A stretch of 64,000 nt of DNA, from NCBI GenBank assembly GCA_040753795.1, contig JBFMDX010000004.1, positions 186,001 through 250,000 of the forward strand, given 5' to 3'. The position numbers and the translations under genes are program-made. The notes beneath the pieces were generated by a model. The model was not told where the DNA came from, did not search any database, and saw only the letters and a list, made by a program, of their open reading frames with translations. Positions 1 to 64,000 of the stretch are shown here, one piece after another. This DNA comes from Thermodesulfobacteriota bacterium (lineage in GTDB: Bacteria > Desulfobacterota > Desulfobacteria > Desulfobacterales > Desulfosudaceae). Positions within the stretch are counted from its first letter, which is position 1, and each line of letters starts with the position of its first letter.

Positions 1-1668
1 GACCTTCCGACCGGGGCTTTTTACGAAGGCAATTGGGTTGATGACGAAAGGTCAGGGCTTGGCGTTTTCGTATTCCGCGGCGGATCCAAGTTTGAAGGTC
101 AATGGGCTAATGACAAAAGAAACGGGCATGGAAAATTACAAACCGTTAGCGGGGCAGAGTATGAAGGTGACTGGAAAGACGATAAAATTAACGGTAAAGG
201 GAAAATGTCTTTACCGGACGGAGAATATTATGACGGCGAATGGATAGACAATAAAAAGAACGGAAAGGGCGTTTATTACTGGAAAGATGGCTCCGCATAT
301 ATTGGAGACTGGCAGGACGATCTTCCTCATGGTGGGGGGAACTTTTTCTGGATTAATGGGGATGTTTATGATGGCGAATGGGAATCCGGTTTACCGAATG
401 GTGAGGGAACGCTGTTTTACGAAAACGGAGACCACTACGAAGGAAGCTGGGTTGACGGGAGCAAGGAAGGTGAGGGCACGTATGTTTTTGAAAACGGTAA
501 TATTTACAAGGGATTTTTCTTAAACGGTCAGCCCAATGGTTTCGGTACATTCATATTCACCAATGATAGCTTTTACGAGGGCAGTTTTAAAGAAGGACGA
601 TTTAATGGAGAGGGCTCGCTTCATATATGGCAGGATGACTCATACGTTATTTACACTAGTCTCTGGGATGGCTCCGAAAAATTACCAAAACATGGAAGCA
701 TTTTGTTTGAAAATGGGGATTTGTTTGAGGGTGAGATCGAAGAGGACGGAGCGCCAACAGCAAATGGTGTATGGTCGACGGATGAAGAAAGACAAGATAG
801 TGTCGAACCTGACAATGCAAAGCCTGTCCAGTCCCAACTCCAGGAAGATAAACCACAGCAGGAAGCGTCACGAATACGGCGAGCAAATGAGTTCTATAAA
901 AAGCATGAATCAACTATATCTACTGCTGTTAACGTAGTAAGTCTGGTTCTAACAGTCGCCAGTTTTTTTCCCGCCACCGCTCCGGTTGCGGTTCCGGCAC
1001 TGATGGCACTGAATATTGCGGATGCAGCTATTACAACCACTTCTAAATCGATAGATGCTTATGACGCTTATAAAGAGGGCGACCGGGAAAAGATCAAGGA
1101 AGCGGGGTCCGATTTAATAGTAGAAGTTGGTGTAAATGTTCTTTTTATATACGCACCAAAATTTGTTAAAAAGGGGGTTAAAAAATTTAGTGAAAAACAT
1201 TTGAAAGAGGCGACTTCTGAATTATTAGGAAAAGCACTTTCAAAAGTATTGCGTGGGGCGAAAGCTCCTCTTAGAAGAAAAATAAAGAAAGAAATCAAAG
1301 AAGGTTTCGAAGGGGTAAGAGATTTAGCAAGGATGCAATTCTGTCCTCCTGGAAAATCTTGTGGGAAAATATTTAACGAGCAATACCAGTGCCATCATAT
1401 AGTTGCTCAAGGGGAGCCAGAAGCAGAACCGGCACGAATAATATTGGAAACGTATGGTATTGATGTTAAAAATGATGCTTGCAATAAAGTGTGTTTACCT
1501 CATAGTGGCCCTCACTCTAGCCAATATTATGCTTTTGTAAATATGTGCATCAATGAAGCCGCCAAAAAGGCAGCAGGTAAAAAGGACGGAAGAAATGAAA
1601 TTTTTAAAGCGCTTCTAAAATTACGTATAGGCTTAATAGCTAAAGAAATTCTTTTGTACAACAAATAA
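1..1668 (+). CDS. MORN-repeat protein with C-terminal AHH nuclease domain (5' partial)
   Basis: The frame is open from the first base, so the protein enters from outside the window; 555 residues are visible. At least nine MORN repeats (YEGxW...NGxG pattern) occupy roughly residues 1-205. A hydrophobic, Ala/Val-rich stretch (about 305-345) and a Lys-rich helical stretch follow. The last ~100 residues match the AHH branch of the HNH/endonuclease VII fold: CHHIV (H465, H466), an ARIILETYGID block, then LP...GPHSSQYY...V. Architecture of this kind (long repeat stalk, pre-toxin segment, small C-terminal nuclease) is typical of polymorphic toxins; delivery route and toxicity are inferred. No recognisable immunity gene follows; the next gene is an OmpA-domain protein 28 bp on. 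An ATG at 205 is internal to the repeats and not the true start. Confidence 0.8.
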   Translation, partial: DLPTGAFYEGNWVDDERSGLGVFVFRGGSKFEGQWANDKRNGHGKLQTVSGAEYEGDWKDDKINGKGKMSLPDGEYYDGEWIDNKKNGKGVYYWKDGSAYIGDWQDDLPHGGGNFFWINGDVYDGEWESGLPNGEGTLFYENGDHYEGSWVDGSKEGEGTYVFENGNIYKGFFLNGQPNGFGTFIFTNDSFYEGSFKEGRFNGEGSLHIWQDDSYVIYTSLWDGSEKLPKHGSILFENGDLFEGEIEEDGAPTANGVWSTDEERQDSVEPDNAKPVQSQLQEDKPQQEASRIRRANEFYKKHESTISTAVNVVSLVLTVASFFPATAPVAVPALMALNIADAAITTTSKSIDAYDAYKEGDREKIKEAGSDLIVEVGVNVLFIYAPKFVKKGVKKFSEKHLKEATSELLGKALSKVLRGAKAPLRRKIKKEIKEGFEGVRDLARMQFCPPGKSCGKIFNEQYQCHHIVAQGEPEAEPARIILETYGIDVKNDACNKVCLPHSGPHSSQYYAFVNMCINEAAKKAAGKKDGRNEIFKALLKLRIGLIAKEILLYNK

Positions 1669-1696
1669 TATTTTTTAAAATGAGGAAGGCTAAAAA

Positions 1697-2602
1697 ATGG
1701 AAAACAATGATCAAAAAAAATCAGGCAATGGAAAATGGATTGTTGTGGCTGTATGTATTGCGTTTGTTATTGCAATTGTTTTTTACCTTAACAAAACGAC
1801 CGACAACAAATCGGAAATTTCTCCATCAGCACAACAGAATGCCTCGTTAAATGGTTATGAAGGAACAGGAGACGGCCCAGGTGCTTCTAAAAAGATCGGT
1901 GATATCGGGGGCGATCCCGCCAACCCAGATGGGATAGGAGGAAAAGATTCTGACAGCGGTAAAATGACTGAAACTGACGACACTATGCTTGGAGGTGCCA
2001 ACCAAACTGGCCAGGATTCAACTCTTGATAACAAGAACGTCGATTTGCCAGCGGGGCAAAAACCATCTTTAAAAGGTTATGAAGGAACAGGAGACGGCCC
2101 AGGTGCTTCTAAAAAGATCGGTGATATCGGGGGTGATCCCGCCAACCCAGATGGGATAGGAGGAAAAGATTCTGACAGCGGTACAATGACTGAAACTGAC
2201 GACATTATGCTTGGAGGCGCCCGCCAGTTGAATCCAGATGAAACCGCCGATAATATTAAAGATGTTAGTCAAAGAAAATCTGGTTTTAAGCATATCGCGC
2301 ATTTTGATTTTAATTCTGATGTATTAAATCAAGCTGAGGTTAACAATATAAAAGAAGAAATAAAAAAACATTGCACAAAAGGGTGTAAAATAACGATTGA
2401 GGGGCACACCTGCTGGGTCGGAACAGATGACTATAATAATGATTTATCGCTTAGAAGGGCAAATTTTATTTCAAGAGTAATTAAAGAAATATTACCCCAG
2501 GATGCCAATCCTGAAATACAAGTAGATGGCTTTGGAGAAAGCAAATTAATCGATAAAAACAATAAAGAGGCAAACCGGCGCGTAGAAATAACAATTTTTT
2601 AG
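1697..2602 (+). CDS. OmpA-family C-terminal domain protein with N-terminal membrane anchor
   Basis: 301 residues. One transmembrane segment (about 14-31) is followed by a Gly/Asp-rich low-complexity region built of two 74-residue units, then an OmpA-like peptidoglycan-binding domain (about 195-301) with HFDFNSDVLN, an IEGHTCWVGTDDYN loop, LSLRRA and the terminal EANRRVEI motif. Such proteins are anchored in the inner membrane and bind the cell wall. It follows the MORN-AHH gene by 28 bp with an AGGAAGG ribosome site at 1683-1689, so the two are probably co-transcribed; a role in exporting or anchoring the upstream protein is possible but unproven. Confidence 0.75.
   Translation: MENNDQKKSGNGKWIVVAVCIAFVIAIVFYLNKTTDNKSEISPSAQQNASLNGYEGTGDGPGASKKIGDIGGDPANPDGIGGKDSDSGKMTETDDTMLGGANQTGQDSTLDNKNVDLPAGQKPSLKGYEGTGDGPGASKKIGDIGGDPANPDGIGGKDSDSGTMTETDDIMLGGARQLNPDETADNIKDVSQRKSGFKHIAHFDFNSDVLNQAEVNNIKEEIKKHCTKGCKITIEGHTCWVGTDDYNNDLSLRRANFISRVIKEILPQDANPEIQVDGFGESKLIDKNNKEANRRVEITIF
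1853..2221 (+). repeat. Intragenic duplication, two 147-bp copies with 222-bp period
   Basis: Bases 1853-1999 and 2075-2221 differ at only four of 147 positions. Each encodes GYEGTGDGPGASKKIGDIGG...TMLGGA; the 75 bp between copies resembles the sequence before copy 1 at protein level only (TTDNK.../TLDNK...). Near-identity of the core at DNA level suggests recent duplication or gene conversion. Confidence 0.9.
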
Positions 2603-2619
2603 CCCTTTAAAATAGAAAA

Positions 2620-2647
2620 GCCGGGTTTCTCCTATGATAAACCCGGC
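2620..2647. terminator. Hairpin after the OmpA-domain gene
   Basis: Nine-bp perfect stem GCCGGGTTT/AAACCCGGC with a 10-nt loop, 17 bp after the stop. On the + strand it is followed by ATAAAA rather than a T run; on the - strand by TTTTC. It may terminate in either direction weakly. Confidence 0.5.
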
Positions 2648-2726
2648 ATAAAATGCTGATGCTTCCAAGGTGTCAGCGGGGTCCTATATCAGTTCGTCAA
2701 CGGGTTGATTGCCTTATGGGGATAAT

Positions 2727-3662
2727 ATGATAATAGAACAAACAGTTAGCCCACCTTCTTTTAGGCTGGGCAAGGCTTATGCTATAGATTTCTCCTCCGA
2801 TGGCAGCTTGCTCGCATCTTTGGCAGACAACGTAGAACTGTGGGGCATTAAAGAACGAAACCGACTTAACACGTTTGATGTTCCGTCAAATCCAAGCAGC
2901 CTGATGTTTTCTCCAGATGGCAGCCAATTGGTTGTTGTGAATACAGCCGGCACAGTTGTTGTTCTTGACATCAGGAGTGGAAAATCTGTTTGTGAATTCA
3001 ATACCTCAAAAAAAGGCAAACAGGGAAGCAATATTGTTTTTTCTGATGATGGTTCAGAAATAATATATGGCTCCTGGGATGGAGACCTTTTTGTTTATAA
3101 TAGGGCCACCTGTGCTTGCATATATAAAACAAACTTTGATAACGCTATGATTACCTGCATTACCTATTCGTCTGTTACAAAAACATTTTTTTTTGCGATA
3201 CAAAATAAATGGAGCAAGGATAATCCGAAATTAAGTCATAGTATAGTCTATAATAGATTGCCATTTTCGGACGCAGGGTTTCAAAAAATAGACGAACACA
3301 AAGGGACCATTAAAGAATTAAGAATCAGCAATGATGGAAAGAAACTCGCGATTTTAGGAAACCGTAAAAAAAACGATCAACTCATAGTTCAAGATATCAC
3401 CACCAATAAAGCAATTGCCTCCCGAGACATAAAACCATCGGGCACGCCTAATAAATTTTGTTGGAGCCCGGATGACAGCGTCATTGCTTTTACTGGAGAC
3501 CATCAAGTTACTGTTTTCGACTCTCTGAAGTTAAAGCCAATAGGTTTTATCCCATTGCAATATGCCTGTGATGTTTTGTTTTCTCCTGATGGTTCTTTCC
3601 TGGCTATAGGGTCATGGGAAAAGGGCTTGGTCCTGAATACGGATCAAATTGATTTTTTGTAA
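2727..3662 (+). CDS. WD40-like beta-propeller protein
   Basis: 311 residues from the ATG at 2727, chosen over an in-frame TTG at 2709 because GGGGA lies just upstream. Blades are marked by repeated FSSDGSLLAS, FSPDGSQLVV, FSDDGSEIIY, ISNDGKKLAI, WSPDDSVIAF and FSPDGSFLAI motifs at roughly 40-50 residue spacing, enough for a six- to seven-bladed propeller. No signal peptide or catalytic domain is visible, so it is probably a cytoplasmic scaffold. It lies after the toxin-like and OmpA-domain genes but is separated from them by a hairpin; partner unknown. Confidence 0.7.
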   Translation: MIIEQTVSPPSFRLGKAYAIDFSSDGSLLASLADNVELWGIKERNRLNTFDVPSNPSSLMFSPDGSQLVVVNTAGTVVVLDIRSGKSVCEFNTSKKGKQGSNIVFSDDGSEIIYGSWDGDLFVYNRATCACIYKTNFDNAMITCITYSSVTKTFFFAIQNKWSKDNPKLSHSIVYNRLPFSDAGFQKIDEHKGTIKELRISNDGKKLAILGNRKKNDQLIVQDITTNKAIASRDIKPSGTPNKFCWSPDDSVIAFTGDHQVTVFDSLKLKPIGFIPLQYACDVLFSPDGSFLAIGSWEKGLVLNTDQIDFL

Positions 3663-3760
3663 GCTTTGTGCTGATAGATTTTTTACGAAAAAATGTGGTT
3701 TAATTTAAACAAAACCAAATGCCTCAAAAGTAAAATTTTGTAGTGGAAGCCGAGTTTTTA

Positions 3761-3852
3761 ATCGCTTTGGGTTAATTCCCCGCTGCTTGCTGCGATGAAA
3801 TTGACATAAACAAAATGTTGATACCCCGCTGCTTGCGGCGGGGTAATTCATT
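3761..3852. repeat. 92-bp dispersed repeat, copy 1
   Basis: Identical to 6719-6810 except for one base. It carries a partial motif CCCCGCTGCTTGC and then a complete hairpin TACCCCGC/GCGGGGTA with an 8-nt loop. The two copies, in the same orientation, bracket the two predicted nuclease genes and the insertion sequence. Between 3663 and 3883 nothing else is recognised. Confidence 0.85.
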
Positions 3853-3883
3853 AATGTTTACAACATAGAAGGGAAATTTAAAA

Positions 3884-4333
3884 ATGCTTGATCTGGTTAA
3901 TATTCTTGAAAAGATATTTTGTGATAATATTCGAGACAATTTTCCAGAGAGTTACGATGAGGATCACATAACCTACTGCATCTTAAGTGAAATACGAAAC
4001 AAGCTCGCGTATATTGAGGTGGATAGTGATCTTGGAAGAATCTCTTTGGCTTGGAGACCATGGAAGCTAAAAGGGCGTTTTGAAAATAATTTTGGTGATA
4101 TAGCAGTCTTGGTAAATATTCAAGATAACGATGGGTTAAAAATAGAAGGAGTCGGTTTTCTGGAGGCAAAAAAAAGGTATAAAGACAGCGGTCTTTTTGA
4201 TGCAGTAAAAGAAGATCAGCTAAAACGAATATATAATAAAGCACCTCATGCTATGATGCTTCTTTATGATTTTCGATTAATCGAGGACACTACTGTCCGG
4301 TTAAAGTTTCATGAAAGCATTATAACTATTTAG
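3884..4333 (+). pseudogene. 5' part of a PD-(D/E)XK-like gene interrupted by an IS
   Basis: Good GAAGGGA ribosome site precedes ATG 3884. Residues 1-134 belong to the original gene; reading then enters the insertion sequence at 4288 and stops at 4333. The 5' part has GDIAVLVNI and, about 20 residues later, GFLEAKKR, the spacing and residues of a PD-(D/E)XK nuclease core. Removing the IS and one target copy joins this piece in frame to 5626-6034, giving a 270-residue protein. Function of the intact protein is unknown; restriction or defence nuclease is the best guess. Confidence 0.8.
4279..4305 (+). repeat. Target duplication and left inverted repeat of the IS
   Basis: AATCGAGGA (4279-4287) is the 9-bp target duplicate; 4288-4305 is the 18-bp left terminal repeat CACTACTGTCCGGTTAAA. 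Confidence 0.95.
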
Positions 4334-5616
4334 AATTTATAAAAATACAGTCGATTTTGTGCGGAATCGACTTGAATTCCGATCCGCCTCCTGCTACCCC
4401 TCCTTCATCATTTCAGAAGGAGGATACAGGACAATGTACCAGGGCAAATTTATCTTTTCTCAAATTATGGACTTTCTACCCAGGAACGCGTTCAATCAAT
4501 GCGTGAGCCGTTATAGCGGCAATCACAGAATACGATCATTCTCTTGCCTGGATCAATTTTTTTGCATGGCCTTTGCCCAACTCACGCAACGGGAAAGCCT
4601 GCGTGATATCGAATGTTGCTTACGCGTCATGCAAAAAAAATTATATCATATGGGCATCCGCGGCCGTGTCTCCAAAAGCACATTAGCGGATGCCAATGAA
4701 ATCCGAGACTGGCGCATCTATTGCGATTTTGCCCAAATCCTCATTCAAGAAGCAAGACGGCTTTATACCCACGACGACTTCGAACTGGAACTGCGAGAAA
4801 CCGTCTACGCCCTTGATTCATCTACCATTGATTTGTGCCACTCTTTATTCCCTTGGGCACGATTCCGGAGTTCAAAAGCCGCCATTAAATTGCATACCTT
4901 GCTGGACCTGCACGGCAACATCCCAACGTTTATCTGGATTACCGACGGCAAGGTTCATGATGTTAATTTCCTTGATCAACTCATCCCTGAACCGGGCGCA
5001 ATCTATCTCATGGATCGGGCATATCTGGACTTTGATCGTCTTTATACCTTTCACCAGAGCCTATCTTTCTTTGTCACACGCAAGAAGACAAACACATCTA
5101 TCCTCCGTTTGTATTCAACTCCAGTCGATACTGCCACCGGTCTTAAATGCGATCAGGTGGTGGCGTTGACCGGATTTTATGCCCGAAAGTCATACCCGGA
5201 AAGGCTGCGCCGCGTCAAATTTTATGACGCGGAAAGCGGCAACAATCTTGACTTTCTGACCAACAACTTTTTACTACCGGCCACCACCATCGCTGATCTA
5301 TATAAATGCCGATGGCAAGTAGAACTATTCTTCAAGTGGATCAAACAACATTTGCACATCAAGGCCTTTTACGGCAGCTCACCGAACGCGGTGAAAGCCC
5401 AGATTTGGATCGCCGTAGCGGTTTACGTTCTGGTTGCCATAATCAAAATAAGGCTGAAAATCGAACAGAGCCTCTACACAATTTTACAGATTTTAAGTAT
5501 TTCTCTTTTTGAGAAAATGCCCATTTATCAAGCGTTCGCGGGCACAGCCTACACGAAACAAATTACTACCGATGACAAACAACTATATTTATTCGACTTT
5601 TAACCGGACAGTAGTG
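4288..5616 (+). mobile_element. Complete IS4-family insertion sequence, 1329 bp
   Basis: Perfect 18-bp terminal inverted repeats (4288-4305 and 5599-5616) enclose a single full-length DDE transposase gene, and both flanks show the same 9-bp target AATCGAGGA (4279-4287, 5617-5625). Intact ends, duplicate and open frame indicate a recent insertion that may still be active. It has split the host gene starting at 3884. Confidence 0.96.
4434..5603 (+). CDS. IS4-family transposase
   Basis: 389 residues from ATG 4434, preceded by AGAAGGAGG; an upstream in-frame GTG at 4359 lacks such a site. N-terminal residues resemble the DUF4372 domain found on IS4-type transposases. The catalytic triad is visible: D128 (YALDSS), D194 (YLMDRAY) and E297 within the IS4 signature Y290-x2-R293-x3-E297-x6-K304. 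The stop codon lies inside the right terminal repeat. It catalyses cut-and-paste movement of its own element. Confidence 0.95.
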   Translation: MYQGKFIFSQIMDFLPRNAFNQCVSRYSGNHRIRSFSCLDQFFCMAFAQLTQRESLRDIECCLRVMQKKLYHMGIRGRVSKSTLADANEIRDWRIYCDFAQILIQEARRLYTHDDFELELRETVYALDSSTIDLCHSLFPWARFRSSKAAIKLHTLLDLHGNIPTFIWITDGKVHDVNFLDQLIPEPGAIYLMDRAYLDFDRLYTFHQSLSFFVTRKKTNTSILRLYSTPVDTATGLKCDQVVALTGFYARKSYPERLRRVKFYDAESGNNLDFLTNNFLLPATTIADLYKCRWQVELFFKWIKQHLHIKAFYGSSPNAVKAQIWIAVAVYVLVAIIKIRLKIEQSLYTILQILSISLFEKMPIYQAFAGTAYTKQITTDDKQLYLFDF

Positions 5617-5625
5617 AATCGAGGA
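5599..5625 (+). repeat. Right inverted repeat and target duplication of the IS
   Basis: 5599-5616 is the exact inverse of the left end; 5617-5625 repeats AATCGAGGA. Confidence 0.95.
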
Positions 5626-6034
5626 CTTTATTAAGTATCAAAATCCATACACATCTTTTCGTCCTGTGCTCTACCGTCATTTCATGCGTTCAGAGCCATG
5701 GACTGAACTTGTCCCCTCCATGCCGGGTAGGACACATTCAGTAGCTATCCCAATAAATTTAGCCCTGCAAGTGGGAAGTTACGGCCCAAAAATGTATCGG
5801 TATTCAATCCCATGTTCTACACAAATAGCCTTTAGGTATTTTAATGGTTTTGATTTAGAGTTCTCTGATGAACCTATCGCAATAGCAAAAGGTTTTTCGC
5901 AGAATGATGAAATTTCACCTCCAAAATTTCTTCTTGTCGTCTCGATAGGTCGAAATGGGGCAAGCCCAAAAGAAGATATAGATATTAATACCGCCCTTTT
6001 TGAACCATTCGATAACCAACAAATGATGGCATAA
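5617..6034 (+). pseudogene. 3' part of the IS-interrupted PD-(D/E)XK-like gene
   Basis: Starting at 5626 the frame that continues from 3884 reads DFIKYQNPYTSFRPVLY and runs 135 residues to the stop at 6032-6034. An ATG at 5699 could in principle start a fragment, but no ribosome site is seen, so this half is probably silent. Contains FLLVVSIGRNG near its end. No domain recognised in this half. Confidence 0.8.
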
Positions 6035-6081
6035 TATTGCGGTGAACCCGGCGGGTCGGACGCGCAAAAAACCTCGTGCCC

Positions 6082-6109
6082 TTGAAGTATAACATTTTAA
6101 ATACTTCAA
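6082..6109. other. Hairpin between the two nuclease-like genes
   Basis: Nine-bp perfect stem TTGAAGTAT/ATACTTCAA with a 10-nt A/T-rich loop, 18 bp before the next start codon. Could be an operator or a processing or translation-control hairpin. Confidence 0.5.
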
Positions 6110-6127
6110 CATTATAAGGCGTAAGAA

Positions 6128-6700
6128 ATGAGCGGAAATTCTATTTTTAAACCTATTTATGACCAATACGCCGTAAACCTTTTTTTGTCAAATAACTGGG
6201 GAGCTTTTTCTGTAAAGAAAAATGGATGGTATTGCGATGTGCTTGCCATCCGAAATTCTGAAGTGGCTTTAGTCGAAGTAAAAAGTCCTGCTGAGGGTTC
6301 TACTGGCCCAAAGTATGATGACATGAAAGGATTGAAGCCCAACCTTTCATCCCAATTCCCGGTCGGTTTCCCGCAACGCCGCAAATTAATCATGAATAAC
6401 ATCACCGCCCCGCACGGAGGAATAAGTCTGGTTAAGTTATATGCCGTAGGTATCGCTTGCCAATTATATAGGTATAAGGTGGAATTGGAAACCAAAAGAC
6501 TTTTATATCAATCTGCTATTTCTGGATTAAATCTTCCACAATCAGGACAATACCAATTATCTTCGCATTTCGCTGTACCCTTTGAAGCAAAACAACAATG
6601 CAGTGATGCTGTAGATTTCTTATCACAAGAACATATTGTGAATTTGGTGTCGGAAAATGAGGACTGCAAAATATATTGTGTATGTATTTCCTTCGTTTAA
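6128..6700 (+). CDS. Predicted PD-(D/E)XK-fold protein
   Basis: 190 residues. The N-terminal half carries GWYCDVLAIR...VALVEVKSP, i.e. D-x(n)-E-x-K as in restriction-endonuclease-like enzymes; the C-terminal half is unrecognised. It sits 93 bp after the IS-interrupted gene, which has the same type of core, and both lie between the 92-bp repeats, suggesting a two-gene nuclease module. An equivalent possibility is a non-catalytic partner of the interrupted gene. Substrate unknown. Confidence 0.55.
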   Translation: MSGNSIFKPIYDQYAVNLFLSNNWGAFSVKKNGWYCDVLAIRNSEVALVEVKSPAEGSTGPKYDDMKGLKPNLSSQFPVGFPQRRKLIMNNITAPHGGISLVKLYAVGIACQLYRYKVELETKRLLYQSAISGLNLPQSGQYQLSSHFAVPFEAKQQCSDAVDFLSQEHIVNLVSENEDCKIYCVCISFV

Positions 6701-6718
6701 GAATAAACCTAACCTTCA

Positions 6719-6810
6719 ATCGCTTTGGGTTAATTCCCCGCAGCTTGCTGCGATGAAATTGACATAAACAAAATGTTGATACCCCGCTGCTTGCGGCGGG
6801 GTAATTCATT
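6719..6810. repeat. 92-bp dispersed repeat, copy 2
   Basis: One mismatch to 3761-3852, same orientation; contains the TACCCCGC/GCGGGGTA hairpin. It begins 18 bp after the stop of the preceding gene. Confidence 0.85.
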
Positions 6811-6869
6811 TTCTTCGGATAGAAAAAAAGTTGCGACTGTAATCGAAAAATCAGAAAACAGGAGAAACA

Positions 6870-7043
6870 ATGAAAAGCAAGAACAATGATGCAACACTTA
6901 AAGAAATGATTGGCTTGATTGAAGATTTCGATAATAAATTGTCCGCTATAAAGGTAAAGCCTGAAGACGAAAAAGGAAAAGAAGCGTTACTTAATCAAGC
7001 TAAAGAAGCAATTGAAAACTTCAAAAAGGAACTATCTATCTAA
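6870..7043 (+). CDS. Small charged helical protein, 57 residues
   Basis: ATG 6870 follows a CAGGAGAAAC ribosome site at ideal spacing. The product begins MKSKNNDATLKEMIGLIEDF and is rich in Lys/Glu with heptad-like hydrophobics, so probably one long coiled helix. No family recognised. It lies directly after the 92-bp repeat and ahead of the DUF4143 remnant; a small antitoxin or partner role is only a guess. Confidence 0.55.
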   Translation: MKSKNNDATLKEMIGLIEDFDNKLSAIKVKPEDEKGKEALLNQAKEAIENFKKELSI

Positions 7044-7053
7044 TTTATACGTT

Positions 7054-7180
7054 GATTGCTCAAACCAGTTCATTGGAAAAAAGATGGGCGGGGCAGATGC
7101 GAATTTCGTCTTTGGTCAACACATCCGGCCTGTCGTCTAAAGTGAGCTGGATGGCGGAAACCGAAGGAAAGCGCTGTTTG
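7054..7180 (-). pseudogene. Remnant of the DUF4143 ATPase 3' end (127-bp duplicate)
   Basis: Aligns without gaps to 7961-8087, which encodes the last ~40 residues of the ATPase read from 9115. The remnant still reads KQRFPSVSAIQLTLDDRPDV and ends at the same stop position, but the rest of the gene is missing. The two copies flank the VapBC genes as direct repeats, so the pair was either inserted beside, or captured by duplication of, this ATPase end. Confidence 0.85.
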
Positions 7181-7235
7181 GGGAATAACCCGTATGTGCT
7201 CTGTAAGGGCGTTGGATGATTTTCCCTTTTATCGG

Positions 7236-7271
7236 TTGACATGTGTTTTTCTCCTTACTATGATGTAAGGA
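7236..7271 (+). promoter_or_regulatory. vapBC promoter with overlapping operator
   Basis: TTGACA (7236-7241), 17-bp spacer, TATGAT (7259-7264): a near-consensus sigma-70 promoter. The -10 box is exactly the loop of an inverted repeat TCCTTAC/GTAAGGA (7252-7271), the expected place for autorepression by the AbrB-type antitoxin. Confidence 0.8.
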
Positions 7272-7296
7272 AAAAAAGAAAAGTAAGGAGGATCGG

Positions 7297-7545
7297 ATGC
7301 CGCTTGCCACCATCACCAATAAGGGCCAGATAACGATACCCAAGGCTGTTCGGCAGTCTTTGGGACTGCATACCGGAGACAAGCTCGAATTTATCATCAA
7401 CGCGCAGGGCGAAGTTCTCTGCAAACCGGTAATAAAAAGGGTGGATGACGTATTCGGCAGCCTGAATATGCCCGGCAGAAAGCCCGTGTCCGTCAAGGCA
7501 ATGGATGCCGCGATAAAACAGAAAATAAAGGAACGAGTTAAATGA
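7297..7545 (+). CDS. vapB: AbrB/SpoVT-family antitoxin of a VapBC pair
   Basis: 82 residues, preceded by TAAGGAGG. The N-terminal half is a SpoVT/AbrB swapped-hairpin DNA-binding domain (ATITNKGQITIPKAVRQSLG, GDKLEF); the tail from about residue 48 would wrap the toxin. Its stop overlaps the toxin start (ATGA), giving coupled translation. It should neutralise the PIN toxin and repress its own promoter through the palindrome at 7252-7271. Confidence 0.9.
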   Translation: MPLATITNKGQITIPKAVRQSLGLHTGDKLEFIINAQGEVLCKPVIKRVDDVFGSLNMPGRKPVSVKAMDAAIKQKIKERVK

Positions 7546-7940
7546 AAGCGGTCGATACGAATGTAATCATCCGTTTTCTTGTCAGGGACGACGAAAAACA
7601 GGCACAGGCGGTTTACAGGCTGTTCAAAACTGTTGAGACGAATAGAGATATGCTGCTTGTCCCGCTGTTGGTAGTACTTGAAGCCATTTGGGTGCTGGAA
7701 GCGGTCTATTCGATCAGTCGACGTAATATTCTGGATTCTCTTGAAACGCTATTATTAATGCCGATTCTAAAGTTTGAGGCCCAGCCTGCAATAAGACAGT
7801 TTATCGTAGCGGCAAGAGATTCTAACGTGGAACTGTCCGATCTTCTTATCGCCGCTGCGGCACGGGTAGACGGTTGTGACCGGATCTTCACCTTTGATAA
7901 GGCCGCCTGCCGGGACCCGTATTTTGAGATGGTTACATAA
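7542..7940 (+). CDS. vapC: PIN-domain ribonuclease toxin (VapC type)
   Basis: 132 residues, the usual length. PIN-fold acidic residues are visible: D5 in MKAVDTNVIIRF, E near residue 43 (VLEAIWVLE), D in LSDLLIAAAA and D in FTFDKAAC. VapC enzymes are Mg-dependent RNases that cut tRNA or rRNA; the target here is unknown. Overlaps its antitoxin by 4 bp. Confidence 0.92.
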   Translation: MKAVDTNVIIRFLVRDDEKQAQAVYRLFKTVETNRDMLLVPLLVVLEAIWVLEAVYSISRRNILDSLETLLLMPILKFEAQPAIRQFIVAARDSNVELSDLLIAAAARVDGCDRIFTFDKAACRDPYFEMVT

Positions 7941-7960
7941 TTAGTTTACATTTTATTCGT

Positions 7961-8087
7961 GATTGCTCAAACCAGCTCATTGAGAAAAAGATGGGCGGGG
8001 CAGAGACGAATTCCGTCTTTGGTCAACACATCCGGTCTGTCGTCTAAAGTGAGCTGGATGGCGGATACCGAAGGGAAGCGCTGTTTG
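7961..8087. repeat. Direct repeat shared with 7054-7180
   Basis: Lies within the 3' end of the intact ATPase gene. Ungapped 127-bp match with only a few differences; the copies are 907 bp apart and enclose vapBC. Confidence 0.85.
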
Positions 8088-9115
8088 AGGTAGCGGAGGG
8101 ACGGGCTCTGGGCTTTGCCGGATAATTTGGCTTCTATAAAATGTAATGGTTTGCCGTCCTCCATGATCACGAAATCAACCTCCCGCTTATCGATGTCTCT
8201 GAAATAGCGGAGCTCCAGATTTTTGCCCTCGGTATCCTGCAGGTAGAAGATCCATTTTAACAAGTGGAAGGCGATCAGATTTTCAAAGCGGGCGCCCCTG
8301 TCCGGCACAACGGTCCAGTCCATATGATAATGTTTGGCTTCTTTTTTTACAGCGCGAATCCGGTCGGCGCCAAAGGGATAAATCCGGAAGACCATATACA
8401 GATTTTCCAGCATTTCCATCCAGCGGGAAACAGACGGGTGAGACACCTGTAAATCCTCGCGCAGCGCATTCAATGAAAGCGGTGATCCGACAAGTTCCGG
8501 CAAACGAATAGCCATGTGTTCGATCAGGTTGACATCCTTCACGTTTTCAAGAGCCGTCAGGTCGCCCTGGATGATGCGCGATCGATATTCCCGGCTCCAT
8601 CGTCGGGTTTCCTTTTCGGACTGAAGCAGAAACGGCTCGGGAAAGCCGCCGTAAACCAGCAGGTCTTCAATCGTTTTTAGCGATGGGGATTTTAATTCGG
8701 CGCAAGAAAACGGCAACAGCCGGTAATAGTGATAACGGCCCTGTAATGAATCGCCGCCGCGGCGATAATAATCCAGCCGGGCGCTTCCGGTAACCAGAAT
8801 GTTTAATTCAGACCGGCGCTTATCAAAAAGCCCTTTGACCACCTGTCGCCATCGCGAATATTTATGAATTTCATCCAAAACCAAAGGCCCCGCACCCGCC
8901 GGAAAAGCCTCCTTCATGATATTTTCGCGATCCTCCGCCGCATCCCAGTTCAAATAGCGCGTGGCTGGATCCCCGTTCATTGATTCGCATATATGCCGGG
9001 CAAGGGTGGTCTTTCCGGTCTGGCGCGGTCCGCCGATAAAAACCATTTTCCGCTTTAGATCATCCAGTACCGGCTGTTCGATATAACGGGCGACATGTTC
9101 GGACATTTTAATCAC
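7967..9115 (-). CDS. AAA ATPase with DUF4143 domain
   Basis: 382 residues. Walker A GGPRQTGKTT near residues 28-37, Walker B-like PLVLDEIHKY about residue 82, then a winged-helix/DUF4143 region ending in a nuclease-like segment RDIDKREVDFVIM...HFIEAKLSG (D...E-x-K). This family is frequent in accessory DNA; proposed roles are NTP-dependent regulation or defence, with no settled function. It is transcribed toward the VapBC genes from a promoter at 9149-9177. An ATG four codons downstream (MSEHV) is an alternative start. Confidence 0.88.
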   Translation of the reverse strand: MIKMSEHVARYIEQPVLDDLKRKMVFIGGPRQTGKTTLARHICESMNGDPATRYLNWDAAEDRENIMKEAFPAGAGPLVLDEIHKYSRWRQVVKGLFDKRRSELNILVTGSARLDYYRRGGDSLQGRYHYYRLLPFSCAELKSPSLKTIEDLLVYGGFPEPFLLQSEKETRRWSREYRSRIIQGDLTALENVKDVNLIEHMAIRLPELVGSPLSLNALREDLQVSHPSVSRWMEMLENLYMVFRIYPFGADRIRAVKKEAKHYHMDWTVVPDRGARFENLIAFHLLKWIFYLQDTEGKNLELRYFRDIDKREVDFVIMEDGKPLHFIEAKLSGKAQSPSLRYLKQRFPSVSAIQLTLDDRPDVLTKDGIRLCPAHLFLNELV

Positions 9116-9148
9116 CGCCTAAAAACACACGCTAGTTTTTTAATGTGT

Positions 9149-9177
9149 ATGTTAACGTGCTTGCATATTTTCGTCAA
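9149..9177 (-). promoter_or_regulatory. Promoter of the DUF4143 ATPase
   Basis: On the - strand TTGACG, 17-bp spacer, TAACAT, followed 33 bp later by the start codon at 9115. Confidence 0.6.
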
Positions 9178-9224
9178 GCGGAATAAGGGGGCATAATCGG
9201 AATCAAAAAGAGTATAAAAAATCA

Positions 9225-9254
9225 TTGACAGGCATTGCCTATATCCACTATTCT
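9225..9254 (+). promoter_or_regulatory. Promoter of the AbiE-like pair
   Basis: TTGACA (9225-9230) and TATTCT (9249-9254), 18-bp spacing. An inverted repeat CTATTC/GAATAG (9248-9253, 9270-9275) straddles the expected start of transcription and could be an autoregulatory operator. Confidence 0.6.
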
Positions 9255-9284
9255 TTATTTGCGATTTGCGAATAGAGAACAAGT

Positions 9285-9827
9285 ATGATTTTAAAACCCC
9301 AGGACATATTCACGGTGCTCAAGCTGATTGCCATTGGCAATGGCGATTGGTCATACGCCAGGCTTGCCGTGGATTTGGGAATGAGCACATCGGAAGTCCA
9401 TGCCGCGATAAAAAGATCCCTGCAAGCCCGGCTGGCGGTTCAGTATAATTTTCGGATACGGCCAAACATACAAAATCTCCATGAGTTTCTGATACATGGC
9501 ATACGGTATGTGTTTATCCCGGAGCGGGGGGAGATAACGCGCGGCGTTCCAACGATTCACGGGGCCGCTTTTATGGAAAAAATGCTGGCGTCATCAGGCG
9601 GCCCCCTGCCGGTCTGGCCGGATCCGGAGGGGCCGGTACGCGGGGAGTCTTTTTCCCCACTATACCGGTCCGCGCCGTCAGCTTCCCGCAAAGACGATCA
9701 ATTTTACGAACTGCTGGTGCTGGTAGACGCGCTTCGTGCCGGCAACGCCAGAGAACACAAACTCGCGGCGTCTGAAATTCAGAAGAGGTTTGATAATTAT
9801 CGAGAGCGCTCAAAATCCCAATCTTGA
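9285..9827 (+). CDS. Winged-helix protein, probable partner of an AbiEii-like nucleotidyltransferase
   Basis: 180 residues. The N-terminal part (about 1-70) predicts a helix-turn-helix (DWSYARLAVDLGMSTSEVHAAIKRSLQARL); the remainder is unrecognised. Its end overlaps the following nucleotidyltransferase-fold gene by 38 bp, the usual organisation of type IV toxin-antitoxin or AbiE-like modules, in which the DNA-binding partner represses the operon. Assignment as antitoxin is inferred from context. Confidence 0.65.
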   Translation: MILKPQDIFTVLKLIAIGNGDWSYARLAVDLGMSTSEVHAAIKRSLQARLAVQYNFRIRPNIQNLHEFLIHGIRYVFIPERGEITRGVPTIHGAAFMEKMLASSGGPLPVWPDPEGPVRGESFSPLYRSAPSASRKDDQFYELLVLVDALRAGNAREHKLAASEIQKRFDNYRERSKSQS

Positions 9828-10509
9828 ACTGCTGGAAGCAGTCGCCCAAGAATTGCTGCCCCTTAACCACGAAGTCGTTTTTCTGGGAGGCGCCGCCACC
9901 GGCTTGCTGCTGACGGATACCGCTGCCCCGCCCATTCGCATTACCCGAGATATCGATATTATTATCGAGGTGGTTTCTCTGGCTGCGTATCATCGGTTTA
10001 ATGAAAAACTGCGGAATCTGGGCTTTTCTGAAGACTTGTCTCCGGACGCCCCGCTGTGCCGCTGGCTGAAAAAGGGCATGATTCTGGATGTTATGCCAAC
10101 AAATCCGGCCATTCTCGGATTTGGAAACCGGTGGTTTGCAAAAGCCTTCGCATCAGCCTGTTACCATCGACTGCCTTCCGGACAGGAAATCAAGTTGCTG
10201 CCGGCGCCGTTTTTCCTGGCGACAAAAATTGAAGCTTTTCAGCATCGCGGCAACGCCGATTTTGTCTTCAGCACCGATATGGAAGATATGGTTACCGTCA
10301 TTGACGGCCGGCCTGAAATTGTTACCGAAGTAAACGAAGCCGAATCAGAACTGAAAAAATATATCAGGGATTATTTTGCTGATTTACTTTTACTTCAGGG
10401 GTTCTACGAAGCGCTGCCGGGATTCTTACCGCCTGATAAAGCAAGTCAGGCGAGAGCGACGCACGTGATCAGCCGTATGGAAGAAATTGCTGGCCGGAGA
10501 AGTTCATAA
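9790..10509 (+). CDS. AbiEii-like nucleotidyltransferase-fold protein
   Basis: 239 residues if started at TTG 9790 (LIIIESAQNPNLELLEAV); a GTG at 9736 is possible but gives a non-homologous-looking leader and a 92-bp overlap. The minimal nucleotidyltransferase core is clear: FLGGAATGLLL followed by TRDIDIII (GG...DxD), then a third acidic region near LDVMP. AbiEii-type toxins transfer nucleotides to tRNA or other targets. Operon partner of the winged-helix gene immediately upstream. Confidence 0.7.
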   Translation: MIIIESAQNPNLELLEAVAQELLPLNHEVVFLGGAATGLLLTDTAAPPIRITRDIDIIIEVVSLAAYHRFNEKLRNLGFSEDLSPDAPLCRWLKKGMILDVMPTNPAILGFGNRWFAKAFASACYHRLPSGQEIKLLPAPFFLATKIEAFQHRGNADFVFSTDMEDMVTVIDGRPEIVTEVNEAESELKKYIRDYFADLLLLQGFYEALPGFLPPDKASQARATHVISRMEEIAGRRSS

Positions 10510-10584
10510 AAACTGCATCAAAAATACGGAACGCCCACCACCGTATATAAACCCGAACTAATTTTCACACACAGCAGTCTAGCC

Positions 10585-10620
10585 AAAGAAAAAGGGCTAA
10601 CCGGTGCTTCGGTTAACCCT
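10585..10620 (-). terminator. Duplicate of the tRNA-Ala terminator
   Basis: On the - strand AGGGTTAACCG, 6-nt loop, CGGTTAGCCCT, then TTTTTCTTT. Same position relative to the tRNA fragment as the terminator at 14162-14189, but with different stem bases that still pair. Confidence 0.8.
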
Positions 10621-10640
10621 TCCTCATCATTGACTGTTTT

Positions 10641-10687
10641 TGGTGGAGCTGAGGGGGATCGAACCCCTGACCGCACATGACTGCCAG
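10641..10687 (-). pseudogene. 3' half of tRNA-Ala(GGC), probable attachment-site scar
   Basis: 32 bp (10641-10672) are identical to the 3' end of the tRNA at 14210-14286 including CCA and T-arm; after a 2-bp insertion identity resumes and stops just past the anticodon loop. The 5' half is absent. A truncated tRNA 3' half of this kind is the classic product of tyrosine-recombinase integration in a tRNA gene. Confidence 0.8.
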
Positions 10688-10700
10688 ACAAAACCCGCGA

Positions 10701-10825
10701 GCTTCCTAACCCCCCTCAATTTTTACAGGTAGCTGAATTTGTTTGGTTTTTGATTTTTATGTTTTGGCAGATTTTCCATGTTTTTGCCAATTTTAGAAAT
10801 TTTTCACACACAGATTCACACACAG
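10701..10825. repeat. Island-flanking repeat, copy 1
   Basis: About 90% identical to 14020-14143, beginning GCTTCCTAACC and ending with a TTCACACACAGATTCACACA block. In the left copy it follows the tRNA fragment; in the right copy it precedes the tRNA terminator, so the order is permuted as expected of integrated-element ends. Confidence 0.85.
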
Positions 10826-10925
10826 AAATTCGGAGTCTCTTTGTTTCTGTCGATTTATCCTTGTCGGTTCTCGGTGAAAAGATCAGCGTTGCGGATGATG
10901 CAAGAATGGATTTCTTCGAAGAAAG

Positions 10926-11579
10926 TTAAGGGTTCTTATCCCCGAAGGGGATAAAAAGATATCTGCAAATTATATCTTCAAGCTCTCCAAGAAGCCGCTC
11001 CTCTTTATCATCTTCCTTGTCATTCATGATGCGGTGAATCATTTCCGTGCTTATCCAGAATAGCATGGTTGCGGCGTCCTCAATATTATCCACACGAATA
11101 AATTGTTTATACTGATTCAATAAATTGATTAAAAACAAAATTATTTTTTTTTCTTCTTCTTTGTTCATTTTGTTTACGTCTTCATCCAGTAAAATCAGCG
11201 CCTGGGCATCCTGGTGAATCATCGGGTTGATTTCATGAGATTCTTTTAAGGAGCGAATTAAGGAACGAACCAGCTTTTTTCCGTTATCAAGATTTTCTGT
11301 GGCACGATCGCCTACGTCTCTATTGATATTCTGGAATGCTTTTTCAGATGCCTCTTTATAGAATCTCTTGATTAATTCTATGGCAACTTCCTTCTTGTTA
11401 TTGAAATATGCGTAAAAAGATCCGGTAGCCACACCGGCACGTTGAGCCAGATCATGCGATGTTATTTTAAAATATCCTTTTGCGGCAGAGAGATCCCAGG
11501 CGGCTTGCAAGATCTTTTCTTTGGTCTCAATGCTGCGCTTTTGTAATGGTATTCGAGCTTTATTTCTTACTCTAGTCAC
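10926..11579 (-). CDS. TetR-family transcriptional repressor
   Basis: 217 residues. The N-terminal helix-turn-helix (about 18-64) has the family pattern KEKILQAAWDLSAAKGY...DLAQRAGVATGSFYAYFNNKKE; the C-terminal ligand domain is divergent. It is divergent from the enoyl-CoA hydratase-like and SDR genes, and the shared intergenic region contains two identical-architecture operators (11661-11676 and 11692-11707). A fatty acyl or acyl-CoA type effector is plausible from the neighbours but unproven. Confidence 0.92.
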   Translation of the reverse strand: MTRVRNKARIPLQKRSIETKEKILQAAWDLSAAKGYFKITSHDLAQRAGVATGSFYAYFNNKKEVAIELIKRFYKEASEKAFQNINRDVGDRATENLDNGKKLVRSLIRSLKESHEINPMIHQDAQALILLDEDVNKMNKEEEKKIILFLINLLNQYKQFIRVDNIEDAATMLFWISTEMIHRIMNDKEDDKEERLLGELEDIICRYLFIPFGDKNP

Positions 11580-11660
11580 AATTGCTTTCCCAAATTAATT
11601 CGTCTAATTTCTTTTAATTACAACTTATTAAGTAATTTTTATAAAATAATCAATATAAAT

Positions 11661-11676
11661 ATGACATAAAGGTCAT
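11661..11676. promoter_or_regulatory. TetR operator 1
   Basis: ATGAC-N6-GTCAT palindrome, 85 bp upstream of the tetR start codon. Confidence 0.75.
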
Positions 11677-11691
11677 TTTTCTCTTTACAAT

Positions 11692-11707
11692 ATGACTTTC
11701 ATGTCAT
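11692..11707. promoter_or_regulatory. TetR operator 2
   Basis: Second ATGAC-N6-GTCAT, exactly 31 bp (about three helical turns) from operator 1. Its presence over the ATG at 11692 argues that this ATG is not the start of the next gene. Confidence 0.75.
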
Positions 11708-11778
11708 ATTCATCTCTTTACAAAGATTATAATAATCAGCAATTCCACGGTGTCGAAAGCAAAGGGGAACGTGAAAGC

Positions 11779-12816
11779 ATGGAATATAAATATCTAGAAA
11801 CAAGAAAAGAGAATTATACGCTCTGGGTCAAAATAAAAAATCCGCCGGTAAATTTCCTGACGGTGGCTATGCTCGAAGAGCTATTTACTGTGGTCAAGCA
11901 GGTATCCCATGATGATTCTGTCAGAGTTTTCATTCTGACCGGCGGCATGGAAGATATCTACATCATGCATTTCTCCATCCCCGAGCTTCTTGGTCTGTCG
12001 ACGGACAATAAAAAACTGCTCCTCAATCTTTTCGTAAAAACAAGAATAACCGGCGCTGTTTTAAAATACATGACCACGCATACCAACTGGGTGATGGATT
12101 GTTTTGGATGGTATGAAACCATGATGCTGAAATTTGCCAGGAGTATAAGCGGTTATTCTTCGAGCCTCTATTTGTGGTTTATCATGCAGCGTGTCTATTT
12201 TGCGATTGAACGACTTAATAAAATAACCATTGCCGCAATCAACGGTAATTGCAACGGAGGCGGCACCGAGCTTTCCGCCTGTTTCGATTTCCGGTTTATG
12301 GTGGGCGATCAGGGATTCACCATCGGCCAGCCGGAGGTGCTGATCAATATCGTTCCCGGCGGCGGTTCGACACAGAGACTACCGCGCCTGATCGGCAGGG
12401 CCAAAGCGCTGGAGTTGATGCTGCGCGGCAATCAGTTGGACGCCGTGGAAGCCCAACGCATCGGTTTAATCACCGGATTTTTCGACAAGGCTCAATTCCA
12501 GGCAAAGGTGCGGGAATTCGCCGATCTGATGAGCAGGCGGCCGATGACGGCCGTGGATGCGATTAAGAAATGCGTCCATGATGGTATGGAAACAACCTTG
12601 AGGCACGGATTAAGCATCGAGATGGAGCAGAGCATCCGCTGCCTGGATATCCAAGATACCATGAACGCCATGCAGGCTTATATCCGATATCTCGATGAAC
12701 ATATTAATTCAATGGACCGTCAGAAAATGACGACCGAGGATCTTAACAAAGTCGTCCAGGAAACCGTGAAGCATATGGAGGAAGGTCATCTCTACAAATT
12801 TAAGCACGGTAAATAG
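11779..12816 (+). CDS. Enoyl-CoA hydratase/isomerase (crotonase) family protein
   Basis: 345 residues from ATG 11779 (ribosome site AAAGGGGA); the frame is open to an ATG at 11692, but that overlaps an operator. Crotonase landmarks: NPPVNFL near the start, the oxyanion-hole block NGNCNGGGTELSACFDFR, and GQPEVLINIVPGGGSTQRLPRLIG. Compared with ordinary hydratases (about 260 residues) it has a roughly 70-residue insertion (IPELLGLSTDN...FIMQRVYFAIERL) between the first strand region and the oxyanion hole. The Glu in QPE is present, the second catalytic acid position is not obvious, so hydratase versus isomerase cannot be decided. First gene of a tetR-controlled pair. Confidence 0.85.
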   Translation: MEYKYLETRKENYTLWVKIKNPPVNFLTVAMLEELFTVVKQVSHDDSVRVFILTGGMEDIYIMHFSIPELLGLSTDNKKLLLNLFVKTRITGAVLKYMTTHTNWVMDCFGWYETMMLKFARSISGYSSSLYLWFIMQRVYFAIERLNKITIAAINGNCNGGGTELSACFDFRFMVGDQGFTIGQPEVLINIVPGGGSTQRLPRLIGRAKALELMLRGNQLDAVEAQRIGLITGFFDKAQFQAKVREFADLMSRRPMTAVDAIKKCVHDGMETTLRHGLSIEMEQSIRCLDIQDTMNAMQAYIRYLDEHINSMDRQKMTTEDLNKVVQETVKHMEEGHLYKFKHGK

Positions 12817-12846
12817 AGGGAACAATTATTATCAAGGAGACTAATT

Positions 12847-13716
12847 ATGGCTAAAACCATACTGGTGACCGGTGCATCCAGCGGTATCGGTTGGGCGACA
12901 TCGCTGGAACTTGCCGAAAAAGGATGGCGAGTGTTTGCTGCTGTCCGGAAGGAGGCAGACGCACAAAAACTGCGCGAGGCCTCTTCCGACAGAATCACAC
13001 CGGTGATAATGGACGTTGTGGACTATGAAAGCGTTAAGAAAGCAGCGGTGGAGATTGAAAAAATGCTCAACGGCGCCGGCCTGGACGCGCTGTTTAATAA
13101 CGCAGGAATATCTGTCCAGGGTCCGCTGGAAATAATACCTATCGAACTCTTTGAACAGCAGATACGGGTTAATGTTTTCGGTCACGTATTCGTAACGCAG
13201 ACCTTTCTCCCCCTTTTACGCAAAGCGCAGGGAAGAATCGTGTTCACAAGTTCCGAGAGTGGCAGGATAACACTGCCGCTCATGGCGCCTTATTCATCTT
13301 CAAAATTCGCGCTTGAGGCGGTGGCCAACGCCCTCAGAATAGAGCTTCGTCCATGGAAAATCAGGGTCTCTTCTGTGGAATTGCAGACAATAAAAACACC
13401 CATGTGGGAAAAAATAGACACCAGTACTGAAAAATTGATGGCATCCATTCCTCCGCAGGCCAGAGACCTATACCAAAATGAGCTGAAAACTTTGAGCGTT
13501 TTTCCTAAATGGCATGCGGAGATGGGGATATCCATGAAAAAGGCCGTCAGGGTAATCATTCGCGCCCTCAGCGCAAGAAGTCCCAAAGCCCGCTACCTGG
13601 TAGGTTATGAGGCCAGGTTTTTGGTCTACAGCCACGCCATCACGCCTATCTGGATGATGGACTGGTTCTCGAGCAAAATTATGATACTGCTGGGTAAATT
13701 TATAAAGTCAAAATGA
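12847..13716 (+). CDS. Short-chain dehydrogenase/reductase
   Basis: 289 residues, preceded by CAAGGAG. Rossmann motif TGASSGIG near residue 9, NNAG about residue 85, catalytic Ser in FTSSESG and YSSSK. Classical SDR reading NAD(P)H; the longer C-terminus with KKAVRVIIRALSARSPKARYLVG resembles retinol/steroid-type SDRs, so a lipid alcohol or ketone is a likely substrate. It follows the crotonase-like gene by 30 bp and probably shares its TetR-controlled transcript. Confidence 0.88.
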   Translation: MAKTILVTGASSGIGWATSLELAEKGWRVFAAVRKEADAQKLREASSDRITPVIMDVVDYESVKKAAVEIEKMLNGAGLDALFNNAGISVQGPLEIIPIELFEQQIRVNVFGHVFVTQTFLPLLRKAQGRIVFTSSESGRITLPLMAPYSSSKFALEAVANALRIELRPWKIRVSSVELQTIKTPMWEKIDTSTEKLMASIPPQARDLYQNELKTLSVFPKWHAEMGISMKKAVRVIIRALSARSPKARYLVGYEARFLVYSHAITPIWMMDWFSSKIMILLGKFIKSK

Positions 13717-14019
13717 ACGGATAGCAGAAAACACGATTGGACGATAAGAATACAAAGGGTAAGCCTCCCTTTACCCTCAAATCTTGACATTTTTTTCACG
13801 TCAGCTGTTCAAAATATGAATCCGTTACACTGTCTCGAAGCTGAAGAGAGGTTGCCTTGATTGCAACAATGCAGGCGTCAGGTTGCTTCATCATCATCCG
13901 ACGGTCAGGCTAAAGTTGTTTATCAATCCAGGGGGGCCGTGAGAGCAAAGTGTTCCCGAATCTACGCTTATCCCTCCACGAGATCCGGCTGGCCGAGCAT
14001 TAGGAATTAAAACCTCTGG

Positions 14020-14143
14020 GCTTCCTAACCGCCTCAATTTTTTCAGGGAGCTGAATTTGTTTAGTTTTTGATTTCCATGTTTTGGCAGATTTTCCATGTT
14101 TCTGCCAATTTTAGAAATTTTTCACACACAGATTCACACATAG
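14020..14143. repeat. Island-flanking repeat, copy 2
   Basis: Counterpart of 10701-10825; ends with TTCACACACAGATTCACACA immediately before the tRNA terminator region. Confidence 0.85.
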
Positions 14144-14154
14144 CAGTCTATCCA

Positions 14155-14189
14155 AAGAAAAAGGGCTAATCAGCGATCTGATTAACCCT
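14155..14189 (-). terminator. tRNA-Ala terminator
   Basis: On the - strand AGGGTTAATCAG, loop ATCG, CTGATTAGCCCT, then TTTTTCTTT; 12-bp stem with one G-U pair, 20 bp past the tRNA 3' end. Confidence 0.9.
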
Positions 14190-14209
14190 TCCTCATCATT
14201 GACTTTTTT

Positions 14210-14286
14210 TGGTGGAGCTGAGGGGGATCGAACCCCTGACCTCATGACTGCCAGTCATGCGCTCTCCCAAACTGAGCTACAGCCCC
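14210..14286 (-). tRNA. tRNA-Ala (GGC anticodon), CCA encoded
   Basis: Acceptor GGGGCTG/CAGCTCC with A73 and CCA, D-arm AGCTCAGTTTGGGAGAGC, anticodon arm CATGA-CTGGCAG-TCATG giving anticodon GGC, and T-arm AGGGGTTCGATCCCCCT. All four stems pair. A promoter lies directly upstream. Confidence 0.97.
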
Positions 14287-14298
14287 AATAAAAAAGAA

Positions 14299-14327
14299 TG
14301 TTTAGCAAAGGGTATGGCCCCAGTCAA
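14299..14327 (-). promoter_or_regulatory. tRNA-Ala promoter
   Basis: TTGACT, 17-bp spacer, TAAACA on the - strand, ending 12 bp before the mature 5' end. Confidence 0.55.
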
Positions 14328-14404
14328 CCATAATTTTCAGGGGGCCTAAAAAAGTTTTGCGGGAAAGCAAAAGGGGCTGTCCCTGCATTTTTGTGTTGGA
14401 ATGC

Positions 14405-14438
14405 CCTGAAAGGGCACGGCGCGCCGTGCCCTTTCAGG
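14405..14438. repeat. 34-bp perfect palindrome (REP-like)
   Basis: Every base pairs: CCTGAAAGGGCACGG, central CGCG, and its inverse. A degenerate relative containing CAGGGCACGG...CCCCTTCAGG lies at about 19329-19358. Confidence 0.85.
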
Positions 14439-14593
14439 TTGGTGGGTCGAGTGCAAGATAAACCTGTAGAGGCGACCAGCGGGTCGTCCCAAGACATTTT
14501 TAGAAAAACGTTGATTCATGCCGGAAAAACGCCCTATATATTAGAGCATTGAAGCGTCCATCCATTTTATTAATATACGACAAGGAGTCCGCC

Positions 14594-16330
14594 ATGAGCA
14601 TGAAACCCTGGCCCACCCCCAGGTGGCCCCAAGGCGTTGCCCGGGAAATTTCAGACTATGAGCACCCCCTGTATGCGTTTCTGGATGACTCCGCACGGGA
14701 TTATCCCGACAAGGTCTACACGATATTCAACGGCGGCACCCGCACCTTTGCCCAGGTAAAAGACGCCGCCGACCGGATCGCCCATTTTCTGCACGCCAGC
14801 GGCATTAAAAAGGGAGACCGGGTGGCCATTTTTCTGCCCAACCTGCCCCATTATCCTGAAGTCTATTTCGGCATTCTCAAGGCCGGAGCGGTCTGCGTTA
14901 CCTGCAATCCGCTGTATACGCCGAGAGAACTGAACTACCAGCTCAAGGACTCCGGCGCCCGGGCGGCCTTTGCCATGGACCACCCCCAGTTCTACGAAAC
15001 CATTGTCCAGGCCGTTCAGGAAACGGACGTGGAAACCGTGGTGATCTGCAACGTCAAATCCTACCTGCCGCCGCTCAAACGCTTTCTGGGCAGTCTGCTC
15101 AACAAGATCCCGTGCGCGGAACAGCACCATCCCGGCCACCTGATGTATGACGACGTCCTGGCCACCCATCCGCCCGAGCCGCCGGAAGTGAACATCAACC
15201 CCGTTGAGGATCTGGCCCTGATCATTTACACCGGCGGCACCACCGGCATGCCCAAGGGCGCGGCCCTGACCCATGCCAATTTTGTTTTTGACGTCAAGGC
15301 AATGGACGAATGGGTGCGGATCTCCCATGAACCGGGCGCGGCCCCGGAAAAAATCCGGCGGGGAGGTTTTCACTGTTATATCGGCGTCCTGCCCTGGTAC
15401 CACAGCTTCGGCATGACCTTATGCATGCTGACCTCCTGTGCCTCGGCCAGCCGGCTGATCTGCGTTCCCGATCCCCGGGCCGGCAACCCGCCCTTTACCG
15501 AGGTGCTCAAGCTGGTCCAGCGCTATCGGCCCACATTCCTGGTGGGCGTGCCGACCATTTTTTCCGCCTTTGAGAACCATCCCCTTCTGGATCAATATGA
15601 CTTAAGCTCGCTGATCTGCTGCGCCTCCGGGGGCGCGCCCCTGCCGGTGGAGCAGGCCACCAATTTTGAGGCCAAGACCGGCTGCATTATTTTTGAAGGC
15701 TACGGCTTGAGCGAAACCGCGCCGGTTATCTGCGGCAACCCCAGCGACAAAGCCCTGCGCAAGTTCGGTTCGGTGGGCTTTCCCATTCCCAACACCGACA
15801 TCAAGATCGTGGACGCCGACACCGGCGCAACCGTCCTGCCCCGGGGCCAGGACGGCGAGATCGCCGTGTGCGGACCTCAGGTCATGCAGGGCTACTGGCG
15901 CAAACCCGAGGCCAACAAGGATGCCTTCCGCGAGATCGATGGCCGCCGCTATTTTCTGACCGGCGACATCGGCCATATCGATGAAGAGGGGTATATTACT
16001 ATTACCGACCGCAAGAAGGACCTGATCCTGGTCGGCGGTTTTAACTGCTACCCCCGGGAGGTGGAGGAGGTGCTTTACCAGCATCCCAAGGTCGCCCAGG
16101 CCGCGGTGGTCGGCGTGCCCAACCCCCGCAGCGGGGAAGAGGTCAGGGCCTACGTCCAGTTGCGGGAAGGCATGCAGGCCACCGAGGAGGAGATTCTGGA
16201 GTTCTGCAAGGAGCGGCTGGCCGGGTACAAGCGGCCCCGGACCATCGAGTTCCGGGACGCGCTGCCGACTTCGGCCGTGGGCAAGGTGTTGAGGCGGGTT
16301 TTGAAGGACGAATATAAAAACCTCGGCTAA
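14594..16330 (+). CDS. Long-chain fatty acid:CoA ligase
   Basis: 578 residues from ATG 14594 with AAGGAG upstream; an ATG at 14549 adds an unrelated leader. AMP-forming ligase motifs: YTGGTTGMPKGAALTH (phosphate loop), EGYGLSETAP, YFLTGDIGHIDEEGYI, DRKKDLILVGGFNCYP and the C-terminal catalytic Lys in SAVGKVLRR. It activates fatty acids to acyl-CoA through an acyl-adenylate in the cytoplasm or at the membrane. Stands alone; a second, unrelated ligase is at 29836-31626. Confidence 0.93.
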   Translation: MSMKPWPTPRWPQGVAREISDYEHPLYAFLDDSARDYPDKVYTIFNGGTRTFAQVKDAADRIAHFLHASGIKKGDRVAIFLPNLPHYPEVYFGILKAGAVCVTCNPLYTPRELNYQLKDSGARAAFAMDHPQFYETIVQAVQETDVETVVICNVKSYLPPLKRFLGSLLNKIPCAEQHHPGHLMYDDVLATHPPEPPEVNINPVEDLALIIYTGGTTGMPKGAALTHANFVFDVKAMDEWVRISHEPGAAPEKIRRGGFHCYIGVLPWYHSFGMTLCMLTSCASASRLICVPDPRAGNPPFTEVLKLVQRYRPTFLVGVPTIFSAFENHPLLDQYDLSSLICCASGGAPLPVEQATNFEAKTGCIIFEGYGLSETAPVICGNPSDKALRKFGSVGFPIPNTDIKIVDADTGATVLPRGQDGEIAVCGPQVMQGYWRKPEANKDAFREIDGRRYFLTGDIGHIDEEGYITITDRKKDLILVGGFNCYPREVEEVLYQHPKVAQAAVVGVPNPRSGEEVRAYVQLREGMQATEEEILEFCKERLAGYKRPRTIEFRDALPTSAVGKVLRRVLKDEYKNLG

Positions 16331-16451
16331 AAATTGCCTTTTGGTTCGATTTCGGCGTTGCGCTCAAATTTTAATCCTCGAAATACGTTTAAGTATTCCT
16401 GCGGTTAAAATTTTCGCGCGCCTTGAACTCGAAACAAAATTCTAATTTTTA
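16329..16451. repeat. About 120-bp imperfect palindrome (MITE-like)
   Basis: Nested inverted repeats: AAAATT at the outer ends, TTCGA/TCGAA arms, a perfect AAATTTTAA/TTAAAATTT (16366-16374, 16405-16413) and a central AATAC/GTATT. It fills most of the gap between two same-strand genes. Confidence 0.7.
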
Positions 16452-16514
16452 GAGGTGGCTTGCAATCTCGGCTGACGGCTGGGAATGAGATCACTATTAA
16501 TAGGACAAGAGACC

Positions 16515-17306
16515 ATGAACATCGGAAAACGAATCAGAAAGAAGCGGATCTTCAACCGTCAATCCGGAAAGACCGTCATCGTGCCCCTGGATCACGGCGT
16601 CACCATGGGGCCCATCGAAGGGCTGGAGGACGTGGACCAGACCGTCAACATGATCATCCGCGGCGGGGCCAACGCCGCCGTGGTGCACAAGGGCATCGTC
16701 ATGTCAACCAACCGGAGCGAGGGCACGGACATCGGCCTGATCATCCACCTGTCGGCCTCCACCGCCCTGACGCCCCAGCCGGACAGCAAGATATCGGTCT
16801 GCGATGTCGAGGAGGCAATGGCCCTGGGCGCCGACGCCGTGTCGGTTCACGTCAACGTGGGCGCGGACACGGAATCGGTCATGCTGGAGTTTCTGGGCCG
16901 CACGGCCAAAGCGTGTTACCGCTGGGGTATGCCCCTGCTGGCCATGATGTATCCCCGGGGCAAAACCGTGCAGCAGAACCTGGCCTCCATCAAGCACGCC
17001 GCCCGGGTGGGCGGGGAACTGGGCGCGGACATCGTCAAGTGCCCGTACACCGGCTCGGCCGAATCCTTTGCCGAGGTGGTGCGCGGCTGCCCGGTGCCGG
17101 TGGTCATCGCCGGCGGTTCCAAGCAGACCGATGCCCAGACCATGAAGATGATCGAGGGGGCCATGAAGGCCGGCGCCGCCGGCCTGTCCATCGGCCGCAA
17201 CGCCTTTCAGCACAAGAATCCCGAACTGTTTGTGCGCACGGCCTGTGAGATCGTCCACAACAACCTGTCCGCCGACGAGGCGCTGAAGATGCTTCGGCGG
17301 GGATAA
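16515..17306 (+). CDS. 2-amino-3,7-dideoxy-D-threo-hept-6-ulosonate (ADTH) synthase
   Basis: 263 residues. Class I aldolase of the DeoC/FbaB group, closely resembling the archaeal enzyme of Methanocaldococcus MJ0400 along its length: RIFNRQSGKTVIVPLDHGV, HKGIVMSTNR, SVHVNVGADTE, GMPLLAMMYPRGK, GADIVKCPYTG. By analogy D26, Y146 and Schiff-base K175 are the active residues. It makes ADTH from aspartate semialdehyde and a C6 sugar, the entry to aromatic amino acids in organisms without DAHP synthase. Start ATG 16515 (AGGA upstream) matches the family N-terminus better than ATG 16485. The next gene starts 1 bp after the stop. Class I fructose-bisphosphate aldolase is the alternative. Confidence 0.82.
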   Translation: MNIGKRIRKKRIFNRQSGKTVIVPLDHGVTMGPIEGLEDVDQTVNMIIRGGANAAVVHKGIVMSTNRSEGTDIGLIIHLSASTALTPQPDSKISVCDVEEAMALGADAVSVHVNVGADTESVMLEFLGRTAKACYRWGMPLLAMMYPRGKTVQQNLASIKHAARVGGELGADIVKCPYTGSAESFAEVVRGCPVPVVIAGGSKQTDAQTMKMIEGAMKAGAAGLSIGRNAFQHKNPELFVRTACEIVHNNLSADEALKMLRRG

Positions 17307-17307
17307 G

Positions 17308-18375
17308 ATGAAGGTATCCATCGCCGGCGGCGGGCCGGCGGGCCTGATCACGGCCCTTTACCTGTCGCGGATTCCCGGCACCGACATCACGGTTTATGAA
17401 AAGCAGGACGAAGGAACCTACCGCTCCAGTCTTTGCGCCGAGGGCATTTCCCTGGAAAAGCTGAAGCGCCTGGAAAATGAAACCGGCTTTTGCTCAACGC
17501 CGTTCATCGCCGCCCGGGTGCGCGGGGTGCGGGTCAACTTTCCCAACCGCCGGCAGGGCATCGTGATCCAGGACGGCGCTACCCTCAAAAGAACCGAGTG
17601 GCTGCGCGGCATGATCGAGGTGCTGCGGCAGCGGAAGGTGGCGGTGCGGTTTTCGGAGCGGTACGCCGGGCCGGACGTGCCGGACGACGGCTGGCTGATC
17701 GGGGCCGACGGACCGGCCTCGAAAATCCGCTCCCGGATCGGCGGCCGGGTCGAGCAGGTGCCGGCCGTGCAGTACCGCATGCGACTGGATTGGCCCAAAG
17801 ATTATTTTGACGTGTTTGTCGGCAGCCGGTTTTACGGCCGCAGTAAGGCCCATGGCTACGGCTGGATTTTTCCCCGGGACAACGGCGTCTTCAATGTGGG
17901 CGCCGGCGGCAGCTACGACATCCTGGACCAATTTCTGGCCGATTACGGCATCAGTGGCAGCATCGAAGAAAAGGGGGCCGCGCCTATTTCCGTCAACGGC
18001 ACGGTCTTTGAGCGCGGCCGGGTCCTGCTGGTCGGCGACGCCGCCGGCCTGACCAACCCGGTCACCTGCGGCGGCCTGTGCGCCATCATCTGCTGCGCCG
18101 GCTATCTCCGGCAGGCCGTATCCTCCGGCCAACCCGGCGTCTACACCCGGCTGATCAAACGCCACGGCCTTTTCCCGGCCGACTGGAACCGCCGGCAGCA
18201 GGTCTTTTATCTTAACGATCCCCAGTTCAACCTCGTCGGCGACCTTTGCGCTGACCGGCGCGTCAACCCGCCGGGGCCTGCCTTCTTCGGTCGCCTGGCC
18301 GCAACCCCGCGACTCTGGAAAACCTGCCTGCGTCTGGGACGGCACATCCCGGCCCTGAAAAGCGTCTCCTGGTAG
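17308..18375 (+). CDS. FAD-dependent oxidoreductase, geranylgeranyl-reductase-like
   Basis: 355 residues. N-terminal dinucleotide fold SIAGGGPAGLITALYLSR, GADGPASKIRSRIG in the middle and VLLVGDAAGLTNPVTCGG, the FAD ribityl-binding motif. This resembles geranylgeranyl/digeranylgeranyl reductases and related flavoprotein hydroxylases. It is translationally coupled to the ADTH synthase (1-bp gap), so it may act in the same aromatic or quinone/isoprenoid-lipid context; the substrate cannot be read from sequence. Confidence 0.8.
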   Translation: MKVSIAGGGPAGLITALYLSRIPGTDITVYEKQDEGTYRSSLCAEGISLEKLKRLENETGFCSTPFIAARVRGVRVNFPNRRQGIVIQDGATLKRTEWLRGMIEVLRQRKVAVRFSERYAGPDVPDDGWLIGADGPASKIRSRIGGRVEQVPAVQYRMRLDWPKDYFDVFVGSRFYGRSKAHGYGWIFPRDNGVFNVGAGGSYDILDQFLADYGISGSIEEKGAAPISVNGTVFERGRVLLVGDAAGLTNPVTCGGLCAIICCAGYLRQAVSSGQPGVYTRLIKRHGLFPADWNRRQQVFYLNDPQFNLVGDLCADRRVNPPGPAFFGRLAATPRLWKTCLRLGRHIPALKSVSW

Positions 18376-18425
18376 GAACACGGGGGCGGGCCTGCAGGGT
18401 CGGATATGGAGTGCCCGTTTGTCGG

Positions 18426-18451
18426 GTAGGGGCAAGGCGGGTCGCCCCTGC
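18426..18451. repeat. REP-like hairpin
   Basis: GTAGGGGC...GCCCCTGC in the gap between convergent genes; member of the GTAGGGGC family also seen at 61124-61151. Confidence 0.6.
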
Positions 18452-18484
18452 AAGTTCTTGGCAACCGGCGGTTCATCGGTCGCC

Positions 18485-19312
18485 CTACGCCTGGGTGATG
18501 CCCTTCCGTATGGAATCCCGGTTCACTAATTTCATGAGCCACATGACCAGAGCGGGGCTTAAGCGGTTCAGACGCCAGAGTATTTTGGCGAATAAGGTCA
18601 CGACGATGAAGGCCTGGTTGCGTTCGACCCCGGCCAGGATCACTTTAGCGCATTCGTCGGGCGTGATGCCGACCCAGTCCGGCAGGCTCTTCATCAGTTT
18701 TTCCCGGTTGACTTTAATCATTTTTGAATCGGTGAAAATGGCGGTCTTGATATAGCCCGGGCAGACCACGCTCACCCGGACGCCCAGGTCGGCTCCTTCG
18801 ATGCGCAGGGAGGTGGACAGCCCGACCACGCCGTGTTTGCTGGCCACATAGCTCGAGGTGCCGGGAAACGGGACCAGCCCTTCGATGGAGGCGGTATTGA
18901 TGATATGGCCGAAGCCCTGCCGGGCCATGATGGGAAAGGCCACCGAGGCGCCGTAGACCACGCCGTAGAGATTGATGTCGATGACCCGGCGCCAGTCGTC
19001 GATGGCAAATTCTTTGGCCGGGCCGCCGACGGCAATGCCGGCGTTGTTGAAGATGTAATCGATCCGGCCGTGGGCGGCCACCGTGTCCTCGATCATTTTT
19101 TTCACGGCCTCGTACTGGGAAACATCCAGGGTCAGGGCCGTGGCCTTCCCCCCGGACTGAAGGATTCCGGCCGTCACCGCCTGAACGCGATCCGGGCTGA
19201 TATCGCTGATCACCACATGGGCGCCCCGCCGGGCCAGTTCCTCGGCCAGGCTCCGGCCGATGCCGGAACCCGCGCCGGTGACGATGGCTGTTTTTCCGTT
19301 GAAGATGTTCAT
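18485..19312 (-). CDS. Short-chain dehydrogenase/reductase
   Basis: 275 residues. TGAGSGIG (residues 11-18), NNAG about 89, YVASKHG (catalytic Tyr/Lys) about 155. Classical SDR with acidic residue after strand 2 (ISDIS), favouring NAD(H). C-terminal LVNRDSIRKG tail resembles SDRs of lipid metabolism. Distinct from the SDR at 12847. Convergent with the FAD oxidoreductase; separated from the decarboxylase-like gene by 131 bp. Confidence 0.88.
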   Translation of the reverse strand: MNIFNGKTAIVTGAGSGIGRSLAEELARRGAHVVISDISPDRVQAVTAGILQSGGKATALTLDVSQYEAVKKMIEDTVAAHGRIDYIFNNAGIAVGGPAKEFAIDDWRRVIDINLYGVVYGASVAFPIMARQGFGHIINTASIEGLVPFPGTSSYVASKHGVVGLSTSLRIEGADLGVRVSVVCPGYIKTAIFTDSKMIKVNREKLMKSLPDWVGITPDECAKVILAGVERNQAFIVVTLFAKILWRLNRLSPALVMWLMKLVNRDSIRKGITQA

Positions 19313-19392
19313 GGATTCTCCTTTTTTTCAGGGCACGGCACGCTGTTCCCCTTCAGGTTTATGTCAATTATCCCCAAAACTGGATTATGCAA

Positions 19393-19417
19393 TACGGGCG
19401 ACCGCCGGTCGCCCGTA
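19393..19417. repeat. REP-like perfect hairpin
   Basis: Eleven-bp stem TACGGGCGACC/GGTCGCCCGTA with 3-nt loop, just past the 3' end of the decarboxylase-like gene; could also act in termination. Confidence 0.7.
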
Positions 19418-19443
19418 GGGATTGGTGCGTCGTGACCGGCAAT

Positions 19444-20217
19444 TTACCGGAACCGCATGTTGAATGTCCGGCCGAACACGAACGGTCCGGCCAGGCCCAC
19501 CGGCAGCATGTAGGGCGATCCGCCGGGGATATCAATGGTCACGATACGGCCGTTCCGGGGCTCGCCGTCCACCAGCCGGGCCAGGGGATCGTACGCGGAG
19601 TCGTTGACGGTCAGTTTGATGTCCGCCCGGAATGATTCGTGGATGACCTCTTTGGGCCGGAACATCCAGACCGCGCTGAATGACATGAACTGCCCCAGGC
19701 CGCCGTAATTAAAGGTCTTGTTGTTGAAGACCGGCGGCGGGACGGGTTCCCGGGAACCGCGGGACGCCGTCATGGACATGACCGTGATGTCCCGGCGCGT
19801 AATAGAGGCGTTGACCGTTTCCCGGTTGTCCTCAAAAACAAACGTTCCGGTTTTCTTGGGGAACCCCAGCAGCTCCCGGCCCAGGATCAGGGCGGGATCG
19901 TCATCCACGATGATCCAGCAGCAGTGGCGGCCCTGGCCCAGCAGGGTGCGCACATGGATCATCATGATGGCCTCCTTGTACGGAAAGAGCGGATAGGCCA
20001 CCGTGGGGTAGTTGATTAAGAAAAGCGTGGCCATGGGCGGATCCGTGGGCCACAGCCCCAGGGGCAGGATTTTTTTCACCTCACGGATGTTCACGGGCAC
20101 ATCCGCCAGCACTATCTGCGCGTTGTCCCAGGCGTTCACGCGTCTTTTGCGGTTGTCCAGCAGGCGTTTCCAGAGGTTATCGCTTCCGCCTGTTTGTCCG
20201 GTGGTATGGCTACTCAT
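19444..20217 (-). CDS. Acetoacetate decarboxylase-family protein
   Basis: 257 residues. The family core is visible as PFPYKEAIMMIHV...GRHCCWIIVDDDPALILGRELLGFPKKTGTF, where ELLGFPKK is the ADC signature. The catalytic Lys pair of clostridial ADC lies in this region, but ADC-like proteins also have other lyase/hydratase roles. Overlaps the upstream glycerol dehydrogenase-like gene by 4 bp, so both come from one transcript. Confidence 0.78.
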   Translation of the reverse strand: MSSHTTGQTGGSDNLWKRLLDNRKRRVNAWDNAQIVLADVPVNIREVKKILPLGLWPTDPPMATLFLINYPTVAYPLFPYKEAIMMIHVRTLLGQGRHCCWIIVDDDPALILGRELLGFPKKTGTFVFEDNRETVNASITRRDITVMSMTASRGSREPVPPPVFNNKTFNYGGLGQFMSFSAVWMFRPKEVIHESFRADIKLTVNDSAYDPLARLVDGEPRNGRIVTIDIPGGSPYMLPVGLAGPFVFGRTFNMRFR

Positions 20218-21314
20218 GGTTTCCTCCTGTTATTTCGGTTTTCGCCAATGGCGTCGGCCGCCAGCATGGCGTGCAGGACCTTTTCCGAGGTGATGTCGCC
20301 GGCCTCGTGGTGGATGCTGGAGCCCGGTTCGCAGGTTTTCTCCGCGGCCGTCATCAGCCTGCCCCGGTCCGGGGTCTTCAATCCGATGCCGGCCAGGGTG
20401 GTGGGCAGGCCGACCGCCTCGCAGAAGGCGTAAACAGCGGCTGTTTCCGCCGGCGGGGCATCGGTGAGCTGCAGGCCGGCCAGAACGCCGAAGGCCACCT
20501 TCTCGCCGTGATAATACGCATGGGTCTCTTCCAGGGCGGTGAGGCCGTTGTGAACGGCATGGGCGGCGGCCAGTCCGCCGCTTTCAAAGCCGACGCCGCT
20601 CAAGAGGATGTTGGTCTCGACGATGTGCTCCAGGGCGGGCGTGACGATGTGCCCTTCGGCCGCGATTTTGGCGTCCGGACCGTGGCTGAGCAGGGTGTCA
20701 TAACAGAGCCGGGCGAGGTTGAGCCCCGTCAGGGTGCAGAGGCCGCCGCACTCGTTGGCCGATTGGGTGGCGTGGCAGGACCGGGCTTCAAACCAGGTCG
20801 CCAGAGCGTCGCCCATGCCGGCCACCAGAAAGCGGGCGGGCGCCCGGGCGATCACGGCCGTGTCCACCAGCACGGCGGCGGGGTTTGATTTCTGATAATA
20901 GACCGACGCGAAAACGCCCTGCGCCGAATAAAGCACGGCGCAGCCGCTGCACGGGGCATCGGTGGAGGCGATGGTGGGCACGATGAGGACGGGGATGCCG
21001 GCCCGGTCGGCGGCGATCTTGGCGGTGTCGATGGTCTTGCCGCCTCCCATGCCCACCAGGACATCCACGCCTTTTTCCCGGATAACGGCGGCTACCCGGG
21101 ACAATTCCGCCTCACAGCACTCGCCGCTGAAGCGCTCCACCGGCAGGCCAGGGGTCTGAAGATCCAGGCCGCTTTCGGCCAGAACGGTCTTCCGGGCCGT
21201 GGGCGAGGCCAGGATCAGGCCCTGCCGGCCGAACAGCCGGATCAGGGCAGGCAGTTCCGACAAAGCGCCGGCGCCCTGGATATATTTTCCGGGAAACATC
21301 ACTTTTTTCAGCAT
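20214..21314 (-). CDS. Glycerol dehydrogenase-like iron/zinc alcohol dehydrogenase
   Basis: 366 residues. PGKYIQGAGAL at the N-terminus, MGGGKTIDTAKIAAD (NAD binding), PTIASTDAPCSGCAVLY, and metal ligands in GMGDALATWFEA and SGGLAAAHAVHNGL plus ETHAYYHGEKVAFG. This matches GldA-type enzymes that oxidise glycerol or small polyols with NAD+. First gene of the pair with the ADC-like protein. Confidence 0.88.
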   Translation of the reverse strand: MLKKVMFPGKYIQGAGALSELPALIRLFGRQGLILASPTARKTVLAESGLDLQTPGLPVERFSGECCEAELSRVAAVIREKGVDVLVGMGGGKTIDTAKIAADRAGIPVLIVPTIASTDAPCSGCAVLYSAQGVFASVYYQKSNPAAVLVDTAVIARAPARFLVAGMGDALATWFEARSCHATQSANECGGLCTLTGLNLARLCYDTLLSHGPDAKIAAEGHIVTPALEHIVETNILLSGVGFESGGLAAAHAVHNGLTALEETHAYYHGEKVAFGVLAGLQLTDAPPAETAAVYAFCEAVGLPTTLAGIGLKTPDRGRLMTAAEKTCEPGSSIHHEAGDITSEKVLHAMLAADAIGENRNNRRKP

Positions 21315-21339
21315 GGGGGTATCCTTATAAACTATTTAA

Positions 21340-21768
21340 TCAGACCGTCTCCAGAAACGCGTCCACGGTTTTATAATATTCGTCAAATATAAAATACAGG
21401 GTTTCCGGCTTCTCCGGGGTTCCGATCAGGACGATTTTCTTGCCCAGGCCAAAGGCGATGCCGGCTTCCATGTGAGCGGACGTGCCGGCCGGCAGCAGCA
21501 TGACAATGGTGCCGGCGTTTTTAAGGCCATCCAGGTCCCGCCGGAAGTGGGCCAGGTGAACCGGATCGTTTAAAAAATCCGGGTGGGATTCGAGCACGGC
21601 CATCTGCGCGTCAAAGGGAGCGTCCGGATTGGCCGGATCGGCGGGCTTGGCGGTAAAGTCATAGCAGGTTTTGCCTTTTTCCCGGATGGCGGCAATCAGC
21701 CGCCTGACGTTGGCGCCGTTGCGGAACCGGCCGATGACCATATAATCCGTCCTGTCATGCTGTGCCAT
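21340..21768 (-). CDS. Nucleoside 2-deoxyribosyltransferase-like protein
   Basis: 142 residues from ATG 21768 (MAQHDRTDYMVIGRF); longer upstream reading overlaps the preceding gene in another frame. GTIVMLLPAGTSAHMEAGIAFGLGKKIVLIG is the hallmark of the NDT/YtoQ-like Rossmann group, including the Glu that serves as nucleophile in true transferases. The N-terminal strand lacks the full NDT pattern, so substrate is uncertain. Confidence 0.7.
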   Translation of the reverse strand: MAQHDRTDYMVIGRFRNGANVRRLIAAIREKGKTCYDFTAKPADPANPDAPFDAQMAVLESHPDFLNDPVHLAHFRRDLDGLKNAGTIVMLLPAGTSAHMEAGIAFGLGKKIVLIGTPEKPETLYFIFDEYYKTVDAFLETV

Positions 21769-21787
21769 ACCTGTTTTCCTGTTGTTT

Positions 21788-22315
21788 TTATCGAATGTCC
21801 AGCGGCAAGATCGGGCCGTCGTTGCTGCTGACCCCGAGCCGGATGGGCCGGGGCGGGCCTTTCTCCGGAATGGTTGTCTCCACCCACAGCTTTTCGCCGG
21901 CCTGGCGGCGGGACGGGTCGGGGATGTGCTCGGGAATGAAAAAGGCCACGGGCTCATCGAGCACCGCTACGTTTTCGCTGCCGGCCATCGTCTGCCGGAC
22001 ATAGCGGTTGTTACCGCTTCTCCGGCGCTCCTCCGCTTTGACTTCAGCCGACAGCCGGCCGTTTTCCACCTTCAGTTCCACCGGATAGCGGTTATAGTTT
22101 TTGTCCGGGGTTTCCGGCGCTGGGATGCCCCTGGCCGCCACAATGAGCTGCAGCCGGACGTAGCGGCCGCGAATGGGCAGATTGGGGTCATAAGGCACGG
22201 TCTGAACCCAGACGCGCGGCAGGGTGGTTCTGTCGTACAGGAGCTTGGCGCCGAGGGTCCCCACCAGGCCGACCTGGACCACCGCGATGATGATGCCTTT
22301 GATCAATGGTCTCAT
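21788..22315 (-). CDS. GDYXXLXY-type membrane-anchored protein
   Basis: 175 residues. One N-terminal transmembrane segment (about 6-24), then a beta-rich extracytoplasmic domain with the motif IRGRYVRLQL (GDYxxLxY family, here with Arg for Asp) and GLGVSSNDGPILPLDIR-like end. It overlaps the DUF2157 gene by 4 bp; these two families are habitually paired. Function unknown. Confidence 0.72.
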   Translation of the reverse strand: MRPLIKGIIIAVVQVGLVGTLGAKLLYDRTTLPRVWVQTVPYDPNLPIRGRYVRLQLIVAARGIPAPETPDKNYNRYPVELKVENGRLSAEVKAEERRRSGNNRYVRQTMAGSENVAVLDEPVAFFIPEHIPDPSRRQAGEKLWVETTIPEKGPPRPIRLGVSSNDGPILPLDIR

Positions 22316-23466
22316 TTCCGCCCCCCTTCGATTCTGACCAGCAGCCGCCGGCGCGTCTTTTCCAGCAGCCAGCCGCCTGCCAGGAACAGAACGCCCAGGC
22401 CGATCAGGCTGGCCGAGCGCCCGAGTTTATCCATGAGGCTTGAAAAGTAAAAGGACAGGACGGTCAGGGCAAACCCGGCGATCCCCAGGTTGACCCGTTC
22501 CCTGCGGGCTTCCATCATGCCCCAGGCGATCAGGCCCACCGCGCCCAGGCCGCACAGCCCGTAGGACAGCAGATGATGCCATTCAAAACGGGGCCCGCCG
22601 TAATAGGGGTAAAACCAGCGGGCGGAGACGCTCAGGGCCGCGACCCACAGGGCGGCGCCGATATTCACGACGGCCATCTTCTTTCTCAGTGTTAAGGACA
22701 GCACGAGGGGCGCGAGATAGGCGGCCGTCCAGCCCAGGGTCCGGTAAGCCGGCAGCAGCGGCAGGTCACTCCGGTAATGGCCCCAGCCGACCGTAACCAC
22801 CAGGGCCGCGGCCGGGATAAGCGTCAGTCCGCCGATCCAGGCCAGGGCCTTGCGGACCGGCGAGGCCTCGTTTTCAGTTATCGCCGTCAGGTAGGAGATG
22901 GACAGCATCAGCAGTGCCGCGGCCATCAAAGGCTGCGCGCCCCTCATGCCCTCGGTGGCCACCAGCCACTCGCCGCCCAGCCAGGCCGGGGTCAGAATCG
23001 CGGCCAGGGCCGCCTGGGGCCAGTCCCGCAGAAGGGCCCAGGCCGCCCAGGCGCCGGCCGCCCAGAGCATGACGCCGCCGGGCCAGTGTTCCTGGAGATG
23101 AAAGATCTGTCCGGCCAGAAATATCCCGGCGCCCAGGCAGACGGTGCCCACGGCGTGCAGGACCGCGGCCAGGGCCGCGAACCGCGCGGCCGTAAAAGCC
23201 GCGGCGCCGTGAAAGCCGGCCACCATCACAAGGACCAGGGCAAACCGTTGGGCCGGGGACAGGGCCTCCCAGTGCGCCGCCACGAACAGCAGCACTCCCG
23301 CCCCCAGCAGCAAGCCGCCCAGGGCAATGGCCACCAGGACCGGCCAGCGCAGGCCCCGGGCTTTGTCCTGACCCGCCTCATAGGCGCGCACCCGCTCGGC
23401 CGCCGCCGGGTCGATCAGGCCCGCCCGCGTCCATTTTTCAAGAAAATTTTCCCATTGTGCTGCCAT
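22312..23466 (-). CDS. DUF2157 multi-pass membrane protein
   Basis: 384 residues. A cytoplasmic N-terminal helical segment (WTRAGLIDPAAAERVRAYE) precedes about ten to twelve hydrophobic segments rich in Ala, Leu and Trp. DUF2157 proteins have no established biochemical role. Translationally coupled to the GDYXXLXY protein, so the pair probably forms one inner-membrane complex. Confidence 0.8.
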   Translation of the reverse strand: MAAQWENFLEKWTRAGLIDPAAAERVRAYEAGQDKARGLRWPVLVAIALGGLLLGAGVLLFVAAHWEALSPAQRFALVLVMVAGFHGAAAFTAARFAALAAVLHAVGTVCLGAGIFLAGQIFHLQEHWPGGVMLWAAGAWAAWALLRDWPQAALAAILTPAWLGGEWLVATEGMRGAQPLMAAALLMLSISYLTAITENEASPVRKALAWIGGLTLIPAAALVVTVGWGHYRSDLPLLPAYRTLGWTAAYLAPLVLSLTLRKKMAVVNIGAALWVAALSVSARWFYPYYGGPRFEWHHLLSYGLCGLGAVGLIAWGMMEARRERVNLGIAGFALTVLSFYFSSLMDKLGRSASLIGLGVLFLAGGWLLEKTRRRLLVRIEGGRK

Positions 23467-23516
23467 AGGGCTGTTTCTCCGGTGGCTGAATTTTCAGGTC
23501 ACCTCAAATAAAAATG

Positions 23517-23744
23517 TTACTGATGAGCCGTATATTCATCCAAAAGCCTGCGAATCATTTTTTGATATTGTGTGTTGTGCCTTTTGGCCTCTTTTTTGAA
23601 AAAATCGACACTTGTTTTGCTGAGCGCAATGGTGACCTTCACGGTCTCGTCTTTCAGCGCGAGTTCTTCAGGGGAGGGGAGAAAATCAGGAATAGCCTTG
23701 ACCTTCCCCATGGGCTCATCCGTGTATTTGATTTTCCCTTTCAT
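23517..23744 (-). CDS. brnA: BrnA-type (CopG-like) antitoxin
   Basis: 75 residues from the ATG at 23744 with AAAGGAAAG upstream. The C-terminal KVTIALSKTSVDFFKKEAKRHNTQYQKMIRRLLDEYT is a ribbon-helix-helix DNA-binding domain; the N-terminal part would bind the toxin. Overlaps the toxin gene by 29 bp. Confidence 0.85.
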   Translation of the reverse strand: MKGKIKYTDEPMGKVKAIPDFLPSPEELALKDETVKVTIALSKTSVDFFKKEAKRHNTQYQKMIRRLLDEYTAHQ

Positions 23745-24009
23745 ATATTTTCTTTCCTTTCCGCCAATATCCGGCGCCAATAATTCTGATTTTGGTCTTT
23801 CTGTATGTAAAGCGGACGGTCATTATTCCATCAGAGACCCTGCCAAGACAATAATAGCGCTTTTCATCATCGCTGTGCTCAAGATCTTCGAGAATAACAC
23901 GGTCAGGATCCAGAAACGCCAGTTGCGCCATCGCAAAAGAAACGCCATGCTTTTCCAGATTGCGCCTGTCTTTGTCGGCATCCCAATCAAAATCAGTGTG
24001 TTTTTTCAT
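23716..24009 (-). CDS. brnT: BrnT-type ribonuclease toxin
   Basis: 97 residues. FDWDADKDRRNLEKHGVSF at the N-terminus, then RYYCLGRVSDGIMTVRFTYRK and IRIIGAGYWRKGKKIYE, the family's conserved blocks with basic catalytic residues. BrnT is a RelE-fold RNase that arrests translation and is neutralised by BrnA, which represses the operon. The start codon lies only 4 nt after a good -10 box, so the message may be leaderless. Confidence 0.9.
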   Translation of the reverse strand: MKKHTDFDWDADKDRRNLEKHGVSFAMAQLAFLDPDRVILEDLEHSDDEKRYYCLGRVSDGIMTVRFTYRKTKIRIIGAGYWRKGKKIYERENQIHG

Positions 24010-24013
24010 TATT

Positions 24014-24042
24014 ATATTAGGTTAGGAAAGAAAATACGTCAA
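24014..24042 (-). promoter_or_regulatory. brnTA promoter
   Basis: On the - strand TTGACG, exact 17-bp spacer, TAATAT; the brnT ATG follows after 4 nt. Confidence 0.75.
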
Positions 24043-24061
24043 TATAAAAATATGGCTACTT

Positions 24062-24077
24062 ATATGGCTTATGAGCC
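24062..24077. promoter_or_regulatory. Inverted repeat upstream of brnTA
   Basis: ATGGCT-TATG-AGCCAT, perfect 6-bp arms, 20 bp upstream of the -35 box. Candidate BrnA operator or an activator site. Confidence 0.45.
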
Positions 24078-24120
24078 ATGATGTTTCCAGTAAAACTTTG
24101 ATCTCTTTGAAATTATCGGA

Positions 24121-25563
24121 CTACAGCTGCAGAAAAGGAGGGCGGGCGGTAAAGGACTCGGGTTCTGTCCTGGGGGAACGCCGGCCCTCCTTTTTTACTT
24201 CTTTTATTTTTTCTTCCGTGTCTTTTTTTATTTCCGGGTCGGTGGTCAGGTCATGGGCCTTCTGCAGGTGGAACATGGCGTTTTTGAAATGGTCGATTTC
24301 ATAGTAGTAGCGGCCAAGATAGTAATGGGCCTTGGCCTCATTGTTGCTTTTACCGTAGGCCATGCCCAGGGCGTAATAGGCGTCGATATAATCCGGTGTT
24401 TTTTTAATCAGGGCTTCCAGAATGGAAATGCATTCGTCCATATGGCCGGTTTCTTCCGCGGCCTGGGACCAGTAAAGCTGCTTCTTGAAGTCCCAGTAGG
24501 GGGTTTGCGGGACTTTTTTAAATGTTTCCATGGCCTTATCGTAATATCCCGTGAGCACATATTCAATGGCCAGAGTGGTCAGGATCTGGGGATGGGCGGC
24601 CTGTTTTTCAAGGGCTTTCTTCAAATAGCCGATGGCTTCCTCGTGACGGGCTTTTCTGGACAGGGCCAGGGCGTAGCCGAAATCGTTCAACGGGTCCTTG
24701 TCGTTCTGGTCAAGGCGGATTTTCATCTGCTTGAGGGAAATTTCGCTGTCGCCGCTGGAGGCCGTAACGATCGTGTGGGCCATTTTAAAATCCGCTGCGG
24801 TGTTTTCCGCTGGCGGCTGGCCGGGCCGGTAGCGGTCGGAAGCCAGCAGCGTGTCAATGTAAACAATGCGCTCTTCCGTTCCGGGATGCGTGGTCAGGTA
24901 CGTGGGCACTTCCTGCTCGGTAAACCAGTGTTTTTCATTGATTTTCTTTAGCATGAGCAGCAGCCCCTCGGCGCTGTAGCCGGCTGCCGCCAGGTACTGG
25001 ACGCCGATCTCATCCGCCTGGCGTTCGTCCTGACGGCTGTAGGCCAGCCCCGCGGCCTGCCCGGCCGCGGCGGAACCAATGGCCAGGGCGCCGCTGCCGA
25101 GAAAGAGTCCGGCGGTGATGCCGGCCAGGGTGGCCAGCGACAGTTTTTTGGATTTTTCAATTCGTTCGGAAATGTGGCGGCAGTAAACATGGGCGATTTC
25201 ATGGGACAGGATGCCGGCCAGCTCATCTTCCGAACCCATGGCGTTGATCAAACCGCTGTGGACAAAGACGTATCCTCCCGGGGCGGCAAACGCGTTATAT
25301 ACCGCGTTATCAATAACATAGAACCGGTAATCAAAGGACTGTTCTGGAAAAGCGGCCAACAGTCTCCGGCCGAGGCGGTTGATGTAGTCGTCTACAAACG
25401 GGTCGTCCACAAACCGGTAGACCTGCTTCACCTGCTTGAGAAACTCTTCGCCCAGTTCCTTTTCTTCGGCAATCGTCAGCGCTGAAACAGGAACGGCGGA
25501 TACCAGAAAGCAGAACAGCGTGACCAGCCAGACCGTTGAAAAAATTTTTGTTTTTAAGTACAT
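24121..25563 (-). CDS. M48-family metalloprotease with TPR repeats (BepA-like)
   Basis: 480 residues. Signal peptide (about 1-28, ending near VSA-LT), zinc protease motif H121-E122-x2-H125 in ILSHEIAHVYCRH, a third ligand region near SRQDERQADEIG, and from about residue 265 several tetratricopeptide repeats (DFGYALALSRKARHEEAIGYLKKAL and following). This is the layout of periplasmic BepA/YfgC, which monitors outer-membrane protein assembly. The final ~20 residues (EGRRSPRTEPESF...) look non-family and overlap a terminator-like hairpin. Confidence 0.9.
   Translation of the reverse strand: MYLKTKIFSTVWLVTLFCFLVSAVPVSALTIAEEKELGEEFLKQVKQVYRFVDDPFVDDYINRLGRRLLAAFPEQSFDYRFYVIDNAVYNAFAAPGGYVFVHSGLINAMGSEDELAGILSHEIAHVYCRHISERIEKSKKLSLATLAGITAGLFLGSGALAIGSAAAGQAAGLAYSRQDERQADEIGVQYLAAAGYSAEGLLLMLKKINEKHWFTEQEVPTYLTTHPGTEERIVYIDTLLASDRYRPGQPPAENTAADFKMAHTIVTASSGDSEISLKQMKIRLDQNDKDPLNDFGYALALSRKARHEEAIGYLKKALEKQAAHPQILTTLAIEYVLTGYYDKAMETFKKVPQTPYWDFKKQLYWSQAAEETGHMDECISILEALIKKTPDYIDAYYALGMAYGKSNNEAKAHYYLGRYYYEIDHFKNAMFHLQKAHDLTTDPEIKKDTEEKIKEVKKEGRRSPRTEPESFTARPPFLQL
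24133..24194 (-). terminator. Terminator-like inverted repeat inside the protease 3' end
   Basis: Eleven-bp arms AAAAGGAGGGC (24133-24143) and GCCCTCCTTTT (24184-24194) around a 40-nt loop that can pair further. In the - direction the second arm ends in TTTT. It lies before, not after, the stop codon. Confidence 0.4.
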
Positions 25564-25622
25564 AATAAATCACTTATCATATATTCTTTTCAAAGAAAAT
25601 GTTTTGTGGTATGGCACCGTTT

Positions 25623-26384
25623 ATGACGAAAATTATCTGCATTGCCAATCAGAAGGGCGGGGTAGGCAAGACCACTACCGCGGTCAATCTGGCCGCGGCT
25701 CTGGCCGCTTCCGACAAAAAAACGCTGCTGATCGACTGCGATCCCCAGGCCAATGCCACCACCGGGGTCGGCATCAACAAGGCCGACCTGAACAGAACCC
25801 TGTACCAGGTGCTCATCGGCGCCCTGGCGGCGCATGAAGCGGTCATCGATACCATGGTGGACAACCTGAAAATCATCCCCTCCAAAATCGACCTGTCCGG
25901 TTTTGAGGTGGAAATGGTGGACGCGCCGGACAAGGAAAAGGTGCTGAAAAACAGCCTGGCCGGCCTCAATGGCGCTTATGACTATGTTTTGCTGGACTGC
26001 CCGCCCTCATTGAGCCTGCTGACCATCAACGCCATGTCGGCGGCCGATTCCGTGCTGATTCCCCTGCAGAGCGAGTTTTACGCCCTGGAGGGCCTCGGCC
26101 AGCTCATCCAGACCATCAAGCGGATCAAGCAGGCCTTGAACCCGTCCCTGAAGATCGCCGGCATCCTGCTGACCATGTTCGACACGCGCACCAATCTTTC
26201 CCACCAGGTTACCGAGGACACGGAAAAGTTTTTCACGGACCTGGTGTTTCAGTCGCGGATCCCCAGAAACGTGAAGCTGGGGGAGGCGCCCAGCTACGGG
26301 ATGCCGATCACGTTATACGCGCCGTCTTCTCCCGGCGCCAGGAGTTACATGGCGCTGGCCGGGGAGATTCTGGCTCAACCATAA
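25623..26384 (+). CDS. parA: Chromosome partitioning ATPase ParA
   Basis: 253 residues from ATG 25623 (MTKIICIANQ), the family's normal start; in-frame ATGs at 25599 and 25611 are alternatives. Deviant Walker A KGGVGKTT (11-18), LLIDCDPQANAT, and VLLDCPPSLSLLT. ParA dimers bind DNA with ATP and move ParB-parS complexes to segregate the origin region. Followed by parB after 17 bp. Confidence 0.95.
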   Translation: MTKIICIANQKGGVGKTTTAVNLAAALAASDKKTLLIDCDPQANATTGVGINKADLNRTLYQVLIGALAAHEAVIDTMVDNLKIIPSKIDLSGFEVEMVDAPDKEKVLKNSLAGLNGAYDYVLLDCPPSLSLLTINAMSAADSVLIPLQSEFYALEGLGQLIQTIKRIKQALNPSLKIAGILLTMFDTRTNLSHQVTEDTEKFFTDLVFQSRIPRNVKLGEAPSYGMPITLYAPSSPGARSYMALAGEILAQP

Positions 26385-26401
26385 ACAGGGTTTTGGAAAT
26401 A

Positions 26402-27307
26402 ATGCCGACCAAACCAGCACAAAAAGCGAAGGCCAAGGCGGAGGAGGCACCGCGCAGGAAAAGAGCGCTGGGCCGGGGGCTGGAAGCGCTTTTCCCCGAC
26501 ATGAAAACCGTTGCCGGGGACAGCAGGGATTTCTTTCAGTGCGACATTACCGATATTTCTCCCAACCGCTATCAGTCCCGCACGCTCTTTTCGGAGCAGG
26601 AGCTGTCCGAACTGGCCGACTCCATCCGCCGGGAAGGGGTGATTCAGCCGATCATGGTGCGCCGGGTCGGGACCGGGTTTGAACTGGTCGCCGGCGAACG
26701 GCGGCTGCGGGCCGCCAAAATGGCCGGTCTGACGCAGGTGCCGGTCATCGTCCGGGAGGTGGACGACCGTCAGCATCTGGTTTTTTCCATCGTGGAAAAC
26801 GTGCAGCGGGAAAACCTAAACCCCATGGAGGAGGCGGAGGGCTATCACCGGCTGGTGGCCGAATTCGGTTTTTCCCAGGAGCAGGTGGCCGAGCACGTCG
26901 GCAAGAACCGGACCACCGTGACCAACCTGCTGCGGCTGCGCAAGCTGCCGGACTATATTCAGAAGAGCATTACCGCCGGGCAACTGACCATGGGCCATGC
27001 CCGGGCCTTGCTGGCGGCAAACACCCCGCAGCAGCAGAACGCCGCCTGGAAGGAGATCCTGGCCCGGGGGCTTTCGGTCCGGCAGACGGAAGCGCTGGTC
27101 AAGCGCAGCGGGACCGAACCGAAACCCGCCGCCGGAAAAAAGACCGCCGACAGCGCCGCGACCCACCTGTCCAGCCTGGCCGAAAAGTTTTCCAGGATTT
27201 TCGGCACCAAGGTGAACATCATCCGCAAAGGCCGCCGGGGGAAGATCGAGATCGAGTTTTACAACGACGAGGATCTGAACCGGCTGCTGGAGATGATGGA
27301 TAAATAA
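26402..27307 (+). CDS. parB: Chromosome partitioning protein ParB
   Basis: 301 residues from ATG 26402. Basic leader with RKRALGRGLEALFP, then the CTPase/ParB N domain (ISPNRYQSRTLF, GVIQPIMVRR, FELVAGERRLRAAK, ENVQRENLNPMEEAEGY), HTH (FSQEQVAEHVGKNRTTVTNLLRL) and a C-terminal dimer domain after about 245. Binds parS and spreads as a CTP clamp. No parS-like site was noticed in the window. Confidence 0.95.
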   Translation: MPTKPAQKAKAKAEEAPRRKRALGRGLEALFPDMKTVAGDSRDFFQCDITDISPNRYQSRTLFSEQELSELADSIRREGVIQPIMVRRVGTGFELVAGERRLRAAKMAGLTQVPVIVREVDDRQHLVFSIVENVQRENLNPMEEAEGYHRLVAEFGFSQEQVAEHVGKNRTTVTNLLRLRKLPDYIQKSITAGQLTMGHARALLAANTPQQQNAAWKEILARGLSVRQTEALVKRSGTEPKPAAGKKTADSAATHLSSLAEKFSRIFGTKVNIIRKGRRGKIEIEFYNDEDLNRLLEMMDK

Positions 27308-27427
27308 CAGCGGTAAAGGTTGTCGTTTCCGGCCCGATATCAGCGTTCAAATCGTCTCTGACCTTTCACCAGTCGAATAAACACGGATATAAGCAGGCAT
27401 CCATCAATGTCTTGACCTGGCAGGCTT

Positions 27428-27961
27428 ATGGCGATTCATATCATCATCGACGGGTACAATTTCATCCGTCAGTCCATGTCCCCGCGGCTGCTCAAGACCC
27501 GTGACCTGCAGCAGGAGCGGGAGTTTCTTGTCCGCCTTCTGGCCGCCTGGAAAAGACGCCGGGCCCACGCCGTCACGGTGGTGTTCGACGGCGGCCGGGC
27601 GCCCTGGGATCTTCCCCGGAAAGACGTGGTTTCCGGCATTGAAGTGATTTTTTCCCCGGCCGGTCAGACGGCCGATACGGTCATCAAGGAGATGGCGGCC
27701 CGGGAAAAGGAAAAGGCCCTGGTGGTCAGCTCCGACCGGGAAATTTCGGTTTTTGTTTCCAGGACAGGAGCGACGACCATCGACTGCGCCGCCTTTGAAA
27801 GTCGCCTTGAAGCGGAATTCCTGACAGATGATGAAGACGGCCTTTATCCGGACGAGGGCGACGGCCAGTCCGTGCGTCCGGCGTCAACCCGGAAAAAAGG
27901 CCCCTCCTTTCGACTTTCCAAAAAGCAGCGGCAGCTGAAAAGCCGACTCGAAAAACTGTAA
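27428..27961 (+). CDS. NYN-domain (YacP-like) RNase
   Basis: 177 residues. PIN-like NYN fold: IHIIIDGYNFIRQ (D8), VTVVFDGG, ADTVIKEMAA and ALVVSSDREI carry the conserved Asp residues. YacP/Rae1-type proteins cleave RNA on or near ribosomes in some bacteria. The Lys-rich tail may bind RNA. Downstream of parAB by 120 bp, no shared function implied. Confidence 0.8.
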   Translation: MAIHIIIDGYNFIRQSMSPRLLKTRDLQQEREFLVRLLAAWKRRRAHAVTVVFDGGRAPWDLPRKDVVSGIEVIFSPAGQTADTVIKEMAAREKEKALVVSSDREISVFVSRTGATTIDCAAFESRLEAEFLTDDEDGLYPDEGDGQSVRPASTRKKGPSFRLSKKQRQLKSRLEKL

Positions 27962-28011
27962 ATCTCAGTTTTGCTTGATAAAACAAGATGGCTGCGCTAT
28001 GCTTAACGTCT

Positions 28012-28800
28012 ATGGGATACGTCTTTACGCAACAAGATTCAGCCGCTTTTGAAAAGGAACGCCAGGACCGGCGCCATGCCCATATTGCTCATCTGGAGGG
28101 AGAGCTGATGTGCGACATGCTGCGGCCCCTTCCCGGCGAAAGCGTGCTGGACATCGGCTGCGGCATCGGCACCAGCCTGCTCACGCTGCTGGACAAGGGG
28201 CTTGACGTCACCGGTCTTGACCCCTCGCCGTACATGCTTGATGTCGCATACAAGCGGGTCGGCAGCCGGGTCGACCTTTACCGCGGCGTGGCCGAGGACC
28301 TGCCCTTTGAGGACAACTCCTTCAACCACGCGGTGTTTTTCGCTTCCCTGGAATTCGTGGATGACCCGGGGGCGGCCTTGCGCGAGGCCTGCCGGGTGGC
28401 CAAAGACAAGATCTTCATCGGCGTCATGAACCGGTACGCCATCAAGGGACTGGAGCGCCGGGTAAAAGGCGTGTTCGCCAAAACGATTTACAACAAGGCC
28501 CGGTTTTTCAGCGTCTGGGAACTGAAGGCGGAAATCCGGAGCATCATGGGGGATGTGCCCGTCAAATGGAAAACCATCTGCCACCTGCCCTTCGGCGAGG
28601 GCCGGGTGGCCCGCAAGATCGAATCCGTGGAACTGATCCGGCGGTTTCCCTTCGGCGCCTTTGCCGGTGTGTCCGCCCTGCTGGTTCCCCGGTTCCGCAC
28701 CCTGCCCCTGGCCCTGAAATACGCGCCGGCCAAAAGGGCCGGCGTCCTGGTCGGCAGCATGTCCACCGAGACATTGAACTCGGAAAAGATAACCACTTAA
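28012..28800 (+). CDS. Class I SAM-dependent methyltransferase
   Basis: 262 residues from ATG 28012; an ATG at 27988 adds eight residues and neither has a strong ribosome site. Motif I VLDIGCGIGTSLLTLL, acidic end of strand 2 in VTGLDPSPYMLD, LPFEDNSFNHAVFFASLEFVDD as motif II/III: the Methyltransf_11 (UbiE/BioC-like) group. Substrate not readable. The radical SAM gene follows after 17 bp. Confidence 0.82.
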   Translation: MGYVFTQQDSAAFEKERQDRRHAHIAHLEGELMCDMLRPLPGESVLDIGCGIGTSLLTLLDKGLDVTGLDPSPYMLDVAYKRVGSRVDLYRGVAEDLPFEDNSFNHAVFFASLEFVDDPGAALREACRVAKDKIFIGVMNRYAIKGLERRVKGVFAKTIYNKARFFSVWELKAEIRSIMGDVPVKWKTICHLPFGEGRVARKIESVELIRRFPFGAFAGVSALLVPRFRTLPLALKYAPAKRAGVLVGSMSTETLNSEKITT

Positions 28801-28817
28801 AGAAGGGAGGCAAAAGC

Positions 28818-29831
28818 ATGGAAGCCCTTTTTTATGAAAAGCGGGAAGACCGGAAGGTTAAGTGCGGCCTCTGCCACCACCGCTGCCTCATCAACGATAA
28901 CGGCTTCGGCCGCTGCAAGGTCCGGCAGAACGTCAACGGCGTTCTGGAAACCATGATCTACAGTCGCCTGGTCGCCATCAACCCCGATCCCATTGAAAAA
29001 AAGCCTCTCTATCACGTCATGCCGGGAAGTCTGGCCTATTCCATCGGCGCCGCGGGGTGCAATTTCCGCTGCCTCTTCTGCCAGAACTCGGAAATTTCCC
29101 AGATGCCCCTGGAACGGGGCAAGATGGGCGATCATATCTTTTCCGCCGCCGACATTGTGGATGACGCTGAAAGAAGCAACTGCCGCAGCATCGCCTATAC
29201 TTACACGGAACCCACCGTGAACTTCGAATTCTGCTACGACACGGCCGTGCTGGCCCGGGGAAAAGGGCTGAAAAATATCTTTGTCACCAACGGCTACATG
29301 TCACCCGAGGCCATTGACATGATCGCGCCCTTTCTGGACGCGGCCAATGTGGACCTGAAGAGCTTCAGCAATGATTTTTACAGGGATATGTGCGGGGCCC
29401 GGCTGGAGCCCGTCAAGGAGAACCTCAAGCACCTCCGGCGCAAAGGCGTTTTTGTGGAGGTGACCACGCTGGTGATTCCCGGCAGAAACGACGATGAAGC
29501 CGAACTTACGGCCCTGGCCGAATTTCTGGTCAAGGAACTGGGGCCGGAAACGCCCTGGCACATCAGCCGTTTTCATCCCACCTACAAGCTTCTGGACGTT
29601 TCGCCCACGCCGGTGGGAACGTTGACCCGGGCCCGGGACATCGGGCTCAAGGTCGGCCTGAAATTCGTCTATATCGGCAATGTCCACGGCCACCCCGGCG
29701 AGAACACGTATTGTCCCCAATGCGCCAAGGTCATCATCGAGCGGGCCGGGTTTTACAACATCAAGCAATATAAAATCGAGGGCGGACACTGTCTGTATTG
29801 CGGGGCGCTGATCAACGGGATAGAGATGTAG
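28818..29831 (+). CDS. amrS: AmmeMemoRadiSam-system radical SAM enzyme
   Basis: 337 residues from ATG 28818 with GGGAGG upstream. Radical SAM cluster C81-x3-C85-x2-C88 (GCNFRCLFCQN), an N-terminal Cys group KCGLCHHRCLINDN...GRC and C-terminal CPQC / HCLYCG pairs that may bind a second cluster or zinc. Closely follows the PflA-like AmrS pattern (TYTEPTVNFEF, FVTNGYMSPEA, NVDLKSFS, GNVHGHPGENTYCP). The AMMECR1 and Memo partners are not adjacent. Function of the system is still unclear. Confidence 0.88.
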   Translation: MEALFYEKREDRKVKCGLCHHRCLINDNGFGRCKVRQNVNGVLETMIYSRLVAINPDPIEKKPLYHVMPGSLAYSIGAAGCNFRCLFCQNSEISQMPLERGKMGDHIFSAADIVDDAERSNCRSIAYTYTEPTVNFEFCYDTAVLARGKGLKNIFVTNGYMSPEAIDMIAPFLDAANVDLKSFSNDFYRDMCGARLEPVKENLKHLRRKGVFVEVTTLVIPGRNDDEAELTALAEFLVKELGPETPWHISRFHPTYKLLDVSPTPVGTLTRARDIGLKVGLKFVYIGNVHGHPGENTYCPQCAKVIIERAGFYNIKQYKIEGGHCLYCGALINGIEM

Positions 29832-29835
29832 AACC

Positions 29836-31626
29836 CTATTTTTTATACATCGCCTCAATCTCTTTCTTAAACCGTTCCTGAATCACATTTTTCTTGATTT
29901 TGAAGGTCGGGGTGGCCAGACCGTTTTCAATGGTGAACTCCGGCACGATGGTCACTGTCTTGACCGATTCAAATGAGGCGAACTCCCTGTTCTTCTCGGC
30001 CACTTCCGCGTTGATCAGATCGATGACGGCCTGATGCCTGATGAGGTCGTCCATGCCGGTAAAAACCAGGCCCTTTTCCCGGGCGAACTCGGTGATGTTA
30101 TCCGGGTCCAGGGTGACCAGGGCGGTCAGGTATTTACGTTTATCGCCGATAACGCAGACCTGGGCGATATATTTGGAGGTGGCGATCACCCCTTCAATGG
30201 CCGAGGGCGCGATGTTTTTGCCGCCGGCGGTGATGATCAGGTCTTTTTTGCGGCCGGTGATGCGCAGGAAATTTTCGTCGTCGATTTCACCCAGGTCGCC
30301 GGTCTTCTGCCAGCCTCCCTGGAGAATGGTGGCCGCCGTTTCGTCGGGCATTTTGTAGTACTCTTTCATGACGTTGCGGCCCCGGAACAGGATCTCGCCG
30401 TCGTCAACAACCTTCTGCTCGATACCCGGACCGGGCTGGCCCACCCAGCCGAAGCGGTAGTCGTCAAAGCGGTTGACGTTGGTAAAGGAGGTGTTTTCGC
30501 TCATGCCCAGTCCTTCGAGGATCAGGATGCCGGCGGCGTGAAAGAACTTGGCGATGGAGGGATTCAGCGGCGCGGCGCCCGAGACGCACCAGCGGACCCG
30601 GCCGCCCAGAGCCGCCTGGAGTTTGCTGAACACCAGTTTGGTGGCGATTTTATATTGAATGCCGGTCAGCAGGGGAATGGATCGGCCTTCCAGGAGGCAG
30701 TCGCTGACCGTGTCCCCCACGCCGCAGGCCCAGTGGAAAATCTTCAGGGCCAGGCCGCCTTTGGCCTCGGCACCGCCGACCACTTTGCCGTACACTTTTT
30801 CGTAAATGCGTGGCACGCTGGCGAACCAGTCGGGCTGAGCCGCTTTAAGATCATCCACCAGGGTGTCGATGCCCCGGGCGATGACGGTTTTGACGCCGGC
30901 CAGCAGGGCCAGGTTGACGCAGATGCGGGCGAACACGTGGGCCAGGGGTAGAAAGAGAAAGGTGGTTTCCCCGGGAAGCACGTTCAGGCAGGCCAGGGCG
31001 GACTGAGAGGTGAAGGTCATGTTGTCGTGGGTGAGGACCGCGCCCTTGGGCACGCCGGTGGTACCGGAGGTATAGACGATTCCGGCCACGTCATCGGCAG
31101 TGGTGGCGTCGATCCGCTCCTGAAGGGCCTGGTCGCTGATCTTATCGCCGAGCTTGAGGAATTCATCAAACCCCAGGACCCAGTCGTCGTCATGGCTGTC
31201 GTTAAACAGCACCACCTTCCGGATGGCGGGGATCTCTTTTCTGATGGACAGCAGCTTGTCCAGTTGTTTTCTGTTTTCCGCGAAAATGACCACCGCGTCG
31301 GAATGATGGATGATGTAGCGGCAGTCCTTGGGCAGGTTGGACTGGTAGATGCCGACGGTGGCCGCGCCGCAGGTGGTGATGCCCAGGTCGGACAGAATCC
31401 AGCGGTAGCAGGTATAGCTTAAGATGTTCACCTTGTCGTTTTTTTCCACGCCGAGCGCCATCAGGCTTTTGGCCACTTTTCGGACCTGACCGTAAAACTC
31501 GCTCCAGGAGACCGGCGGCAGGCTCTCACCGGTTTCGGAAAACCACTGATAGGCCGGCTGCCCGGGAAGCTTGTCAACCGTTGCTTTGAGCATCTCATGA
31601 ACGTTGCGAAAGCCTCTGATGGCCAT
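29836..31626 (-). CDS. Long-chain acyl-CoA synthetase (FAA1/AcsL-type)
   Basis: 596 residues. YTSGTTGVPKGAVLTHDN phosphate loop, PLAHVFARI, EGLGMSENT, TGDLGEIDDENFLRITGRKKDLIITAGGKNIAP, and a C-terminal KIKKNVIQERF with the terminal catalytic Lys region. The eukaryotic-like FAA1 subtype, different from the ligase at 14594. Converts free fatty acids to acyl-CoA. Convergent with the radical SAM gene (4-bp gap). Confidence 0.93.
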   Translation of the reverse strand: MAIRGFRNVHEMLKATVDKLPGQPAYQWFSETGESLPPVSWSEFYGQVRKVAKSLMALGVEKNDKVNILSYTCYRWILSDLGITTCGAATVGIYQSNLPKDCRYIIHHSDAVVIFAENRKQLDKLLSIRKEIPAIRKVVLFNDSHDDDWVLGFDEFLKLGDKISDQALQERIDATTADDVAGIVYTSGTTGVPKGAVLTHDNMTFTSQSALACLNVLPGETTFLFLPLAHVFARICVNLALLAGVKTVIARGIDTLVDDLKAAQPDWFASVPRIYEKVYGKVVGGAEAKGGLALKIFHWACGVGDTVSDCLLEGRSIPLLTGIQYKIATKLVFSKLQAALGGRVRWCVSGAAPLNPSIAKFFHAAGILILEGLGMSENTSFTNVNRFDDYRFGWVGQPGPGIEQKVVDDGEILFRGRNVMKEYYKMPDETAATILQGGWQKTGDLGEIDDENFLRITGRKKDLIITAGGKNIAPSAIEGVIATSKYIAQVCVIGDKRKYLTALVTLDPDNITEFAREKGLVFTGMDDLIRHQAVIDLINAEVAEKNREFASFESVKTVTIVPEFTIENGLATPTFKIKKNVIQERFKKEIEAMYKK

Positions 31627-31848
31627 GATTGTTCTCCTTAATCATTGAATGGTTGCAATTCTATTGAATCGGGTATGAATTGGCAACCCTTTTTGACCAG
31701 TCGCGGATAGGGTCGGCGCCGGAAAAATGTCTTGGAAAAATTCCGGAATTTATTTATAATTTTTTGCCATTGCCTTTTTTAAAGGGGGTGGCGCGGGCTT
31801 TTTCCGTTACATAAGGTTGGGCACTCGCGGATCAGAACAGCGGACATA

Positions 31849-34800
31849 ATGGAAACCTTCAGCGGATATCAATTACTGGAAAAATTAGACGAAACCGCCA
31901 CTTCCTTGGTTTATCGGGCCATCCAGGAGAGCAGCGGCCGGCGGGTGATCGTCAAGATGCTCAATACGGACAACCCCTCTCCGTCCGAGATCGCCCGGTT
32001 CAACCGGGAGTTTGAGCTGATTCGCGACATCGACGATGACGCGGTCATCAAGGTCTATGACGTGATCTCGTCCGACGGGAAAGTGGCCCTGGTTCTGGAA
32101 GACTTTGACGGCGTTTCCTTAAAAAAGATAGCCACCCGGGCCATTCTCCCCCTGGAGACGTTTCTGAAAATCGGCATCACCATCGCCCGGGTCCTGGATA
32201 AGCTTCACAAAAAAAACATCATTCACAAGGATATCAAACCCCACAACATTTTGTTCAACGAGAATACCGGCGCCCTCAAGCTGACCGACTTCGGTATTTC
32301 GGCGGAATTGACTCATGCCAGGGATAATATCACCCAGGCCGCGCTGGTGGACGGTACCCTGGCGTACATGGCCCCGGAGCAGACCGGCCGGATGAACCGG
32401 TCGGTAGGCTACGAAACCGATCTCTATTCCCTGGGCGTTACCTTTTATGAGCTGCTGACCCAGCGGCTGCCTTTCGATGACGTAACCGATCCGGTGGAAT
32501 ATTTTCACGCCCACATGGCCCGGCGGCCGGTGCCGCCGGCCGAATTGAATTCCTCCCTGCCGCCGGTGCTGTCGGATATCGTCATGAAACTGATGGCCAA
32601 GGAGTCGGCCGACCGCTATCAGAGCGGTCTGGGCTTAATGGCGGATCTTCAGGAATGCCTGGATCAGCTCCGGCGCAAGGGCAGGATCGACCGGTTTGAA
32701 ATCGCCGCCCGAGACATCGGCGCGACCCTGAAAATTCCCCAGAAGCTCTTCGGAAGAGAAAAAGAAGGCGAGCGTCTCCGTTCAGCCTATCGCCGGGTGG
32801 AAGGAGGGGCCTGTGTGGTTTTTCTGGTCTCGGGCGATGCCGGCACGGGCAAGACGGTTTTTATGGCCGAAAACCGCCGGCACATGGAAGCGAAAAACGG
32901 TCTGATCATCTCCGGCCGGTTTGAAGCGCAGAACAAGACCATTCCCTACAGCGGCTTTATTTTTGCCTTCCAGGAACTGCTCAATCAGCTGCTGGTGGAA
33001 TCCGCCGAAAGAATGGCCGCCTGGAAGAGCAACCTGCAGGCGGCCCTGGGCAGCAACGGCAAGCTGCTGACCGATATGGTGCCGGAGATTGAAATCCTCA
33101 TCGGCAAACAACCCGAAGTCCCTGCCCTGGACGCCGAAGAGGCCCGCAACCGGTTTAACTATGCGGTCAGAAATTTTATCCGGGTATTTGCCAGAAAGAG
33201 CCATCCCCTGACGATCCTGCTGGATGATCTGCATCAAGCCGATGCCGCCAGCCTGGATCTGCTCAAGTTTCTGGCCGGTGACGCGGACACCGGCTACCTT
33301 TTCATCGTCGGGACCTATCGCCGGGACGCCGCCGAACTTTCCCGGCTGCAGCAGACCCTGGCGGAGATAGCCGAAAGAGGGATCGTTCCGGAAACCATAA
33401 TGTTGACGCCCCTGGAAGTTCCGCAGGTCAATGCCCTGATTTCCGCCGCCCTCAAACTTGGCCGGAGGGAAGCCCAACCCCTGGCGGAACTGGTTTGCCG
33501 TAAAACCAACGGGACCCCTTTTTTCGTCCACCAGTTTCTGGGCATGATCTATAAAACCAATCTGTTGCGCCTGTCCGAAGACGGCACCTGGTGCTGGGAC
33601 GCCCAGAAAATCGGGCAACTGGCCATTACCGATAACGTGGTCGAACTGATGGCGGAAAAGATCGCCCGGCTGGACGACCAGATCCGGGAAACCCTTCAGA
33701 TGTGCGCCTGTGTCGGTACCCGCTTTGATCTGGAAACGGTGGCGCCTCTGCTGGACAGACCGTTTGAGTCCCTGCTGGACGACATCACCGTGGCGTTTTT
33801 TGAAGAGTTGATCCGGGAGGATGGTGATGGTTACCGTTTCCAGCACGAAAAGATCCGGGAGGCCGCCTACTCCCTTATTCCGGATAAGGACAAGCCGCAT
33901 ATTCATCTGAAAATCGGTCAATTCCTGCTGGAGCGGGCCCGGGCCGACGATGAAGGCTTGCGGGACAAGGTTTTTCACGTGGTCCGTCACTGGAATGCCG
34001 CGGCCCCGGTCATTACCGACGCGGCCGGCAGGCTGGAACTGGCCCGGATGAATATCCTGGCCGGGGAAAAAGCCCGAGGCGCCACGGCCTATGATTCGGC
34101 GGAAAACTTTTTTTCCCTGGCCGCCGCGTATTTGCCGCCCGACGCCTGGGAAAAGCAGCCTGATCTGTGCCGGCGGCTGTATCTTCTGCTGGGCGAAAGC
34201 CGTTTTCTGATCGGTGACACGGACGGGGCCGACGGTATCTTTGCGGACGTTCTGGCCAGAATCGAAAGCCCGGTTGAGCGGGCCGATATCTATTCGCTGA
34301 TGGTGACGCTGTACACCGCCGTCGACAAACCCGACAGGGCCCTGGCCGTCGGTCTGCAGGCGCTGTCTCTGCTGGGCGTCCGCCTGCCGGAACATCCGCG
34401 CAAGATTCATGTCCTGATCAACATCATCCGCGTCCGTCTGGCTCAGGGAAGAAACCGGGTGGAGGACCTGCTTCATCTGCCGGAGCTGACGGATCCGAAG
34501 CAGAACGCCATCATGAGCCTGCTGGCCATGATCGGCGCGCCGGCCTACTACGTCAATCCCAATCTGTTTGCCATCATCATTACCCGGGGCGTCATCATGT
34601 CGCTGCAAAAAGGGCTGCCCGGGCTGGCCGCTTACGGCATGATCGCCGTGGGCCTGATCATGGGATCCCGGCTGGGGTTTTACGATTACGGCAACCGGCT
34701 GGGAAAAGTCGGCCTGGAGGTGATGAAGCGGTTTCATGACGTCAAATCATTTGCCCGCTCCTATTTTATTTATGCCTATTTTATTCTGCCCTGGCGGGAG

Positions 34801-36798
34801 CCGGCCAGGGGTTGCCTGCACTATCTGGCCCTGGCCTATAAACACGGCCTGGAGACCGGCGATATCATTTTTACCGGCCACAGCATCAACGTGTCGGCCG
34901 CCTATCGTCTGTTCACGGGCTTTCCTTTAGATGCCATCTTTGAAGACCACAAGGGCCGCAGCGCTTTTCTGGAACGGCTGGATTCCCCCTTTATTTTAAA
35001 CAACTATCTGGATACATATGAAATGGTCACCCAGCTGAGGGGAGGCGGGGAAGCGGACGGCGAATCCCTTCAAACCCGGTGGGATGACCGCGAGCAGCGG
35101 CTCAAGGCCATTGAAGATGAAAATCTCCAGCTGGGCATGTTCATTCATTTTGCCAAGAGAGAAATGCTTCTGTTTTTTTTCGGCAAATACCGGGAGTGTT
35201 ATGACATGGGATGCCGGGCCGACCGGATTATCGATTACGCCATGGGCACCATGTATGTAGCCGAGCACTATTTTTACTGGGGCCTGTCCGCGGCCAGGCT
35301 CTGCCTGGAAGACGCGACGGCGGACCGGCGGCTCCTGCTGCGGACGATCCGCACGGCGCTGAAGAAATACGCCAAATGGGCCAGGGGCTGTCCGGAAAAC
35401 TTTGCCCATAAGCATTGGCTGCTCAAGGCCGAACTGGCCCGGCTGCGCGGGAAAAAAACGGCGGCGGCCGGCGGATATCACCAGGCGCTGGTGCAGGCCC
35501 GGCAGAATAATTATATCCATACGGAGGGACTGGTCGGGGAACTGGCGGCGGATTTCTATTTTTCCGTTGGTTATGACGAAATCGGCCGGGCCTATATCAC
35601 CGAAGCCAGAAACGCCTTTCACCGCTGGGGCGCGGACGCCAAGGTCAAACGCCTGGAGCAGTTGTATCCCCACGTGGGTTCGATGGCGCAGGTGCGTTCC
35701 CGGGCCAGTGAGACGTCCAGCACCATTACCGGATCGGTCATCGATCTTTCCACGCTTCAGAAAGCCCTCAAGACCATTGCCGAAGAAAAAGTTCATACCC
35801 GCATGCTGGAAAAGATCATCCGGACGTCGGTGGAGTTTGCCGGCGCCCAGAAAGGCCTTCTGATATTACGGAAGGAGCATGCCGGCGACCAAGACTCGGG
35901 GGCGGCGGCGGATGTCTGCGCCGGACTGTTTGTGGAGGCCGAGTGGTCGGTCGATGCGCAAGAGGTAAAAATCCTTCAGTCAACGCCGGTCGGCGACAAA
36001 GACAATCTCTCCCAGGTGGCCCTGAACTATGTCGCCCGTACCCGCAAGAGCGTGGTGGTCCATAATGCCCAGACACCCCATGAGATCCTGCCCAGGTTGC
36101 AGTCGGAAGCCCATATCCGGACCGCCGGGGTCAAGTCGCTGATGTGCATGCCGATTCTGATTTCCGCCGTCGACACGCCCGAACTGATCGGGGTGCTTTA
36201 TTTTGAAAACAATCTGACCAGTCACGCCTTTACCCAGGAGCGCATCGAGACCCTGGAAATCATCTCCCTGTCAGCGGCGGGCCGGCTGGAACTTTCCCGC
36301 AAGGCGGTTACCGACGGGTTGACCGGGCTTTATAATCATGACTATTTTTACAATATCCTGCAGCAGGAGCTGCTTCTGGCCAAGCGGAAGGGGCGGGAAT
36401 TGTCCGTCATGATGATCGATATTGACCATTTTAAACAGTTCAACGATAAATGGGGACACCAGGCGGGAGATCTGGTACTCAAGGAGGTATCGGCCGCGAT
36501 TAAAAGCAATTGCCGGGGGTCGGACGTGGTGGCGCGGTATGGCGGGGAAGAGTTTGTCCTGCTGCTGCACGAGACCGATCCCTCTTCCGCCATGGTCCTG
36601 GCGGAACACCTTCGCCAGACGGTCGATGACCTGGTTGTCACCGACCCCGGGCAGATCAGCCTGCATGTGACCATCAGCGTCGGCGTGGCGGGTTTCCCGC
36701 ATCATGCCAGGGACAAGAAGACGCTGATCAAAAGAGCGGATGAAGCCATGTATGTGTCCAAAGAAAAGGGAAGAAACCGGGTGACGCTGGCCGCTTGA
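31849..36798 (+). CDS. Ser/Thr kinase-AAA ATPase-GAF-diguanylate cyclase signalling protein
   Basis: 1649 residues, one frame. Domains: protein kinase about 5-270 (K36, HKDIKPHN 126-133 with D128, DFG 147-149, APEQTGR activation segment); AAA/NACHT-like ATPase about 300-650 (Walker A GDAGTGKT 329-336; LTILLDDLHQADAAS as Walker B); a long helical TPR-like region about 650-1290; GAF about 1320-1480; GGDEF about 1490-1649 with intact GGEEF (1565-1569) and an I-site R1556-G-S-D1559. Related trifunctional proteins usually end in a histidine kinase; here the output is predicted c-di-GMP synthesis with product inhibition. No membrane segment. Phasin and UbiB-like genes follow. Confidence 0.92.
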   Translation: METFSGYQLLEKLDETATSLVYRAIQESSGRRVIVKMLNTDNPSPSEIARFNREFELIRDIDDDAVIKVYDVISSDGKVALVLEDFDGVSLKKIATRAILPLETFLKIGITIARVLDKLHKKNIIHKDIKPHNILFNENTGALKLTDFGISAELTHARDNITQAALVDGTLAYMAPEQTGRMNRSVGYETDLYSLGVTFYELLTQRLPFDDVTDPVEYFHAHMARRPVPPAELNSSLPPVLSDIVMKLMAKESADRYQSGLGLMADLQECLDQLRRKGRIDRFEIAARDIGATLKIPQKLFGREKEGERLRSAYRRVEGGACVVFLVSGDAGTGKTVFMAENRRHMEAKNGLIISGRFEAQNKTIPYSGFIFAFQELLNQLLVESAERMAAWKSNLQAALGSNGKLLTDMVPEIEILIGKQPEVPALDAEEARNRFNYAVRNFIRVFARKSHPLTILLDDLHQADAASLDLLKFLAGDADTGYLFIVGTYRRDAAELSRLQQTLAEIAERGIVPETIMLTPLEVPQVNALISAALKLGRREAQPLAELVCRKTNGTPFFVHQFLGMIYKTNLLRLSEDGTWCWDAQKIGQLAITDNVVELMAEKIARLDDQIRETLQMCACVGTRFDLETVAPLLDRPFESLLDDITVAFFEELIREDGDGYRFQHEKIREAAYSLIPDKDKPHIHLKIGQFLLERARADDEGLRDKVFHVVRHWNAAAPVITDAAGRLELARMNILAGEKARGATAYDSAENFFSLAAAYLPPDAWEKQPDLCRRLYLLLGESRFLIGDTDGADGIFADVLARIESPVERADIYSLMVTLYTAVDKPDRALAVGLQALSLLGVRLPEHPRKIHVLINIIRVRLAQGRNRVEDLLHLPELTDPKQNAIMSLLAMIGAPAYYVNPNLFAIIITRGVIMSLQKGLPGLAAYGMIAVGLIMGSRLGFYDYGNRLGKVGLEVMKRFHDVKSFARSYFIYAYFILPWREPARGCLHYLALAYKHGLETGDIIFTGHSINVSAAYRLFTGFPLDAIFEDHKGRSAFLERLDSPFILNNYLDTYEMVTQLRGGGEADGESLQTRWDDREQRLKAIEDENLQLGMFIHFAKREMLLFFFGKYRECYDMGCRADRIIDYAMGTMYVAEHYFYWGLSAARLCLEDATADRRLLLRTIRTALKKYAKWARGCPENFAHKHWLLKAELARLRGKKTAAAGGYHQALVQARQNNYIHTEGLVGELAADFYFSVGYDEIGRAYITEARNAFHRWGADAKVKRLEQLYPHVGSMAQVRSRASETSSTITGSVIDLSTLQKALKTIAEEKVHTRMLEKIIRTSVEFAGAQKGLLILRKEHAGDQDSGAAADVCAGLFVEAEWSVDAQEVKILQSTPVGDKDNLSQVALNYVARTRKSVVVHNAQTPHEILPRLQSEAHIRTAGVKSLMCMPILISAVDTPELIGVLYFENNLTSHAFTQERIETLEIISLSAAGRLELSRKAVTDGLTGLYNHDYFYNILQQELLLAKRKGRELSVMMIDIDHFKQFNDKWGHQAGDLVLKEVSAAIKSNCRGSDVVARYGGEEFVLLLHETDPSSAMVLAEHLRQTVDDLVVTDPGQISLHVTISVGVAGFPHHARDKKTLIKRADEAMYVSKEKGRNRVTLAA

Positions 36799-36832
36799 AC
36801 GGCCGCGGCCTAACAAGAAAGGAGAAACGGGG

Positions 36833-37132
36833 ATGCTTGATTTAGTAAAAAAAATGGTCTTCGCGAGCATTGGCATGGTGCTGAAAACCAAGGAAGAAGT
36901 GGAGGAAATGGCCAGGGATTTTGTCAAGAAGGCCGAGTTGTCCGAGAATGAAGGTAAAAAATTTATTAATGACTTTCTGAAGCGCTATGACGAATCCCGG
37001 GAAAAGCTGGAAGAAAAAGTGGAGAAAAGCGTCAAGGATGTACTCAGCCGCTCCAGCCTGGCCACCAAGGACGAGCTGACCGAAATCAAGGAAGAGATTA
37101 AAAAGCTGAAAAAAACCACCTCAGCCGAATAG
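36833..37132 (+). CDS. Phasin-like (PhaF/PhaI-type) helical protein
   Basis: 99 residues with AAAGGAG upstream. A short hydrophobic N-terminus (VKKMVFASIGMVLKTKEEVEEMA) precedes a long amphipathic Lys/Glu coiled coil, ending in LATKDELTEIKEEIKKLKK. This matches phasin-family proteins that coat polyhydroxyalkanoate granules; a granule role is inferred since no PHA synthase is nearby. Confidence 0.7.
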   Translation: MLDLVKKMVFASIGMVLKTKEEVEEMARDFVKKAELSENEGKKFINDFLKRYDESREKLEEKVEKSVKDVLSRSSLATKDELTEIKEEIKKLKKTTSAE

Positions 37133-37171
37133 CGGCGCGGACTCCGGGATCACCCCGGGACGGGACAGGGC

Positions 37172-38869
37172 ATGTTCAGCATACGACAAATCGGAATTAT
37201 CGGCCGGACCTACCGGCATCTGACGCGGTACCGTCAGATTCTGACGATCTTCTTCAAGTATGGTCTGGGAGAATTCGTGGACCTGTTGAAGATCGAGCAG
37301 TATATCGAGACCGGTCTGCAGATGATCTCCAAAAAGCAGCGGGAACACACGACCCGGCTTTCACGGGCCGAGCGCGTGCGCATGGCCTTTGAGGAGCTCG
37401 GCCCGACTTTTATCAAGCTGGGTCAGGTTCTCTCCTCCCAGCCGGGCCTGATTCCCATCGATATCGTTGAAGAATTGGCCCAGCTCCAGGACAATGTACC
37501 CCCCGGTTCGTTTGAATCCATTGAGTTGTCCCTGGCCGAAGAGTTTGATTCACCTGCCGGACGGGTGTTTCTGTCTATTGAACCCCGGCCCATCGCCTCG
37601 GCCTCTATCGCCCAGGTGTACAGGGCCCGGCTGCACAGCGGCGAAATCGTGGCCGTCAAGGTCCGTCGTCCGGGCATCAAAAGGACCATCGAAGTCGATC
37701 TGGAAATCATGATGTATCTGGCCGGAGTGCTGGAGCGCAACGTGCAGGAGTTCGCCCAGCACAAGCCGACCAAAATCGTGGAAGAGTTCGCCCGGGTTCT
37801 GGCCCAGGAGATGGATTTCACCTTTGAAGCCGCCAACGTGGAGCGCTTTGCCCGGCAGTTCGCGGATGACAAAACCATTTACGTGCCGCAGGTGTTCCGC
37901 CGCTATACCTCCGACCGGGTACTGACCCTTGAGTATATCGACGGCATCAAGATCACCGACATCAAACGCCTGGACGCCGAAGGGTATGACAAGCAGGTCA
38001 TTATTAAAAGAGGCACGGACCTGACCCTGCGGCAGGTGTTCATTCACGGGTTTTTTCACGCCGATCCCCATCCCGGAAACATCTTCATTCTGCCGGGCAA
38101 CGTCATCTGCCCCCTGGATTACGGCATGGTGGGGTATGTCGACCTGAAGCACCGGGAGATGTTCGTAGACCTGCTGGACAGCCTGGTGCGGCAGAAGATC
38201 CCCAAGGCCACCCGGGTGCTGCTGCAGATCGCCATCTGGGACAGGGAACCCGACGTTATCGCCCTGGAAAGGGACCTGGCTGATTTTATCGGGCACTTTT
38301 TTTACAAGCCCTTGAAGGAACTGGAAGTCGGCAAACTGCTCCAGAACCTGCTGGTCATGCTGACCAAGCACCACCTGCGCCTTCCCCCCAACATATTTTT
38401 AATGATGAAGGCCCTGGGTACGATCGAGGGAATCGCCAAACAGATCGACCCGGATTTTGATATTATCACCAATGCCACGCCGTTTGCCCGCAAGGTCATG
38501 CTGGCCCGGTACTCGCCCGGTCGGATTGCCGGAGAGTTGGCCCGTACGGCCGGGGGGCTGCACCATTTCGCCCAGCAGTTTCCGGATGATCTGATGGATC
38601 TGGCCCGGCGGCTGAAGGAGGGGAAAATCACCATCAACATTGAGCACAAGGGGTTTGACAACCTGATGACCACCCATGACCGGGTCAGCAACCGTCTGTC
38701 TTTTTCCATTATCATCGCGGCCCTGCTGATCGGATCGGCCATGATCGTTACGACCAAGGTGCCGCCTCTGGTGTTCGGCATTTCCCTGTTTGGCATTATC
38801 GGCTTTACCGGCGCCGCCTTCATGGGGGTATGGCTTCTAATCGGAATTTTGCGAAAGGGTCGGCTATAG
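37172..38869 (+). CDS. UbiB/AarF (ABC1) family atypical kinase
   Basis: 565 residues. KxGQ motif in TFIKLGQVLSSQPGLIP, Ala-rich loop SASIAQVYRARL, catalytic-type Lys in VAVKVRRPG, FIHGFFHADPHPGN and LDYGMVG replacing DFG. Two C-terminal transmembrane segments (about 505-560). UbiB-like ATPases support quinone biosynthesis, probably by extracting lipid intermediates. Forty bp after the phasin-like gene; in this organism menaquinone is the likelier quinone. Confidence 0.92.
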   Translation: MFSIRQIGIIGRTYRHLTRYRQILTIFFKYGLGEFVDLLKIEQYIETGLQMISKKQREHTTRLSRAERVRMAFEELGPTFIKLGQVLSSQPGLIPIDIVEELAQLQDNVPPGSFESIELSLAEEFDSPAGRVFLSIEPRPIASASIAQVYRARLHSGEIVAVKVRRPGIKRTIEVDLEIMMYLAGVLERNVQEFAQHKPTKIVEEFARVLAQEMDFTFEAANVERFARQFADDKTIYVPQVFRRYTSDRVLTLEYIDGIKITDIKRLDAEGYDKQVIIKRGTDLTLRQVFIHGFFHADPHPGNIFILPGNVICPLDYGMVGYVDLKHREMFVDLLDSLVRQKIPKATRVLLQIAIWDREPDVIALERDLADFIGHFFYKPLKELEVGKLLQNLLVMLTKHHLRLPPNIFLMMKALGTIEGIAKQIDPDFDIITNATPFARKVMLARYSPGRIAGELARTAGGLHHFAQQFPDDLMDLARRLKEGKITINIEHKGFDNLMTTHDRVSNRLSFSIIIAALLIGSAMIVTTKVPPLVFGISLFGIIGFTGAAFMGVWLLIGILRKGRL

Positions 38870-38904
38870 CCGCAGCCCCCTGGCGCCGGATAGCGAGCAT
38901 TTGC

Positions 38905-38933
38905 TTGACATCCAGGTGCTTATAAAATATGGT
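38905..38933 (+). promoter_or_regulatory. Promoter of the chemoreceptor gene
   Basis: TTGACA (38905-38910), 17-bp spacer, TATGGT (38928-38933), 66 bp before the start codon. Confidence 0.6.
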
Positions 38934-38998
38934 CACAAAAACAATAGGATGTGCATCCGAAACGATGCCGGCGTCAAGCAACGTAAAGTGAGGCGGAT

Positions 38999-40249
38999 AT
39001 GCTTTCCGAGAAAATCAAACGGGCCAGTGTCAGGCACAAGCTGGTCTTTTCGGTGATCACGATTACCCTCGTGCTGCTTTTTGCTCTTTTCGGCGTTCGC
39101 GAGTCGGCGGCCGCCTTCTGGGTGCTGGGTGTTCTGCTGATTGCCGCCCTGTGCCTGACCGTGTGGTTTCTTCTGGAAGGACTGCTGGTTCCGGTCAACG
39201 ATATCATCCGCATCGGCCAGCAGGTGTCAGTTGATCTGTTTGTGGAAAAAAGCGATCTGACGGCCCGGGTCCGGGAAACCGCCCGCAGCAATGAAGTTCA
39301 CAAGCATGATGAAAAAGGGGAACTGGCCAAGTGGTTTAACAAGTTCATGAAAAAAATGCAGATCATCATGGTGACCTCCCGGGATCAGGCCACTCTGGTC
39401 GATGAAGCCGCCGGGGAGCTGATCGAAATCACCGGGTCCATGATGAAATCCATAGACAACAACCGCATGCGGACCAATGCCGTGGCCGGCGCCGCCGAAG
39501 AGATGAACGCCAATATGGAATCCGTGGCCGAAACCATGGACAAGGCCGCCACCAATGTCAAGACGGTGGCCTCCGCCACGGAAGAGATGACCGCCACGAT
39601 TACCGAGGTGGCGAAAAATTCCGAAAACGCCAGCACCATAACGGAGAAAGCCGTTGTCCAGGCCAAAAAAGCCTCGGAGCAGGTGGAGCATCTGGGTAAG
39701 GCGGCCCGTGAAATCGAAGAAGTTCTGGAGACCATCGCCGAGATTTCCGATCAGACCAACCTGCTGGCGTTAAATGCCACGATCGAGGCGGCCCGGGCCG
39801 GTGAATACGGCAAGGGTTTTGCCGTGGTCGCCAATGAAATAAAGGAGCTGGCGGCGGCCACCTCCGAGGCGACCATGGAAATAAAGCAGAAAATAGAAGG
39901 GATCCAGCATTCTACCGCGGGGACCATTACCGAGATCAACCAGATCACCGGAATTATACATGAAGTCAACGAGATGGTGGCGACCATAGCGACCGCCGTG
40001 GAGCAGCAGACCACCACCACCAAAGAGATCGCCAGCAACGTCGCCAAGGCGTCCACGGGGATCAGCGAAGTGAATGAAAATATCGCCCAGTCATCCATGG
40101 TGGCGGCGGAAATCGCCAAGGATATTGCCGCCGTGGACCGATCCGCCACCAGCATCGCGGAAAAAAGCCAGGAGGTGATTTCCCGCGCCCAGAAAATGCG
40201 GGAATCCACCACCATCTCCAAGGATATGGCGACGCGCTTCATTGTTTAA
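38999..40249 (+). CDS. Methyl-accepting chemotaxis protein without periplasmic sensor
   Basis: 416 residues. Two adjacent transmembrane segments (about 14-34 and 39-61) separated by only a few residues, so no periplasmic domain; then a short HAMP-like linker and the cytoplasmic signalling coiled coil. The hairpin tip is EISDQTNLLALNATIEAARAG (about 250-270). Probably senses membrane state or an internal cue and signals to CheA. Start ATG follows GTGAGGC. Confidence 0.92.
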   Translation: MLSEKIKRASVRHKLVFSVITITLVLLFALFGVRESAAAFWVLGVLLIAALCLTVWFLLEGLLVPVNDIIRIGQQVSVDLFVEKSDLTARVRETARSNEVHKHDEKGELAKWFNKFMKKMQIIMVTSRDQATLVDEAAGELIEITGSMMKSIDNNRMRTNAVAGAAEEMNANMESVAETMDKAATNVKTVASATEEMTATITEVAKNSENASTITEKAVVQAKKASEQVEHLGKAAREIEEVLETIAEISDQTNLLALNATIEAARAGEYGKGFAVVANEIKELAAATSEATMEIKQKIEGIQHSTAGTITEINQITGIIHEVNEMVATIATAVEQQTTTTKEIASNVAKASTGISEVNENIAQSSMVAAEIAKDIAAVDRSATSIAEKSQEVISRAQKMRESTTISKDMATRFIV

Positions 40250-40444
40250 GAGAATCTTTTTTCATAAGCCCTGTAGGATAATTATCGGAAAAATTATACC
40301 GGTTGCGCCGGTATTAAAAAAATGATTGTGTCCTGATTTTTGATGTGATAGGAATTTTTGCTTGTGTTTGCCTGAAAAAAGATCGGTGGTATCAGCGACC
40401 TGTGATTTTAAGGTTAATTATAGAAAAACGGAGGATTTAACAAA

Positions 40445-41764
40445 ATGGCGGAAGAGGCAATCAAGCTTGGGAAAAAGAAGGAAAGCACTTTAATAGACAA
40501 GGTGAAAGGACTGCTGCCTGAGGGTGGAAATCTGAACCTCTGCCTGACCTGCGGCGCCTGTTCATCCGGCTGCCCGGCCTCGGGTTTTGAAGGAATGGAC
40601 CCTCGAAAACTTCTGCGCATGGCGGCGCTTGGCATGGATGAAGAGATTCTCTCTTCCAACTGGCCCTGGTGGTGTACCATGTGCCAGCGATGCATTTACG
40701 TCTGCCCAATGAAAATCGACATCCCCCAGTTGGTTTTCAACATCCGGAGCATGCGACCCAGGGATCAACGGCCCAAGGGCATTCTGAACTCCTGTGATAT
40801 GGCCATGAAAGTCGACACGTTGAGCGCCATGGGCGCAACTGAAGAGGACTTTAAGTTTGTCGTAGAGGACGTACTGGAGCAGTACCGTGAAGAGCAGCCG
40901 GAGTTCGCGGAAATGGAGGCGCCTATTGATAAAGAGGGCGCGGAATTGTTCATTAACCAGAATTCCCGCGAACCGGTGACCGAACCGGATGAAATGGTCC
41001 CCTTATGGAAAATTCTTCATCTGGCCGGAGCAAATTGGACATACGGCAGCAAAGCCTGGGCGGCTGAGAACTACTGTCTGTTCATTGCGGATAATGAGTC
41101 CTGGAAAAAAATGGTACAGATGCAGGCGGATCAGGTGCACAAGCTAGGGTGTAAGGTCTACCTAAACACCGAGTGAGGGCACATCACTTTCGCAGTCCGG
41201 GCCGGACTGAAAAAATTCGGAATCAAGCACAATTTTGAGGTTAAGAATATTTACGAATATTATGCCAAGTGGATTCGGGAAGGAAAACTCAAACCCAATT
41301 CCGATTGGAACAAGGATCTGAAAATTAAATTTACGGTTCAGGATCCCTGCCAGATTGTAAGAAAGAGTTTCGGAGATGCTATAGCGGATGATCTGCGATA
41401 CGCTATCAAGATGGCGGTAGGAGAAGAGAACTTTGTCGACATGACGCCCAACAAGTCCAATAACTTCTGTTGCGGCGGCGGCGGTGGATTCCTCCAGTCT
41501 GGATTCAAGGATCAACGTCTGGAGTATGGCCGAATCAAGGACGAGCAGATCAAGAGAACCGGTGCGGATTATTGCATTACCGGATGTCATAACTGTCATG
41601 CCCAGGTTCACGAACTCAGTGAGCATTACGGTGGCCATTACGGAGTCGTGCACTTCTGGACGATTCTCGCCCTGTCTCTGGGCATCCTCGGTCCCAATGA
41701 GCGGGCCTATTTGAAAGACGAACACAAGGAGATTAACGTGTTCCATCCGGAGACATCTCAGTAG
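40445..41764 (+). CDS. Selenocysteine-containing HdrD/DsrK-like iron-sulfur oxidoreductase
   Basis: 439 residues if the in-frame TGA at 41174-41176 is read as Sec244; ATG 40445 has ACGGAGG upstream. Two 4Fe-4S ligand sets at the N-terminus (C33, C36, C39, C43 and C77, C80, C83, C87) and a C-terminal CCG cysteine-rich domain (C302, C342-C343, C381-x2-C384). The UGA falls in LNTE-U-GH, aligning with the ECGH cysteine motif common in DsrK/HdrD-type proteins, and the frame continues without a stop for 588 bp. A hairpin at 41193-41209 fits a bacterial SECIS, and selB is 355 bp downstream. Predicted cytoplasmic or membrane-associated electron-transfer/disulfide-reducing subunit. Confidence 0.88.
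41193..41209 (+). promoter_or_regulatory. Candidate bSECIS hairpin
   Basis: CAGTCC-GGGCC-GGACTG: six-bp stem, loop beginning GG, with 22 nt between the UGA and the loop. These values fit the bacterial SECIS pattern recognised by SelB. Confidence 0.75.
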
Positions 41765-41800
41765 TGTGATTTAAAGGCGGTTCATACCGTTGTTTGACAT

Positions 41801-41833
41801 AAGCCCGGCGGGAAATCCCCGCCGGGCTTTTTT
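41801..41833 (+). terminator. Strong intrinsic terminator
   Basis: AGCCCGGCGGG, 5-nt loop, CCCGCCGGGCT, then TTTTTT; 36 bp after the selenoprotein stop. Confidence 0.93.
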
Positions 41834-41892
41834 ATGTAAAGCATTGACCCGGAAAATCAATTATATTATTGGTAAGAGGTTTCCGGATCCTC

Positions 41893-42087
41893 ATGACAAG
41901 GCGATTTGCGGTGACGAAGCTGACGATTTTTATTATCCGTCTCCTGATGGGCGCGTTTTTCGGTCTAATTTTGACGCGGTTTTTTTTCCCGGGGTCGCCC
42001 TGGACCACCATGGTCGGAATCGGAATCCTGCTGGTCTTTCTGGCCTATGTGTTTGATTACTTGCGCGGCCGGCGGACGGAAGAATAA
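41893..42087 (+). CDS. Small two-helix membrane protein
   Basis: 64 residues from ATG 41893 (TTG 41869 is another option). Two hydrophobic segments (about 9-26 and 33-53) joined by a short loop FFPGSPW, ending RGRRTEE. Only 32 bp before selB, so probably co-transcribed with it. Not a family I recognise. Confidence 0.6.
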   Translation: MTRRFAVTKLTIFIIRLLMGAFFGLILTRFFFPGSPWTTMVGIGILLVFLAYVFDYLRGRRTEE

Positions 42088-42119
42088 TCCCGATCCGGAA
42101 AAAGCATAAAGGAGTAACG

Positions 42120-44027
42120 TTGGAACAATTCGTTCTCGGCACGGCCGGCCATATCGATCACGGCAAATCCAGCTTTGTCAAGGCGCTCACCGGCACCGAC
42201 CCGGATCGGCTGGAGGAGGAAAAGCGCCGGGGGATAACCATTGACCTGGGGTTTGCCTCCCTGCGCCTGCCGGGGGGGCAACGGGTCGGTATCGTCGACG
42301 TGCCCGGTCATGAAAAATTCATCAAGAACATGGTGGCCGGGGCGTCCGGCATTGACCTGGTCGCCATGATCATCGCCGCCGACGAAGGCGTCATGCCTCA
42401 AACCCGTGAGCATCTGGACATCTGCACCCTTCTGGGCATTTCCCACGGCCTGGTGGTCCTGACCAAGATCGATATGGTGGATGAGGAAATGCTGGCCCTG
42501 GTCCGGGAAGATATCGCCGATTTCACCCGGGGCACCTTTCTGGACGGCGCGCCGGTCCTGCCGGTTTCCTCCCTGACCGGCCAGGGCGTGGCCGATTTTC
42601 CCCAAATCGTGGCCGACATTGTGGCCAGGATCCCGGAGCGCGCCCAGAACGGTCTGCTGCGCCTGCCGGTCGATCGCGTGTTTTCCATGAAGGGATTCGG
42701 AACGGTCATTACCGGGACGCTGATTTCAGGAGAGATCAAGGCCGGTGAAGGGATCCAGATCTATCCTTCCGACGTTCAGTCCAAGGTCCGCGGGCTGCAG
42801 GTCCATGGTCAACAGGTGGATGCAGCCGGAACCGGCATGCGGACGGCGGTCAACTTTCAGGGAATTGACAAGGAAAATGTTGCCCGCGGCAATGTCTTGA
42901 GCCGGCCTGGCGCCTTGACGCCCAGCTATATGCTGGATGTTTTTTTTAAATATCTGGGCGGAAACGCCAAGGCGCTGAAAAACCGGACGGCGGTACGGGT
43001 ATATTCCGGCACCGGGGAATTTACCGGCAATATTATTCTCCTGGACCGGGATGAACTGGAGCCCGGGGAGAACGCGCCGGTTCAGTTGCGTTTAAAAACC
43101 CCGGTGGTATGCGTCAGAGACGATCGCATTGTCGTCCGCACGCTTTCTCCGGTCAGGACCATCGGCGGCGGCCGCGTGGTCAACCCGGTGCCGCCGAAAC
43201 ATCGCCGCTACCGGCAGGCCCTGGCCGAGGCCATGGAAAAACTGCGCGGAAGCTCTCTGGAAGAACTCATTCTATTTCAGTGCCGGCAGGCCCGTGAACA
43301 GGGCGTCGCTTTTTCCGTCCTGAAAGTCATGACCAACACCAGCGACCGGGTGCTGCAGCAGACGCTGGAAGCGCTGCTGTCGGCCCGTAAGCTTATTCTG
43401 GCGGACAAGGACCGCCGGATTTATGTCCATCATCTGCTGGTGGAGGAGACGGCCCAAACGGTACTGGAGACCCTGCAGCGGTTTCACCAGGACAATCCGT
43501 TGAAAAAAGGCATGTCCCGGCAGGAAATCAAATCCCGCCTGGCCCGGCAGTCCGGGGAAAAAATCGTGGAGCTGGTTTTTATCCGCCTGATGAAGGAAGG
43601 AAAAATCACCCAGGAGGAGGACGTGATCCGGCTGGCCGGACATGCCGTGTCTCTGCCGTCGGCTCATGCCGAAATCCGGCGGAAGGTTCTGGATCTTTAC
43701 AACAGCGCCGCGCTCGCCCCCCCGGTCGTCAAGGAGTTGCTGGCGGAATTCCGCCCGGATGACGCCCGGGCGGTCAAGGAGGTGCTGACGCATCTGGCGG
43801 AAGAAGGCCAGCTGATCAAAGTGAAGGAAGACCTATATTTTCCGGCCGCCGTTATTGAGGAGTTGAAACAGCGATTGATTGATTTTCTGAAAAAAAATGA
43901 GAAAATATCGACGCCGGAATTTAAGGAAATGACAAATGTTTCCAGGAAGTATACAATACCGCTGATTGAATATTTTGACTCCCGCAAAGTGACGATTCGC
44001 ATTGGCGACATGAGAAAGCTCAGATAA
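42120..44027 (+). CDS. selB: Selenocysteine-specific elongation factor SelB
   Basis: 635 residues from TTG 42120 with AAAGGAG at ideal spacing. EF-Tu-like GTPase: GHIDHGKSS (10-18), [25 protein letters not shown]; then domains 2-3 and a C-terminal run of winged helices (from about 370) that binds the SECIS hairpin. Delivers Sec-tRNA to UGA codons. Its position between two UGA-interrupted genes is strong support that both are selenoproteins. Confidence 0.96.
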
Positions 44028-44049
44028 TGGATCGAAATGGAGAGATGAT

Positions 44050-45231
44050 ATGATGAAGATGCTTGACCGCAAACAGGGCGAAGCAGAGAAGGGCAATTTT
44101 GCCGTTTTTTTCTGGGTGCGGGTGGTGGCCGGGTTGGTCGTCGCGGTTGCCGTGATCTGGATAACGGCGACGGTTCTTAACTTTGTGGGCAGGATCGGGA
44201 CCGGTCATGAGGGCCAGGCAACGGCTTCCGGCGACAGCCATGGGAAGACGGCCGAAGCCAGTCACCCCGCCACGGATCTTCATCCCGGGCAGGCGGAGGA
44301 ACCCGTCGAAGAAGAATCCGGTCACCGGAGCGCCGAATCGGCCGAAAGCCCGGCCGCCGATGATGAGGGGGTCTCCACCCACGAGACCGAGCGTCCGGCC
44401 ACGGTAGCCAAAACGGCCGGACATGGTGTGGCGGTTCATGGCGCCGCGGCCGTAAGCGAAAAAACCGCTGAAATGCCCAGGGTCAAGGGCGTGGCTTTTC
44501 TGGATGCCATGATCAAGCCCATGGAGCTTGAATTGAAGAAAAGGGCCTGGGGGTGGCGGCCCAACGACATAATCGAGTTTACCGATAATGTGAATAATTT
44601 TCAGCTGGGGGTGCTGGAGGCGACGAGACGGGCGTCGACACGGCTGGCGGAACGGATTTCCCGGACAGGCACAACCAACACCCTGGACGAAAATCTGGAA
44701 AGGGCCATGAACGACTTTATGATCGCTCCCGACAGTTTCATGCTGCCGTCGGCTGAATCAAAATACGGAGAAGGGTTGAAAGAGCTCCGGGCCTATCAGG
44801 CGCGACTGCTCTCCGGGGAAGCCGATTTTTATACCCGGGCGGACAATTTAATTCCTCTGCTGGTGGCCTTCGCCGACCTGCTGGGAAGTTGTGATGACAA
44901 TCTGGTCAAAGCAACGGAAAAAAACGGCCAGCCGGTCAGCACCTTCGCGGCGGATAATTATTTTTACTACGCCAAGGGCGTTGCCAGCACCATATTGCCG
45001 ATTCTCGAAGCCGTGGCCGAGGATTTTGAGGAAACATTAACCACCCGCAGGGCCACGGACGTGCTGCTTCACGCTATTCATGCCTGCCATGAAGCTTCAG
45101 GGATTGAGCCTCTGGTTGTACTGGAAAGCGACCTGGACAGTATTTTTGCCAACCATCGGACCAATATGGCGGCCCACATCAGCCATGCCCGGTTTTATCT
45201 GGACGTGCTGGCGGCAACCCTGTCGACCTGA
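44050..45231 (+). CDS. DUF2333 family protein
   Basis: 393 residues. One transmembrane segment (about 16-42) near the N-terminus, a low-complexity Glu/Ala/His linker to about 145, then a conserved helical domain (MIKPMELELKKRAWGWRPNDIIEFTDNVNNFQLGVLEATRRASTRLAERISR...) characteristic of DUF2333. Inner-membrane anchored, domain outside the cytoplasm. Follows selB by 22 bp. Function unknown. Confidence 0.78.
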   Translation: MMKMLDRKQGEAEKGNFAVFFWVRVVAGLVVAVAVIWITATVLNFVGRIGTGHEGQATASGDSHGKTAEASHPATDLHPGQAEEPVEEESGHRSAESAESPAADDEGVSTHETERPATVAKTAGHGVAVHGAAAVSEKTAEMPRVKGVAFLDAMIKPMELELKKRAWGWRPNDIIEFTDNVNNFQLGVLEATRRASTRLAERISRTGTTNTLDENLERAMNDFMIAPDSFMLPSAESKYGEGLKELRAYQARLLSGEADFYTRADNLIPLLVAFADLLGSCDDNLVKATEKNGQPVSTFAADNYFYYAKGVASTILPILEAVAEDFEETLTTRRATDVLLHAIHACHEASGIEPLVVLESDLDSIFANHRTNMAAHISHARFYLDVLAATLST

Positions 45232-45318
45232 TGAAGTCCGATCAGTTATCGGCAGCAAAAAGGTCAGGAAGCCATAAAAACGAATCGGTATCGGATTAAA
45301 ACGAATTAAAGGGGGTTT

Positions 45319-45909
45319 ATGATGATGAAAAAGGCATGCATTATATTCGTTCTGCTGCTTATTCTGGCGCCGGCGGCCGGGGCTGCAGTCGTGTCCGGCG
45401 TTACGCTGCCGGATACGATAACCGTGGAAGGCCAGCAGCTGGTGTTAAACGGCGCCGGCATGAGAGAGAAAAAATTTCTGGTTGTTCCGGTCGATGTCTA
45501 TGTGGCCGGGTTGTATCTGAAAAGCAAGACATCGGCGGCCCAGGCCATCATCGATGCCGATGAAACTATGATGCTGAAGATTCAAATTGTTTCCAGTCAC
45601 CTGACCGCGGAGAAATTCAAGAACGCGACCCTGGAGGGCTTTCAGGAATCCACCGGCGGGAACACAGGGCCCATTCAGAAAGAAATCGACCTTTTCATGA
45701 AGGCCTTCGCGGAAGAAATCAAGCAGGGTGATGTTTTTGACATTCAATATGTAAAAGACAAGGGCGTGCTGGTTTATAAAAACGGGAAAACCACGCCCGA
45801 GGTGCTGGTTCCCGGTCTGAACGTGAAAAAGGCGCTGTTCGGCATCTGGCTGGGAAAAAGGACGGAAAGTTATCTCCAGGTGCTGGCGACGAAGCTGCTG
45901 GGAAAATAA
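45319..45909 (+). CDS. Chalcone isomerase-like exported protein
   Basis: 196 residues with AAGGGGG before ATG 45319. Signal peptide (about 1-24, cut after AAGA), then the chalcone-isomerase-like fold: LVLNGAGMREKKFLVVPVDVYVAGLYL, and KALFGIWLGKRTESYLQ near the end. Bacterial members are probably fatty acid- or lipid-binding rather than isomerases. A bidirectional terminator follows. Confidence 0.85.
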   Translation: MMMKKACIIFVLLLILAPAAGAAVVSGVTLPDTITVEGQQLVLNGAGMREKKFLVVPVDVYVAGLYLKSKTSAAQAIIDADETMMLKIQIVSSHLTAEKFKNATLEGFQESTGGNTGPIQKEIDLFMKAFAEEIKQGDVFDIQYVKDKGVLVYKNGKTTPEVLVPGLNVKKALFGIWLGKRTESYLQVLATKLLGK

Positions 45910-45932
45910 CAAGATAAGGTCGGCTGAAAAGC

Positions 45933-45970
45933 GGGGGTATCTCTTTTAGAGGTACCCCTTACTTTTTTTT
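45933..45970. terminator. Terminator between convergent genes
   Basis: GGGGTA-x-CTCT/AGAG-x-TACCCC stem followed on the + strand by TTAC and eight T; on the - strand by CGCTTTT. It overlaps the last codons of the receiver gene, serving both sides. Confidence 0.88.
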
Positions 45971-46365
45971 CGGTCTGACTGTTCCCCCTGCAGACGACGC
46001 AATTTTTCAAACGCCCCGTCAATCGCCTGTTTGAGCGTATGAGAGTTGGATGGTTTGCTTAAATAACCGTCAAAACCGCAGGCCTCGAGTTTCTGCTCAT
46101 CAAAAGAGGCGATGTATCCGGACAGGGCGTAAATGATAACGTCCGGATGGATTTTTTTAATGCGGCGGCACAGTTCCAGACCATCCATTCCCGGCAGGCT
46201 CAAATCGGTAATCATCAGCGGGAAAAATTCCGTTTTAAGTATTTCCAGCGCTGTTTCAGAGGAGTCGGCGGTTTGAACGGCATAGCCGATCTTAGGGATA
46301 AACCGCTCCATGATATCCCGCTGGGAGGCTTCATCGTCGATGAATAATATCTTTTTTTCGATCAT
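45946..46365 (-). CDS. Stand-alone response-regulator receiver domain
   Basis: 139 residues. KKILFIDDEASQRD (D10, D11), phosphoacceptor D54 in LMITDLSLPGMDG, ALSGY and LSKPSN (Lys near 105). No output domain, so it acts as a phospho-relay or CheY-like switch. Partner kinase not in the neighbourhood. Confidence 0.92.
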   Translation of the reverse strand: MIEKKILFIDDEASQRDIMERFIPKIGYAVQTADSSETALEILKTEFFPLMITDLSLPGMDGLELCRRIKKIHPDVIIYALSGYIASFDEQKLEACGFDGYLSKPSNSHTLKQAIDGAFEKLRRLQGEQSDRKKSKGYL

Positions 46366-46526
46366 CTGCCCCCCTGGTAGCCGTCAAATCTGTATAGCAT
46401 TCTGAATAATTTTCAGGAGAACGCCCGGATCGTCCGCTTGTATGATACCGACAGGCCTTGACCTGATCGGGCTGCGGTCGATGGCGCGGCACGGCATATC
46501 CCCAGGCCGCCACCCGTCAGCCAGCT

Positions 46527-46694
46527 TTATTTGCGGGTTTCCGCCTCGGCTTCTTTTAACCGCCGGATAAATTCCCTGGCTTCCTCCTCGGTTCCGAACC
46601 GTCTTTTTTCGTATGCGGAATCCCTTTCAATAGTCACAATAACAGACACGATTTCTCCGTTTTTGTTTTTTTCCCTGGAAAGTTTCGCCTCCAT
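46527..46694 (-). CDS. Small conserved-looking protein, 55 residues
   Basis: Starts immediately after the stop of the B12-radical SAM gene (TAA then ATG), with GGAGGAAGG just upstream, so translation is coupled. Product MEAKLSREKNKNGEIVSVIV then a beta strand-helix with RRFGTEEEAREFIRRLKEAEAE. A compact beta-alpha mini-protein of unknown role; coupling suggests a partner of the radical SAM protein. Confidence 0.6.
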   Translation of the reverse strand: MEAKLSREKNKNGEIVSVIVTIERDSAYEKRRFGTEEEAREFIRRLKEAEAETRK

Positions 46695-48506
46695 TTACCT
46701 TCCTCCGCCGTTGTTTTCGGTAAACTGTCCGATGTAGTCACGAAATTGATGTTTTATTTCCGGATTGGCTTCGTTGTCGTAAAGTCGTTCGAAAATCCCC
46801 CGGACACCGTGTCTTGAAGTGACCAGGGAGTCCCCTTGTTCCTTGTAAAGGCTTACCGCCGTCTGGGATATGGCCGAGCACAGCGCGTCCAGAAACCGCT
46901 GCTTCACGCGCAAGCCCTCGCCGTTTTTGGTCGGATGAAGCAGGGACCGTAAAAAGATGGCCGATGAATTGCTGATGGCGGCCAGGGGGGAACCGATTTT
47001 TTTGGTGGCTTCATAGACCATGGCGGCAATGATCAGCGGGCTGTTGCGCAGCGAATCCGGGGGTTGTTTGTTGGTTTCCCCCAGGTCGGCGATGCACAAC
47101 GAAATGAAGTATTCCATGGTCCCTTTTTTACCGTATAGATAGCTTCCGTTGACCTGGCTTTCGTTAAAGAAGATGGATCCCGGCAGATCGGTAATGGTGC
47201 TGGGCTGAACACCGATTTTGTTTTTCGTGCAGAATGCGGCCACCCGGGTGCCGGTGTTATCGGAAATGGAGTTGAAATAATCGTAGGGCAGCCCGAAAAT
47301 AAAGGAACCGTGGATGGAAATGCCGTGGGCATGTATTTTTTTTATTTTAGACCGGTAATATTCTTCCACCGATAGACCGCTTTTTTCAATGTCTCCGACA
47401 ATGTGTTTGTTGATGTATTTCAAATTGCGAAGGTCAAGGGATTCCAGGCCGATAAAAAAGTGGGTACCGCCCGATCGCCGGATTTTTTTCAGCAGGTCGG
47501 CGTCGTTGGCTACGTCTATGGAAATCTGAACCGCGTAATTGATGCACAGGTCGCTGTCGATGATCTTGTCCAGCATGGTTAACAGGTTCTTTTTCCCCAG
47601 CAGCAGGTTGTCCGGCGTAAAGAAATAGTAGCGGTTTGTAAAATCGGGCTTTTCTTTCTGGGAGGATTTCAGTTCCTCGACAAAATCATCCGGATCCCTA
47701 AGCCGTAAGGCGCGTTGTTTTTTAGGCAGTGTCGAAATGGAGCAGAAGTTGCAGGAAAAGGGACAGCCCGTATGGGGCGCCACCGGATTGATCCGGAAGT
47801 CCTTAAGCGGGGTATGCCGGATTAAGGGTAACCGCTGCAGCAGGTTGATTTTTAACGGGGTCAGCGGCTCCACGTTGGGAAAATCTCCCCAGACGCCGTT
47901 TTCAATCAGCTTATAACCGGTATATTCGGGCTTGAGGGTCCCGGTTTTGAGGTTGTCCAGAATTTCACTGATAACAATGGAGTCACCCGCGCCCTTGACA
48001 ATGGAGACAAGTTCCGGGTGGGGAACATGCTCCCGGATAAAGGTGTCCACATCCTCGGCCGAGGTGGAGACGTGAATCCCTCCCAGAACAACCGGGATCT
48101 CGGCATGGTTGAGTACGATGGCCGCGGCCGCGGCCGCCGGAAAATTGGAGCTCATGGATGTGATGAAGACCGCCCGGGGCCGGCGCTGTTTTTCCTTGAT
48201 CACCGCGGAAAACAGCTTTCTTTTTCCATCCAGCATGACCACCAGATGATCCTTGGCCAGTCTGGCCAGCTGGTTCTGGATGTAAACGGCGGAGTACATT
48301 TCGATGGCCAGGGTGTCCACCATGGTCATGCGCTGCTTGCCTGTGTGAAAGTCTATATATTCTAAAAAGTTGGCGGGGGTTATCGGTTTTTTCTGCTTTC
48401 CCGAAAGATAGCAGACGATATCGACGGGTGAAAGACCTGCTGACGGAAGCAGATCCATGAGGGAATACGTCAGCGGGTTATATACGATAAAATAGTTAAG
48501 CGGCAT
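46695..48506 (-). CDS. B12-binding domain radical SAM protein
   Basis: 603 residues. A cobalamin-binding-like Rossmann region (RAVFITSMSSNFPAAAA, VVLGGIHVSTSAEDVD, about 110-180) is followed by the radical SAM core with C248-x3-C252-x2-C255 (GCPFSCNFCSIS), GGTHFFIGLESLD and GISIHGSFIFGLPYD. The helical C-terminus is unassigned. The class includes P-methyltransferases, hopanoid and lipid-modifying enzymes; substrate not readable. Confidence 0.85.
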   Translation of the reverse strand: MPLNYFIVYNPLTYSLMDLLPSAGLSPVDIVCYLSGKQKKPITPANFLEYIDFHTGKQRMTMVDTLAIEMYSAVYIQNQLARLAKDHLVVMLDGKRKLFSAVIKEKQRRPRAVFITSMSSNFPAAAAAAIVLNHAEIPVVLGGIHVSTSAEDVDTFIREHVPHPELVSIVKGAGDSIVISEILDNLKTGTLKPEYTGYKLIENGVWGDFPNVEPLTPLKINLLQRLPLIRHTPLKDFRINPVAPHTGCPFSCNFCSISTLPKKQRALRLRDPDDFVEELKSSQKEKPDFTNRYYFFTPDNLLLGKKNLLTMLDKIIDSDLCINYAVQISIDVANDADLLKKIRRSGGTHFFIGLESLDLRNLKYINKHIVGDIEKSGLSVEEYYRSKIKKIHAHGISIHGSFIFGLPYDYFNSISDNTGTRVAAFCTKNKIGVQPSTITDLPGSIFFNESQVNGSYLYGKKGTMEYFISLCIADLGETNKQPPDSLRNSPLIIAAMVYEATKKIGSPLAAISNSSAIFLRSLLHPTKNGEGLRVKQRFLDALCSAISQTAVSLYKEQGDSLVTSRHGVRGIFERLYDNEANPEIKHQFRDYIGQFTENNGGGR

Positions 48507-48683
48507 AACCGGAAAACCCTGCCGGCGAGCGGCCGGCTATTATTGATAAACACGCACTTATAACACAAGTAACACCGTTTTTGCAATACGGGATGATGTT
48601 TTTTGCGATAAAAAGTTATGGCCGGACGCGTTTTTGTGTGATAGAAAGCTGATAATAAAAAAGATTTCATGAAGGAGGGCAAT

Positions 48684-49874
48684 ATGACGTTGCCGGTCTG
48701 TCCCGGTTTTCAATGGAGCGGTGTTTCCGCCGGCATTAAGCCCGGAGGAGACAAGGACCTGGGGATGATTCTGTCCAACATGCCGGCCCGGGCCGCGGCC
48801 GTGTTCACCAAGAACCGGGTCAAGGCGGCACCGGTTCAGCTGGACCTTGAGCGTATTGTCTCCGGAATATGCCAGGCGGTTATTGTCAACAGCGGCAATG
48901 CCAACTGCTGCACCGGTGAGCAGGGGATGGGGGACGCCCGGCTGATGACCCGGCTGGTGGCCGAGGAACTGGGTATAGACGAGGAGTGGGTCCTGGTCGC
49001 GTCCACCGGCGTCATTGGCGTGCCCATGCCCATGGACAAGGTAACGGCCGCCGTTCCCAAAGCGGTGGAAGCCCTGTCTCCCGACGGATTCATTGATTTT
49101 GCCACCAGTATTCTTACCACGGATCAGTTTCCCAAAACCGTTACCCAGGTCTTCCAGATGGATGACGGCAGCGAGTTTTCCATCACCGCCGCGGCCAAGG
49201 GCGCCGGCATGATCCATCCCGACATGGCCACCATGCTCTGTTTCGTCTGCACGGACATCCAGGCCGCGCCGGAGGCGCTGGCCACGATCCTGGGCCGGGC
49301 GGTGGATTACTCCTTTAACCGGATAACGGTGGACGGGGATACCAGCACCAACGACACGGTCATGATCATGGCCAGCGGCATGAGTGAGGCCGACCTGGGT
49401 ACGGATTCGAACCGGAACCGGTTTCAGCAGGCCCTGGATGAAGTGCTGCTGGAAATCGCCAAAATGATTGTCCGGGATGGAGAGGGAGCCACCAAGCTGG
49501 TCGAAGTCAACGTGCGGGGCGCCCATTCCGCGGAGGAGGCGCGGCGGGCGGCCCAGGTCGTGGCCGGATCGCCCCTGGTGAAAACGGCTTTTTTCGGTGA
49601 GGATGTCAACTGGGGCCGGATCATGGCTGCCGTCGGCCGGTCCGGGGTTGAAATGAAGCCCGAAAAACTCGATATTTTTTATGATACCGTCCAGGTGGTC
49701 AGCCACGGCCGCGGTTGCGGGGCAGCCGCTGAAGCGGCGGCGGGAAAAGTGATCCGGCAGAGCGAGATGACCCTGGTCATTGACCTCAACACCGGCGGGA
49801 CCGGCAACGCTTCAATGTTTACCTCCGATCTGACCCTGGATTACGTGAAGCTGAATGCCCATTATCGTTCCTGA
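48684..49874 (+). CDS. argJ: Bifunctional ornithine acetyltransferase/N-acetylglutamate synthase ArgJ
   Basis: 396 residues from ATG 48684 with AAGGAGGG upstream. VNSGNANCCTG, AKGAGMIHPDMATMLCFVCTD with autoproteolysis/nucleophile T183, DGDTSTNDT and GRIMAAVGRSG are the ArgJ landmarks. The enzyme recycles the acetyl group from acetylornithine to glutamate in arginine synthesis. Precursor should split before T183. First gene of a coupled run with the pseudouridine synthase and alanine racemase. Confidence 0.96.
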   Translation: MTLPVCPGFQWSGVSAGIKPGGDKDLGMILSNMPARAAAVFTKNRVKAAPVQLDLERIVSGICQAVIVNSGNANCCTGEQGMGDARLMTRLVAEELGIDEEWVLVASTGVIGVPMPMDKVTAAVPKAVEALSPDGFIDFATSILTTDQFPKTVTQVFQMDDGSEFSITAAAKGAGMIHPDMATMLCFVCTDIQAAPEALATILGRAVDYSFNRITVDGDTSTNDTVMIMASGMSEADLGTDSNRNRFQQALDEVLLEIAKMIVRDGEGATKLVEVNVRGAHSAEEARRAAQVVAGSPLVKTAFFGEDVNWGRIMAAVGRSGVEMKPEKLDIFYDTVQVVSHGRGCGAAAEAAAGKVIRQSEMTLVIDLNTGGTGNASMFTSDLTLDYVKLNAHYRS

Positions 49875-50710
49875 TGACAAGACGTCTTTCTAAAGGGCTT
49901 CCGGCCTGCCGGCCCTTGAATCCTGTTCCCCGCCCGGAGCCGGATCCGGCAAGCGTCGGGGGAAAACCTGACCGTTTTATGCGTCTCCAGAAGTATATCG
50001 CTTCAGCGGGAGTCTGTTCCCGCCGGCAGGCTGAAACGTATATCAGCGACGGCCGGGTCGCCGTCAACGGCCAAGTGATCACCCGGATGGGCGTAACGAT
50101 TGACCCGGCCACGGCCACGGTCACGGTCGACGGCCGGGCCGTTGTTTTGGATCGGCCCCCAATTTATATCGCCCTGAACAAGCCGGCCGGGTATGTCAGC
50201 AGCTGCCGGCAACGGCAGGAGAAGACCATTCTGGAACTGGTCGATGTGTCCGAACGGATTTATCCGGTGGGGCGGCTGGACAAGGAGTCCACCGGCCTGA
50301 TCCTGCTGACCAACGACGGCGACCTGCATCTGGCCCTGTCCCATCCGTCGTTTGATCATGAAAAGGAGTACGATATCACGGTGGCGGCGCCCATCTCCGA
50401 CGACGACCTGGCCAAACTGCGCGAGGGCGTCCGGATCGACGGCCGGAAAACCCGTCCGGCAAAAGTGGCCCGGGTTTCGGAACGGCGGTTTCGAATGACG
50501 CTGCTGGAAGGCAGAAACCGGCAGATTCGAAAAATGACGGGCAGCCTGGGCCATCGCGTGGTCGCCCTGAAGCGCTTGAGAATGGGCGGCATAAAACTGG
50601 GAAACCTGAAAGAGGGACAATGGCGCCATCTGACCGACGCCGAACGGAAGTCCCTGTTGAGCCTCACGGGCGCGAAAAAAGATCCTGCGAAAGTGCGGAG
50701 CGGAAATTGA
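49874..50710 (+). CDS. RsuA/RluB-family rRNA pseudouridine synthase
   Basis: 278 residues from ATG 49874, whose A overlaps the argJ stop; the family start MRLQKYIASAGVCSRRQAE is at ATG 49979, so a 35-residue leader may be untranslated. S4 RNA-binding domain, then the catalytic GRLDKESTGLILLTNDG with the conserved Asp and LLEGRNRQIRKM. Modifies a uridine in 23S (RluB-like) or 16S rRNA. Confidence 0.9.
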   Translation: MTRRLSKGLPACRPLNPVPRPEPDPASVGGKPDRFMRLQKYIASAGVCSRRQAETYISDGRVAVNGQVITRMGVTIDPATATVTVDGRAVVLDRPPIYIALNKPAGYVSSCRQRQEKTILELVDVSERIYPVGRLDKESTGLILLTNDGDLHLALSHPSFDHEKEYDITVAAPISDDDLAKLREGVRIDGRKTRPAKVARVSERRFRMTLLEGRNRQIRKMTGSLGHRVVALKRLRMGGIKLGNLKEGQWRHLTDAERKSLLSLTGAKKDPAKVRSGN

Positions 50711-51846
50711 ATTTTTATTTTGCCTGGGCGGAAATTGATCTGACGGCGATCGCCCGCAACGTCCGTTCCTTGAAAAATTTTATCGGCAGCGACTGCCGGC
50801 TGATGGCCGTGGTCAAGGCCGACGGCTATGGCCACGGCATGGGCCGGGTGGCCAAAACCGCCCTTGAAAACGGCGCTTCCGCCCTGGCCGTGGCCAGGAT
50901 CGAGGAAGGCATCGGCCTGCGGGAGATGGGTGTCGCCGCGCCGATCCTGGTACTCGGTTACACCCCGGCGCGGCTCTGCCGGGAGCTGATCGGTCATGAC
51001 CTGATTCAGACGGTCTGGTCGGAAGACGACGCCCGGGCTTTTTCCCGGGAGGCCGCGGCCGCTGGAAGGACGCTGGCCGTCCATTTCAAGGTGGACACCG
51101 GCATGGGACGGCTGGGAAAAAGCCTTGTGTCGGGGGAAACGGCCGAAGCCGTCCGTGAAATGAGGGCCGTCAACGATCTGCCGGGCATCTCCCTTCAGGG
51201 CGTTTACACCCATTTTTCGTCCGCCGACGAGGCGGATAAAACTGGCGCCGCAGGGCAGCTGGCGCTTTTTTCGCGACTGACCGAAGCGCTGCCAGCGGCC
51301 GGGCTGTCTTCACTGCTCCGGCACGCCGCCAACAGCGCCGCCATCATTGACCTGCCGTCCTCTCATCTGGATATGGTCCGGGCCGGCATCGCCATGTACG
51401 GACTTTATCCTTCCGCCGCCGTCAGCCGGCGGGTATCGCTTGAGCCGGCCATGGCGCTGAAAACCCGCGTCATTCAACTCAAGCCGGTTGCGGCCGGAAC
51501 CGCGGTCAGCTACGGAGCCACTTATATCACGCCCCGGGCGACGGTCCTGGCAATCGTGCCCATCGGCTATGCCGAAGGATACAACCGCCTGCTCTCTTCC
51601 CGGGGGCACATGCTGGTGCGCGGCCGGCGGGCGCCGGTGGTCGGCCGTGTCTGCATGGACCTGACCGTCCTCGATGTCGGCGGCATTGAGGGGGTCCGGG
51701 TCGAGGACGAGGTGGTGGTCTTCGGCCGGCAGGGGGAGGAGCAGATCACCGTGGACGAGATCGCCGCCGCCCTGAACACCATCAACTATGAAGTCGTCAC
51801 CGCCGTCACCGACCGCGTCCCGCGGGTGTACTCCGAAAAAAAATGA
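50707..51846 (+). CDS. alr: Alanine racemase
   Basis: 379 residues from TTG 50707, overlapping the preceding stop (TTGA) with GGAGCGG upstream; an open frame runs to 50620 but without family sequence. PLP Lys37 in AVVKADGYGHG, HAANSAAI, MVRAGIAMYGLYP, VSYGATY with the Tyr base region and GRVCMDLTVLDV. Supplies D-alanine for peptidoglycan. Confidence 0.95.
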   Translation: MNFYFAWAEIDLTAIARNVRSLKNFIGSDCRLMAVVKADGYGHGMGRVAKTALENGASALAVARIEEGIGLREMGVAAPILVLGYTPARLCRELIGHDLIQTVWSEDDARAFSREAAAAGRTLAVHFKVDTGMGRLGKSLVSGETAEAVREMRAVNDLPGISLQGVYTHFSSADEADKTGAAGQLALFSRLTEALPAAGLSSLLRHAANSAAIIDLPSSHLDMVRAGIAMYGLYPSAAVSRRVSLEPAMALKTRVIQLKPVAAGTAVSYGATYITPRATVLAIVPIGYAEGYNRLLSSRGHMLVRGRRAPVVGRVCMDLTVLDVGGIEGVRVEDEVVVFGRQGEEQITVDEIAAALNTINYEVVTAVTDRVPRVYSEKK

Positions 51847-51986
51847 TTGTCATCCGGCCGGCCGTCTGATAAAAAAATAACTGCTTGTGATGGTCTTTTT
51901 TCCCCGGCTCTGAGAGCTCGCAACCGTTTTCCCGCGGTACATTAATTCGGTTTCGGAAACAGCGGACAACATACAGGAGAAGAACG

Positions 51987-53267
51987 ATGACGAAAAACGC
52001 CACGCTGATCATTGACGGCCAAAGTTATGAATTGCCGATTGTAGAGGGCACCGAAGGCAAGCCCGGCATCGACATTCGCAAACTTCGCGATCTCACCGGT
52101 CATGTCACCTACGACCCCGGTTTCAGCAATACCGCCGGCTGCAAAAGCGCCATTACCTACATGGACGGCAAGGAAGGGGTTCTCCGTTACCGCGGCTATC
52201 CCATCGAGCAGCTGGCTGAAAGCGCCTGTTTCGTGGACGTGTGCTATCTGCTGTTAAACGGCGAACTGCCGACCCAGACGGAACACAACCGCATGAGCTG
52301 CATGCTCAATGATCAGTCCCTGGTTCATGAAGACATGCAGATATTCTTTCAGAATTTTCCCCGGTCTTCAAACCCCATGGGTATTCTGTCCTCCATGGTC
52401 AATGCCTTGAGAAATTTCTATCCGGAACTGATGGACAGCGACGAAGCCATGGAAATCACCTTTCTGCGCTTGATTTCCAAGGTCCGGACCATGGCCGCCA
52501 TGTCCTACAAGATTTCCCGGGGTCACAAGGTGGTTTACCCCCGGCCGGATTACACCTATTGCGCCAATTTTCTGAACATGATGTTCGACACCCCGGTCAT
52601 TCCCTACACCCCCCGGTCGGAATTCGTGGACGCCCTGAACACCTTCTGGGTGCTGCATGCCGATCATGAACAGAACTGCTCCACCTCCACGGTCCGCGGC
52701 GTGGGCAGCGCCCGGGCCAACATTTACGCCGGTATCTCGGCCGGCATTTCGGCCCTGTGGGGGCCGCTCCACGGCGGTGCCAACCGGGCGGTGGTGGAGA
52801 TGCTGGAGGATATCCGCAAGAACAACGGCGACGTCCGCCAGGCCGTGGCCCGGGCCAAGGACAAGAGCGACCCCTTCCGGCTGATGGGATTCGGTCACAG
52901 TGTTTATAAAACCTACGATCCCCGCGCCCGGATCATGAAAAAGATGTGCGACCGCATGCTGGCCGTGTCCAAAATGGATGATCCCCTGGTGGATATCGCC
53001 CGCCGCCTGGAAGAGATCGCCCTGGAGGACGAATATTTCAAGGATCACAATTTATATCCCAATATCGATTTTTACAGCGGTCTGGTGCTGCGCACCCTGG
53101 GTATTCCCATCACCATGTTTACGGTCATGTTTGCCATCGGACGGCTTCCGGGATGGCTTGCCCACTGGAAGGAACTGTGGGAGGATCCGGAAAAGAAACT
53201 GTTTCGCCCGCGCCAGGTTTACACGGGCAGGCTGAAGCGGGATGTCCTGCCCAAGCAGGAGCGGTAA
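51987..53267 (+). CDS. Citrate synthase (type II/GltA-like)
   Basis: 426 residues with ACAGGAG upstream. N-terminal TLIIDGQSYELPIVEGTEG extension typical of hexameric type enzymes, catalytic His in WGPLHGGANRAV, His in MGFGHSVYKTYDPRA and the Asp in NIDFYSGLV. Condenses acetyl-CoA and oxaloacetate. Gene is monocistronic in appearance; priA follows after 34 bp. Confidence 0.95.
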   Translation: MTKNATLIIDGQSYELPIVEGTEGKPGIDIRKLRDLTGHVTYDPGFSNTAGCKSAITYMDGKEGVLRYRGYPIEQLAESACFVDVCYLLLNGELPTQTEHNRMSCMLNDQSLVHEDMQIFFQNFPRSSNPMGILSSMVNALRNFYPELMDSDEAMEITFLRLISKVRTMAAMSYKISRGHKVVYPRPDYTYCANFLNMMFDTPVIPYTPRSEFVDALNTFWVLHADHEQNCSTSTVRGVGSARANIYAGISAGISALWGPLHGGANRAVVEMLEDIRKNNGDVRQAVARAKDKSDPFRLMGFGHSVYKTYDPRARIMKKMCDRMLAVSKMDDPLVDIARRLEEIALEDEYFKDHNLYPNIDFYSGLVLRTLGIPITMFTVMFAIGRLPGWLAHWKELWEDPEKKLFRPRQVYTGRLKRDVLPKQER

Positions 53268-53301
53268 TTCCGGCCGGATTCGTCCTTTACGGTAACGAAA
53301 A

Positions 53302-55374
53302 ATGTTCTCGACCCCGAACACACCGACCCCCATCGACGTTCCGGTCAACGGCTGTGTTGACGTGGCGGTCTGCCTGCCGGTCTTCAGCACCTATACCTAT
53401 CGGGTGCCGGCCGATCTGGCCGCGCAGGCGGTGCCGGGGAAACGGGTGACGGTTCCTTTCGGCAAGCGTTCCGCCACCGGCTATATTCTCGGTCCGGCTG
53501 GAGAAACGCCGGACGGTGAGATCAAGCCCATCCTGGAGATCCTGGACATCCTGCCCCTTTTCCCGGACGCCATGACCGGGTTTTTCCGCTGGATCGCCGA
53601 CTATTACCTCTACCCCCTGGGGGAAACCATCAAGAACGCCCTGCCGGCGGCAACCGGCGCCAAAGCCACCAGCCGGGTCACAAAGAAAAACCGGGACGCT
53701 GTTGGCGAGGTCATTGCCCCGGACACTCCGCCGGAGCTGACGCTTCAACAGCGGCAGGTGGTCACGGACGTGGCCGCGCGGATCGGCGACGGTTTCTATT
53801 CCTGCCTGCTGGCCGGCGTCACCGGCAGCGGTAAAACCGAGGTCTACATGCGCCTGGCCGAAGCCGCCCTGGAAAAGGACCGCGACGCGCTGATCCTGGT
53901 GCCGGAAATCGCCCTTATTGTCCAGGCGGAACGACGATTCAAAGCGCGTTTCGGAGACCGGATCGCGGTTCTCCACAGCAGCCTCTCGGCCACCGAGCGC
54001 CGCAACCAGTGGATGCGGATCGTCCGTGGAGAAGTCCGCCTGGCCATCGGCACCCGCTCGGCCATCTTCGCGCCGCTCCCGTCACCGGGAGTGATCATCG
54101 TCGACGAGGAACACGACACCTCCTACAAACAGGAGAACGGCCTGCGCTACAATGCCCGGGACCTGGCCCTGGTGAGGGGAAAGCAGTCCGGCGCGGTGGT
54201 GGTTCTCGGTTCGGCCACGCCTTCCATGCAGTCGGTTTACAATGCCGCTACCGGTAAGTTTTCCGCCGTCTATTCCCTGGACACGCGTATCAACAATCAG
54301 CCGCTGCCCGAGATCACGGTGGTGGACCTGCGCCGGTATGAGGACCGGCGTGGCCTGGAGAGGTTCATTACCGATGAACTGAGGCAGGCCATGCAGGAGA
54401 CCCTGGCCGCGGGCAACCAGGTGCTGCTGTTTTTAAACCGCCGCGGGTTCGCCAGTTTTCCGGTCTGCGCCGCCTGCGGTCAGGCCGTTAAATGCAAAAA
54501 TTGCGACATTACCATGACCCTGCACCGGGCCGGCAACGCCTATCGCTGCCACTTCTGCGGGTTTTCCCGGCCGCTGACGGCCGGGTGCGCCCAGTGCGGT
54601 TCCACGTCCATAAAACAGCTCGGCCTGGGAACGGAAAAGGTGGAGGAGGCTGTCCGCAAACTTTTTCCCGAGGCGGCCGTGGACCGGCTGGACCGGGATA
54701 CCACCGTCCGCAAAGGCTCCGTGGCCCGGATATTAAAGGATGTCAGAAAGGGGAAAACCGACATTCTCATCGGCACCCAGATGGTCGCCAAGGGGCACGA
54801 TTTTCCCGGTATCACCCTGATCGGCATTATCTGCGCCGATATGTCCCTCAATTTTCCCGACTTCCGGGCCGGGGAGGTGACCTTTCAGCTGCTGGCCCAG
54901 GTGGCGGGCCGGGCCGGCCGGGGAAACGATCCCGGCCGGGTTATCATGCAGACCTACAACCCCGACCATTTCAGTATCCAGACGGCCCGGATGCAGGACG
55001 TGTCGGCTTTTTATGAGAAGGAGATCGCCTTCCGGAGGCAATTGTCCTATCCGCCTTATGCCCGACTGGTTCAGCTCCGCATTTCGGGCGGCGACAGCGA
55101 TAAAACCAGGGCCCAGGCCCAGCTGGCCGGACAACGGTGCGCCATACTCAAACAAAGTGATTTGGCCCGGTTCGGCTCGGTGGAGATCCTCGGGCCGGCC
55201 GAAGCGCCTATTTACCGGCTGGCCGGCCGGTTCCGGTGGCAGATTCTGTTAAAGGCCCGCTCCGCCAACGTGCTCAACGGATTTGTGGCCTCCCTGCTCA
55301 CTGAAAGCGGCGCCGCCATCCGCCAGCATGGGGTTCGCCTGGTGGTGGATGTTGACCCTTATGTCATGATGTAG
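53302..55374 (+). CDS. priA: Primosomal replication helicase PriA
   Basis: 690 residues. N-terminal 3'-binding domain (VCLPVFSTYTYRVPADL), Walker A GVTGSGKTEVY, DEEHD box, GSATPSMQS, the eight-Cys zinc module CAACGQAVKCKNC...CHFCG...CAQCG, and helicase motifs GTQMVAKGHDFPGITL and LLAQVAGRAGRG. Restarts stalled forks. Full length. Confidence 0.96.
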   Translation: MFSTPNTPTPIDVPVNGCVDVAVCLPVFSTYTYRVPADLAAQAVPGKRVTVPFGKRSATGYILGPAGETPDGEIKPILEILDILPLFPDAMTGFFRWIADYYLYPLGETIKNALPAATGAKATSRVTKKNRDAVGEVIAPDTPPELTLQQRQVVTDVAARIGDGFYSCLLAGVTGSGKTEVYMRLAEAALEKDRDALILVPEIALIVQAERRFKARFGDRIAVLHSSLSATERRNQWMRIVRGEVRLAIGTRSAIFAPLPSPGVIIVDEEHDTSYKQENGLRYNARDLALVRGKQSGAVVVLGSATPSMQSVYNAATGKFSAVYSLDTRINNQPLPEITVVDLRRYEDRRGLERFITDELRQAMQETLAAGNQVLLFLNRRGFASFPVCAACGQAVKCKNCDITMTLHRAGNAYRCHFCGFSRPLTAGCAQCGSTSIKQLGLGTEKVEEAVRKLFPEAAVDRLDRDTTVRKGSVARILKDVRKGKTDILIGTQMVAKGHDFPGITLIGIICADMSLNFPDFRAGEVTFQLLAQVAGRAGRGNDPGRVIMQTYNPDHFSIQTARMQDVSAFYEKEIAFRRQLSYPPYARLVQLRISGGDSDKTRAQAQLAGQRCAILKQSDLARFGSVEILGPAEAPIYRLAGRFRWQILLKARSANVLNGFVASLLTESGAAIRQHGVRLVVDVDPYVMM

Positions 55375-55402
55375 TAATTTGCTTAAAAAGGACGCAAACG
55401 CG

Positions 55403-55897
55403 ATGCGCATAGCCGTCATGAGCGATACCCATGACCAGATTCCCAATCTCCGCCGGGCCATTGCCGAAATCCGGACCGCCGACTGCGGCCTGATCATTCA
55501 CTGCGGAGATTTCGTGGCGCCGTTCATGTTAAAGGAACTGGAGGCGTCCGGGCTGCCGGTTCACGGTGTTTTCGGCAACAACGACGGGGATCAGTATCTG
55601 CTGACCCGGCATTCCCTGACCCTTTACCGGAACATCACCCTGCACGGCCATTTCGGGCAGGTGGATGCCGGCGGACGCCGCATCGCTTTTATGCATGACG
55701 GCGTGGTCGCCGACGACATTGCCGCCGCCGGCCGCTTTGATGTGGTATGCTATGGCCACTATCATGTGTACGCCCAACGGAAAATCGGGAAAACCCTGGT
55801 GGTGAATCCCGGAGAAATGCTGGGCAAGGACGATGTGCCGGGCTTCTGTATCGTGGATACGGAAACCCTGGAGCCCCGGCGGGTGACCCTGGCCTGA
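55403..55897 (+). CDS. YfcE/MJ0936-type metallophosphodiesterase
   Basis: 164 residues from ATG 55403 (AAAAAGGA upstream). Metal ligands: SDTHDQ, HCGDFV, FGNND, HGHF and CYGHYHVY, the binuclear calcineurin-like set. Small bacterial phosphodiesterases of this group hydrolyse model or cyclic diesters; physiological substrate unknown. Confidence 0.92.
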   Translation: MRIAVMSDTHDQIPNLRRAIAEIRTADCGLIIHCGDFVAPFMLKELEASGLPVHGVFGNNDGDQYLLTRHSLTLYRNITLHGHFGQVDAGGRRIAFMHDGVVADDIAAAGRFDVVCYGHYHVYAQRKIGKTLVVNPGEMLGKDDVPGFCIVDTETLEPRRVTLA

Positions 55898-55931
55898 CGG
55901 GTTATAGAAATAATTTTTACAGGAGCGCATT

Positions 55932-56855
55932 ATGTGGAAAATGAGGCTGGTCGGTTGTTTGGTCCTGTTGCTTGTAATCGGCACTTATGCTGGCGCGGAG
56001 TCTGTGGAAATGACGTCCGAAACAATGAAGAAGGTCGGTCCGGCGGTGACCCTTCCGGCGATTACCGCGCCCTCATCCGACGCGGCCAAGGAGGCTGCCG
56101 CGCCGGTCACGGAAAAGGACCGGAAGGCCGTCACGCCGCCTCCGGAAGCAGCCGTTAGCGCACCCCCGACCGGTCGGCCCATCGCGATCGTTGAAAACAC
56201 CCTCTACACTTTTCCCGCGGTTATGGAGGGGGAAGAAGTGGTGCATGATTTCGCCTTTCGAAACGCGGGAGATGCCCCGCTGATTATCGAACAGGTCAAC
56301 GCCGGGTGAGGGTGCACGGCCGTCTCGTTTACGAGATCCATCCCCGCCGGCGGCGTGGGAACCGTGACCATCAAGGTAAATACCAGCGGATTCGGAGGAA
56401 AGACGATTACCAAGGTTGCCAAGGCAAAAATCAATGATCCCTTGAAAAAAACGATCGATTTGACGCTAACCGGGACGGTGGAATCTTTCGCCGAAATCGT
56501 ACCGCCGGTAGTCCGGTTTAACCTTCCGGTCGGCACCGCCCAGCGGCAGGAAGTACGGGTGATCCCCGGAGAGAAAAATGTTTTTAAAATCACCGGCTCC
56601 AGCGCCCGGGAAGGGAAAAACATCCGCTTTGAGGTAAAAGAAATTACCCTTGATACCGGGCGGACCGGTTATCTGGTGGAAGTGGAAAACACCAAGAAAG
56701 ATGCCGGCGCCTATCAGGACATGATTTTTCTGAATACGGACAGCAAGAAACGGCCGCAACTGACCATCCGGGTTCATGGCTCCATTTATGATGAGTCGTT
56801 ATTAGAAGAACAGAAAAAACCCGACCAGACGAGAACACCCGATGTCACCCATTAA
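55932..56855 (+). CDS. DUF1573 protein, candidate selenoprotein (UGCT motif)
   Basis: 307 residues if the TGA at 56307-56309 is read as Sec126. Signal peptide (about 1-22), Pro/Ala-rich linker to about 80, then a DUF1573 Ig-like domain (VVHDFAFRNAGDAPLIIEQVNAG-U-GCT...IPAGGVGTVTIKVNTSGF) and a second beta domain. The UGA replaces the first Cys of the family's CGCT motif, the frame continues for 546 bp, and the following gene starts 14 bp inside this frame. A hairpin at 56322-56337 has SECIS-like placement, and selB is in the window. A nonsense mutation of a Cys codon is the alternative. Confidence 0.82.
56322..56337 (+). promoter_or_regulatory. Candidate bSECIS hairpin
   Basis: GTCTCG-TTTA-CGAGAT: five Watson-Crick pairs plus a closing G-U, 18 nt between the UGA and the loop. 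Opening the top pair gives a loop starting GU, as in known SECIS loops. Confidence 0.65.
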
Positions 56856-57459
56856 AATCGTTGCCTTTGACTGCGACGGGGTCCTGTTTGACACGGTTGA
56901 GGCCAACCGGGCTTACTATAATTGCATTCTGGCCCGGATGGATCTGCCGGCGCTGACGGATGAACAGTTTCTTTATGTTCAGATGCACACGGTGGAGGAG
57001 GCCCTGATCTATCTTTGCGGCGCGGAAAACCTGGCCCAGGCCCATGCCCATCGCCGGCAGGTCAGTTATCTGCCGTTTATTTCACACATGAAGAAAGCAC
57101 CGTTTCTGGAGGATCTGCTGGACCGCCTGTCCGGCCGGATGCATACGGCCATCGCCACCAACCGTTCCAACACCATGAACCGGGTGCTGGAGGAGCACGG
57201 CCTGGCTGACCGGTTCGAACTGGTGGTGACGGCCCTGGACGTGATGCGCCCCAAACCGGCGCCGGAGCAGCTTTTAAAAATTCTGGACTTTTTTAACGCC
57301 CGACCTGACGAGATGATGTACGTGGGGGACTCGTCTCTGGATGAAATGGCGGCCCGGTCGGCCCAGGTTCCCTTTATCGCCTTTAACAACACCGCCTTGT
57401 CCGCGGACTATCATGTCACGGGCATGCGGGAGGTCGGGGCGATTCTGGGGCTGGAATAA
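56842..57459 (+). CDS. HAD-superfamily phosphatase (phosphoglycolate phosphatase-like)
   Basis: 205 residues. Motif I VAFDCDGVLFDT (D8, D10), motif II ATNRS, motif III Lys in MRPKPAPEQ and motif IV YVGDSSLDEMAA. Cap type C1, typical of Gph/PpaX-like enzymes hydrolysing small phosphate esters. Its start overlaps the end of the DUF1573 frame by 14 bp, implying coupled translation. Confidence 0.92.
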   Translation: MSPIKIVAFDCDGVLFDTVEANRAYYNCILARMDLPALTDEQFLYVQMHTVEEALIYLCGAENLAQAHAHRRQVSYLPFISHMKKAPFLEDLLDRLSGRMHTAIATNRSNTMNRVLEEHGLADRFELVVTALDVMRPKPAPEQLLKILDFFNARPDEMMYVGDSSLDEMAARSAQVPFIAFNNTALSADYHVTGMREVGAILGLE

Positions 57460-57489
57460 GCAAGGCTTACAATATTTCAGGAAGGACCA

Positions 57490-58944
57490 ATGAGATATCT
57501 GTCCGCAATTATAGCCCTGCTGATGACGGCGCTGACAATGAACGGCCGGTGTACGGCCGCGGCTGAAACGGCGCCGAAGGTCTATATCATCGACATTGCC
57601 GGCGATGTTGCCCCCGGTATGGCGGCCTTTGTCAAGCGGGCCCTGGACGACATTCCCAGGGCCGAAGGCACCGTCATCGTGTTTGAGATGGATACCTTCG
57701 GAGGCCAGGTGGACGCGGCTTTGACCATCGTGGATCTCATCGTCGAGACGGACAAGGGGCAGACCATCGCTTTTGTCACCAAGAAAGCCATTTCCGCCGG
57801 CGCACTGATCGCGCTTTCCTGCGACCGGCTGGCCATGAAACCCAACACCACCATCGGCGACTGCGCGCCCATCATGATCGGCGGTGAAGGTCCGGAAATG
57901 CTGGGGGAAAAATTTCAGTCGCCCCTGCGGGCCAAGTTCCGGTCCCTGGCCAAGAAAAACGGATATGCCGAGGTTCTGGCCGAAGCCATGGTCACGGCCG
58001 AGATGGAGGTTTTCCGGGTGGTGAGGGACGGTAAGACCGTTTACATGGACGCCCGCGAGTTCGAGGAGCTCAGCGAAAAAGAGAAGGCGGCGGTTACTGA
58101 AAAAAAGACAGTGGTGGCCAAGGGTGAGCTGCTGACCATGGACGACGTGGAGGCCCGGGACCTGGGGTTTTCCCGGCTGACAGCGGACAATGCCGAGGAA
58201 ATGCTCAAGAACCTGGGCATCACCGGCCGTGACATCATCCGGGTGGAGCAGAAGTGGTCCGAAGGACTGATGCGATTTATCGGTACCATCGCGCCGCTGT
58301 TGATGCTTATCGGACTTGGCGCTGTTTATACGGAGATCAAGGCCCCCGGTTTCGGCGCCCCCGGGGTCATCGGCATCATCTGCCTGGCGCTGTTCTTCAT
58401 GCATCAGTATACCGTGGGCCTGGCCGATTACACCGAAATGCTGATCATCGCCCTGGGGTTTGTGCTCATCGGGCTGGAGATTTTTGTGCTGCCCGGTTTC
58501 GGCATCGCGGGTATTGTCGGCCTGATTTGCATCATCACCGGCCTGGTGCTCTCTTTGCAGGGATTTGTCCTGCCCGATCCCGCCCTGCCCTGGCAGACGG
58601 AACTGATGACCGCCAACCTGATCCAGGTCTTCGGATCGATCATCCTGGCCTTTGTCCTGGCGCTGGTGATGCTGCGCTACGTGCTGCCCCGGGCGTCGGC
58701 GGCCGGGCCTTATCTGGATACGACCCTGCGCGACTCCCACGCCGACTCCCTGGCCAACACCGGTGTGGCTATTGGGGATAGAGGCGTGGCCGTTACCCCC
58801 CTGCGGCCGTCGGGTAAAATGAAAACCGGTACCGGCGTTTATGACGTGGTCACCCAGGGCGATTTTCTGGACCGGGGAACGCCGGTGGTCATCACCGCCG
58901 TTTCCGGCAACCGGCTGATTGTCACAAAGGAGGCAAGGGAATGA
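57490..58944 (+). CDS. NfeD membrane serine protease (ClpP-class)
   Basis: 484 residues. Signal peptide (1-25), ClpP-like protease domain with KVYIIDIAGDVAPGMAAFVKRAL, EMDTFGGQVDAAL and catalytic Ser in KKAISAGALIAL, then four to five transmembrane segments (about 260-400) and a C-terminal NfeD OB-fold (GVAVTPLRPSGKM). Long NfeD proteins pair with SPFH proteins and cleave membrane substrates. Overlaps the next gene by 4 bp. Confidence 0.92.
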   Translation: MRYLSAIIALLMTALTMNGRCTAAAETAPKVYIIDIAGDVAPGMAAFVKRALDDIPRAEGTVIVFEMDTFGGQVDAALTIVDLIVETDKGQTIAFVTKKAISAGALIALSCDRLAMKPNTTIGDCAPIMIGGEGPEMLGEKFQSPLRAKFRSLAKKNGYAEVLAEAMVTAEMEVFRVVRDGKTVYMDAREFEELSEKEKAAVTEKKTVVAKGELLTMDDVEARDLGFSRLTADNAEEMLKNLGITGRDIIRVEQKWSEGLMRFIGTIAPLLMLIGLGAVYTEIKAPGFGAPGVIGIICLALFFMHQYTVGLADYTEMLIIALGFVLIGLEIFVLPGFGIAGIVGLICIITGLVLSLQGFVLPDPALPWQTELMTANLIQVFGSIILAFVLALVMLRYVLPRASAAGPYLDTTLRDSHADSLANTGVAIGDRGVAVTPLRPSGKMKTGTGVYDVVTQGDFLDRGTPVVITAVSGNRLIVTKEARE

Positions 58945-59423
58945 ATCCATTGCTGCTGGCCGTTCTTCTGCAGCTTCTGGCGGTGGCGGTCCTGATTACC
59001 GAGGTCATCATCCCTTCCGGGGGCCTGCTGGGCATTCTGGCGGCCGGGCTCATCGGCTATTCGCTCTATTCGGTTTTTACGGAAGTTTCTACGAATACCG
59101 GCTATCTGTTTCTGGTCGTTGACGTGGTGACCCTGCCGGTCATCTTCCTGGCTGGGCTTAAACTCCTGGCCAAATCTCCGGCCACGCTCCGGAAGGATCT
59201 GTCCACCGCCACCGGCGTGACCTCCCAGGCAGCGGACCTGGAAGCCTATCTGGGGAAAGCGGGGGTCACCGTCACCAATCTGCGGCCTTCCGGAATCGCG
59301 CTGATAGAGGGAAGGCGGCTTGACGTGGTCAGTCGAGGAGAATACATCGAAAAGGATGCCCCGATCGTTGTGTCGGCGGTCACGGGCAACCAGATCATTG
59401 TCAAAATTATGCCTCGTTCGTAG
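58941..59423 (+). CDS. Short NfeD-like membrane protein
   Basis: 160 residues: two or three N-terminal transmembrane segments (about 3-70), then an OB-fold domain with [28 protein letters not shown]. Resembles the C-terminal half of the preceding protein, so probably an ancient duplication. Links NfeD to the flotillin encoded 44 bp on. Confidence 0.9.
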
Positions 59424-59467
59424 AGCGTATTCAACCCATAACCTTATTTTTAATTCAGGAGAACGCC

Positions 59468-60454
59468 ATGCAAATGTATATTCTTGTTTTTTTGATAATC
59501 GCCGCCATCATTCTGTTTTTCTTTATCGGCTCGGCCATTTCCCTGTGGATCCAGGCCCTGGTCTCCGGCGCTCATGTCGGACTGCTGAACATCGTCTTCA
59601 TGCGGTTCAGGAAAGTGCCGCCCAAGCTGATCGTGGTCTCGAAAATCATGGCGGCCAAGGCCGGTCTTGAAGTCACCACCGACGAACTCGAATCCCACTT
59701 TCTGGCCGGCGGTAATGTCAGCCGTTTGATTCAGGCCCTGATCGCGGCGGACAAGGCCAAAATCGAGCTGAATTTCAACCGGGCCGCGGCCATTGACCTG
59801 GCCGGCCGGGACGTGCTGGAGGCGGTGCAGATGAGCGTCAATCCCAAGGTCATCGAAACCCCCATGATCGCGGCCATGGCCAAGGACGGCATCCAGCTGC
59901 AGGCAGTGTCCCGGGTGACCGTTCGGGCCAACATCGACCGGCTGGTGGGCGGCGCCGGTGAGGAGACCATCCTGGCCCGGGTCGGGGAAGGCATCGTCAC
60001 CACCATCGGTTCGGCCGAATCTCACAAGCATGTTCTGGAAAATCCCGATCTTATTTCCAAGCGGGTTCTGGACAAGGGGCTGGATTCCGGCACGGCCTTT
60101 GAGATTTTGTCTATCGATATCGCCGACGTGGACGTGGGCAAGAACATCGGCGCCGAGCTGGAGACCGACCGGGCCGAGGCCGACAAGAAAATCGCTCAGG
60201 CCAAGGCCGAGGAGCGCCGGGCCATGGCGTTTGCGCGAGAGCAGGAAATGAAGGCGCAGGTGGTGGAAATGCGGGCCAAGGTGGTGGAGGCCGAGGCGCA
60301 GATTCCACTGGCCATGGCCGAGGCGTTCCGCAAGGGGAACCTGGGCATTATGGACTATTACCGCATGAAAAACATCATGGCCGACACGGACATGAGAGAG
60401 AAAATCGCCGCCGGCCCTGAAGGCAAGGGCGGCGATCCCTCCAAAGGCAGGTAA
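59468..60454 (+). CDS. floA: Flotillin-like protein FloA
   Basis: 328 residues with TTCAGGAGA upstream. N-terminal membrane hairpin (about 4-28), FloA-type SPFH domain ([20 protein letters not shown]...[28 protein letters not shown]) and a Glu/Ala coiled coil (about 225-290). Organises membrane microdomains and oligomerises as a ring. Partner of the two upstream NfeD proteins. Confidence 0.94.
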
Positions 60455-60459
60455 TAGTC

Positions 60460-61101
60460 ATGGATATGGATACGCTGATTACAGTCGTTTTTGTGGCGGT
60501 GATTATCGCCTTTCAGTTGTTCGGCTCGATAGCCGGCCGTCTGCTGAAGCAGGGGCGGTCCGCGCCGGGTCAGTCCGAAAAAAAAGAAGGACTGTTGACC
60601 CGGGTCGGCCGGGAAATCCAGCGAGCCATGGAGGAGGCGGCCGCCAAGCAGCGGGAGGCTTCCCATGATGACGCGCCGCCGGACCGGGTGAGGGAAGAAG
60701 AGAAGACCGTCGTTGATGAAGGGCCGGGGAAAAAGCCGGCCCCGGCCACACGACGTCCGGCGCCCAGGCGAACCGCGCCCACGCGGCCGGCGATTAAAAA
60801 ACCGGAAAGGCGTACTCCCGCGGTATCAGCCCCGTCCGTCGCCCGGTCGGTTGTTAGGAAACAAGAAAAGCCTGCTGCCGTTGAATCGGTCCAGGAGGAC
60901 AAGGCCCTGATGGCGGATATCCGGCAGGGGCTGCTGGAAGCTGCGGCCCCGGACAAGCCCGGCGTCAGTCCAGCGATGACGGGCCAAGACGGCCCTGCGC
61001 TGGCGGGGATCGAACCCGGGAATGGGTACGAAGCGGATGACCTGCGCCGGGCCGTGGTCTGGTCGGAAATCCTCGCCCCGCCGGTGGCGTTGCGGGAATA
61101 A
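60460..61101 (+). CDS. Membrane-anchored disordered hypothetical protein
   Basis: 213 residues. One N-terminal transmembrane segment (about 5-25, VVFVAVIIAFQLFGSIAGRL), then a charged Pro/Arg/Ala-rich disordered region and a short conserved-looking end (DDLRRAVVWSEILAPPVALRE), a pattern common in small proteins of NfeD/flotillin operons. Starts 5 bp after floA, so very probably part of the same operon. No enzymatic domain. Confidence 0.7.
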   Translation: MDMDTLITVVFVAVIIAFQLFGSIAGRLLKQGRSAPGQSEKKEGLLTRVGREIQRAMEEAAAKQREASHDDAPPDRVREEEKTVVDEGPGKKPAPATRRPAPRRTAPTRPAIKKPERRTPAVSAPSVARSVVRKQEKPAAVESVQEDKALMADIRQGLLEAAAPDKPGVSPAMTGQDGPALAGIEPGNGYEADDLRRAVVWSEILAPPVALRE

Positions 61102-61123
61102 GGGCGGTAGGGGAGGTCGCCTG

Positions 61124-61151
61124 GTAGGGGCACGGCCCGCCGTGCCCCTAC
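61124..61151. repeat. REP-like perfect hairpin
   Basis: Twelve-bp stem GTAGGGGCACGG/CCGTGCCCCTAC with 4-nt loop between convergent genes. Confidence 0.8.
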
Positions 61152-61177
61152 GTCTCGGCATGTCCGCACAGAGACCC

Positions 61178-61774
61178 TTAAGCCGCTTTTCCCGCCGCCG
61201 CAAAGCCCAGATCAAAGGCCTTCAGGTTGATATCGACCGTGGATTTCTTGGTGAAATCGGTGATGGCTTTGCGTACGATTTCAGGGGTGATCGGCAACAC
61301 CCCGGTGTGAATCAGCGCTCCCAGCAGCACCATGTTGACCGACAGGGGACTGCCGGCTTGGGCGGCCAGCCCGGCGGCGTCGATGGCCACCAGTTTCGCG
61401 GTTTTTTCCGCCAGCAGAGACTTGATTTTTTCCACCGGCGGGTAAACGCCTTTGCCGATGGCCGCCGTAAACGGCGGCATGGGCGCCGTGTTGGTGACGA
61501 CCACGCTGTCGGTGTTGCATCTGGCCAGGGCCCGCAGGGCCTCGGCCGGTTCAAAGGCCAGCAGTACGTCGGCGCAACCGTCGGAAATGATGGTGCTGTG
61601 AGCGTCGCCGAAAACCAGGGAGGACTCCACCACGCCGCCCCGCTGGGCCATGCCGTGAATCTCGCTCATTCGCACAGGTATATTGGCCAGCATAGCCGCT
61701 TCCGCCAGCACCTTGGAGGCCAGCAGGTTGCCCTGCCCGCCCACCGCCACGATGATCAACCGCTTGATATCCAC
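61178..61774 (-). CDS. iorB: Indolepyruvate:ferredoxin oxidoreductase, beta subunit
   Basis: 198 residues from GTG 61774, placed 6 nt after AAGGAG; a TTG at 61780 is too close to that site. Gamma-type ketoacid oxidoreductase domain: RLIIVAVGGQGNLLASKVLAEAA, MAQRGGVVESSLVFGD, ADVLLAFEPAEALRA. Works with IorA to oxidise aryl pyruvates to aryl acetyl-CoA with ferredoxin. Separated from iorA by a 180-bp palindrome. Confidence 0.93.
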   Translation of the reverse strand: MDIKRLIIVAVGGQGNLLASKVLAEAAMLANIPVRMSEIHGMAQRGGVVESSLVFGDAHSTIISDGCADVLLAFEPAEALRALARCNTDSVVVTNTAPMPPFTAAIGKGVYPPVEKIKSLLAEKTAKLVAIDAAGLAAQAGSPLSVNMVLLGALIHTGVLPITPEIVRKAITDFTKKSTVDINLKAFDLGFAAAGKAA

Positions 61775-61794
61775 ATTCAACTCCTTTTCCGCAG

Positions 61795-61974
61795 ATAATG
61801 CCCGGAGATGGTTATTGAGCGACCCTGATTGTTTTCGGGGGAGAATTCAGCAACGGCCCCGGCGTTAAAAATTTCTCGCTGTCTGAGGGCGAAGCCCGAG
61901 TTCGAGAAATTTAGCCGGGGACTTTGCTGAATCCCGAAAGCAATCGGTCGCGAAAAAACATCTCCGGGCATTAT
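61795..61974. repeat. 180-bp palindrome between iorA and iorB
   Basis: Outer arms ATAATGCCCGGAGATG (61795-61810) and its exact inverse (61959-61974), middle arms GAATTCAGCAA/TTTGCTGAATC and CCCCGGC/GCCGGGG, inner AAATTTCTCG/CGAGAAATTT, and a central GGGC-GAA-GCCC. Nearly the whole gap folds on itself. MITE-like, or an attenuating/processing structure in the ior message. Confidence 0.85.
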
Positions 61975-61979
61975 CCCCA

Positions 61980-63836
61980 TTACTCCTTTACCGGCACAAT
62001 GGCGTGTTCCGGGCAGATCTGGGCGCAGACCGCGCACCCCACGCACAGCACCGGATTGATGCGCACCCGGTTGTCCGGGTCAATATAAAAGGCCGGGCAG
62101 GCGAATTCATTAATGCAGGTGCGATGATTCTTGCACCGGTCGCTGACATGGAACACCCGGTTGGATTGCTGCTTCAGGCTTTTGGCCTTGAGCACGCAGA
62201 CTTCCCGGGCGATGACCACCGACACGCCGGGATAGGCCACGGCTTCCTTTATGGCTTCGATGCTTTTCTTCAGGTTGTAAGGCTTGATCACGGCCACGTG
62301 GCCGACCCCGATTCCCCGGACCACATTCTCGATGGAGACCCGGTTGTACCCGGGAAAGTTCAGTTCGGCCATGTCCACGCCGGGATGGGGCTGATGGCCG
62401 GTCATGGCGGTGGTGCCGTTGTCGAGAATGACCAGGGTAAAGTTGTGGTTATTGAAAACGCCGTTGATCAGGGCCGGGATGCCGGAATGGAAAAAGGTAG
62501 AGTCCCCGATCAGGGCAACGACTTTCTGGTTGGACGCCCGGGAAAAGCCGCTGGCCGTGCCCACGGACGAGCCCATGCAGATGAGAAAATCACCCATGGC
62601 CACCGGCGGCAGAAACCCCAGGGTATAGCAGCCGATATCCGTGGGAAAGATGGTTTCGGCCGGGTTGACGGCCTGCTTGATGGCGTAAAAGGTAGCCCGG
62701 TGGGAGCAGCCGGGACAGAGATTGGGCGGCCGCTGGGGGATTTCCGGAACCCCGGCCGGGTCCACGGGCCTGGCCGGATCGTATTTCAGCCCGAAAAACC
62801 CGGCCATCACCCGGGCCACGGCCTGGGGATCATATTCGGACAGCCGGGAAAACAGACCCTCGCCCTTGCCGGCGATGGCCGGGCAGAGGCAGGCTTCGGC
62901 GGCCATGGCTTTGACCGCTTCTTCCATGACCGGCTCGCCCTCTTCGACGATGAGTACCTTTTCCTTTGATTGAAGAAAATCTTTTATAATGGCATCCGGC
63001 ATGGGATGGGAAAACCCGATCCGCAGCACGGCGATCCGTTCTGCCGCTTTGAGTTCCGCCAGGGCGTCCAGCACGTAGCTGTGGCTGACGCCATTGCAGA
63101 TGACGCCGAATTGTCCGGCGCCGGAAACAAAGTTGTAGGCCGAGGCATTGGAAAGTTTCCGGGCTTCCTCCAGGTGGGCCAGCAGTTTTACGTGCAGTTT
63201 GCGGGATACCGCCGGAACGGTGACGTAATTAAACGGGTCCTTGACAAACCGGCCTTTGGACTGGCGCGGCTTAAGCTTGCCCGGGGTGACCGGGCCGGTG
63301 GAATGGTTGATGCGGGTGGTGGTCCGCAGGATGACCGGTTCCTGCAGGGCCTCGGAAAGGTCAAAGGCGTAACAGGCCATTTCCCGGGCTTCGGCCACGG
63401 ACGAGGGCTCCAGCACCGGCAGGCCGGATAGCTTGCCGTAGTAACGGTTGTCCTGCTCGTTCTGGCTGGAGAACATGTGCGGGTCGTCGGCCGAGAGGAT
63501 CACCATGCCGGCCTTGACGCCCACGTAAGCCAGGGTCATGAGGGTGTCGGCGGCCACGTTGACGCCGACGTGCTTCATGACGCACATGCTGCGCACCCCG
63601 CAGTTGGCGGCCGCGGCCGCCACTTCCATGGCCACTTTTTCGTTGGTGCTGTATTCAAAGTAAAAGTCGTCGACCTGTTTGGAAATCTGGAAAAAACTCA
63701 GCGAGATTTCCGACGAGGGGGTTCCCGGATAGGTGGAGGCGAAGCCCACGCCGGCTTCCAGGGCGCCCCGGGCAATGGCCTCATTGCCGAACAGCAGGGT
63801 CTCTTTTCCGTCCATGTCCGTCAGAAGTTTGTGCAT
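61980..63836 (-). CDS. iorA: Indolepyruvate:ferredoxin oxidoreductase, alpha subunit
   Basis: 618 residues from ATG 63836 with GGAGAG upstream; ATG 63854 gives six more residues. Pyrimidine domain (GNEAIARGALEAGVGFASTYPGTPSSEI), CVMKHVGVNVAADTLMTL, TPP-binding core (LCPGCSHRATFYAI, PTDIGCYTLGF, IGDSTFFHSGIPALINGVFNNHNFTLVILDNGTTAMTG) and a C-terminal double ferredoxin domain (CKNHRTCINEFACPAF, CVGCAVCAQICPEHAI). Upstream gene of the iorAB pair; supports aromatic amino acid fermentation or, reversed, synthesis from aryl acids. Confidence 0.95.
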   Translation of the reverse strand: MHKLLTDMDGKETLLFGNEAIARGALEAGVGFASTYPGTPSSEISLSFFQISKQVDDFYFEYSTNEKVAMEVAAAAANCGVRSMCVMKHVGVNVAADTLMTLAYVGVKAGMVILSADDPHMFSSQNEQDNRYYGKLSGLPVLEPSSVAEAREMACYAFDLSEALQEPVILRTTTRINHSTGPVTPGKLKPRQSKGRFVKDPFNYVTVPAVSRKLHVKLLAHLEEARKLSNASAYNFVSGAGQFGVICNGVSHSYVLDALAELKAAERIAVLRIGFSHPMPDAIIKDFLQSKEKVLIVEEGEPVMEEAVKAMAAEACLCPAIAGKGEGLFSRLSEYDPQAVARVMAGFFGLKYDPARPVDPAGVPEIPQRPPNLCPGCSHRATFYAIKQAVNPAETIFPTDIGCYTLGFLPPVAMGDFLICMGSSVGTASGFSRASNQKVVALIGDSTFFHSGIPALINGVFNNHNFTLVILDNGTTAMTGHQPHPGVDMAELNFPGYNRVSIENVVRGIGVGHVAVIKPYNLKKSIEAIKEAVAYPGVSVVIAREVCVLKAKSLKQQSNRVFHVSDRCKNHRTCINEFACPAFYIDPDNRVRINPVLCVGCAVCAQICPEHAIVPVKE

Positions 63837-64000
63837 TTGTGTCTCTCCAGTCATAAAAGGGCGTTTTCACTTTTCCGGAACATATCCTATACGGCCGAAA
63901 AAGCGCAACGGTTTTTGAGAACTTGTTTTTAAAAATGGTTCGGTTATGATGAGTTGTCTTTGACCGGTCCCGGCGATTTACGGCACAGCCCAAAACTCCG

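Follow-up and report, generated by a model that had tools for sequence, protein, structure and literature searches.

Does the DUF1573 gene at positions 55932–56855 of the window (the whole 64,000-nucleotide stretch of a Thermodesulfobacteriota contig analysed here) represent a broken reading frame, or is the in-frame UGA that interrupts it read as selenocysteine (Sec)? We conclude that this seemingly broken gene very probably encodes an exported protein with selenocysteine. Its features are as follows.

55932–56855, + strand: DUF1573 (OS_HP2-type) gene with a single in-frame UGA, 307 residues with readthrough; PF07610 62.2 bits, NF041425 121.9 bits
55932–55997, + strand: signal-peptide-like N-terminus, approximately residues 1–22, from a by-eye reading of the translation
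56244–56246, + strand: codon of a conserved His, 21 residues before the Sec and kept in relatives
56307–56309, + strand: UGA, predicted Sec codon (residue 126), first residue of the (U/C)GC motif
56313–56315, + strand: codon for the motif's second, conserved Cys
56322–56337, + strand: hairpin GTCTCG-TTTA-CGAGAT, core of a predicted bSECIS, from folding; pairing conserved in relatives, weak for the window copy alone

Translation of the frame with TGA as a residue confirms the single interruption that the original prediction had placed at the leading Cys of CGCT in DUF1573, with the UGA as residue 126 in the context VNAG-U-GCTAVSF. The part 3' of the UGA (56310–56855) is 546 bp long including the stop codon and shares 14 bp with the next gene, which starts at 56842, just as had been described, and the start of the protein, judged by eye, resembles a signal peptide, in keeping with the proposed export. 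Ten UGA-interrupted frames are found in the window by a simple scan, and 55932–56855 is the only one that appears selenoprotein-like by eye. Gene callers without Sec handling would end such genes at the UGA.

The family itself is not new. The full protein matches the NCBIfam model NF041425, "OS_HP2 family (seleno)protein", with 121.9 bits and its domain part with 123.4 bits (curated cut-off 100), as do all 58 aligned members, and its 62.2 bits against PF07610 exceed the gathering cut-off of 26.1 bits. DUF1573 is a protein of unknown function according to Pfam, and the original prediction implied that no DUF1573 selenoprotein had been described; this does not hold, as NF041425 and three papers already list one. 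A table in PMC9312934 gives DUF1573 (pfam07610) as a UGC selenoprotein, citing its reference 63 (Zhang and Gladyshev 2007), the same entry is found in PMC13188914, and PMC2398784 lists OS_HP2 (pfam07610) with the motif UxC and the numbers 2, 2 and 354; the entries concerned in these three papers give no function for it, and the terms OS_HP and DUF1573 were not found in the main text of PMC5029168. The UGA of the window gene lies at the first residue of U-G-C, agreeing with the printed motif, and nothing separates its protein from OS_HP2 (NF041425), with which it shares both the domain and the Sec position. The window gene is another member of the known OS_HP2/DUF1573 selenoprotein family, and what is new here is the spread of the Sec form in the order, the UGA forms in Planctomycetota, the gene order with a HAD hydrolase, the hairpin, and the Sec/Cys sister genes; a limited search, confined to open-licence papers, brought up nothing in print on the near-universal Sec form in the order or on the Planctomycetota copies.

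The evidence for Sec begins in the source genome, a 4.75-Mb draft assembly of 41 contigs with 99.76% completeness, where PF07610 is found at four places. Besides the window gene there is a second UGA gene on contig 7 (L001 1129–1923), with the UGA at the same codon (KDVKAGUGCTAVSF), a Cys paralogue on contig 5 (L003 1351–2154, VQTYCGCVSASF), and a UGA-free copy on contig 1, where no C-G-C motif was seen. The neighbourhood of the contig 7 gene is unlike that of the window gene, with an adjoining CcdA/DsbD_TM gene (L001 422–1102) and an ABC transporter nearby.

The comparison was extended to 96 genomes (that of the window, two others in its family, and the remainder from its order), of which 89 have PF07610 and 85 have a copy with one TGA by the tally of matches listed. 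From stretches around part of the matches listed for the order and the rest of the phylum we took 144 motif sites, leaving out domain matches with E-values above 1e-10 and those without the motif, whose third residue was required to be Cys. The codons at these sites (104 TGA, 34 TGC and 6 TGT) all fall in one column, so the homologue alignment bears out the placement of Sec at the first Cys of CGCT: every one of the 104 UGA genes has it at the first motif residue (U-G-C in 102, and U-S-C and U-A-C in one each). The TGA sites comprise 84 in the order, two of them in the source genome, and 20 elsewhere in the phylum, and the Cys sites number 19 and 21, respectively; the 40 Cys sites among 144 are not a frequency, because Cys matches were fetched on purpose. 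Likewise the second Cys is kept at all 144 sites, but the site filter itself required that Cys. The frame downstream of the motif is intact and conserved in relatives. Close relatives with TGC, which the original prediction had named as evidence against itself, do occur as a minority, as the 40 Cys sites (TGC or TGT) illustrate, but with intact frames and in a pattern of Sec/Cys exchange on the tree, not of decay.

On that tree (157 rows, built by a quick method), in which 63 of 152 inner branches are open with support under 80 and gain is not separable from loss, the Sec/Cys label needs 17 changes, eight of them forced by well-supported branches, compared with 35.6 when labels are shuffled. 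The window gene groups as sister to L003, the Cys paralogue from the same genome (SH-aLRT 94), and further Sec/Cys sister pairs are L136/L075 (from one genome), a tandem pair in L086, L137/L115 (from one genus), and L135/L083. In L086 the Sec and Cys DUF1573 copies lie in tandem in one genome. L137, which has TGC, has kept a foldable version of the hairpin found in its TGA sister L115, as a codon change in the recent past would predict; these same-genus orthologues may, from their sequences, reflect just such a change between Sec and Cys.

The hairpin GTCTCG-TTTA-CGAGAT is present where originally noted, but the 18-nt spacing given for it is the distance from the UGA to the apical loop, with only 12 nt between the UGA and the hairpin itself. 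The window hairpin alone is not significant, with z = +0.17 against dinucleotide shuffles when 50 nt are folded, and in a second test, in which nucleotides 11–40 after the codon were folded and compared with synonymous recoding, it gives z = −1.2 (p about 0.10); the UGA paralogue of the same genome is strong by this measure (z = −3.7). The expectation of a conserved hairpin in relatives is borne out for the family. Mean z under synonymous recoding is −2.52 at the 104 UGA sites and −0.73 at the 40 Cys sites (Mann-Whitney p = 5e-12, a value that is too small because related sequences are not independent), and z falls below −1.64 at 79/104 and 7/40 of them, respectively. Among 83 co-linear UGA sites an eight-pair stem is 70% paired, compared with 33–41% when the partner is slid and with 44% (maximum 48%) in 500 synonymous recodings; all five core pairs are formed in 52 of these sites, and two core pairs switch between TA and CG (36 and 35 sites for one, 17 and 49 for the other). 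As read from these alignments, the hairpin after the UGA is conserved in the family with compensatory changes beyond coding constraint, and a bSECIS-type hairpin just after the UGA is a property of the family, the window copy being weak on its own. A search of window positions 50000–62000 with Rfam gave five matches at E-values up to 10, none of them above the gathering score.

The source genome has the full set of tRNA-Sec (75.1 bits, with agreement from ARAGORN), SelA (602.6 bits), SelB and SelD (360.3 bits; contig 2:321613–322539, L306), and the SelB gene lies within the window.

42120–44027, + strand: SelB, selenocysteine-specific elongation factor; TIGR00475 371.9 bits

The SelD gene has an in-frame UGA of its own (GAGUASKL) and SelD is probably itself a selenoprotein, which by homology indicates Sec use of UGA elsewhere in the source genome too. 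SelB presence was tried as a discriminator of UGA and Cys genomes and rejected, since full SelB is absent in 8/60 genomes with a TGA copy and 9/51 without in the phylum draw (p = 0.60, among the matches listed). Among the 17 phylum-draw genomes without full SelB, tRNA-Sec does separate the two groups (Fisher p = 0.002): it is present in all eight genomes with a UGA DUF1573 (71.7–77.1 bits) and in two of the nine with no TGA among the copies listed, and the other seven score 50.8 bits or less, which we take as cross-matches to other tRNAs.

Two explanations would remove the selenocysteine altogether. The UGA could be a real stop or a sequencing error in a truncated or split pseudogene, to which the weak hairpin of the window copy lends something, but the UGA occupies that one column in 104 genes, drawn from many genomes, and is repeated in a second copy in the source genome, with the downstream frame conserved, and we regard this as highly improbable. 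Some known genetic codes reassign UGA, and a changed code or a suppressor could insert another residue such as Trp or Cys; ordinary window genes end in UGA, however (e.g. 55379–55897), and the full Sec machinery is present, so that such recoding is equally hard to credit. The reading of UGA 56307–56309 as a Sec codon is strongly supported by the comparative sequence evidence, namely the UGA at the same codon in the paralogue, the single column shared by 104 of 104 UGA genes, the conserved hairpin, and the complete machinery.

What such a protein does is a separate matter, for which we turned to the predicted fold. AlphaFold2, run on 58 aligned sequences with the domain part of the window protein first, gives a model of two beta-sandwich domains (mean pLDDT 94.3, pTM 0.78), all beta except for one short helix near the C-terminus, with the motif at the bend between strands 34–41 and 45–50. 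Among solved structures the best matches are Ig-like, VesC (6bqm; Z 11.8, rmsd 2.3 over 98 residues) and Vpr (8jmw; Z 10.7, rmsd 2.4 over 99 residues), followed by the pilus chaperones YadV (Z 9.0) and CsuC (Z 8.7), and ciliary or CEP192 domains match both halves of the model with large rmsd. A thioredoxin fold can be dismissed given this confident Ig-like model; nDsbD is not among the fold matches listed and may still match beyond them. The best matches in a sequence search of the PDB are to troponin I, which we take as chance. The His 21 residues before the motif is found in 90% of UGA members and 80% of Cys members, and an Asn and a Gly between the His and the pair and an I-P-x-G turn after the pair are also conserved.

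Several known groups resemble the window protein to different degrees. Cys DUF1573 proteins (PF07610) share the domain and C-G-C, with Cys replacing Sec and the hairpin on average absent. The HYDIN/VesB/CFA65-like Ig, ASH and choice-of-anchor D domains (PF22544, NF012200) have a similar beta sandwich and match more weakly, at 35 bits, and 2qsv, the best-aligned solved case that also matches by sequence, is without the Cys pair where aligned. Protein disulfide isomerases (PDIs) have a thioredoxin fold and CXXC, whereas the window protein has a predicted Ig-like fold and U-x-C; the likeness lies in the proposed C-G-C chemistry only and not in membership, the potential of a CGC peptide (−167 mV, a peptide value from older work) being near the −180 mV of the PDI motif (PMC4316792).

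The genes surrounding the window gene are arranged in the order PriA, YfcE, DUF1573, HAD, two NfeD-type genes, and FloA, and those adjoining it closely are listed below.

53302–55374, + strand: PriA gene, upstream, with PriA domains; same family near 39/84 order-level UGA loci
55379–55897, + strand: YfcE-type metallophosphoesterase gene, upstream; TIGR00040 83.6 bits
56842–57459, + strand: HAD hydrolase gene, sharing its first 14 bp with the end of the DUF1573 gene; PF13419 92.7 bits

Directly downstream of the HAD gene, at 57490–60454, are the two NfeD-type genes and then the FloA flotillin gene. The same HAD family is beside or near 63 of the 84 UGA sites in the order and 4 of the 20 elsewhere, and 3 of 19 and 0 of 21 Cys sites, respectively; for PriA the corresponding numbers are 39/84, 0/20, 3/19 and 0/21, and short contigs lower the counts for both families. 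No redox partner gene adjoins the window gene, and none of the genes in the order given above names one. The neighbour survey took in as many as five genes either side of the 144 sites, with frames from a simple ORF caller, which small or interrupted genes can escape. CcdA was considered as a general electron donor and set aside, with a CcdA-like protein at just 2/144 sites (the contig 7 locus and L152), and the one neighbour matching a thioredoxin-motif regular expression, beside the Cys gene L137, is in a spurious-looking frame.

With moderate confidence, we favour the interpretation that the window gene product is an exported, Ig-like, OS_HP2-type DUF1573 selenoprotein with a U-G-C redox pair, a function we infer; the redox role suggested in the original prediction is thereby kept as a best guess. 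SelB with Sec-tRNA would bind the hairpin and insert Sec at residue 126, and the exported protein would fold as two Ig-like beta-sandwich domains, the first of which would present U-G-C at the bend between two strands. The pair could then cycle between a selenolate plus thiol and a strained selenenylsulfide, and may reduce or rearrange disulfides, or reduce peroxidic oxidants, outside the cytoplasm; the Cys paralogues would probably perform this reaction too, at a lower rate or in different conditions. We favour a redox role because only the first Cys of CGC is exchanged, with the second Cys kept, and Sec fixed at that first Cys points to the pair as the probable active site and opens its function to testing. 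Counted against this explanation are the weakness of the window copy's hairpin alone, SelB not separating UGA from Cys genomes, the non-thioredoxin fold, and the absence of an adjacent redox partner gene.

Two further interpretations accept the selenoprotein and differ in what the motif is for. U-G-C, perhaps with the conserved His, might bind a soft metal or metalloid rather than take part in thiol redox chemistry, since a short U-x-C pair and a His could serve as ligands, the domain is a beta sandwich and not a classical redox fold, and the gene neighbours name no redox system. Sec replacing Cys is nonetheless typical of redox-active Cys, and here only the first Cys is exchanged, so we consider metal binding unlikely while giving it some weight. 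A selenenylsulfide with a structural or regulatory part in a binding or scaffold domain, like the Ig-like ASH or choice-of-anchor domains, seems to us rather improbable; the closest folds are indeed Ig-like domains without catalytic roles, and the choice-of-anchor D model is also matched by 37 of the 58 members, but a purely structural bond leaves the retention of Sec in most copies of the order (85/96 genomes) unexplained. Extending the favoured redox reading, we suggest only tentatively, as a doubtful generalization, that there may be an exported redox class built on an Ig/ASH-type beta sandwich with a U-G-C selenenylsulfide, with Sec in most of the order, often adjacent to a HAD phosphatase, and with Sec and Cys copies coexisting in some lineages for different conditions.

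Cultured carriers of the UGA form (Desulfosarcina, Desulfobacter, Desulfospira and Desulfatitalea), together with the Sec/Cys sister genes, offer natural material on the benefit of Sec. Scanning one genome per species with a DNA pattern derived from sequences of the order gave at least 119 matches; 117 of these are UGA-bearing DUF1573 genes, and the two others, in Nitrosovibrio, are unrelated to DUF1573. The UGA DUF1573 matches listed comprise 88 from Desulfobacterales, 17 metagenome-assembled genomes (MAGs) titled Deltaproteobacteria, two Desulfobulbales, eight Planctomycetota MAGs, one Bacillota-titled MAG, and the Olavius algarvensis Delta 4 symbiont. Named carriers include Desulfosarcina cetonica JCM 12296, D. 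alkanivorans PL12, D. widdelii PP31, Desulfospira joergensenii DSM 10085, Desulfatitalea alkaliphila M08but, Desulfobacter latus AcRS2, and D. vibrioformis DSM 8776.

The Planctomycetota-type UGA copies (L190, L205, L229, L235, L237, L244, L257, L258 and L281) come from MAGs with Planctomycetota or Planctomycetia titles, apart from L229, which is titled Bacillota and resembles the Planctomycetota copies in sequence. The Bacillota-titled record is among the eight of these nine in which SelB is over the cut-off. In a draw of 199 Planctomycetota genomes PF07610 is present in 154 and TGA copies in at least seven, three of which were already known as carriers before the draw, and Cys is thus the rule there; SelB is found in 7/7 genomes with TGA copies listed, compared with 134/199 overall (p = 0.098). 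In the Planctomycetota-type copies a near-identical stretch follows the UGA and could form a hairpin. Among the Cys-type copies, L140 has CFC instead of CGC and lies on a long branch.
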